From Gallionella sp. (GTDB lineage: Bacteria > Pseudomonadota > Gammaproteobacteria > Burkholderiales > Gallionellaceae), in NCBI GenBank assembly GCA_024653675.1, contig JANLIB010000192.1:1-33029 (forward strand): a stretch of DNA of 33,029 nucleotides, given 5' to 3'. Shown one piece after another: positions 1 to 33,029 of the stretch. Both the position numbers and the translations under genes were made by a program. Position 1 is the stretch's first letter. Each line of letters opens with the position of its first letter. A model generated the notes under the pieces. That model searched no databases, had not been told where the DNA came from, and was given only the letters and a program-made list of their open reading frames with translations.

Positions 1-25
1 TTTCTAATTTAGAAGTGCTTTTTGC

Positions 26-69
26 GTAGGGCGGGTTCCACCCGCCATGGCGGGCGTAGCCCGCCCTAC
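26..69. repeat. Palindromic intergenic repeat (GTAGGGCGGG type)
   Basis: An inverted repeat with outer arms GTAGGGCGGG and CCCGCCCTAC and an inner CCCGCC/GGCGGG pair, able to fold into a strong hairpin. It resembles the GTAGG-ended palindromes elsewhere in this window. The rest of the stretch 1-299 shows no convincing coding sequence. Confidence 0.7.
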
Positions 70-299
70 AAATGCACTTTTTATCTGGAATTGGAATAAC
101 TTATTGCAAAGCTAACCCGGTTTGCTCAGATGACAAAATCAATTAGGCTCCGTCCCTGAGAATTGCTTGGCACAACTGTAGACGTACTTACACCCAAGTC
201 ACTTCCAGATAGTTTCAGGGGCCGCGTGTTTAAAGAAGCCGTTCCGGTATGAGCAAAACTGACATACAATCACATACCCGCATGCCAATGAGGAATGCC

Positions 300-548
300 A
301 TGAACACTATCACACTCCCTCCCGCCATACTCAAGCGGCTTGAAAAAATTTCCTCTTCATCACGGCGCTCGCCGGAAGCCATAGTCAAGCAGGCCATCAC
401 CGAGAAACTCGAATACGAAGAATGGGCGCTCCGGCAGATAGATGCCGGGCTGGCGGATGTAAAAGCCGGAAGGGTGGTTTCGCATGATGAGTTCCTGAAA
501 ACATTGGAGCAGGCGCGGCATGAGCGGAAGCGGAAAAAAGCAGCTTGA
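300..548 (+). CDS. ParD/RelB-like antitoxin with ribbon-helix-helix N-terminus
   Basis: An 82-residue protein predicted to bind and neutralise the toxin encoded by the next gene and to repress their shared promoter, as is usual for type II antitoxins. The N-terminus (ITLPPAILKRLEKIS, then RSPEAIVKQAI) reads like a ribbon-helix-helix DNA-binding domain: a short beta strand followed by two helices. The C-terminal half is charged and helical, ending in a basic KRKKAA tail, as expected for a toxin-wrapping segment. I chose the ATG at 300 over the track start at 249 because GAGG lies about eight bases upstream and the residues before it do not fit the family. It overlaps the toxin gene by 29 bases, which suggests translational coupling. 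The family is assigned from pattern only; CopG-type and ParD-type antitoxins cannot be told apart here. Confidence 0.75.
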   Translation: MNTITLPPAILKRLEKISSSSRRSPEAIVKQAITEKLEYEEWALRQIDAGLADVKAGRVVSHDEFLKTLEQARHERKRKKAA

Positions 549-813
549 GTGGTCTATTCGAGCAACTGCGAACGTACTGCAAACCGAAGATCATATCACT
601 GCCGAGAATCCGGCAGCTGCGCAAAAAGTAACGAATGAAATCTTAAGGGTTGCACAAAGCCTGCGCGACTATCCCATGCTGGGGCATCTTGGTCGCCGTG
701 CCGGAACCCGCGAAATTACCACCCCGCACTACCCTTACTTCATCTCCTACCGGCTGACGCCCAGGAAGGTGATTGTCCTTGCGGTGATCCATCAGTCGCG
801 CAAATACCCATAA
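520..813 (+). CDS. ParE/RelE-superfamily toxin
   Basis: A 97-residue protein with the hallmarks of the ParE branch of the RelE/ParE fold. It has an early LEWS strand, a helix region with NPAAAQKV, the segment SLRDYPMLGHLGRRAGTREI, then YPYFISYRL and a closing VLAVIHQSRKYP strand. ParE proteins poison DNA gyrase while RelE relatives cleave mRNA; the GTRE and YPYFISYR pattern fits ParE better, but the target is inferred. The start at 520 lies inside the antitoxin gene in another frame, and no better start is visible. Length is normal (about 90-100 residues), so the gene looks intact. The pair stands alone between repeats, as expected for a mobile stabilisation module. Confidence 0.8.
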   Translation: MSGSGKKQLEWSIRATANVLQTEDHITAENPAAAQKVTNEILRVAQSLRDYPMLGHLGRRAGTREITTPHYPYFISYRLTPRKVIVLAVIHQSRKYP

Positions 814-840
814 TTCCAATTCGCATTAAAGCAGCACCAA

Positions 841-897
841 ATGTAGGAGCGGCCATGCCCGCGAAAAGATGTTCGCGGGCATGGCCCGCTCCTACAT
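841..897. repeat. Palindromic repeat (TGTAGGAGCGG type)
   Basis: Arms of about 25 bases (left beginning ATGTAGGAGCGGCCATG, right ending CATGGCCCGCTCCTACAT) flank a loop of about seven bases. The left arm lacks one G compared with the perfect copy at 11547-11608. It lies after the toxin gene and could act as a transcription stop for the converging units, though no T-run follows. Confidence 0.85.
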
Positions 898-959
898 CAG
901 GCAGGCAGCGCAGAAATCGCAACGCCTGATTGAACGCGCGGTGCAGCATGGATGATGAT

Positions 960-1817
960 TCAAATATCGAACTGGTGTTGCGTTCCGTGGCTCGCAGGCG
1001 GCTTGCGGTACTCGTCGGGCGGCATTCCCAATTGATCTGCATTCAGCAGCGGGCCTTTGATGATCTGTTCCAGCAAGGTCGCTTGTTGCGGATATATCTC
1101 CAGCGTCTCTTCCAGCAGGTGCAGCAGGCGCCGCAACTCGGAGGTGAATTCCGGCGGCCAACTGGTTGGCGTGATATCGTCAAGCGGAGAGGACTTTTTC
1201 CCCTTGCGGCTCTTCATGCGGTAACCGAGCCACGACTGCACTACCTTGAGCCCCGAGACCTCGAGCTCCCACACCGCCAGTGCGACCGGCTTGAACAGGC
1301 CGTCGCCGACATGCAGCGTCTGCGTTGCCTCGTCGTAGCTGAATTTCTCCGGCAAACTTTCTGTCGGAATAGCCTTGGCGCAGCGGGCGCGGCCATGAGG
1401 CCAAGTTTGGCCTTGCGCAAAACGTTCGCCGTAACTGTGCAAGCAAATGAGCCGCCTCCCGATGGCAACGGCTGCTGCAAACAACTCCTTGTCCAGCGTG
1501 ACAGGAGCGCGTACCTCGCGGTTCTCCAGTTCGCCGTGGAAGCGTTCCGTGTAACCGGGATGGGCGAGCACGGCGTAGAGATAGGCGGCGATTTCTTCTG
1601 CCCCGATTGCTTTTCCATATGCCTGCTTCAAAGCAGCGGGCAAGGCCGGGTGTATGTTGGGATGCTGGGCTTGCGCATCACGGTAAAGAGGAAGGATGTC
1701 TTTTGCACCTCGCCCTGAAAAATAATGTCGATCAGGTACTTCAGTGGATAGTGTAACTGCTGGTTCTTCCCCAAGAGCGCCGCTGGTCAAGTAGGCAGCA
1801 AATTTGAGAACGGACAT
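960..1817 (-). pseudogene. 3' remnant of a type ISP restriction-modification enzyme (specificity domain)
   Basis: The open frame matches what I know of the C-terminal specificity region of single-chain type ISP enzymes (LlaBIII-like helicase-methyltransferase-nuclease fusions). Recognisable segments are DRHYFSGRGAKDILPLYRDA, the AAYLYAVLAHPGYTERF stretch, LFAAAVAIGRRLICLHSYGE, and SGLKVVQSWLGYRMKSRKGKKSS followed by PLDDI. Full enzymes are well over 1,000 residues. Here only about 260 residues of family-like sequence remain, with no nuclease, helicase or methylase motif. The residues before DRHYF do not fit the family, and the frame runs into the 3' end of the upstream toxin gene. The ATG at 1817 is therefore probably not a true start. 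I read this as a decayed fragment joined to the toxin-antitoxin module by recombination. The C-terminus ends naturally with TGA at 960. Confidence 0.7.
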
Positions 1818-2184
1818 CGGGCGACACTGTGCCCTTGATGGCCGAGGGATCGCCCATTAGTGTCTTGATAACGTCTTCGCGCTTCATGGGCAAAATCTCG
1901 TGACAGGCGACGTGGGAATCGCGATCGAGGAAATCATGGCTCGCAACGTCAATGGCCACTTGGCATTGCAACAGGTTCGGCCTGTTCGAGATGAAGGGGT
2001 TGATCTCGGAATTGACGATGAACGTCAGGTATTCCGGGTCATCATCCGCGACGAGCACCAGAAATTTTTGTTTTGTGATCTGGGGAAACTTGACCAGCAG
2101 CTTGATGACGCATCCCGGTTTGAGGGCGGCTTCGATGCGTGGTCGCAATAATTCAGCCGGGAAGTGTTCGCCAAGTGGTGACAT
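1741..2184 (-). CDS. Putative toxin partner of a Panacea-domain antitoxin, possibly with an altered C-terminus
   Basis: A 147-residue protein whose ATG overlaps the stop of the Panacea gene (TGATG), so the two are probably translated together. The track start at 2187 is a TTG, and the ATG at 2184 is preferred. The sequence after residue 20 (LKPGCVIKLLVKF, then KQKFLVLVADDDPEYLTFIVNS) suggests a small beta-barrel, loosely like MazF/PemK toxins. Later come CQVAIDVASHDFLDRDSHVACHE and REDVIKTLMGDPS. I think this is a conserved family found next to Panacea antitoxins, but the toxic activity is inferred. The last 20 or so residues (CCLLDQRRSWGRTSSYTIH) look unlike a natural ending. The other frame over the same bases reads AAYLTSGALGEE, so a small insertion or deletion near 1795 may have changed the tail. 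Confidence 0.6.
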   Translation of the reverse strand: MSPLGEHFPAELLRPRIEAALKPGCVIKLLVKFPQITKQKFLVLVADDDPEYLTFIVNSEINPFISNRPNLLQCQVAIDVASHDFLDRDSHVACHEILPMKREDVIKTLMGDPSAIKGTVSPDVRSQICCLLDQRRSWGRTSSYTIH

Positions 2185-2711
2185 CAATGGGCATGCAGAT
2201 AACCCGCCACTTCGGCAGCATTGGGCAGTGTTGCAACGATGGACTCAAGAGGGATGGTCTGATTGTCGTCGGTTGCTTCCCATGCACTGTCGTGAGTAAT
2301 GTCCGTGAGTTGCCCAAAGCTCTTGTGGCCATATTCGGCTATGACTTTTTGAATACACTCGACTTCCGATTCGGCCAGCATGTCCATGTCACAATCACGT
2401 TTCGGGATTACATCACGGCCACGATAAACATCCAGGGATTCCTGAATGATTTCGTCCCAATCAACATCTATGGAACGTCTCCTAGCAGCCACTTTCATCA
2501 TGTCGTAGATGGCAGACGGTACGGGGCCGTTCTCCATCGCAATGTAGCGGTCGCCGCAAATCAGGCGGCCATACTCTTGCAGGTGCAGCTTGTCTGAAAG
2601 GTAGAGCATCTTGGAGATGCTATGGAAGGTCGGATTGCGGAGGCTCTTGGCGATGTACAAGATCGCTTCCAGCGCCTTGTCACGGTCGAAGTGCTTTATA
2701 TGAACTGGCAT
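2184..2711 (-). CDS. Panacea-domain (SocA-like, DUF4065) antitoxin
   Basis: A 175-residue protein built almost entirely of a Panacea domain, the versatile antitoxin domain that neutralises many unrelated toxins. Typical segments are ALEAILYIAKSLRNPTFHSI, KMLYLSDKLHLQEYGRLICG, DRYIAMENGPVPSAIYDMMK and the C-terminal SFGQLTDITHDSAWE. The ORF-track start far upstream reads through the antisense of pssA. The ATG at 2711 is supported by AAAGGA six bases before it and by the family start (HFDRDKALEAI). It is the first gene of a two-gene unit with the putative toxin. The order antitoxin then toxin, with a one-base overlap, is the usual layout for such modules. About 95 bases separate it from pssA, so it probably has its own promoter. 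I could not identify that promoter with confidence. Confidence 0.85.
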   Translation of the reverse strand: MPVHIKHFDRDKALEAILYIAKSLRNPTFHSISKMLYLSDKLHLQEYGRLICGDRYIAMENGPVPSAIYDMMKVAARRRSIDVDWDEIIQESLDVYRGRDVIPKRDCDMDMLAESEVECIQKVIAEYGHKSFGQLTDITHDSAWEATDDNQTIPLESIVATLPNAAEVAGYLHAH

Positions 2712-2806
2712 TTTAATTCCTTTGCGGTGTTCCAAAAGGGATTGGTCATGCGCTTGCGGGTACGGATTATGTAGCAAATTGCTATTCGATGATAGCCCCA
2801 CGTTCA

Positions 2807-3553
2807 TCACATGGGTGGCTGTTTGTTGCTCCGCCGCTTCACCCACAGCACATAGCCGGACAGGGCATAGCCCAGGAACAGGAAAAACAATACGCCGGGC
2901 GGATAACTGGAGATCAGGATGAAGAACAACGCGACCATGAAGATCACCAGGAACGGCACGCTTTTCCGCATGTTGATGTCCTTGAAGCTGTAGAACGGCA
3001 GATTGCTGACCATGCTCAACCCGGCAAATACGGTCAGCGCCGCCGCATACCACCTCACTGCTTCGCCGTTAATCCCATAGTCCAGCATCACCCAGACGAA
3101 TCCTGCCACCAGAGCGGCGGCGGCTGGGCTGGGCAAACCCTGAAAATAACGCTTATCGACCACTTCGATATTTGTGTTGAAACGCGCCAGGCGCAGCGCG
3201 GTGGCGGCGCAATAGATGAATGCGGCGAACCAGCCCCACTTGCCCAAACTCCTGAAAGCCCATTCGTAGATGACCAGCGCGGGCGCGACGCCGAATGAAA
3301 CCATGTCGGACAGGCTGTCATATTCGGCGCCGAATTCGCTTTGCGTATGCGTCAGGCGCGCCACACGCCCGTCCAGTCCATCCAGCACCATGGCGATAAA
3401 TATTGCCACCGCCGCAAACTCAAACTTGCCGTTCATCGCCTGCACGATGGCATAGAAGCCGGCGAACAGCGCACCGGTGGTAAACAGGTTGGGCAGCAGA
3501 TAAATGCCGTGCCTGCGCAGATTAATCGGCTTGCGTGTATTGAATTCGTCCAT
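2807..3553 (-). CDS. pssA: CDP-diacylglycerol-serine O-phosphatidyltransferase
   Basis: Makes phosphatidylserine from CDP-diacylglycerol and serine in the inner membrane, the first step towards phosphatidylethanolamine. The CDP-alcohol phosphotransferase signature is complete: DGLDGRVAR, then eight residues, G, AEYD and SLSD, which gives all the conserved aspartates. Several hydrophobic segments follow (around KWGWFAAFIYCAATALRLA, AAALVAGFVWVML and FLVIFMVALFFILI), as expected for this multi-pass enzyme of about 250 residues. It begins nine bases after psd ends, and psd makes the next reaction, so the two are co-transcribed. In many betaproteobacteria leuA follows pssA; here accessory DNA follows instead. 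Confidence 0.93.
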   Translation of the reverse strand: MDEFNTRKPINLRRHGIYLLPNLFTTGALFAGFYAIVQAMNGKFEFAAVAIFIAMVLDGLDGRVARLTHTQSEFGAEYDSLSDMVSFGVAPALVIYEWAFRSLGKWGWFAAFIYCAATALRLARFNTNIEVVDKRYFQGLPSPAAAALVAGFVWVMLDYGINGEAVRWYAAALTVFAGLSMVSNLPFYSFKDINMRKSVPFLVIFMVALFFILISSYPPGVLFFLFLGYALSGYVLWVKRRSNKQPPM

Positions 3554-3562
3554 GAGCCCAGA

Positions 3563-4216
3563 TTACCCGTTTTGCGGCAGCGTTGCCAGGATAGTCGTGG
3601 TGGCCGACACCTTGTCGCCGATGCTGGCCTTCACGCTGGCATTCAATGGAAGATATACATCCACCCGCGAGCCAAAACGGATAAAGCCATAGCGTTGTCC
3701 GCGCGTCAGCACATCACCGGCCTTGACATAGCACAAGATGCGCCGCGCGATCAGCCCGGCCACCTGCACCGATGTGATGTCTGTGCCATCGGCAGTTTTC
3801 AGCCACACCGCATTGCGCTCGTTCTCGGTCGAAGCCTTGTCCAGATCGGCATTCACGAACTTGCCGGGGAAATACCAGATCTGCTGCACCGTGCCGTCCA
3901 CCGGACTGCGGTTGGAATGCACGTTGAACACGTTCATGAACACGCTGACCTTGATCGCCTCGCGCTGCACATAGGGGTCAGTGACTCGTTCCACCGCAAC
4001 GATGCGCCCGTCGGCAGGTGATAGTACTGCGCCGGCATCCTGAGGAATTTCGCGCGGCGGATCACGGAAGAATTGCAGCACGAACAGCACGACGGCCCAG
4101 GACAGCAGCTCAACGATGCCGCCTGCAATGCCGGATAACAGCAGCGCAATGGCGATGGAGCCGATCAGGAACGGCCAGCCTTCGCGGGCGATGATGGGGT
4201 GGGGGTATGGGTTCAT
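3563..4216 (-). CDS. psd: Phosphatidylserine decarboxylase proenzyme (short form)
   Basis: Converts phosphatidylserine to phosphatidylethanolamine using a pyruvoyl group made by self-cleavage. The cleavage site is the GS of [13 protein letters not shown] near the C-terminus, so the small alpha chain would begin at that serine. Other family segments are [22 protein letters not shown] and [18 protein letters not shown]. Two hydrophobic stretches near the N-terminus would anchor it. The ORF track starts at 4285, but the first 23 residues are coded by a purine/pyrimidine-rich repeat. The ATG at 4216 gives 217 residues, the usual size for this short form. No Shine-Dalgarno sequence precedes it, so translation may depend on the upstream ilv genes. 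Confidence 0.92.
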
Positions 4217-4287
4217 GGGGAGTAGGGAGTGGAGAGTATGGAGTGGGGTGTGGAATTTTCCTACTTCCGACTCCCCACTTCCCACTT
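4217..4287. repeat. Degenerate GGAGT/ACTCC inverted repeat between ilvC and psd
   Basis: One half is built of GGGAGTGG-like units (GGGGAGTAGGGAGTGGAG) and the other of ACTCCCCACTTCCCACTTCC, so the two halves can pair over an AATTTT-rich centre. It fills almost the whole ilvC-psd gap and replaces any visible ribosome-binding site for psd. Confidence 0.65.
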
Positions 4288-4288
4288 C

Positions 4289-5323
<1,035 letters not shown>

Positions 5324-5338
5324 TTAGTTGTTAGATTT

Positions 5339-5390
5339 GCAGGGTGGGCGCAGCCCACGCGGATGCTTTGGTGGGCTGCGCCCACCCTAC
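5339..5390. repeat. Palindromic repeat (GCAGGGTGGGC type) between ilvH and ilvC
   Basis: Eighteen-base perfect arms (AGGGTGGGCGCAGCCCAC at 5341-5358 and its complement at 5371-5388) flank a 12-base loop. The element overlaps the TAG stop codon of ilvH at 5387-5389. A related copy lies at 12090-12163. Confidence 0.9.
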
Positions 5391-5878
5391 AGTTTCAAAA
5401 TCCGTTCGCCGCGCCCGATGCCGGAAGCGCCGGTGCGCACTGTTTCAAGAATCGAATCGCGATTGATTGTCTCCAGAAACTTGTCCAGTTTGGCGCAGGT
5501 ATCGGTCAGCTCGATGGTGCATGTTGACTCGGATTCATCTATGACTCGTCCCTGAAAAGTTTTCGTGATGCGTTTTACCTCATCGCGCGCCGGGGCATCC
5601 GCGCGAACCTTGACCAGCATCAATTCGCGTTCCAGGTGTTCGCCTTCGCTGAGATCCATCACCGCCGCTACGTCTATCAGCTTGTTGAGCTGCTTGTTGA
5701 TCTGCTCGATGACCGCATCCGAACCGCTGGTGACGATGGTCATGCGCGACAAGGTCGGGTCTTCAGTCGGGGCGACCGCCAGCGACTCGATATTATAGGC
5801 GCGTGCCGAGAACAGCCCGGCCACACGCGACAAGGCGCCCGCTTCGTTTTCCATCAGCAAAGAGATGATATGCCGCAT
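5387..5878 (-). CDS. ilvH: Acetolactate synthase small (regulatory) subunit
   Basis: The regulatory subunit that binds valine and activates the catalytic subunit in branched-chain amino acid synthesis. An ACT domain occupies the first 75 residues (HIISLLMENEAGALSRVAGL, YNIESLAVAPTEDP, MTIVTSG). A second ACT-like C-terminal domain follows (LMLVKVRADAPARDEVKRI, IELTDTCAKLDKFLETI). The ATG at 5878 gives 163 residues, the usual length; the track start at 5881 is a GTG one codon earlier. The start overlaps the ilvB stop as TGATG, so the two subunits are translationally coupled. The stop codon lies inside a palindromic repeat. The symbol ilvN is also used for this gene. Confidence 0.95.
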   Translation of the reverse strand: MRHIISLLMENEAGALSRVAGLFSARAYNIESLAVAPTEDPTLSRMTIVTSGSDAVIEQINKQLNKLIDVAAVMDLSEGEHLERELMLVKVRADAPARDEVKRITKTFQGRVIDESESTCTIELTDTCAKLDKFLETINRDSILETVRTGASGIGRGERILKL

Positions 5879-7587
5879 CACAGATCCTCCGCCAGAATCA
5901 CTTCCGACAAGCCCTTGCCGCCCGGCACCATCGGGAACACGTTTTCGGTCGGGTCGGTCCGGAAATCCATGAACACCAGATCGCTCTTGCGCGCAAAGGC
6001 TTCTTTCAAGGCCGGTTCAACATCTGCGGGTTTATCAATTCGCATCCCGACATGCCCATAAGCTTCGGCCAGCTTCACGAAATCCGGCAAAGCATCCATG
6101 TAGGACTCCGAATATCGGTTGCCGTGGAAAAACTCCTGCCATTGCCGCACCATGCCCAGATAACGATTGTTAAGCAACACCACCTTGACCGGCAGATGGA
6201 ACTGCTTGCAGGTGGATAGCTCCTGGATGTTCATCTGGATACTGCCCTCGCCGGTGACGCAGGCCACCGTCGCGCCCGGATTGCTCAGTTGCACGCCCAT
6301 CGCGGCAGGCAAACCGAAGCCCATCGTGCCCAGGCCGCCGGAGTTGATCCAGCGGCGCGGCTTGTTGAACTTGTAATACTGCGCAGCCCACATCTGATGC
6401 TGGCCGACATCCGAGGTGACAAAAGCATCTCCGCCGGTGACCTCGTAGAGTTTCTCGACCACAAATTGCGGCTTGATGATCTCGGTGGAATTCCTGTAGC
6501 GCAAACCGCCGCCCTTGACGCGCCACTCATCCACTTGTTTCCACCATGCGGCCAGATCCGAAGCATCGGGCTTTTTCCTGCTGCTGCGCAATTCGCTCAA
6601 CAATTGATCCAGCACCAGTTTCAGATCGCCGACCACCGGCACATCCACCTTGACGCGCTTGGCGATGGAAGATGGATCGATATCAATGTGGATGATCTTG
6701 CGCGGCATCTGGGCGAAATGCTCGACGTTGCCGATTACGCGGTCGTCAAAGCGCGCACCGACGGCCAGCAGCACATCACAATGCTGCATCGCCATGCATG
6801 CTTCATAAGTGCCGTGCATCCCTGGCATGCCCACGAACTGCCTGTCGTTGGCGGGGTAAGCACCCAAGCCCATCAGCGTATTGGTGCAGGGAATTCCGAG
6901 CAGGCGCACCAGCTCGGTCAATTGCGCCGAAGCCCCGGCCAGCACTACACCGCCGCCGCTGTATACCATCGGGCGCCTGGCTTCCAGCAGCATTTGCGCG
7001 GCACGCTTGATCTGAGCGCTGTCACCCTTGCCAACCGGATTATAGGAACGGATGCTGACGCTGGCCGGATATACAAATTCGGCTTTTTGATTGGATATGT
7101 CTTTCGGAATATCCACCAGCACCGGTCCGGGACGGCCTGACCTGGCCAGGTAAAACGCCTTCTTGATGGTCGGCGCGATGTCCTTCACATCCTTGATCAG
7201 GTAATTGTGCTTCACGCAGGGACGGGTGATACCGACGGCATCAACTTCCTGGAAGGCGTCTTCGCCGATAGCATAACTGGGCACCTGGCCGCTGATGACC
7301 ACCATCGGTATCGAGTCCATATATGCCGTGGCGATTCCGGTCACCGCATTGGTCAGGCCGGGGCCGGAAGTGACCATAGCCACGCCTACTTTCTCGGAAG
7401 AGCGCGCGTAACCGTCTGCGGCATGGACTGCCGCCTGCTCATGGCGCACCAGGATATGCTTGATCTTTTTCTGCTGAAACAGCGCGTCATATAAGTGCAG
7501 CACGGCGCCGCCGGGGTAGCCGAAAATATATTCAACTCCCTCTTTCTGCAAACAGCGGATAGCGATCTCCGCACCGGTCAGTTCCAT
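5878..7587 (-). CDS. ilvB: Acetolactate synthase large (catalytic) subunit
   Basis: Thiamine-diphosphate-dependent condensation of two pyruvates, or pyruvate plus 2-oxobutyrate: the first committed step to valine, leucine and isoleucine. The N-terminal domain carries the conserved glutamate in LVRHEQAAVHAADGYARSS. The central FAD-binding region and the C-terminal thiamine motif (GEGSIQMNIQELST, then about 15 residues to LLNNRYLGMVRQWQ) are intact. Length is 569 residues from the ATG at 7587; the track adds a GTG codon before it. It is the first gene of the ilvB-ilvH-ilvC-psd-pssA series and sits 41 bases downstream of a good promoter. The gene is called ilvI in some annotations. Confidence 0.95.
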   Translation of the reverse strand: MELTGAEIAIRCLQKEGVEYIFGYPGGAVLHLYDALFQQKKIKHILVRHEQAAVHAADGYARSSEKVGVAMVTSGPGLTNAVTGIATAYMDSIPMVVISGQVPSYAIGEDAFQEVDAVGITRPCVKHNYLIKDVKDIAPTIKKAFYLARSGRPGPVLVDIPKDISNQKAEFVYPASVSIRSYNPVGKGDSAQIKRAAQMLLEARRPMVYSGGGVVLAGASAQLTELVRLLGIPCTNTLMGLGAYPANDRQFVGMPGMHGTYEACMAMQHCDVLLAVGARFDDRVIGNVEHFAQMPRKIIHIDIDPSSIAKRVKVDVPVVGDLKLVLDQLLSELRSSRKKPDASDLAAWWKQVDEWRVKGGGLRYRNSTEIIKPQFVVEKLYEVTGGDAFVTSDVGQHQMWAAQYYKFNKPRRWINSGGLGTMGFGLPAAMGVQLSNPGATVACVTGEGSIQMNIQELSTCKQFHLPVKVVLLNNRYLGMVRQWQEFFHGNRYSESYMDALPDFVKLAEAYGHVGMRIDKPADVEPALKEAFARKSDLVFMDFRTDPTENVFPMVPGGKGLSEVILAEDL

Positions 7588-7637
7588 CACAAATACCCCA
7601 TCACAAACACCCTGGATTTAAGCCAAAAAGACCGCGT

Positions 7638-7666
7638 AAGATAAAGGTTGGCAGCGTTTTGGTCAA
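7638..7666 (-). promoter_or_regulatory. Sigma70-type promoter for the ilv operon
   Basis: On the minus strand TTGACC (7666-7661) and TATCTT (7643-7638) are separated by exactly 17 bases. The predicted start of transcription is near 7631, leaving a leader of about 45 bases before ilvB. No attenuator-like leader peptide is visible in so short a leader. Confidence 0.6.
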
Positions 7667-7755
7667 CTTTTGCTGCGCTGCGGAACCCCTGAACTTGGTT
7701 TCGTGCGGCATGAATGACGACTTGCTGCCATGTTAAGGGCGCCTCTATTTCTGAA

Positions 7756-8832
7756 TCAACGTCTTTCCGTCACCCACAACATCGTCATTCCAAACAGCAG
7801 AAACAAGACTGTCATCGCTGTGGCGCTCAAGAATGGCTGCCAGTCATTGAGTGCGCCCAGGCTTGCGAACAGCCGTCCGACAAAGTGATAAACCAGGCCA
7901 AGCACAATTCCCAGGAATATCATCGCACTGATCCCCCCCGCACGCCGATGGTAAGAAGCAAAAGGCAGCGCCAGTATCATCATGACCAGCAACGCGAATG
8001 GATAAACCAGTTTTTCCCACATCGCTATTTCATACCGCCCGCTCTTCTGGCGGTTGTCACGCAAGTGCATGGTATATTGGTACAGATTCCACGCCGACAT
8101 CTGTTCCGGCACCACCAGAAGCACGTTAAAGATGTCCGGGCTCAACGCTGAAATCCATTCCTGTTCTGGCTGCGCATTGATGCTTGTTCCCTCCTTGCTG
8201 AAGCGCGTCTCCATGACGTCTTCAAGCAGCCAACGCCCTTGCTCGACAAAATTTGCCCGCTTGGCATTGGTGATCGTCTGCAAGTGATAGGTTTCGTCGA
8301 AACGGTATATGTCGATATTCAACAAACTTGTGTCCGGCATCACGTTCTTCACATTCACAAAACTGCGATCATCCTTGACCCATACTCCGGAGCGGAACTC
8401 CTTGAGTGAAATTTGCGCATTCTGCGCCTTCAGGCGCAATTGCTGCGCCATCCGTTCGCTGGGCGGCGCGAGCAATTCCCCGCAAATGAAACCCAGCAGC
8501 ATCATCGGCAAGGCAATCTTGACAAGCGCTGCGATCATCTGCCAAAGCGATGTTCCGGATGAGCGATACACGGTCAATTCGGAGTTTGCGGCCATCTGCA
8601 CCAGCGCGAAAATGGTGCCTACCAGCGCCACGACCGGAAACAATTCATATATGTGGCCCGGCACTGTCAGCAACACGAACAGCAGCACATACCCCAGATG
8701 ATATTGCCCTTGTCCTATCGAACTTAATTCACGGATCAAGTCCATGAAGGCAAACAGCATCAGCAATGCGGAGAACACCAGCGCAACGCTGGCATAAATC
8801 TGCCGCCCCAGATAGCGGGTAAGCAGTTTCAT
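7756..8832 (-). CDS. lptG: LPS export ABC transporter permease LptG
   Basis: One of two permeases that, with LptB, extract lipopolysaccharide from the inner membrane and push it along the LptCA bridge. The protein starts MKLLTRYLGRQIYASVALV, typical of LptG. The first transmembrane helices cover about residues 10-75, a periplasmic beta-jellyroll-like domain with VKDDRSFVNVKN follows, and more helices occupy the C-terminal third (LVYPFALLVMMILALPFA, AMIFLGIVLGLVYHFV). I use the ATG at 8832, since the track's longer form reads through lptF in another frame. Length is 358 residues, normal for the family. It overlaps the end of lptF by four bases (ATGA), so the two are coupled. Confidence 0.93.
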   Translation of the reverse strand: MKLLTRYLGRQIYASVALVFSALLMLFAFMDLIRELSSIGQGQYHLGYVLLFVLLTVPGHIYELFPVVALVGTIFALVQMAANSELTVYRSSGTSLWQMIAALVKIALPMMLLGFICGELLAPPSERMAQQLRLKAQNAQISLKEFRSGVWVKDDRSFVNVKNVMPDTSLLNIDIYRFDETYHLQTITNAKRANFVEQGRWLLEDVMETRFSKEGTSINAQPEQEWISALSPDIFNVLLVVPEQMSAWNLYQYTMHLRDNRQKSGRYEIAMWEKLVYPFALLVMMILALPFASYHRRAGGISAMIFLGIVLGLVYHFVGRLFASLGALNDWQPFLSATAMTVLFLLFGMTMLWVTERR

Positions 8833-9992
8833 CCCGGCAACACCCTGCGCAAGGAAAACAGCGTCATGCGCCTGTAGAACATCAGGACGGTAATCATCAG
8901 CATCACCGTATGTATTCCCCACAATCCGGCGGCCGGCGATATTTTTCCATGCCACACCCATGTATTGGTAACGCTGATCATATTGCTGTAGAGCATGTAC
9001 AGCACGATTGCCAGGATAAGATTCAGGGAGCGTCCTGCGCGCGGATTGACATAGCTTAATGGGATCGCCAGCAAGGCAAGGATCGCCGCGCTGACCGGCA
9101 ACCCGATCCGCCATTCCAGCTCGGAATAGGTCAAACGCCGCCACTCATCCTCGGCCCGGTTCCGGGGTGTTTCGCTGCGCCATAATTCAGCGGTTGTCAT
9201 GGAACGAAGGTTGAGCTTGATTTGCCGGACTGGCACAGCGTCGATGCGTATCGCATAACGCTCAAATTCAACGATGTTATAGTCTTTCTGGCCGGGCGTG
9301 CCTTCATAACGCGTTCCATTCAACAGCACCAGAAAGCGGTCCCCATTCGGCAGGGTTTCCTGCAATCCATCCTGCGCCACCATCGTCCCGATTTTTCCGT
9401 TCTGTTCGGACTGGACAAAGATGTTGCCGATATGGCTGGAGCCTGCATCCACATTCTCGATAAAATATACCCGGTCCGCCTGCTTCGATTCGCGGAATAC
9501 GCCAGGGGTAGCCGAAGTGACATCATCCCGGCTTTCCAGTTTATTTCTGTATTCATCGGCTTTATGCAATGCCCAGGGGGTCAGAACCAGACTGAGCAGC
9601 GCTATCACGGCCACCACCGGCAGGGCATACCACAACACCGGGCGTATCCAGCGCGTCAATCCTATGCCCGAACAGAACCACACTACCATTTCGCTGTCGC
9701 GATAACAGCGCGATAAAGTCAACAGGATGGAAATGAACAGGCTGACAGAGAGCAACACCGGCAAATAGCTCATGGCGCTGAAGCCCAGCAGCGCCAGCAC
9801 GCCGTCCACCGCGATTCTGCCGCTGACCGCATCACGCAGCAAACGTATCAACTGGGTGACCACCACTATGCCCAGCATCACTGCCAGCACCAGAATTCCA
9901 TTGCCGGTAAATTCGCCGACCAGAGCGCGATGAAAAACGCTTCTGCGCAATGGCTTTGACTTTATGCGGTGAGTTTGCGGATAATCGGACAT
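8829..9992 (-). CDS. lptF: LPS export ABC transporter permease LptF
   Basis: Partner permease of LptG in lipopolysaccharide transport. Transmembrane helices appear at GILVLAVMLGIVVVTQLI, ALLGFSAMSYLPVLLSVSLF and ALPVVAVIALLSLVLTPWAL. A periplasmic domain contains the conserved VYFIEN and FEQ-like patterns (YFIENVDAGSSHIGNIFV, VEFERYAIRID). C-terminal helices begin at RIGLPVSAAILALLAIPL with the family SYVNPRAGRS motif. Length is 387 residues from the ATG at 9992. The N-terminus is some 18 residues longer than in relatives, and a TTG at 9950 is a possible alternative start. The pepA promoter lies inside the extra segment, which slightly favours the shorter form. Confidence 0.92.
   Translation of the reverse strand: MSDYPQTHRIKSKPLRRSVFHRALVGEFTGNGILVLAVMLGIVVVTQLIRLLRDAVSGRIAVDGVLALLGFSAMSYLPVLLSVSLFISILLTLSRCYRDSEMVVWFCSGIGLTRWIRPVLWYALPVVAVIALLSLVLTPWALHKADEYRNKLESRDDVTSATPGVFRESKQADRVYFIENVDAGSSHIGNIFVQSEQNGKIGTMVAQDGLQETLPNGDRFLVLLNGTRYEGTPGQKDYNIVEFERYAIRIDAVPVRQIKLNLRSMTTAELWRSETPRNRAEDEWRRLTYSELEWRIGLPVSAAILALLAIPLSYVNPRAGRSLNLILAIVLYMLYSNMISVTNTWVWHGKISPAAGLWGIHTVMLMITVLMFYRRMTLFSLRRVLPG
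9956..9985 (+). promoter_or_regulatory. Predicted promoter for pepA
   Basis: TTGACT at 9956-9961 and GATAAT at 9980-9985 are spaced by 18 bases. Transcription would start near 9992, with AAGGAG just upstream of the GTG start of pepA. The element lies within the annotated 5' end of the divergent lptF gene. Confidence 0.55.
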
Positions 9993-10027
9993 CGAACCCG
10001 GGATTTCCCGTTTATAAGGAGCAACGC

Positions 10028-11539
10028 GTGGAATTTAGCATAAAACAAGGCATTCCGGACAAACAGCGCAGCGGCTGCGTAGTGGTTGGCGTCTATGAAG
10101 GCGGAAAACTGCCGGCAGCAACACAGCTGCTGGACAAGGCCGCAAAACATGCGATCAAAGACCTCGTCGCACGCGGCGACATGAGCGGCAAATCCGCATC
10201 CACGCTGTTGCTGCACAAACTTCCCGGCATCGCCGCCGAGCGCGTGCTGCTGGCCGGCCTTGGCAAACCGGGTGAACTGGATAACAAGACCAGCGTAGAG
10301 ATCTTGCGCGCGGTCTTCACTGCACTGAACGGCACGCCCGCGAAAACCGCCGCGTTGTATCTGATCGATGAAGGCTTTGGCAAAGATGCCGCCACTTCGA
10401 CAAGCTCAGGACAGGCATGGATTATCCGGCAGGCGGTGTTCGCCGCTGCCGAACAGGCTTTCCGCGCCGACGGACTGAAGAGCAAACCCGGCAAGGCGGC
10501 GACGCTGAAGAACATCACTTTCACCACGCTGGACAAACCGGCTGCCGCCTTGAAACCGGTGCTCGACCAGGCCGCCGCGACCGCGCATGGCATGGAACTC
10601 GCCAAGACGCTGGGCAACCTGCCAGGCAACGTCTGCACCCCTGCCTACCTCGCCGCCAGGGCGCTGGCGCTGGGCAAGGCGCACAAGAGCATCAAGACCA
10701 CCGTGCTGGAAGAGAAAGACATGCAGAAGCTGGGCATGGGCTCTTTGCTCTCCGTCACGCGCGGCAGCGAACAGCCGGCCAAGCTGATCACGCTGGAATA
10801 TCACGGCGCGGACAAAAAACAGAAACCCATCGTGCTGGTCGGCAAGGGCATCACCTTCGATTCCGGCGGCATCTCGCTCAAGCCGGGCGCCGAGATGGAT
10901 GAGATGAAATATGACATGTGCGGCGCGGCCAGCGTGCTCGGCACGATGCAGGCCATCGCCGAGTTGGGGCTGAAGCTCAACGTGGTCGGCGTGATCCCCG
11001 CTTGCGAGAACCTGCCTTCCGGCCGCGCCACCAAACCCGGCGACATCGTCACCAGCATGTCCGGGCAGACCATCGAGATACTCAACACCGATGCGGAAGG
11101 CCGCCTCATCCTGTGCGATGCGCTGACCTACTCGGCGAAGTTCAACCCGGACACCGTGATCGACATCGCCACGCTCACCGGCGCCTGCGTGATCGCGCTG
11201 GGGCATGTGGCCAGCGGCTTGTTCAGCAATGAAGACAAGCTCGCCAAAGAACTGCTCGCAGCGGGCGAACAAGCGCATGACCGCGCCTGGCAACTACCGC
11301 TGTGGGAAGACTACCAGCCGCTGCTGGACAGCAATTTCGCCGATATGCAGAACATCGGCGGACGCGCCGGCGGAACCATCACCGCCGCATGTTTCCTGTC
11401 GCGCTTCACCAAGGACTACCGCTGGGCGCATCTGGACATCGCCGGAACCGCCTGGAAATCCGGAAAGGAAAAGGGGGCGACGGGACGACCGGTGCCGCTG
11501 CTCACGCAGTATTTGATTAACCGCGCGGGAGGCAAATGA
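10028..11539 (+). CDS. pepA: Leucyl aminopeptidase (cytosol aminopeptidase, M17)
   Basis: A two-metal cytosolic exopeptidase that removes N-terminal residues from peptides; in E. coli PepA also binds DNA. The catalytic C-terminal domain has the metal and active-site motifs GKGITFDSGGISLKPG, MKYDMCGAAS and the signature NTDAEGRLILCDAL. I chose GTG at 10028 rather than the track ATG at 9950 because AAGGAG precedes it and the family begins MEFSIK. That gives 503 residues, normal for the family. Oddity: residues around 123-129 (TSTSSGQ) are encoded by a short dispersed repeat also found upstream of valS. It sits in the linker between the N-terminal and catalytic domains and keeps the frame open. 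Confidence 0.95.
   Translation: MEFSIKQGIPDKQRSGCVVVGVYEGGKLPAATQLLDKAAKHAIKDLVARGDMSGKSASTLLLHKLPGIAAERVLLAGLGKPGELDNKTSVEILRAVFTALNGTPAKTAALYLIDEGFGKDAATSTSSGQAWIIRQAVFAAAEQAFRADGLKSKPGKAATLKNITFTTLDKPAAALKPVLDQAAATAHGMELAKTLGNLPGNVCTPAYLAARALALGKAHKSIKTTVLEEKDMQKLGMGSLLSVTRGSEQPAKLITLEYHGADKKQKPIVLVGKGITFDSGGISLKPGAEMDEMKYDMCGAASVLGTMQAIAELGLKLNVVGVIPACENLPSGRATKPGDIVTSMSGQTIEILNTDAEGRLILCDALTYSAKFNPDTVIDIATLTGACVIALGHVASGLFSNEDKLAKELLAAGEQAHDRAWQLPLWEDYQPLLDSNFADMQNIGGRAGGTITAACFLSRFTKDYRWAHLDIAGTAWKSGKEKGATGRPVPLLTQYLINRAGGK
10395..10416 (+). repeat. Short dispersed repeat inside pepA
   Basis: A 22-base sequence with core CGACAAGCTCAGGACAG, identical to 12183-12204 upstream of valS. Related sequences in the opposite orientation lie around 22421-22440 and 22475-22492. 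Here it is read in frame as part of the peptidase. Confidence 0.8.
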
Positions 11540-11546
11540 TTCCACA

Positions 11547-11608
11547 TGTAGGAGCGGGCCATGCCCGCGACAAATTCAACACATTCGCGGGCATGGCCCG
11601 CTCCTACA
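11547..11608. repeat. Perfect palindromic repeat between pepA and holC
   Basis: Two perfectly complementary 24-base arms (left begins TGTAGGAGCGGGCCATG) flank a 14-base loop. It is the intact version of the copy at 841-897. The track's longer holC start (11561) would be coded by this repeat and is rejected. Confidence 0.93.
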
Positions 11609-11632
11609 ATTTGCTGCGACTTGATCTCAAGC

Positions 11633-12064
11633 ATGACTAAAATCGATTTTTATACCGGATCAAGAGACAAGCTGCGCACCGCATGCCAGTTGAGCCACAA
11701 GGCCATGCTGAACGGAGTGCGCGTGATACTCAGCGCTCCTGACGCGGCAACAAGTCATGCCCTGGACAAGCTGCTCTGGCATTACCCTGCCACTGCGTTC
11801 ATCCCGCACTGCAATAGTGACCAGGAAGAAGCGGAACAAATGCCTGTGGTGCTGAATCACGGCAGCGAGAAATTCCCGCATCACGATCTGCTGATCAGCC
11901 TGCACATCGAATGTGCGCCGTTCTTCAGCCGCTTCGAGCGCGTCATCGAAATCATCGGCGCCGGCGCTGAAGACAGCCGTCTCGGGCGGGAGCGCTACAA
12001 GTTCTACCGGGATCGCGGCTACGAATTGCGCCACATTGATTTGGCCGGCGCGCAAACCACCTGA
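11633..12064 (+). CDS. holC: DNA polymerase III subunit chi
   Basis: The chi subunit links the clamp loader to single-stranded DNA-binding protein at the replication fork. The sequence MTKIDFYTGSRDKLRTACQL, then KAMLNGVRVILSAPDAATSHALDKLLWHYPATAFIPH, is characteristic of HolC. The motif YKFYRDRGYELRHIDL closes the domain. The ATG at 11633 gives 143 residues, the usual size; no clear ribosome-binding site precedes it. The order pepA-holC-valS is widely conserved in proteobacteria and supports the call. A palindromic repeat separates it from pepA and another from valS, so the ancestral operon may now be split. Confidence 0.92.
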   Translation: MTKIDFYTGSRDKLRTACQLSHKAMLNGVRVILSAPDAATSHALDKLLWHYPATAFIPHCNSDQEEAEQMPVVLNHGSEKFPHHDLLISLHIECAPFFSRFERVIEIIGAGAEDSRLGRERYKFYRDRGYELRHIDLAGAQTT

Positions 12065-12089
12065 CCACTTCCACACATTCCATATCGCG

Positions 12090-12163
12090 GTAGGGTGGGC
12101 GCAGCCCACGCGGTATTTATCATTCGACCGCGATATCAATTGCGTGGGCTGTGCCCACCCTAC
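12090..12163. repeat. Palindromic repeat (GTAGGGTGGGC type) between holC and valS
   Basis: Arms of 22 bases (12090-12111 and 12142-12163) pair with one mismatch around a loop containing a second inverted pair (ATATCGCGG/CCGCGATAT partly overlapping the arms). It belongs to the same family as 5339-5390. Confidence 0.88.
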
Positions 12164-12168
12164 GCCTG

Positions 12169-12174
12169 TATAAT
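12169..12174 (+). promoter_or_regulatory. Possible -10 element for valS
   Basis: A perfect TATAAT lies just right of the palindrome and about 57 bases before the valS start. No good -35 box is spaced 16-18 bases upstream, where the palindrome arm lies, so this is tentative. Confidence 0.3.
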
Positions 12175-12182
12175 CCCGCCTC

Positions 12183-12204
12183 CTTCGACAAGCTCAGGAC
12201 AGGC
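12183..12204 (+). repeat. Short dispersed repeat upstream of valS
   Basis: Identical over 22 bases to the segment at 10395-10416 inside pepA. Here it lies in the untranslated leader of valS, 26 bases before the ATG. Confidence 0.8.
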
Positions 12205-12230
12205 TTTCAAGCCGCACAGAAATAAATCAA

Positions 12231-15161
12231 ATGGAACTCGCAAAAAGTTTTGACCCGAAAGACATCGAAGCGCGCTGGTATTCCAGGTGGGAAGAATCCG
12301 GGTATTTCAAAGCCGGACTTGACCCGGACAAGGCCGGAAATTTCTGCATCCTGCTGCCTCCTCCGAACGTGACCGGCACGCTGCACATGGGGCACGGCTT
12401 CAACCAGACGCTGATGGACGCGCTGACCCGCTATCACCGCATGAAGGGCGACAACACGCTGTGGCAACCGGGCACCGACCACGCCGGCATTGCGACGCAA
12501 ATTGTCGTCGAACGCCAGCTCGACGCACAGGGCATCACGCGCCACAGCCTTGTTGAACAATTCGGCGCTGCCGGGGGCCGCGAGAAATTCATCGAAAAAG
12601 TGTGGGAATGGAAGGAATATTCCGGCAACACCATCACCAAACAGATGCGCCGCCTCGGCACTTCCCCGGACTGGTCGCGCGAGCGTTTCACGATGGACGA
12701 AGGCTTGTCCCGTTCCGTTACCGGGACCTTTGTGCGCTTGCATAAAGAAGGCCTGATCTATCGCGGCAAGCGGCTGGTGAACTGGGACCCGGAGCTGCAC
12801 ACCGCCGTGTCCGATCTGGAAGTGGTGCAGGAGGAAGAAGACGGCTTCATGTGGCACATCCGCTATCCGCTCGCCGAGCCGGACAGCGTGCACGGACTGA
12901 CCCACCTGACCGTCGCCACCACCCGCCCGGAAACCATGCTCGGCGACGTCGCGGTGATGGTGCATCCCGATGACGAGCGCTACAGGCATCTGATCGGCAA
13001 GAAGGTGCAGTTGCCTCTGTGCGAACGCGACATCCCCATCATCGCCGACGAATATGTGGACAAGGAATTCGGCACGGGCTGCGTGAAGGTCACTCCCGCA
13101 CACGATTTCAATGACTATGCGGTGGGGCTACGCCACAAACTGCCGCAAATCTGCATCCTCACGCTGGATGCAAAAATCAATGAGCACGCGCCTGCGAAAT
13201 ATCGCGGCCTCGACCGCTTTGATGCGCGCAAGCAGATCGTCGCCGACCTGGAAGCATCCGGCGTGTTTGAGAAAGCCGAGAAACACAAACTCAAAGTGCC
13301 GCGCGGCGACCGTACTCACGCAGTAATCGAGCCGATGCTCACCGACCAGTGGTTCGTCGCGATGAGCAAGCCGGGAAAAGAAGGCAAGAGCATCACTGAG
13401 CAGGCGCTGGAATGCGTCGCATCCGGCGAAATAAAATTTCATCCCGAAAACTGGGTGAACACCTACAACCAGTGGCTGAACAACATCCAGGACTGGTGCA
13501 TCTCGCGCCAACTGTGGTGGGGGCATCAGATTCCGGCGTGGTATGGCGACGATGGCCGCGTCTATGTCGCGCACGACGAATCCGAAGCAAAGCAACTCGC
13601 GGCAAAGGATGGTTACACCGGAAAGCTGAAGCGCGACGACGACGTGCTCGACACCTGGTTCTCGTCCGCATTGTGGCCATTCTCAACACTGGACTGGGAA
13701 GAAGGAAAAACATTCCCGGAACAGAATTCCTTCGTTCAAAAATATCTGCCTTCTTCGGTGCTGGTGACCGGCTTCGACATAATCTTCTTCTGGGTGGCGC
13801 GCATGGTGATGATGACAAAACACATCACCGGCAAGATCCCGTTCAGGGACGTGTACGTGCACGGCCTGATCCGCGATGCGGAAGGACACAAGATGTCCAA
13901 GTCCAAGGGCAACGTACTCGACCCGATTGATTTGATCGACGGCATAGCCATCGAGGAACTGGTGAAGAAGCGCACCAGCGGATTGATGAACCCGAAGCAG
14001 GCGGAGCAGATAGGGAAACGCACGCGCAAAGAGTTCCCGGAAGGCATCCCGGCGTTTGGCACCGACGCGCTGCGCTTCACCTTCGCTTCACTGGCCTCGC
14101 CGGGACGCGACATCAAATTCGACATGCAGCGTTGCGAAGGCTATCGCAACTTCTGCAACAAGCTGTGGAACGCCACGCGCTTCGTGCTGATGAATTGCGA
14201 AGGCAAAGACGTCGGTCTGGAGCCCCCCTCTACCGCAGGCGGGAGAGGGGCTGGGGGTGAGGGGCTGGAATTCTCCGCAGCCGACAAATGGATGATCAGT
14301 GTGCTGCAACAAGCCGAGGCGGAGATGACAACGCACTTTGCCGATTACCGATTCGACATGGCCGCACGCACCGTGTATGAACTGGTGTGGAACGCTTATT
14401 GCGACTGGTATGTGGAATTGGCAAAGGTGCAACTCAGCACCCCTCTCCCTAACCCTCTCCCGCTAGCGGGAGAGGGGACAACCGACTTCCCTCTGGCGAG
14501 GGAAGGACATTTGATCCTTGCCCGGCAGCGCGCCACAAGACGCACGCTGGTGCGCGTGCTGGAAGCCATCCTGCGCCTGGCTCACCCTATCATTCCGTTC
14601 ATAACCGAAGAGCTGTGGCAAAGCGTCGCGCCGCTCGCCGGAAAGAAGGGCGGCAGCATCATGCTGCAACCCTATCCCAAGGCAGACGTTTCCAGAATAG
14701 ACGGCTTCGCCATGAAAGAAATCACCCTCACGCAGGACATGGTCACCGCCTGCCGCAAGCTGCGCAGCGAGATGAACCTTTCACCTGCACAGAGAGTTCC
14801 TTTGATTGCAAGCGGCGACGCCGCCACACTGCACAACATCGCGCCTTATCTGCAAGCGCTGTGTAAACTGAGCGACGTCAGCGTGATTGATGAATTGCCG
14901 GGCAATGATGCGGCGGTCGCCATTATCGGCAATTTCAAGCTGATGCTGAAAATCGAGATTGACGTGGCCGCAGAACGCGAGCGGCTGGACAAGGAAATCA
15001 CACGCTTGTCCAACGAGATTTCCAGGGCGCAGGCCAAGCTCGGCAATGAAAGCTTTGTCGCCCGCGCCCCGGCTGAGGTGGTGGAACAAGAGCGCAAACG
15101 CATGGATGATTTCAGCGCTACGCTGTCACAACTGAAGATACAGCGCGGCAAACTGGATTGA
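12231..15161 (+). CDS. valS: Valine-tRNA ligase with two repeat-derived insertions
   Basis: Charges tRNA-Val with valine and edits mischarged threonine. The class I signatures are present: HMGH at residues 52-55 (after PPPNVTGTL) and KMSKS at about 554-558. The editing domain lies between them ([15 protein letters not shown]). The anticodon-binding domain follows ([27 protein letters not shown]), and the C-terminal coiled coil includes [19 protein letters not shown]. Length is 976 residues, some 25-50 longer than most relatives. The extra length includes two stretches of unusual sequence near residues 664-678 ([14 protein letters not shown]) and 736-758 ([14 protein letters not shown] and following). 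Both are encoded by palindromic repeats and sit in surface-loop positions, so activity is probably kept. The ATG at 12231 begins the typical [13 protein letters not shown]. Confidence 0.96.
14222..14264 (+). repeat. In-frame palindromic repeat in valS, copy 1
   Basis: The sequence contains CCCCCCTCTACCGCAGGCGG followed by GAGAGGGGCTGGGGGTGAGG, which is partly self-complementary. It encodes [14 protein letters not shown] between the catalytic core and the anticodon-binding domain. It is the inverse orientation of copy 2. Confidence 0.8.
14439..14507 (+). repeat. In-frame palindromic repeat in valS, copy 2
   Basis: CCCCTCTCCC, then a second CCTCTCCCGC and its complement GCGGGAGAGGGG, form a hairpin. 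A second small palindrome (CTTCCCTCTGGCGAGGGAAG) follows directly. Together they encode about 23 residues between ELAKVQL and [10 protein letters not shown]. Confidence 0.8.
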
Positions 15162-15223
15162 TTCAACCGTGCAGCTGGCGAAACCCGCGAGCTTTTCTGT
15201 AATAAAGTTTTCGTCTTCCGGCC

Positions 15224-15538
15224 TCAGGCAATCGGCAAGCTGGCGTTAGCCCATGCGATGATGCCGCCTTGCAGGTTGTATACATCCGTGAAACCGTTTG
15301 CTGCCACGAACGCGGCCGCCTGCGCGGATCGCCCGCCGGACCGGCAGTAAAAAACCGTGGTTACCTTCTTGTCCATCTCTTCCAGCCGCATGGGGATCAG
15401 ATGCAAGGGTAACGGCTCGCCCTGCGGAATTTTCCCCTGAGCCATTTCCGCTTCGGTGCGCACATCGAGCAGGCGCATGCCTCCTTTTTCCAGCATGTCC
15501 TGCAACTCAATAGCCGTGATATTCCTGAAACTGTTCAT
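15224..15538 (-). CDS. Single-domain rhodanese-like sulfurtransferase
   Basis: A 104-residue single rhodanese domain, probably cytoplasmic since no signal sequence is seen. Family features are LLDVRTEAEMAQGKIP (the CH2A-like region), the active-site loop with Cys65 in FYCRSGGRSAQAA, and the closing GFTDVYNLQGGIIAWANA. The cysteine can carry a persulfide; the acceptor cannot be told from the sequence, and GlpE- and PspE-like enzymes share this layout. The start at 15538 is preceded by an AGAG purine stretch. It lies convergent to valS, with about 60 bases between the stops, and stands alone. Confidence 0.88.
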   Translation of the reverse strand: MNSFRNITAIELQDMLEKGGMRLLDVRTEAEMAQGKIPQGEPLPLHLIPMRLEEMDKKVTTVFYCRSGGRSAQAAAFVAANGFTDVYNLQGGIIAWANASLPIA

Positions 15539-15630
15539 CTCTCTATTAATCCTCTATTCATCCTATTCATTCAAAATAATCCATTAGAAATGTCCAGCAA
15601 TTTTTCTGGCTGTAAAGCCTGTCATCCCGG

Positions 15631-15694
15631 TGTAGGAGCCCGATTTATCGGGCGAATATTCACGGTTAATCGCTCGATGAATCGGGCTCCTACA
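15631..15694. repeat. Palindromic repeat (TGTAGGAGCCCGAT type)
   Basis: Arms TGTAGGAGCCCGATTTATCG and its near-complement ending ATCGGGCTCCTACA flank a short centre. It is a third variant of the TGTAGGAGC-ended family, with a different inner sequence from 841-897 and 11547-11608. Confidence 0.85.
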
Positions 15695-15722
15695 ACGGCA
15701 TTTCCCCTTGATGAGTTATCTC

Positions 15723-15900
15723 GGTTCATCCTAAAAACCTCAGTTCAATCCGCAGATTACACAGATTAACGCAGATTTTCAAAGCGTTGCTGGCGAGTAT
15801 CGCATCACCTGAAAGGTTATGCGACAATTCGAAATTACCGGTTGTTTAATCGGCGGAAATCTGCGTAATCTGCGGACAGCTAAGTTTTTAAGGTTCATCC
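15723..15900. repeat. Long inverted repeat with CCGCAGATTA arms, reaching the kinase stop
   Basis: The left arm (AAAAACCTCAGTTCAATCCG then CAGATTACACAGATT) pairs with the right arm (GGAAATCTGCGTAATCTGCGG then ACAGCTAAGTTTTTAAGG). About 70 bases lie between them. GGTTCATCCT occurs outside both arms as a direct repeat. The right arm covers the stop codon of the kinase gene at 15888. Together with 15631-15694 it fills the gene-free stretch 15539-15887. Confidence 0.75.
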
Positions 15901-17189
15901 TCAACCGGCGTATCATCCGCCAGCAAACGCGAGATACGCGTATTTGCCACCGCCAGACGCTTGACCAGCATGCGCAGAAACGAGTCCCCGAACTGGAACC
16001 GGCAACCGGTCGTCGCATGTATCAGGACATCCGGATCAATCTCAATCAGGGTAACGTCGTTTTTGGCGATCACATCGGTGCTGCGTTTGAAATCGCCTTC
16101 AAGCAGGTGCGCCATCTCACCGAAACAATCGCCACGGTGCAACAGGCTCAGCAACTTGCCGCGCTTTGACACGCGCACCGTGCCTTGCGCCAGGATATAG
16201 AAAGTGCGCCCGCTTTCGCCATCACGAAGAATATACCCGGCTTCCGGCACTTTGCGCCACCTGCTGATATGTAATACCTCCCAGAGTTCCACATCGCTGA
16301 AATTCCTGAAAAATGCCAGGCTGCGCAGGGTGTCGAATTTTTCGGTATCGAAAATCTCGTTCTGCGCCGGCGCGGCATGGCTCGAAAACTCGACCAGATC
16401 GCCCGCAAACTCCTCCCATGTCTGGTAGCGCTTCGCCGTTTCCTTCTCCATCGCGCGCCGCACAATCGCATCCAGCTCCGGGGGTATTTCGGGACGAAAC
16501 GCGCTGGGCGGAGGCGGCTCGATGTTGATGATGTTGTAAATCATGCTGTAGTTGTTGCTCGAATCGAACGGCAACTTGCCGGTCAGCAACTTGTACATCA
16601 CCACCCCCAGCGAATAGATGTCTGTCTGGTGAGTCGGCTTGAGTTCCCTGACCTGTTCGGGTGACATGTAGGCCGGCGAACCCACCCCGGACACTTGCGT
16701 GGATTGATTGCCCATGATCACCGCCGAGCCGAAATCGGAGATCTTGATGTCGGTCTCGCCCTGCAAAAGGACATTTGCCGGCTTGATGTCGCGGTGGATC
16801 ACACCTTGGTACTGAGCGTATTCGAGCGCCTTGCAGCACTTGTAGATAATTTCCGCTATGGCGCTGACCGGCAGCAGATTGTCCACCTCGGCGTATCGTT
16901 CCAGCGTGCAGCCCTCGACATATTCCATCACGATGTAGTTGGCGTCGTCCTCCATCACGGCATCGATGATCTTCACGATATGGGGATGGGACAATTTTCC
17001 GGCCAGCGAGGCTTCGGTCATCAAAAGCTTGCGATAGATCCTGGCCCGGTTCGGGTCGCGCAGGATTCCCAGGTCGAACAATTTGATGGCCACCTGCTGT
17101 TTGTTGAACGGGTCCGTGGCCAGGTACACGGTACTGGTTGCGCCCCTGCCGAGTTCGCGCACGATTTCATATTTGCCGATTTTTTCCAT
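15888..17189 (-). CDS. Serine/threonine protein kinase with C-terminal cyclic-nucleotide-binding-like domain
   Basis: A 433-residue Hanks-type kinase with all key residues visible: glycine loop GRGATSTVY, ATP lysine K36, helix-C glutamate near E59, catalytic HRDIKPAN with D134, and SDFG with D152. SPAYMSPEQ marks the activation-segment end. From about residue 290 (LAFFRNFSDVELWEVL) a CAP_ED/cNMP-binding fold follows, with FYILAQGTVRVS and the phosphate-cassette-like FGEMAHLLEGDFKRSTDV. No transmembrane segment or PASTA repeat is seen, so it is probably cytoplasmic and regulated by a ligand of the C-terminal domain. Ligand binding itself is unproven. The ATG at 17189 (MEKIGKYEIVREL) is chosen over the track start at 17519. 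It is transcribed divergently from the BepA-like gene. Confidence 0.9.
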   Translation of the reverse strand: MEKIGKYEIVRELGRGATSTVYLATDPFNKQQVAIKLFDLGILRDPNRARIYRKLLMTEASLAGKLSHPHIVKIIDAVMEDDANYIVMEYVEGCTLERYAEVDNLLPVSAIAEIIYKCCKALEYAQYQGVIHRDIKPANVLLQGETDIKISDFGSAVIMGNQSTQVSGVGSPAYMSPEQVRELKPTHQTDIYSLGVVMYKLLTGKLPFDSSNNYSMIYNIINIEPPPPSAFRPEIPPELDAIVRRAMEKETAKRYQTWEEFAGDLVEFSSHAAPAQNEIFDTEKFDTLRSLAFFRNFSDVELWEVLHISRWRKVPEAGYILRDGESGRTFYILAQGTVRVSKRGKLLSLLHRGDCFGEMAHLLEGDFKRSTDVIAKNDVTLIEIDPDVLIHATTGCRFQFGDSFLRMLVKRLAVANTRISRLLADDTPVEDEP

Positions 17190-17321
17190 TTTCTGATAGC
17201 GGAAGGTTATGCGTTTCAATTCTGAGCACTTTGCAGTGCGCTGTCCATATGAAAACAGTATATCCGGGCGCAATGCCCATCGCTGTGTGAACTCGCGGCA
17301 AAAACAACTATCATAGAGGCC

Positions 17322-18737
17322 ATGAAAAAACTTTCCTTGCTGGTATTGCTGTGTTTCTCTCCCTGCGTTATGGGCGATGGCCTGCCCGATCTGGGCGATG
17401 TCTCGCAGGCCGCGCTTTCCCCTTTGCAGGAGCGCCAGATCGGGCGGCAAAGCATGCTGCAGATTCGCGCCGGCAGGCAATATCTTGACGATGCCGAAAT
17501 CAATGATTATCTCAACCATCTGGGCGCAAAGCTGGTTGAGAACAGTCCTGAACCTTCGCAGGATTTTGAGTTTTTCGCAATAGATGATTACGCCGTCAAC
17601 GCTTTTGCCATACCGGGCGGTTACATCGGCGTAAACGCGGGGCTGCTGCTCACCACGCAGAGCGAAGCGGAACTGGCTTCCGTTTTAAGCCATGAAATTT
17701 CGCACGTCACACAACATCACCTGGCGCGCATGATAGCCGGCCAGCAAAACGACAGCCTGATCTCCATGGCAGCCATCGCCATCGCCATACTCGCCGCGCG
17801 CACCAACCCGCAGGCGACGGAAGCGGCAATCGTCGGCGTGCAGGCAGGCGCCATACAGAAGCAGCTTAATTTCACCCGCACTTATGAAGAAGAAGCGGAT
17901 CGCATCGGCCTGCAGATTCTGCAGAAGTCCGGTTTCAACACCCACGCCATGCCCGAATTCCTGGAACGGCTGCAAAAGGCGACGCGCCTGCTGGACAGCG
18001 GCGCGCCGAACTACATGCGCACCCATCCCATCACCAGCGATCGTATCGCCGAAATCGAAAACCGCGTGCAGAACCAGCCTTACCGGCTGGTTTCCGACAG
18101 CCTGGATTTCCAGCTGGTGCGCAGCAAACTCATCGCCGCTCAGAAAACCGCCCAGGATGCCATCGCCTATTTCAGCGACGCGCTGGGCGCGCAGAATTTC
18201 GGCAACCCCATCGCGCAACGCTATGGCCTGGTACTCTCGCTGCTGCGCAACAATGAGATCGAACGTGCCGTCAAGGAACTGTCGGCCTTGCGAAAACAGG
18301 CGCCCGCCAACCCGATGATAGAAACCCTGGCCGGACAGGTGAAGCGCGCCGCAAAAAATGGCCGCGACGCATTGGCGTTTTACCGCGCCGCAGTGCAGAA
18401 CTACCCGCAGCATCGCGCCCTGATTTATGACTACGCCGAGCTGCTGCTGCAAAACAGGCAACATGAGGTCGCCGTCAAGCTGCTCACCGGACAGATTGCC
18501 CGCCACCCCGGCGACACCAGACTCTATGAACTGCAAGCCAAAGCCTACGCCATGCAGGGCAAGCGCGCAGAGCAATATCAGGCGCAGGCCTACAGTTACG
18601 CATGGCAAGGCAATCTTTATGCCGCGATCGAGCAACTCGAATTGGCGAAACAGGCAGGCGGGAGTTTTTATCAGCTTTCGACGATAGAGAGCGACCTGCG
18701 CGAGTTGCGCGAACTGCTGGACGCGCGCAAAAAATGA
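17322..18737 (+). CDS. bepA: BepA/YfgC-like periplasmic M48 metalloprotease with TPR domain
   Basis: A 471-residue exported zinc protease related to E. coli BepA, which checks outer-membrane protein assembly and LptD maturation. A signal peptide (KKLSLLVLLCFSPCVMG) is followed by the M48 domain with HEISH at residues 124-128 and the third-ligand region EEEADRIG near 188-195. GAPNYMRTHPITSDRIAEIE is typical of the family. The second half is helical, with TPR-like repeats (ALAFYRAAVQNYPQHRALI, YELQAKAYAMQGKRAEQYQ). The ATG at 17322 has AGAGG just upstream. Its stop overlaps the next start (ATGA), which unexpectedly couples it to the sugar dehydrogenase. Confidence 0.9.
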   Translation: MKKLSLLVLLCFSPCVMGDGLPDLGDVSQAALSPLQERQIGRQSMLQIRAGRQYLDDAEINDYLNHLGAKLVENSPEPSQDFEFFAIDDYAVNAFAIPGGYIGVNAGLLLTTQSEAELASVLSHEISHVTQHHLARMIAGQQNDSLISMAAIAIAILAARTNPQATEAAIVGVQAGAIQKQLNFTRTYEEEADRIGLQILQKSGFNTHAMPEFLERLQKATRLLDSGAPNYMRTHPITSDRIAEIENRVQNQPYRLVSDSLDFQLVRSKLIAAQKTAQDAIAYFSDALGAQNFGNPIAQRYGLVLSLLRNNEIERAVKELSALRKQAPANPMIETLAGQVKRAAKNGRDALAFYRAAVQNYPQHRALIYDYAELLLQNRQHEVAVKLLTGQIARHPGDTRLYELQAKAYAMQGKRAEQYQAQAYSYAWQGNLYAAIEQLELAKQAGGSFYQLSTIESDLRELRELLDARKK

Positions 18738-20041
18738 CGCAGAGTGAGAAAGCCGTGAATAAAACAATGATCGCCGTCGTCGGGCTGGGTTATGTGGGCT
18801 TGCCGCTGGCCGTTGAGTTTGGCAAGCGGTTCACCACCGTCGGTTACGATTTATCCGGGCGCAAGATAGCCAGTTACCGCAATGGCCGCGATCCGTCCGG
18901 GGACGTGCCCGACGAGAATTTCCGCGCCGCGAAACATCTGTTGTTTACCACCGACCCCTCGCACCTGTCCCAAGCGGATTACTTCATCGTGGCCGTCCCG
19001 ACCCCGGTAGATGCGGCCCACCAGCCCGACTTCTCGCCTTTGGTGTCGGCGTCCGCCACCGTGGGAAAACACCTGAAACGCGGCGCGATCGTAATTTATG
19101 AATCGACTGTTTATCCGGGCGCGACCGAGGAAATATGCATCCCGGTACTGGAGCGTGAATCCGGCTTGAAATGGATGAAAGATTTCCATGTCGGCTATTC
19201 CCCGGAGCGGGTCAACCCCGGCGACAAGGAAAGAACCCTCACCAAAGTGACCAAGGTGGTATCCGGCGATGATGCGGCAACCCTGGAGAAAGTCGCGGAT
19301 TTGTACGGGCACATAATCGCCGCAGGCGTGCACAGAGTAAGCTCCATCAAAGTAGCCGAGGCCGCCAAAGTGATCGAAAACACCCAGCGCGACCTGAACA
19401 TCGCGCTGATGAACGAACTGGCCTTGATCTTCGACCGCCTGGGCATAGATACGCTGGAAGTGCTGGAAGCGGCAGGAACCAAATGGAATTTTCTGCCCTT
19501 CCGCCCCGGCCTGGTCGGCGGACATTGCATCGGGGTAGATCCTTACTATTTGACGCATAAAGCGGTGATGCTGGGCTACCATCCCGAAGTCATCCTTGCC
19601 GGCCGCCGCATCAATGACAGCATGGCCGCATTCGTCGCGCAGCAGACCATCAAGCAGTTATCCCGCGCGGGCGACCCGATCAAGAACGCAAGAATCATCG
19701 TATTGGGGCTGACCTTCAAGGAAAATTGCAGCGATTTGCGCAATTCCAAAGCAGCGGATGTCGTGCGTGAATTGCAGGATTTCGGTTGCGATGTGTCGGT
19801 GCATGATCCCGTGGCTGCGCCCGAAGAAGCCATGCATGAGTATGGGATTCCCCTGACAGCCTGGAATGAATTGCCCGAAGCCGACGCAATCGTTGCAGCC
19901 GTATCTCACAAAGAATATTTGTCCATGCCGCCAACCGGTCTGCTGGCAAAGATGAAACCCGGCGGAGTATTTGTGGATGTAAAATCTGCCTATGATGCCG
20001 GTGCGATAGAAGCTGCTGGCTTTAAAGTGTGGCGGTTGTAA
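18734..20041 (+). CDS. tviB: UDP-N-acetylhexosamine/UDP-sugar 6-dehydrogenase (TviB/WbpA type)
   Basis: An NAD-dependent four-electron oxidase that turns a UDP-N-acetylhexosamine into the uronic acid for surface polysaccharide. The N-terminal Rossmann motif is VVGLGYVGLPLAVEFGKRF. STVYPGATEE, GYSPERVNPGDKE and the catalytic-cysteine loop GLVGGHCIGVDPYYL are typical of the TviB/Cap5L/WbpA branch; the C-terminal UDP-binding region has GLTFKENCSDLRNSK. Three starts are possible: ATG 18734 overlapping the previous stop, GTG 18755 and ATG 18767. I give the first for its ATGA coupling (435 residues), but the domain itself starts near 18767. Substrate (GlcNAc or GalNAc form) cannot be told from the sequence. 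The symbol is by resemblance. Confidence 0.88.
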   Translation: MTQSEKAVNKTMIAVVGLGYVGLPLAVEFGKRFTTVGYDLSGRKIASYRNGRDPSGDVPDENFRAAKHLLFTTDPSHLSQADYFIVAVPTPVDAAHQPDFSPLVSASATVGKHLKRGAIVIYESTVYPGATEEICIPVLERESGLKWMKDFHVGYSPERVNPGDKERTLTKVTKVVSGDDAATLEKVADLYGHIIAAGVHRVSSIKVAEAAKVIENTQRDLNIALMNELALIFDRLGIDTLEVLEAAGTKWNFLPFRPGLVGGHCIGVDPYYLTHKAVMLGYHPEVILAGRRINDSMAAFVAQQTIKQLSRAGDPIKNARIIVLGLTFKENCSDLRNSKAADVVRELQDFGCDVSVHDPVAAPEEAMHEYGIPLTAWNELPEADAIVAAVSHKEYLSMPPTGLLAKMKPGGVFVDVKSAYDAGAIEAAGFKVWRL

Positions 20042-20073
20042 TTTCCCTAGATCGAACACAGCAATCCGTCCGC

Positions 20074-20103
20074 TTGACTACCCCCCCCCAGCCATGCTAC
20101 GGT
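20074..20103 (+). promoter_or_regulatory. Possible promoter with a nine-C tract in the spacer
   Basis: TTGACT at 20074-20079 and TACGGT at 20098-20103 are 18 bases apart. The spacer contains nine consecutive C residues (20081-20089). Transcription would begin about 70 bases before the M15-peptidase-like gene. The -10 box keeps only the first two and last consensus bases, so the call is weak. Confidence 0.35.
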
Positions 20104-20177
20104 GACGGCATCGGGATAAAAACCAACGCATCGCGACTATAGGTTTGCTCCCATTCCAAATTCTTCAGGGAGCAGCA

Positions 20178-21431
20178 ATGAATAGCCTCTTTCGAGACGT
20201 ACCCGCTATTATACTGGGCGCGCTCAAAGGCTTGACTCTGATGTTTCTCTTCGGGATGTTTCTCTTCGGAACGAATTTGGCAAACGCGGCTAGCGTTTCT
20301 GTAAGCCCATTCTACGGAGCGCCCTATACAATACCGGATTATTATGCCGGGAGTCCTCAAGGGAATACGGTTGATGGGGTGCTCAACACATGGTGGGATT
20401 TATATAAACGGTATTGGGTCGTTAGTCCGTTTGGTTGGCGGAATTGTGGTCTCAATCTTTCTTACACCTGCAATGGGGCAAGCGCCGGAATATTTGCTTA
20501 TTTTTCAGTGACAGGCAATTGTAGTGGAAGTAATGGCGTATTTGGGACGATGCAGTGTCCGTCCAATGCAACTCTAAGCGGATCGACTTGTAATTGCAAC
20601 ACAGATTATGTGCCCGACCCCACTGCAACAAGCTGTATTCCTGAGCAACTCACCATTTCCCTGACCGGATTGGGCGGCGAGGTGATGCCCACCAAAACAC
20701 GGGCAGCTTACGCGCATGTGGCAAAGAGCGACGGCTCGGACAAGAGCGGCGCAGAGGTTGTTCTGACACTTGATGTCATCCCGGAGCTCGAAGGCCAGCT
20801 TCCCGTTACTTATACAGGAACCTTGTCGACATACAGCGGAGCAACCGGGGCGGATGGCAGGTTGAACTTTGTGTTTACAGCGCCCGTGGCGGGCGGCGAA
20901 CACATCATTACCGCCGGCTGTGTTGGTTGCACAAATGTAGCGCAAGACACGATCAAGGTGCCGGGGTGTTCGGTGGATGACTTGCCGCCGATAACCGACC
21001 CGGAAGTTCAGTTATTTGAGGACAACCCGGATCGCTCTGATGAGACACGTCTTACTGATCGCATGAAGACAGCGCTTGCATGTTTGAAAACGGCTGCGGC
21101 GGCCGGTTCGCCCAACGTTGGCTCGGCCTATCGGCCACCGGCGTATAACCAGCATTTGATTGAGGTGTGGGAGAAGTGGGTGAATGAGCTTAAAAATAAT
21201 AAAGAACCCGCCTGTGCAACTCTGAAAACGAAGATTCAGGGGCATTTCAAAACGCACAAACTGCTTGAATCTCAACAGCCCGTAGAGGGATCGCTGCACA
21301 CGCTGGGCGAGGCGGTGGATGTGACGATCAGCCTGCCGCCCGCCACTATTGACGGATTTTGGCCGGGCTGTCGTCTGTACCGCAAGCCCAGCCTGCGTAT
21401 TAAAGACCCCGTGCATTTTATTTACAAATAG
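20178..21431 (+). CDS. Secreted protein with C-terminal M15 (VanY/DacY-like) peptidase domain
   Basis: A 417-residue exported protein. An N-terminal hydrophobic segment (LTLMFLFGMFLFG) ends in LANAAS, a plausible signal-peptidase site. A cysteine-rich stretch (CPSNATLSGSTCNCNTDYVP) follows. An Ig-like region of the Big_1 sort (about residues 155-265) includes GADGRLNFVFTAPVAGGEHI. The C-terminal part has SAYRPPAYNQHL and SLHTLGEAVDV, which fits the M15 zinc motif SxHxxGxAxD, plus a final histidine in DPVHFIYK. M15 enzymes cut D-Ala or peptide links in peptidoglycan; that activity is inferred here. The ATG at 20178 has AGGGAG upstream; the track start is earlier. GC content is lower than in the preceding genes, suggesting transfer. 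It ends one base before an ATG and lies 15 bases before the likely start of the next gene. Confidence 0.7.
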   Translation: MNSLFRDVPAIILGALKGLTLMFLFGMFLFGTNLANAASVSVSPFYGAPYTIPDYYAGSPQGNTVDGVLNTWWDLYKRYWVVSPFGWRNCGLNLSYTCNGASAGIFAYFSVTGNCSGSNGVFGTMQCPSNATLSGSTCNCNTDYVPDPTATSCIPEQLTISLTGLGGEVMPTKTRAAYAHVAKSDGSDKSGAEVVLTLDVIPELEGQLPVTYTGTLSTYSGATGADGRLNFVFTAPVAGGEHIITAGCVGCTNVAQDTIKVPGCSVDDLPPITDPEVQLFEDNPDRSDETRLTDRMKTALACLKTAAAAGSPNVGSAYRPPAYNQHLIEVWEKWVNELKNNKEPACATLKTKIQGHFKTHKLLESQQPVEGSLHTLGEAVDVTISLPPATIDGFWPGCRLYRKPSLRIKDPVHFIYK

Positions 21432-21446
21432 ATGAAGGATGCGATC

Positions 21447-22325
21447 ATGAAAAAATCTATGACGAGCTTAATGCTCCGTTTATTCGGTTTGGCCAGTCTG
21501 GCATTTGCCTCTATCGGCACAGTCATGGCACAGCCACCTGCCAGCGTTGGCGTGTATGCAGAGCACCGTGGCGGCAAGGTCGTGTACCACTATCGGGTGA
21601 CCAATAACAGCCAGGACAATATCGCTGCCGTGCGCATCGGGTATGACACCAAAAATGATAGTAATAACTCCAACAATACATGGGAATTACTTGAGTTGCC
21701 GACGGGATGGGATTTTTATACAGGTATCCCATCAACGAGTGCCACATCACCATTCGGTTGGCGTGTTTTCGTGATTACCCTTGAAGAAAACGAAGTATTC
21801 GGCATTAACTGGGAAACTATTGATGACAACTCCCCTGAACTTTATCCAAGCCAAACATTCACCGGGATGAGCGTCACGTTGGACAAGGCTGATATCAACT
21901 ATATAACCGGACATGCTTTCATTATATTTTCCAGTAAGCCTAAGACTCCAACTGCGCCTACCGTCCCACTCGAACGGCTCGACACGACCCCGCCTACACT
22001 TTTGGTAACGTTAAATCCTACCACCCTCTGGCCGCCGAACAACAAGATGGTGTCCGTCACTGCCGCCATCGCAGTGAATGACGACTACGACACCGAACCT
22101 GAAATCATGCTCGAATCCATCACCGCGAGCGAGACGCTGGCGGACGGCGATATTCAGGATGCCGGGTTCGCTGCCGACGACCGGCAATTCAGTCTGGCCG
22201 CCGAGCGCGAAGGTTCCAATCTGGCCGGGCGCATCTACACCGTCACCTATTCCGCCACCGACGCTTCGGGCAACAAAGCCACCGCCAGCGCCACGGCCAC
22301 CGTGCCGCACGATCAGGGGAAGTAG
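21447..22325 (+). CDS. Secreted Ig-like-domain protein of unknown function
   Basis: A 292-residue exported protein I do not recognise as a whole. A signal peptide (LMLRLFGLASLAFASIGTVMA) is followed by a beta-rich region (about residues 30-165) with VYHYRVTNNSQDNIAAVRIG. A C-terminal Ig-like domain begins DTTPPTLLVTLNPTTLWPPNNKM and ends YSATDASGNKATASATATV, a pattern common in bacterial surface and secreted proteins. The ATG at 21447 is preferred over 21432 because AAGGA lies seven bases upstream. It follows the M15-like gene closely and is likely co-transcribed with it, so the two may act together at the cell surface. No catalytic motif is visible. Confidence 0.65.
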   Translation: MKKSMTSLMLRLFGLASLAFASIGTVMAQPPASVGVYAEHRGGKVVYHYRVTNNSQDNIAAVRIGYDTKNDSNNSNNTWELLELPTGWDFYTGIPSTSATSPFGWRVFVITLEENEVFGINWETIDDNSPELYPSQTFTGMSVTLDKADINYITGHAFIIFSSKPKTPTAPTVPLERLDTTPPTLLVTLNPTTLWPPNNKMVSVTAAIAVNDDYDTEPEIMLESITASETLADGDIQDAGFAADDRQFSLAAEREGSNLAGRIYTVTYSATDASGNKATASATATVPHDQGK

Positions 22326-22706
22326 TTCGTTGGGTTAGCGGCATTTTCGCGTTAACCAATGACTTGGCCGTCGTCTTTTGACGGCCTATTGATCCGGCAC
22401 GAATAGAAATTACATTCCGTTCGGCCTGAGCCTGTCGAAGGCCATTAGCCATTCATGTTTCGACAAGGCCTTTAGTCCTGAGCAAAGTCGAAGGGTCAAC
22501 ACGAACGGCTCCATACTTTACTCGTGCCGAATCTATAGTCAGATGGCTATGCAAAGCTACCCAACAACCTTTAAATGATGTTGGGTTACGCGGTGAATCG
22601 CTAACCCAACCTACAAAGCTCCATAAGGTAACTTCCGCTATCAGTTGACCAAGTCGTCGCCTGACCGCAGAATCGCGGGAATATTCCACAAATCGCGATA
22701 TAAACG
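22326..22706. repeat. Repeat-rich intergenic region
   Basis: No gene is visible in this 381-base gap. It contains a near-palindrome TTGGGTTAGCG...CGCGTTAACCAA just after the stop. A hairpin GGCCGTC...GACGGCC follows at about 22363-22385 and could terminate transcription. Two divergent copies of the CTTCGACA...CTCAGG repeat lie at 22421-22440 and 22457-22492. Another palindrome, TTGGGTTACG...CGCTAACCCAA, lies at about 22579-22614. The stretch marks the border between the secreted-protein genes and the Wzm/Wzt cluster. Confidence 0.7.
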
Positions 22707-23507
22707 ATGACCCTGAACCCCCTGCATATCTCTGCCGACATCTGGCGCAACCGCTATCTGCTCGGCCAGCTCGTCAAGCGCGACGTGCTGCTGCGCTATC
22801 GCGGGGCGATGTTCGGCGTGATGTGGGTCTTCCTCAGCCCGCTGATCATGCTGGCGATCTTTGCTTTCATCTTCGGTCAGATATTCCAGGCACGCTGGCC
22901 TCAACAGGAAAGCGGCATCCCTTTCTGGCTGTTGCTCTACAGCGGTCTTATCGCCTTCAACCTGTTCGCCGAAACCATTTCCCGCGCGCCCGCGTCGGTT
23001 CGCGGATATCCCAGCTTCGTCAAGAAAATCATTTTTCCGGTGAGCATATTGCCCCTGGTGCCGCTTGGCGCCGCGCTGGTGCATGGAGGATTCAACTTCC
23101 TGATCCTGCTTGCCGCCCTCGCCTGGACCGGCCATCTGCATGCCGGCATCCTGCTGTTCCCTTTACTGATTACTCCTTTGCTCTTGCTTGCCTTGGGGCT
23201 GTCGTGGTTTTTTGCGGCATGGGGGGTGTTCATCAAGGACATGACCCAGATCGTGCCGGTGTTCGTGCAGATGCTGATGTTCCTGTCACCGGTGTTCTAT
23301 CCGGCAAGCGCGGTGCCTGAAGCGCTTCGCCCCGTTTTCCATTACAACCCGTTGAGCACAGTGATCGAGTCATGCCGCGCCACAGTAACCGGCCAGCCGG
23401 TTGAATGGGGGGCATGGGGTATGGCGTTTGTTTTCTGCCTGGTTGCGGCAATCCTGGGTTATGCCTTCTTCCAGCACAGCAGGGATGAGTTCGCCGATGC
23501 GCTCTGA
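22707..23507 (+). CDS. wzm: Polysaccharide ABC transporter permease (Wzm type)
   Basis: A 266-residue inner-membrane permease of the ABC-2 family that exports undecaprenyl-linked O-antigen or capsule chains together with Wzt. Family features are LVKRDVLLRYRGAMFGVMWVFLSPLI near the start and about six hydrophobic segments (MLAIFAFIFGQIF, FWLLLYSGLIAFNLF, GILLFPLLITPLLLLALGLSW, FVQMLMFLSPVFYP, MAFVFCLVAAILGYAFF). FIKDMTQIVPVFVQMLMFLS is a classic stretch. No good ribosome-binding site lies before the ATG at 22707. The 3' end overlaps wzt. Confidence 0.9.
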   Translation: MTLNPLHISADIWRNRYLLGQLVKRDVLLRYRGAMFGVMWVFLSPLIMLAIFAFIFGQIFQARWPQQESGIPFWLLLYSGLIAFNLFAETISRAPASVRGYPSFVKKIIFPVSILPLVPLGAALVHGGFNFLILLAALAWTGHLHAGILLFPLLITPLLLLALGLSWFFAAWGVFIKDMTQIVPVFVQMLMFLSPVFYPASAVPEALRPVFHYNPLSTVIESCRATVTGQPVEWGAWGMAFVFCLVAAILGYAFFQHSRDEFADAL

Positions 23508-24702
23508 CATTGCCATCTCGGTCAGGAACCTGACCAAGACTTATCGTATCTTTGGCCACCCAGGCGACCGGATCAAACAGGCGCTCACGTTTGGCAAAAT
23601 GCGCTTTCACCGTGAGTTCACTGCCTTGCAGGATATATCCTTCGAAATCAAAAAAGGGGAAACTGTCGGCATCGTTGGCCGCAATGGCTCTGGCAAGAGC
23701 ACCCTGTTACAACTTCTTTGCGGCATTCTCAAGCCAACCTCCGGCACGGTGCAGGTCAATGGCCGTGTTTCTGCGCTGCTGGAACTGGGCGCCGGGTTCA
23801 ACCCGGAATTCACCGGGCGCGAGAACGTCTATTTTCAGGGCGCGGTGATGGGGCTGACGAGGGCGGAAATGGATGCGCGCTTCGCCGATATCGCAGCCTT
23901 TGCGGATATCGGCGATTTCATCGACCAGCCGGTGCGGATTTATTCGAGCGGGATGTTTGTAAGACTGGCATTCGCTGTTGCCGTGCATGTGGATCCGGAT
24001 ATTCTGATAATCGATGAGGTTCTGGCAGTTGGCGATACGATATTTCAGCAGAAATGCATAGACCAGATATCCATGCTGCAATCCCAAGGTACGACGATTA
24101 TCGTGGTATCGCACAATCCTTACCATATTGAGCGTTTGTGCCACCAGGCAGCTGTTTTGCATCAGGGCAAACTATCCGATCTGAGGCCAGCCAAGGAAAT
24201 TCTGGCGCAGTACCATGAAATGGTTCAAGAGGATATGGGTCCTTCTCCGGGTATGAATGAGAGCCTCCGGGAAGGTTCTCATGAACTTTATTTCGAAAAA
24301 GTATTGATCGAGAACGCTTCTGCATTTGTCACCAACAGAGTCCTGACGAACGAACCCATGTGTATCATAGCTGAAGTTTTTGCAAGATGCCCCATGGACA
24401 ATGTTCGTTTTCGTTTCGAACTTTGCTCCTCAAGCAATGATATTGTAGCGGTGGTTGCCACCAATGGCCTATCCGAAGCCTGGCAACTCAACGGAAAACA
24501 CCGCATTTCATTTACTTTAAATCCCTGCCAACTCACATCAGGCTGGTATTACCTAAACGCTATAGCAAGCAGCAAATACGTTAGACTTGACACTTGGCAA
24601 CGCGTTGTCGATTTCAAGGTTTTACTTCGAGACAAGAGCGCGCAAGATCTGTCACTGGATCAAGGCATTTTCGTCTGCCATGGTCATTGGGAATTTTCCT
24701 GA
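23497..24702 (+). CDS. wzt: Polysaccharide ABC transporter ATP-binding protein with C-terminal recognition domain (Wzt type)
   Basis: The ATPase that powers Wzm. It has Walker A GRNGSGKST at residues 61-69, the degenerate signature YSSGM, Walker B DILIIDEVLAVGD and the switch histidine in VVSHNPYHI. After about residue 250, a C-terminal domain of some 150 residues (FEKVLIENASAFVTN, IIAEVFARCPMDNVRF, GWYYLNAIASSKYVRL) resembles the Wzt carbohydrate-binding domain that recognises the chain's terminal modification. That domain is AT-richer than the ATPase part, fitting its known exchange between strains. The start is either 23497 (11-base overlap with wzm) or 23485; the track's 23401 start reads through wzm in another frame. 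Confidence 0.9.
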   Translation: MRSDIAISVRNLTKTYRIFGHPGDRIKQALTFGKMRFHREFTALQDISFEIKKGETVGIVGRNGSGKSTLLQLLCGILKPTSGTVQVNGRVSALLELGAGFNPEFTGRENVYFQGAVMGLTRAEMDARFADIAAFADIGDFIDQPVRIYSSGMFVRLAFAVAVHVDPDILIIDEVLAVGDTIFQQKCIDQISMLQSQGTTIIVVSHNPYHIERLCHQAAVLHQGKLSDLRPAKEILAQYHEMVQEDMGPSPGMNESLREGSHELYFEKVLIENASAFVTNRVLTNEPMCIIAEVFARCPMDNVRFRFELCSSSNDIVAVVATNGLSEAWQLNGKHRISFTLNPCQLTSGWYYLNAIASSKYVRLDTWQRVVDFKVLLRDKSAQDLSLDQGIFVCHGHWEFS

Positions 24703-24737
24703 CAACGCGACAACACTGAGTATGATTTATTGAAACT

Positions 24738-25838
24738 ATGGACAAATTTGGAATAGACAGTCATAAGCTCATTTACCACCCGCAGCGCGTGACACAGTTT
24801 CTGGATGCGGGTGAAAACTGGGAACTTGCCAAACACGTCTACCCGATTTATGTGGAAGTTTCTCCAGTAGGAGCTTGTAACCACCGCTGCACCTTTTGCG
24901 CGGTTGACTACATTGGCTACAAGAGCCAGATGCTGGATGTCGGCGTGCTTTCCGGACGTTTGGCCGAAATAGGGCGGCTCGGCGTCAGGAGCATCATGTA
25001 TGCCGGCGAAGGCGAGCCGCTGCTGCACAAGAAAATCAACGAGATCGTCAAAGCGACAAAAAATGCCGGCATCGACGTGTCGTTCACCACCAATGCCACG
25101 GTGCTGAATGAAGCATTTGTCGAACAATCACTGCCGCTAACTTCCTGGATAAAGGTTTCCATCAATGCCGGCACTGCTGCCACCTACGCAAAAATTCATC
25201 AAACCAAGGAACGGGATTTTGACCGGGTAGTGGTCAACCTGAAACATGCGGTTGAATACAAGAAAGCTCATGGGCTGGACTGTACGATAGGCGCGCAATC
25301 CCTGCTTCTACCGGAGAATTCAGATGAGATGGAAACGCTGGCGCTGCTGTGCCGCGATGAAATCGGGCTGGACTACCTTGTGGTCAAGCCGTATTCACAG
25401 CACATGTTCAGCGAAACCCATGTCTATGAGAATGTCGATTACAGCGCTTACCTGGCGATGGCATCATCTCTTGAAAAGCTGAACACGGAAAACTTTCATG
25501 TGGTATTTAGAGAAAATACCATGCGGAAATATATGGAAGATGAAAGCTCGCGTTACAAAAAATGCAATGCGACCCCGTTCTTCTGGGCTTATGTCATGGC
25601 CGACGGGTCGGTCTATGGGTGCAGCGCTTACCTGCTCGACAAACGCTTCGAATATGGTAACCTCAACGAGCAATCATTTCAGGCGATATGGGAAGGCGAG
25701 CGGCGCAAGGCTAATTTTCACTATGTCAGGAATGAACTGGACATCATGGAATGCCGGAAAAACTGCCGTATGGATGAGGTGAACCGCTATCTTTATCAGC
25801 TGCGCGAAAACCTTGTTCAGCACGTGAATTTTATTTGA
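24738..25838 (+). CDS. Radical SAM/SPASM-like protein of unknown substrate
   Basis: A 366-residue radical S-adenosylmethionine enzyme. The cluster-binding motif is CNHRCTFC (Cys47, Cys51, Cys54), followed by the SAM-contact segment [10 protein letters not shown]. Cysteines 276, 295, 339 and 343 in the C-terminal part ([19 protein letters not shown]) suggest auxiliary iron-sulfur ligands as in SPASM or twitch domains. [16 protein letters not shown] is typical of that region. The protein shares its start ([12 protein letters not shown]) and end (HVNFI) with the second radical SAM protein at 31390. No signal peptide or peptide-substrate gene is nearby. Its place between Wzt and a sugar epimerase suggests action on a sugar or sugar nucleotide, which is inference. 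It begins 35 bases after wzt. Confidence 0.85.
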
Positions 25839-25845
25839 GTCCATC

Positions 25846-26841
25846 ATGAAAACCTTAATCACCGGCGGCGCCGGTTTTATCGGCAGCCACTTGGCGGAAT
25901 TACTGATCGGGAAAGGGCACGAGGTTATCGTCGTCGACAATCTGCTCTCCGGGCGCCTGAAAAATCTGCAGTCGGTTACCGGGCATGCCGGATTCAAGTT
26001 CACCCAGGCGGATATTCGCGACATGGCTTCCCTGCAGCCGCTCTTTGAAAATGCGGACTGGGTATTTCACCTCGCCGGGCTGGCGGATATCGTGCCTTCG
26101 ATCGAAATGCCGGCGCAATACTACAGCACCAATGTCACCGGCACCTTCAACGTGCTGGAGTGCGCGCGTCAATGCGGCGTGAAACGGCTCATCTATGCTG
26201 CATCATCGTCAAGTTACGGCATTCCGGATGTGTATCCCACGCCGGAATCGTCTCCGATCAAACCGCAATACCCCTATGCCCTGACCAAATATATGGGAGA
26301 AGAACTGGTGCTGCACTGGTCTAGCGTTTACAAGCTGCCCGCCGTCTCTTTACGCCTGTTCAATGTGTTCGGAACACGATCCCGCACATCCGGGGCATAT
26401 GGCGCAGTCTTCGGCGTATTCCTGGCGCAAAAGCTCAATGGGAAACCTTTTACAGTAGTAGGAGACGGCACACAGACCAGGGACTTTACCTATGTCACTG
26501 ATGTTGCCGAAGCATTCTTGTGTGCGGCAGAATCCTCAATTTCCGGAGAGGCAATGAATGTCGGCAGCGGCAGCCATTACAGCGTCAATCGTCTTGTTGA
26601 ATTGCTGGGAGGAGATATCGAATATATTCCCAGACGCCCCGGGGAGCCTGATTGTACATTCGGTGACATATCCAGAATACAACGTTTGCTTGGATGGAAA
26701 GCCAGAGTCAGCTTTGAAGAAGGCGTAAGCCGGATGATAGAGCGCATCAACGACTGGAAGGATGCGCCGGTATGGGATCCTGCCAGCATCAATCAGGCGA
26801 CCAGCTCATGGTTCAAATATCTGGGAGAAAAGCAGCAATGA
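25846..26841 (+). CDS. NAD-dependent sugar-nucleotide epimerase/dehydratase (extended SDR)
   Basis: A 331-residue extended short-chain dehydrogenase of the GalE/WbpP-like class. The cofactor motif is TGGAGFIGSHLAELL; the active-site series is AASSSSYG and YALTKYMGEE (Tyr-x3-Lys). VSLRLFNVFGTR and FTYVTDVAEAFLCAAE are the usual substrate-loop and C-terminal segments. Reactions possible for this class include 4-epimerisation and 4,6-dehydration; the sequence alone does not decide. It follows the radical SAM gene by seven bases and overlaps the SIS gene by four (ATGA), so it is translated as part of the same operon. By context it probably acts on a UDP- or NDP-activated sugar made by the next two genes. 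Confidence 0.88.
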   Translation: MKTLITGGAGFIGSHLAELLIGKGHEVIVVDNLLSGRLKNLQSVTGHAGFKFTQADIRDMASLQPLFENADWVFHLAGLADIVPSIEMPAQYYSTNVTGTFNVLECARQCGVKRLIYAASSSSYGIPDVYPTPESSPIKPQYPYALTKYMGEELVLHWSSVYKLPAVSLRLFNVFGTRSRTSGAYGAVFGVFLAQKLNGKPFTVVGDGTQTRDFTYVTDVAEAFLCAAESSISGEAMNVGSGSHYSVNRLVELLGGDIEYIPRRPGEPDCTFGDISRIQRLLGWKARVSFEEGVSRMIERINDWKDAPVWDPASINQATSSWFKYLGEKQQ

Positions 26842-27440
26842 CGAAAGAACTGGAAGACATGCAGCTTGCGAAACGGGCTGCAAAATTTGCGGCATTGCTG
26901 GGGAGCTGCGAAGTCACCGGCAGGAATGGCTCTTCGCTGGGAACAGAAGCCGGCATCGCAACCGCCTTGCAGATTCTTACCCGTATGCGCGGCAAAAACG
27001 GCAGCGTTTATGTCATCGGCAACGGCGGCAGCGCCGCAGTGGCAAGCCATGCGGTAATCGATCTTATCAATGTTGCGAAGCTGCGCGCATTCACGCTGCA
27101 TGAACCATCGGTGCTCACCTGCATTGTCAACGATTACGGCTACGAGAACGCCTATTCACGCCTGCTGGCGCATATGGCGCGACCGGAGGATATATTGATT
27201 GCCATCAGCAGTTCCGGACGTTCGATGAATATCCGCAATGCGGCGACGCAGGTTATCAACAACGGCGGCAGCGTTATCACCTTAAGCGGTTTTCTGCACG
27301 ACAATCCGTTACGCTCCATGGGTGATGTCAATATCTGGCTGGATATCAGCGATTACGGCCTGGTCGAGATCGGGCACCAGTTCATTCTGCATAACATGTC
27401 CGACCGCTTTGGCGCAGGCTACGGAAGCACCGCAGCATGA
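26838..27440 (+). CDS. GmhA-like phosphosugar isomerase (SIS domain)
   Basis: A 200-residue SIS-domain protein resembling sedoheptulose-7-phosphate isomerase. VYVIGNGGSAAVASHAVIDL and ISSSGRSMNIRNAA are the sugar-phosphate-binding motifs. LVEIGHQFILHNMSDRF near the C-terminus holds a histidine in the position expected of GmhA-type helices. GmhA makes D-glycero-D-manno-heptose 7-phosphate from sedoheptulose 7-phosphate. The start at 26838 overlaps the previous stop; the track's 26772 start reads into the epimerase. The stop overlaps the next gene (ATGA), which encodes the kinase and nucleotidyltransferase steps that normally follow. It differs from housekeeping GmhA in its flanking sequence (ARPEDILIAISSSGRS), so it may be a specialised paralogue. 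Confidence 0.82.
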   Translation: MTKELEDMQLAKRAAKFAALLGSCEVTGRNGSSLGTEAGIATALQILTRMRGKNGSVYVIGNGGSAAVASHAVIDLINVAKLRAFTLHEPSVLTCIVNDYGYENAYSRLLAHMARPEDILIAISSSGRSMNIRNAATQVINNGGSVITLSGFLHDNPLRSMGDVNIWLDISDYGLVEIGHQFILHNMSDRFGAGYGSTAA

Positions 27441-28960
27441 GCACAGAAAAAATCCTCGACTTGCAGGAACTTGTGGCGCGTGCCCGGCAACTCCGCGACG
27501 GCGGAAAACAGGTAGTGCTGTGCCACGGCACTTACGACCTTATGCACACCGGGCACATCCGTTATCTGCAACGCGCAAAGCAGGAAGGCGATATTCTGCT
27601 GGTCACGGTCACTGCCGATGCCTATGTCAACAAGGGTCCTGGCCGGCCGGTGTTCAATGAGCAACTGCGCGCCGAAAGCCTGGCTGCGCTGGCCTGTGTC
27701 GATTATGTCGCCATCAACCATGCCGTTTCCGCAGTCGAAGCGCTGCACGCAATTCAGCCCAATATTTACGCCAAAGGCAGCGATTACCGCTCGCACAGCG
27801 AAGATGTGACGGGGAATATCGCCCTGGAACAGGCTGCTGTCGAAGCGCACGGCGGACGTATTTTCTATACCGACGAAATTACATTCAGCTCCAGCAACTT
27901 GCTGAATTCCTACTTTGACGTTTTCCCGCCGGAAGTCAGGGGATTCCTCAAGGATTTCCGCGAACGCTGGCCGGAAAATGAAGTCCGCAAAATGATTGCC
28001 ACGCTGGGCGATTTGAAGGTTCTTGTCGTCGGTGACGCCATCATAGACCAGTATCACTACTCCACCCCTCTGGGGCAGACCGGCAAAGGCAGCTTTCTGG
28101 CCGTGCGCTATGAATCGGAAGAACAGTTTGCCGGCGGCTCCATTGCCGTCGCCAATCACATCGCAGGGTTTGCCGGGAGTGTCACCCTGTTGACGGGGCT
28201 GGGTAAAGTTGACAGCCATGAGCAGTTTATCCTGGACAAATTGTCAAAAAATGTCGAACCGGTATTTTTTGCTTTTGCCGATGCGCCAACGGTAACCAAG
28301 CGGCGCTTTGTCGATAACGATCTGGCAAAATTTTTCGAGGTATATTTTTACAAGGAAAATGCCGTTTACGGAGAAGTGGAGCAGCGAATCTGCCAATGGC
28401 TCGGTGCAAATATTGCGTCATATGATGCGGTAATCGTGCCGGATTTCGGGAACGGCTTCATCACTCCGGCCATGATCAGCATCCTCTCCGCCAAAGCGAA
28501 ATACCTCGCGGTCAATACGCAGATCAACAGCGGCAATCGCGGCTATCATGTGATTCACCGTTATCCGCGGGCTGATTTCGTCTCTCTCAATGAACCGGAG
28601 CTGCGCCTGGCCGCGCATAACCGCAATGACCCTCTGGAAGCAGTGGCCGGCCTGATGGGCGAAAGGGTGCAGGCCAGGCAATTGGCCGTCACGCGCGGAA
28701 CCAAAGGAGTGATGATTTATGATCGGGACATGAGAATGTTTCACAATGTCCCGGCGCTGGCCACACGGGTGATCGACCGTATCGGTGCGGGTGACGCTTT
28801 CCTGTCTTTGGCGGGCATATGCCTTGCCAGAGGACTTGATGCACAGGTTGCCGCATTTGTCGGCAGCGTGGCTGCCGCAATGGATGTGCAGATCGTCTGC
28901 AACAGGGAACCCATCAATCCGGTTGGCCTCAATAAGTACGTTACCACCCTGTTGAAATAG
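27437..28960 (+). CDS. Nucleotidyltransferase-carbohydrate kinase fusion (HldE-like, reversed domain order)
   Basis: A 507-residue two-domain protein. Residues 1-170 form a cytidylyltransferase-like domain with LCHGTYDLMHTGHIRYL (HxGH at 37-40) and the RPVFNEQLRAESLAALACVDYV segment. From about residue 190 a PfkB/ribokinase-like domain starts (LKVLVVGDAIIDQYHY). It contains FAGGSIAVANHIAGF and the catalytic RIGAGDAF near residue 453. E. coli HldE carries the same two activities but with the kinase first. Here the nucleotidyltransferase comes first, so it is an independent fusion or a rearrangement. By analogy it would phosphorylate a heptose 7-phosphate at C1 and add a nucleotide; both substrate and nucleotide are unproven. 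It overlaps the SIS gene by four bases. Confidence 0.85.
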   Translation: MSTEKILDLQELVARARQLRDGGKQVVLCHGTYDLMHTGHIRYLQRAKQEGDILLVTVTADAYVNKGPGRPVFNEQLRAESLAALACVDYVAINHAVSAVEALHAIQPNIYAKGSDYRSHSEDVTGNIALEQAAVEAHGGRIFYTDEITFSSSNLLNSYFDVFPPEVRGFLKDFRERWPENEVRKMIATLGDLKVLVVGDAIIDQYHYSTPLGQTGKGSFLAVRYESEEQFAGGSIAVANHIAGFAGSVTLLTGLGKVDSHEQFILDKLSKNVEPVFFAFADAPTVTKRRFVDNDLAKFFEVYFYKENAVYGEVEQRICQWLGANIASYDAVIVPDFGNGFITPAMISILSAKAKYLAVNTQINSGNRGYHVIHRYPRADFVSLNEPELRLAAHNRNDPLEAVAGLMGERVQARQLAVTRGTKGVMIYDRDMRMFHNVPALATRVIDRIGAGDAFLSLAGICLARGLDAQVAAFVGSVAAAMDVQIVCNREPINPVGLNKYVTTLLK

Positions 28961-28973
28961 CCCACAACGACAA

Positions 28974-29936
28974 ATGAGCCACTCCAGCCAGCTTGCCCTG
29001 CTTCGCTCCATGTTGCGCATCAGGCGCATCGAGGAAGCCATTGCAGACCGCTATGCCGAACAGGAAATGCGCTGCCCGATGCATTTGTGCATCGGGCAGG
29101 AGGCCATTGCCGTGGGCGTATGTGCAGCGCTCTCAAAAGGCGATTCGGTATTCAGCAACCATCGCGCTCATGGGCACTATCTGGCAAAAGGCGGCAGCCT
29201 CAATGCGATGGTGGCGGAACTGTATGGCCGTTCAACGGGCTGTTGCGGTGGGCGCGGCGGGTCAATGCACTTGATTGATCTGGATGCCGGATTTTCCGGA
29301 TCCACTCCCATTGTAGGAGGTACAGTGCCGCTGGCGGTCGGGGCAGCATGGGCTTCCTCGCTCAAACAAAGCGAGCAGGTTACAGTGGTTTTCTTCGGGG
29401 ATGGCTGCTTTGAAGAAGGCGTTGTTCACGAATCCATGAATTTCGCAAAGCTGCACAAACTACCGGTGGTATTTGTATGCGAAAACAATAATTTTTCCGT
29501 TTATACGCGCTTGAACGAGCGGCAACCTGAACGCCCGTTATACCGGGTGGCTGAAGCTCATGGCTTGGCCGCCTATACCGGCAACGGCAACGATGTGGAA
29601 GAAGTGCTGGCAATCTCGCGCAAGGCTGTCGGCCTCGCAAGGCAAGGGCAAGGGCCTCAGTTCATAGAGTTGCATGCTTACCGCTGGCGCGAACACTGCG
29701 GGCCAAACTTTGACGATGAATTGAATTACCGGACGGCGCAGGAAATCAAAGCGGGAATACATGACTGCCCTATCGCCAGTTACACCAGAAAACTGGAAAA
29801 GGAAAACGGAAACATCCATCTCGAAATTGAGCGATGCGAGGCCGAAATACAACGGGAGATCGCCGCCGCCTTCGAGTTTGCTCTCTCCAGCAAAAAACCG
29901 TCCATCGATGATTCCCAAGGGAAGGTCTACGCCTGA
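28974..29936 (+). CDS. Thiamine-dependent dehydrogenase E1 component, alpha subunit
   Basis: A 320-residue protein of the pyruvate/branched-chain 2-oxoacid dehydrogenase E1-alpha family. The thiamine-diphosphate motif is complete: GDG at residues 142-144 (FFGDGCFEEGVVHESMNFA) and NNN at 171-173. MHLCIGQEAIAVGVCAAL and NHRAHGHYLAKGGSL are other family segments. In ordinary complexes E1 decarboxylates a 2-oxoacid and passes the acyl unit to lipoyl-E2. No E2 or E3 gene is in the window, and the neighbours are sugar genes, so it may form a carbon-carbon bond on a sugar instead (inference). It begins 13 bases after the kinase fusion and ends one base before E1 beta. The C-terminal 40 residues are charged and may be a linker. 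Confidence 0.87.
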   Translation: MSHSSQLALLRSMLRIRRIEEAIADRYAEQEMRCPMHLCIGQEAIAVGVCAALSKGDSVFSNHRAHGHYLAKGGSLNAMVAELYGRSTGCCGGRGGSMHLIDLDAGFSGSTPIVGGTVPLAVGAAWASSLKQSEQVTVVFFGDGCFEEGVVHESMNFAKLHKLPVVFVCENNNFSVYTRLNERQPERPLYRVAEAHGLAAYTGNGNDVEEVLAISRKAVGLARQGQGPQFIELHAYRWREHCGPNFDDELNYRTAQEIKAGIHDCPIASYTRKLEKENGNIHLEIERCEAEIQREIAAAFEFALSSKKPSIDDSQGKVYA

Positions 29937-29937
29937 A

Positions 29938-31017
29938 ATGAAGCATCGGGATATCACTTTCGCAGAAGCGATCCGGGAAGGCCTTGATCAGTCCATGGAA
30001 AAGGATCCCCGCGTGATCGTCATCGGCGAAGGCGTGCCCGACCCCAAGGCGATTTTCAATACCACTGCCGGCCTGCGCGATAAATATGGCAACCGGAGAG
30101 TTTTTGACATGCCGCTGTCCGAGAACGGCATGACCGGAATTTGTATCGGCGCCGCACTTTCCGGGCTGCGTCCCGTCATGGTGCATCAGCGTATTGATTT
30201 TGCGCTATTGGCGATGGATCAATTGATCAATAATGCTGCCAAGTGGCATTACATGTTTGACGGCAAGGCATCCGTTCCGCTGGTTGTTCGCATGATCGTA
30301 GGCCGCGGATGGGGACAGGGCCCCCAGCATTCGCAGAGCTTGCAAGCCATGTTCGCGCATGCGCCGGGAATCAAGGTCATTATGCCGACGACTGCTTATG
30401 ACGCAAAAGGAATGCTGATCTCAGCGATAGAGGATAACAACCCGGTACTGTTCATTGAACATCGCTTGCTACACCAGATTAAAGACAATGTTCCCGAAGA
30501 ATACTATCGTGTGCCGCTGGGACAGGCAAAAGTGTTGCATGAAGGCGATGCCGTTACGGTAGCAGCCTTTTCTTATATGGCGGTCGAAGCACTGGTTGCC
30601 GCCAAAGCGCTGAAATCGGCCATGGGAATTGGCATCGACGTACTGGATATGCGTAGCGTGCGCCCGCTTGACGTTGCCAGCGTGCTGAATTCAGTCCGGA
30701 AAACGGGACAATTGATTGTCGCGGATACAGCATCTCGTACAGGCAGTATCGCAGGTGAATTAATCAGCCAGGTTTCCGAGCAAGCCTTTGATGCGTTGAG
30801 AACCCATCCTGTACGCATCGCCTGTCCCGATCATCCCGCTCCAACTTCCCACTTTATGACCAGGCACTATTACCCAGGCCCGCAAATGATTGCCGATGAA
30901 GTGCTCAAAATGGTCGGCGCGGATAAAACATCGACCAACTATCGCGAATTGTGCGCATTGATGTTGCACGACGGACCGCATGACGCCCCGAATCGCGGAT
31001 TTACCGGGCCGTTTTGA
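29938..31017 (+). CDS. Thiamine-dependent dehydrogenase E1 component, beta subunit
   Basis: A 359-residue E1-beta family protein that would pair with the alpha subunit as an alpha2-beta2 heterotetramer. The N-terminal pyrimidine-binding half has ITFAEAIREGLDQSMEKDPR, VIVIGEGVPDP and the PLSENGMTGICIGAALSGLR segment with the conserved catalytic-type glutamate (SEN). GQGPQHSQSLQAMFAHAPGI corresponds to the HSQS loop of PDH-beta. The C-terminal half has VLDMRSVRPLDVASVLNSV and VADTASRTGSIAGELISQV. I use the ATG at 29938 (MKHRDITFAEA), one base after the alpha stop; the track start at 29761 reads through alpha in another frame. The C-terminal tail (about 40 residues) is longer than in housekeeping PdhB. 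The function within a sugar cluster is inferred as for alpha. Confidence 0.86.
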   Translation: MKHRDITFAEAIREGLDQSMEKDPRVIVIGEGVPDPKAIFNTTAGLRDKYGNRRVFDMPLSENGMTGICIGAALSGLRPVMVHQRIDFALLAMDQLINNAAKWHYMFDGKASVPLVVRMIVGRGWGQGPQHSQSLQAMFAHAPGIKVIMPTTAYDAKGMLISAIEDNNPVLFIEHRLLHQIKDNVPEEYYRVPLGQAKVLHEGDAVTVAAFSYMAVEALVAAKALKSAMGIGIDVLDMRSVRPLDVASVLNSVRKTGQLIVADTASRTGSIAGELISQVSEQAFDALRTHPVRIACPDHPAPTSHFMTRHYYPGPQMIADEVLKMVGADKTSTNYRELCALMLHDGPHDAPNRGFTGPF

Positions 31018-31054
31018 TCCCTTTATGCAAGAACTTATTCAAGATTAATGAACC

Positions 31055-31393
31055 ATGAGCAGTAATCTTTATAATGCCAATACAAATACGCCAGCACCCG
31101 GGCATACCTGGCGCCAACTATCCGATAACGAGAGACTTGTTCTCGTTAATAATACTGTGACGGCCAGGATGGCGGCCTTAAACAAAACTCTTGTGGCTGT
31201 CGAAGCAAAGCTGGATGGCCAGGTAATAATAAGGCTGCTCGAACCTGTTCCCGCCGACAAACGCGGAACGCTGTTGCTTGATCTTGAAGCTTTTCTGAAG
31301 GAATCGATTGATCCGGGGCTTGTCGTCTGGCTCGAACCTTTCGGGGATCGCAGCTCGTTAAGAAACCTTCGTGGCATTGAGGTGAAATCATGA
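31055..31393 (+). CDS. Small protein of unknown function preceding the second radical SAM gene
   Basis: A 112-residue protein I do not recognise. It has no signal peptide, transmembrane segment or cysteine. The N-terminal 20 residues are polar and probably flexible; the middle looks like a helix (LVLVNNTVTARMAALNKTLV) followed by two strands (VEAKLDGQVIIRLLEPV). The end reads like a helix and strand (LLLDLEAFLKESI, GLVVWLEPFGD) and then LRNLRGIEVKS. The stop overlaps the radical SAM start (ATGA), which suggests a close working link, perhaps an accessory or substrate-presenting subunit. That role is inference. The first 100 bases are AT-richer than the neighbouring genes. The start at 31055 has no clear ribosome-binding site and is not certain. 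Confidence 0.65.
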   Translation: MSSNLYNANTNTPAPGHTWRQLSDNERLVLVNNTVTARMAALNKTLVAVEAKLDGQVIIRLLEPVPADKRGTLLLDLEAFLKESIDPGLVVWLEPFGDRSSLRNLRGIEVKS

Positions 31394-32529
31394 GTGAGGC
31401 TGTTCAGACGCGCGAAGGCACGCTGATCCTCGACTCCCACAAGCTTTCCTATCACACCGACCGGGTGGAGGCATGGGAAGCCGGGGAGCGGATAGCCCCT
31501 GTCAGTGTCGATATGTCTCTAACCCGCGCGTGCGGCGCCATGTGCACATTCTGCTACGCCATGATGCAGGAATCACAGGCGCGCAGCAGCATCAAGACTT
31601 CCCACGCGCTCAACCTGCTCGACGATTTTGCCGCCATCGGCATACGCAGCGTTTCGCTTGTTTCGGATGGGGAAAGCACGCTGTCGAATGCGTATGTGCC
31701 CTTCATTCAACACGCTGCCAAGCTGGGAATTGACGTTGGGAATGCCACGAATGCATGGGAATGGGAACCGGAAAAGATCGAACAGGTCTTGCCCCATCTC
31801 ACCTGGGTGCGCTTCACGGTTGCTGCCGGAAGGCCGGAAAGCTACGCAAAAATTATGTACAAAGGACCCGAACATACCGAAGTTTTTGACCGTGCCATTA
31901 AGCACATCAAGTACGCCGTTGACCTCAAGAAGCGCAATCGTCTGCCGGTAACGCTGGGCATCCAGATGGTGCTGATGCCGCACTTGAAAGAGGAGATCAT
32001 TCCATTCGCACAACTCGGCCTCGATCTTGGCGTTGACTATGCCGTGATCAAGCACTGCTCGGACGACGAACAGCACACGCTGGGCATAGACTACAGCCAA
32101 TATGAAAGCCTTCATGACCTGCTTATTCAGGCGGAGTCCATGAGCAACGAGCAAACCAAAATTATTGTCAAATGGGACAAGATCAGGGATGGGGATAAGC
32201 CGTCCTACAAGCGCTTCTATGGTCCCCAGTTTTTGCTGCAAATCAGCGGCAGCGGCCTGGTGGCGCCTTCCGGCATGTTCTTTAATGCCCGCTATTCCAA
32301 ACTCCATATCGGCAATTTTACTGAAGAACGGTTCATTGATATCTGGAAATCCGAGCGTTACTGGCGAGCCATGAATTATCTGGCTTCTCCGGCTTTCGAT
32401 GCCCAGACCATGATGGGCACATTGCCGATTCAGCACTATGTGAGTGTGGCACTCGACAATCACGCCAAAGGCATAGCGCGAATCCGTCCGGGCACCGGGC
32501 AAAAGCCGCTGCATGTTAATTTTTTGTGA
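31390..32529 (+). CDS. Second radical SAM protein, paralogue lacking the auxiliary cysteines
   Basis: A 379-residue radical S-adenosylmethionine protein. The cluster motif is CGAMCTFC (Cys48, Cys52, Cys55), with SDGESTL in the place of the GGEP-like motif. It shares with the protein at 24738 the start pattern DSHKLSYHTDRV, the SYAKI stretch, IGNFTEERFIDIWKSERY (compare [17 protein letters not shown]) and the end HVNFL. Where the first protein has GCSAY and CRKNC, this one has APSGM and no cysteine pair, so an auxiliary cluster is probably absent. The substrate is unknown; I infer a sugar-related reaction from the operon. It overlaps the small protein gene by four bases and is the last complete gene in the window. 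Confidence 0.85.
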   Translation: MSEAVQTREGTLILDSHKLSYHTDRVEAWEAGERIAPVSVDMSLTRACGAMCTFCYAMMQESQARSSIKTSHALNLLDDFAAIGIRSVSLVSDGESTLSNAYVPFIQHAAKLGIDVGNATNAWEWEPEKIEQVLPHLTWVRFTVAAGRPESYAKIMYKGPEHTEVFDRAIKHIKYAVDLKKRNRLPVTLGIQMVLMPHLKEEIIPFAQLGLDLGVDYAVIKHCSDDEQHTLGIDYSQYESLHDLLIQAESMSNEQTKIIVKWDKIRDGDKPSYKRFYGPQFLLQISGSGLVAPSGMFFNARYSKLHIGNFTEERFIDIWKSERYWRAMNYLASPAFDAQTMMGTLPIQHYVSVALDNHAKGIARIRPGTGQKPLHVNFL

Positions 32530-32583
32530 GAGGTTCATCGTGCGTCTGCTTTGACCACGCAATTTTAAGAAATAACAAAAAAA

Positions 32584-32919
32584 ATGGCTGCAACCCATGT
32601 TAACAATACCTCCCTGCATACTGAACATTTAACCCACCCAAAATACCGCGCAGACATTGACGGCTTACGTGCAATAGCAGTTCTCTCAGTTGTAGGGTTT
32701 CATGCTTTTCCTTCTTCGATTAAAGGTGGGTTTGTTGGCGTCGATGTTTTCTTCGTCATCTCCGGATTTTTAATCTCAACAATTATTATTGGCAGCCTGG
32801 AGCGAAATAGCTTTAGCTTCATTGAGTTTTATAGTCGTCGCATCAAACGCATATTCCCAGCCCTGCTTTTGGTATTGATTGCCAGCTTTGCAATTGGCTG
32901 GTTTGTGCCACTATGTTGA
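32584..32919 (+). pseudogene. Acyltransferase-3 (OafA/YrhL-like) gene, 5' fragment
   Basis: The first 111 codons of an inner-membrane acyltransferase-3 protein, which O-acetylates surface polysaccharides. Typical pieces are [41 protein letters not shown] and [18 protein letters not shown], with the first transmembrane segments present. Full proteins have 350-650 residues and about ten helices. Here the frame ends at TGA (32917-32919) inside an inverted repeat, just after GWFVP, where a family member would go on. The gene was probably cut by a mobile element whose end starts about there. The rest could lie beyond the window. It is AT-richer than the cluster before it. The likely role before disruption is acetylation of the polysaccharide made by this locus. 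Confidence 0.75.
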
Positions 32920-33029
32920 GCTAAACATAGTGGCACCTATGTGTAGAAGCAAACTATGTGCAGTTTTTCTAGCAACCCCATACGCTACCAGACGTTGCTG
33001 GTAGCGAACTATACATAGTTACAGCGACT
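32905..33029. mobile_element. Probable end of an insertion sequence (type unknown)
   Basis: A perfect 13-base inverted repeat (GTGCCACTATGTT at 32905-32917, complement at 32924-32936) lies at the point where the acyltransferase frame ends. Several related ACTATG/CATAGT motifs follow, including AAACTATGTGCAG and GAACTATACATAGTTACAG. A 9-base inverted pair (CGCTACCAG, CTGGTAGCG) lies at 32983-33006. Repeated short terminal motifs of this kind suggest an IS21-like end, but no transposase gene is in view, so the family is a guess. Confidence 0.45.

Follow-up and report, generated by a model that had tools for sequence, protein, structure and literature searches.

What is the function of an E1 alpha/beta pair that is encoded in the middle of a polysaccharide operon? 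The earlier note on this DNA from Gallionella sp. had raised this question and proposed that the pair, instead of feeding a lipoyl carrier, could transfer an acetyl or ketol unit to the aldehyde or ketone of a sugar. The window, by which we mean the whole stretch of DNA that was analysed (33,029 nucleotides), is one complete contig of a 2.94-Mb genome, and the polysaccharide operon fills its right-hand third. The genes are arranged in the order Wzm, Wzt, rSAM1, SDR, SIS isomerase, NTK, E1 alpha, E1 beta, a 112-aa protein and rSAM2, these ten on the forward (+) strand, followed by the beginning of an acyltransferase gene. We refer to the genes from rSAM1 to rSAM2 as the cassette.

The first gene of the operon encodes a Wzm-like ABC-2 polysaccharide export permease (22707..23507), which was identified from its sequence and of which a homologue (66%) adjoins the cassette in locus L024. 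Because of this permease we assigned the operon to a surface-polysaccharide cluster. It is followed by a Wzt-like ATPase with a Wzt_C domain (23401..24702; PF00005, 89 bits; PF14524). The start of this reading frame overlaps wzm and the true start is probably located further in. The radical SAM/SPASM enzyme rSAM1 (24738..25838; PF04055, PF13186) carries a CNHRCTFC motif and the SPASM cysteines, and its 58-80% homologues are found beside E1 in most loci. The SDR (25846..26841) resembles nucleotide-sugar epimerases and dehydratases (PF01370, 213 bits). Its best NCBIfam match is GalE with 198 bits, so it is GalE-like (C4-epimerase type) and stays under all NCBIfam cut-offs; none of the cassette genes could be identified as a 4,6-dehydratase.

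The next two genes point to heptose metabolism. The SIS-domain isomerase (26772..27440; PF13580) resembles the sedoheptulose-7-phosphate isomerase GmhA (TIGR00441, 65 bits) and is additional to two GmhA paralogues on other contigs of the genome (C193 and C149, 195 bits). NTK (27437..28960) is an HldE-like bifunctional protein with a swapped order of domains, the nucleotidyltransferase at the N-terminus and the PfkB kinase at the C-terminus (TIGR02199, 104 bits; TIGR02198, 116 bits), and a canonical HldE nucleotidyltransferase is encoded on contig C193. Both proteins thus resemble the pair GmhA and HldE, yet they stay under the curated cut-offs. At the far end of the operon the acyltransferase family 3 gene (32584-32919) stops after 111 codons and covers only the start of a 326-position profile; it has been cut short or frameshifted close to the end of the contig.

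E1 alpha (28974..29936) matches PF00676 with 213 bits, and E1 beta (29938..31017) contains the Transket_pyr (125 bits) and Transketolase_C (92 bits) domains. The structure of E1 beta alone was modelled with a pLDDT of 87.6 and a pTM of 0.89. The earlier note had described the thiamine motifs as intact, and this we can confirm. The ThDP-binding motif GDG...NN is found in E1 alpha by sequence and alignment (residues 142-172; 29397..29489), and the alignments also recover beta Glu62, the alpha loop His and beta His131 (30328..30330), the counterpart of the catalytic His128beta.

A second claim, that both subunits have unusual charged tails, holds for one end of one subunit and there only in part. 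The beta reading frame as listed begins at 29761, within alpha. Since the ATG right after the alpha stop, at 29938, yields a normal N-terminus, we rejected the 59-residue N-terminal tail as a start-codon artefact. The alpha C-terminus aligns with the C-termini of ordinary E1 alpha. The beta C-terminus is indeed extended by ~30-35 residues with a conserved ending D-x-P-N-x-x-F-x-G-P-F, although it is not especially charged. In the window the tail reads DAPNRGFTGPF (30982..31014; modelled with moderate confidence, pLDDT 64-75) and it is absent from E2-linked E1 beta. An F-x-G-P-[F/Y] ending occurs in nearly all complete sugar-cluster E1 beta sequences. The exception in our first set is Solidesulfovibrio (L066), which together with two relatives at the order or genus level (L085, L087) shows the active-site pocket described below without the tail. 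A DNA-pattern search of this genome gave a single match, at E1 beta, and hence no other protein that bears the tail motif.

To which E1 enzymes is the pair related? In a concatenated alpha+beta tree (IQ-TREE, 67 sequences) a bipartition with a UFBoot support of 100 separated 50 stand-alone sequences, the window pair among them, from 17 others, which include all 8 plasmid-borne E1s with annotated adjoining E2 genes. FastTree recovered the same split with a support of 0.94. The window pair therefore groups with the stand-alone clade and not with PdhA/PdhB or acetoin dehydrogenase. Actinobacterial clusters were considered as direct comparators and rejected: the Embleya match (L061) groups with the E2-linked E1s in the tree, and the two Streptomyces members obtained from plasmid searches do not belong to sugar clusters. 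The curated cut-offs for pyruvate dehydrogenase E1 (TIGR03182 and PRK09212) were not reached, with 302 vs 394 bits for alpha and 293 vs 321 bits for beta. Nor is a split transketolase the best match (22 bits for PF00456 vs 213 bits for PF00676).

A tblastn search with E2 and E3 queries found neither gene in the window nor in any of the 50 stand-alone loci (757 kb), and it found E2 in 8/8 controls. The observation that no E2 or E3 gene is nearby thus extends from the contig, which ends ~2 kb after beta, to every homologous cassette examined. The 2-oxo acid dehydrogenase E2 domain was absent altogether from 9 of the 28 genomes with the cassette, among them three Nitrospira, two Woesearchaeota and one Patescibacteria. 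Several of these genomes are MAGs and, as many homologues come from MAGs, some of the absences may be due to incomplete genomes, and binning errors may lie behind some of the taxon labels.

The alignments also point to changes at the positions that deal with E2 and the lipoyl domain. Beta Arg288 (30799..30801) is found where all 8 E2-linked E1 beta sequences have Asp. Among the stand-alone sequences this position is acidic in 0/45 and Lys or Arg in 35/45. We take it to be the position of human Asp289, which presumably has a role in E2 binding. Subunit-binding domains carry a strong positive charge, and their binding is electrostatic (PMC6270654). In E1 alpha the loop after the catalytic His has changed from the GHSxxD of lipoyl-linked E1s to EH[C/V]GP in the stand-alone clade (EHCGP in the window, 29691..29705). 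The catalytic His itself is kept, and alpha Gly243 occurs in 45/45 stand-alone vs 0/10 comparison sequences. In the E1 of G. stearothermophilus the outer loop that follows His271alpha in the alpha subunit interacts with the lipoyl domain, and His128beta is located in a hydrophobic nest that includes Phe82beta, Phe85beta, Thr124beta and Pro125beta (PMC2663715). In place of this nest at the catalytic His the window pair has an invariant polar pocket, beta His83-x-Arg85-x-Asp87 (30184..30198), and a HMMER alignment places Arg85 at Phe82beta. Together with alpha Y69 and G243, the beta residues H83, R85, D35, W125 and R176 were observed in 45/45 stand-alone vs 0/10 comparison sequences. For the His-x-Arg motif the larger set gave 50/50 vs 0/17. 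From these residues we conclude that the acid-base machinery has been kept, whereas the pocket for the substrate and the loop that faces the lipoyl domain have been rebuilt. As the pocket Arg suits a carboxylate or a phosphate, the donor may also be a compound other than pyruvate.

We found 44 loci in GTDB genomes. The order rSAM1-SDR-SIS-NTK-E1a-E1b-112aa-rSAM2 is identical in 8 of them, and SIS-NTK-E1a-E1b occur together in at least 19. The source records are labelled Nitrospira, beta-, gamma- and zetaproteobacteria, Omnitrophota and others, and more distant members with variant cassettes come from Microcoleus, Nitrospina, Woesearchaeota and Patescibacteria. Other stand-alone pairs lie beside an HddA-like kinase, an HddC-like transferase and GmhA in Solidesulfovibrio (L066) and beside an HddC-GmhB fusion in Azospirillum lipoferum (L067). 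Aminotransferases often come after E1 in the stand-alone loci. We conclude that there is a real, conserved and E2-independent clade of E1 enzymes that is tied to heptose-type sugar genes. An E1 alpha match at E 1e-60 was present in 13 of 121 genomes (the genome itself and its relatives) and the clade signature in fewer; because so few genomes carry a match, we regard the trait as accessory and probably mobile. Some E1 clusters contain further ThDP enzymes, namely a split transketolase (L052) and an acetolactate-synthase-like protein (L053, with related ORFs in L045 and L049 and, judged by its N-terminus, in L122).

The last two complete genes of the operon show a pattern of their own. The 112-aa protein (31055..31393) has an alpha-beta-beta-alpha-beta model (pLDDT 78.6), without a Pfam or NCBIfam match, a sequence relative in the PDB or a significant fold match. 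We did not accept a DUF59/NFU-like identity, as the matches are weak (E 0.06 and above) and do not constitute evidence. The radical SAM protein rSAM2 (31390..32529) carries a CGAMCTFC motif without the SPASM cysteines of its homologues, and the 112-aa gene was found only alongside this cysteine-poor form. The SPASM cysteines were missing in 13/13 rSAM2 proteins with a 112-aa neighbour (no late Cys, in one case a single one). The full-length rSAM2 proteins without the 112-aa gene (n=9) have 4-5 late Cys and an N-terminal extension with an FTGP motif. The rSAM2 of L060 (51% identical) has the cysteines, but neither the 112-aa gene nor the FTGP motif. Judged from this co-occurrence, the 112-aa protein may stand in for the lost auxiliary cluster region of rSAM2. 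Both genes stay paired in a genome of the same genus (G032, L121) despite the rearrangement of the rest of the cassette. Across phyla rSAM2 is 82-94% identical, compared to 64-73% for E1 alpha in the same loci, which is the mark of an unusual degree of constraint or of recent transfer.

The N-terminal extension of the long-form rSAM2 proteins shares a motif with the E1 beta tail. We searched the neighbouring proteins (219,636 residues) for [FY][TSKRV]GP[FSYW] and obtained 43 matches: 33 in E1 beta tails, 9 in the N-terminal extensions of long-form rSAM2 and 1 elsewhere. The long-form N-termini have the pattern (P)NxF[TS]GP[ST] and echo the E1 beta tail encoded just upstream (L016, L034-L036, L038, L040-L043, L059). 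One possible reading of the two sequence motifs is that they form a shared docking motif.

In antibiotic biosynthesis there are known E1 alpha/beta pairs that work without an E2 and attach two-carbon branches to sugars. Examples are AviB1/AviB2 for avilamycin, Plm8/Plm9, which correspond to Pau11/Pau12, for paulomycin, and KbDH (PMC4802897, PMC4753412, PMC4425429, PMC12247030). The alpha/beta enzyme KbDH, from the kibdelomycin pathway, couples pyruvate to ketones in vitro (PMC12247030). We compared these 'alphaKADH2' pairs with the cassette by their published descriptions. Both have separate E1 alpha and beta genes, no E2 or E3, and a location in a sugar gene cluster. In the alphaKADH2 pairs the 2-oxo acid dehydrogenase fold forms a C-C bond on a ketone, with pyruvate as the donor in the studied cases (PMC12247030, PMC4802897). 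However, they belong to the biosynthesis of actinobacterial antibiotics and their substrates are deoxy-keto sugars, whereas the cassette is found in Gram-negative bacteria, and possibly archaea, in a context of polysaccharide export, radical SAM enzymes and heptose-type genes.

Three other known systems share some of these features. The YerE-like enzymes, which act in the synthesis of the LPS sugars yersiniose, erwiniose and caryophyllose, likewise use ThDP to branch nucleotide keto-sugars that are destined for surface polysaccharides. They are single-chain proteins of the decarboxylase superfamily and not E1 alpha/beta pairs, and no such gene is found in the cassette: the window pair matches PF00676 and Transket_pyr instead of the single-chain TPP_enzyme_N/M/C architecture. 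The E1 alpha/beta subunits of pyruvate and acetoin dehydrogenases have the fold, the ThDP motif, the activating Glu and the catalytic His in common with the window pair, which differs from them in the lack of E2 and E3, the lost docking Asp, the replaced lipoyl loop, the His-x-Arg pocket and the FxGPF tail. Finally, the ADP- and GDP-heptose pathways (GmhA, HldE, HddA, HddC, GmhB) are homologous to the neighbouring isomerase, kinase and nucleotidyltransferase, although the cassette proteins fall under the curated cut-offs, show the swapped domain order, are additional to canonical copies and are joined to E1 and radical SAM genes.

Considering the lost docking features, the new pocket and the sugar-coat cluster, the pair probably joins a small carbon unit to an unusual sugar. 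From the sequence comparisons we are highly confident that it would act in a sugar pathway, as a ThDP-dependent alpha2beta2 enzyme that stands alone, and not as the E1 of a 2-oxo acid dehydrogenase complex. By analogy to the characterised pairs it is likely to form a C-C bond on a sugar, by acyl addition or in a ketol version. The likeliest single version, to which the same analogy lends an even chance, is that a two-carbon acyl branch would be put on the keto group of a heptose-type nucleotide sugar, as by AviB1/AviB2 and Plm8/Plm9. The best explanation overall, a predicted lipoyl-free C-C ligase acting on a heptose-type sugar, we consider rather likely. What speaks against it is that the SDR scores as an epimerase of the C4 type and that the cassette has no recognised 4,6-dehydratase. 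Of the initial proposal, the part that no lipoyl carrier is fed is well supported by the phylogeny, the neighbourhoods, the absence of E2, the lost docking and loop residues and the pocket. The part on an acetyl or ketol transfer to a sugar has published precedent and a fitting gene context to speak for it.

In the proposed mechanism, the SIS isomerase and the HldE-like kinase/nucleotidyltransferase would supply a heptose-type phosphosugar or nucleotide sugar, and the SDR and the radical SAM enzymes would oxidise or epimerise it. E1 alpha/beta would decarboxylate pyruvate or a similar 2-oxo acid on ThDP, and the resulting ThDP carbanion would attack the sugar carbonyl in place of an acyl transfer to lipoate. 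The modified sugar would then be exported within the Wzm/Wzt polysaccharide.

The same genes can also be read with E1 alpha/beta upstream of the SIS isomerase. Like a transketolase or DXS, the pair would transfer a C2 unit to a sugar-phosphate aldehyde and generate a dedicated ketose phosphate, which the SIS isomerase would convert into the aldose and NTK would phosphorylate and activate. The order SIS-NTK-E1a-E1b parallels the transketolase-GmhA-HldE sequence of normal heptose synthesis, the E1 pairs are tied to both ADP- and GDP-heptose-type gene sets, and the invariant pocket Arg would suit a phosphate. Nevertheless, we regard this pathway as unlikely: an ordinary transketolase (contig C211) already makes sedoheptulose-7-phosphate in this genome, a pyruvate-derived 1-deoxyketose would not be isomerisable at C1, the E1 cluster of L052 has its own split transketolase as well, and the characterised E1 pairs transfer C2 onto ketones (PMC12247030).

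A ThDP enzyme whose activated aldehyde goes to a carrier protein or is released, with no C-C bond formed on a sugar, is a decidedly improbable alternative. No gene that recurs next to the sugar-cluster members was recognised as encoding a carrier protein, and the constant neighbours are heptose-type sugar genes. What favours such a route are two Streptomyces members in non-sugar clusters with AMP ligases (L064, L065), one of which also has carrier proteins, and the distantly related RenH in the renieramycin cluster. Both Streptomyces members are plasmid-borne, their metabolite clusters feature acyl-CoA dehydrogenase in addition, and their tails end in GPY; their E1 probably performs a lipoyl-free C2 transfer too. 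It is extremely improbable that the pair is an ordinary pyruvate or acetoin dehydrogenase E1 which works with an E2 and E3 encoded elsewhere: it has a family resemblance to pyruvate dehydrogenase E1 (302 bits for TIGR03182) and lipoyl proteins are encoded on other contigs, but the TIGR03182 and PRK09212 cut-offs are missed, the tree, the docking residue, the loop and the pocket all differ, 9 cassette genomes are without any E2, and, as the native pyruvate dehydrogenase is of the AceE type (the canonical AceE gene adjoins a lipoyl protein gene on contig C3), the E2 of that complex pairs with another E1.

The lipoyl-free C-C ligase may be part of a larger scheme, which we put forward as a tentative idea. 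A horizontally spread pathway of Gram-negative bacteria, and perhaps archaea, could combine the E1 carboligase with a duplicated module for heptose activation and with two radical SAM enzymes, and yield an undescribed branched or extended heptose of surface polysaccharides. The FxGPF tail would then be a docking element that one radical SAM partner has in common with E1 beta.

A literature search found no published work on this exact cassette. So far the branching of LPS sugars has been assigned to YerE-like enzymes, and branching by E1 alpha/beta pairs to antibiotic producers (PMC12247030, PMC4753412). With a conserved clade of E1 alpha/beta enzymes in polysaccharide clusters across many phyla, the known range of this branching chemistry would come to include cell envelopes. 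The His-x-Arg pocket and the FxGPF tail are markers that separate the clade from the genes annotated as 'pyruvate dehydrogenase E1', and the clade points to a sugar structure to seek in cultured members, for example Methylomonas sp. WSC-6 and Azospirillum oryzae.
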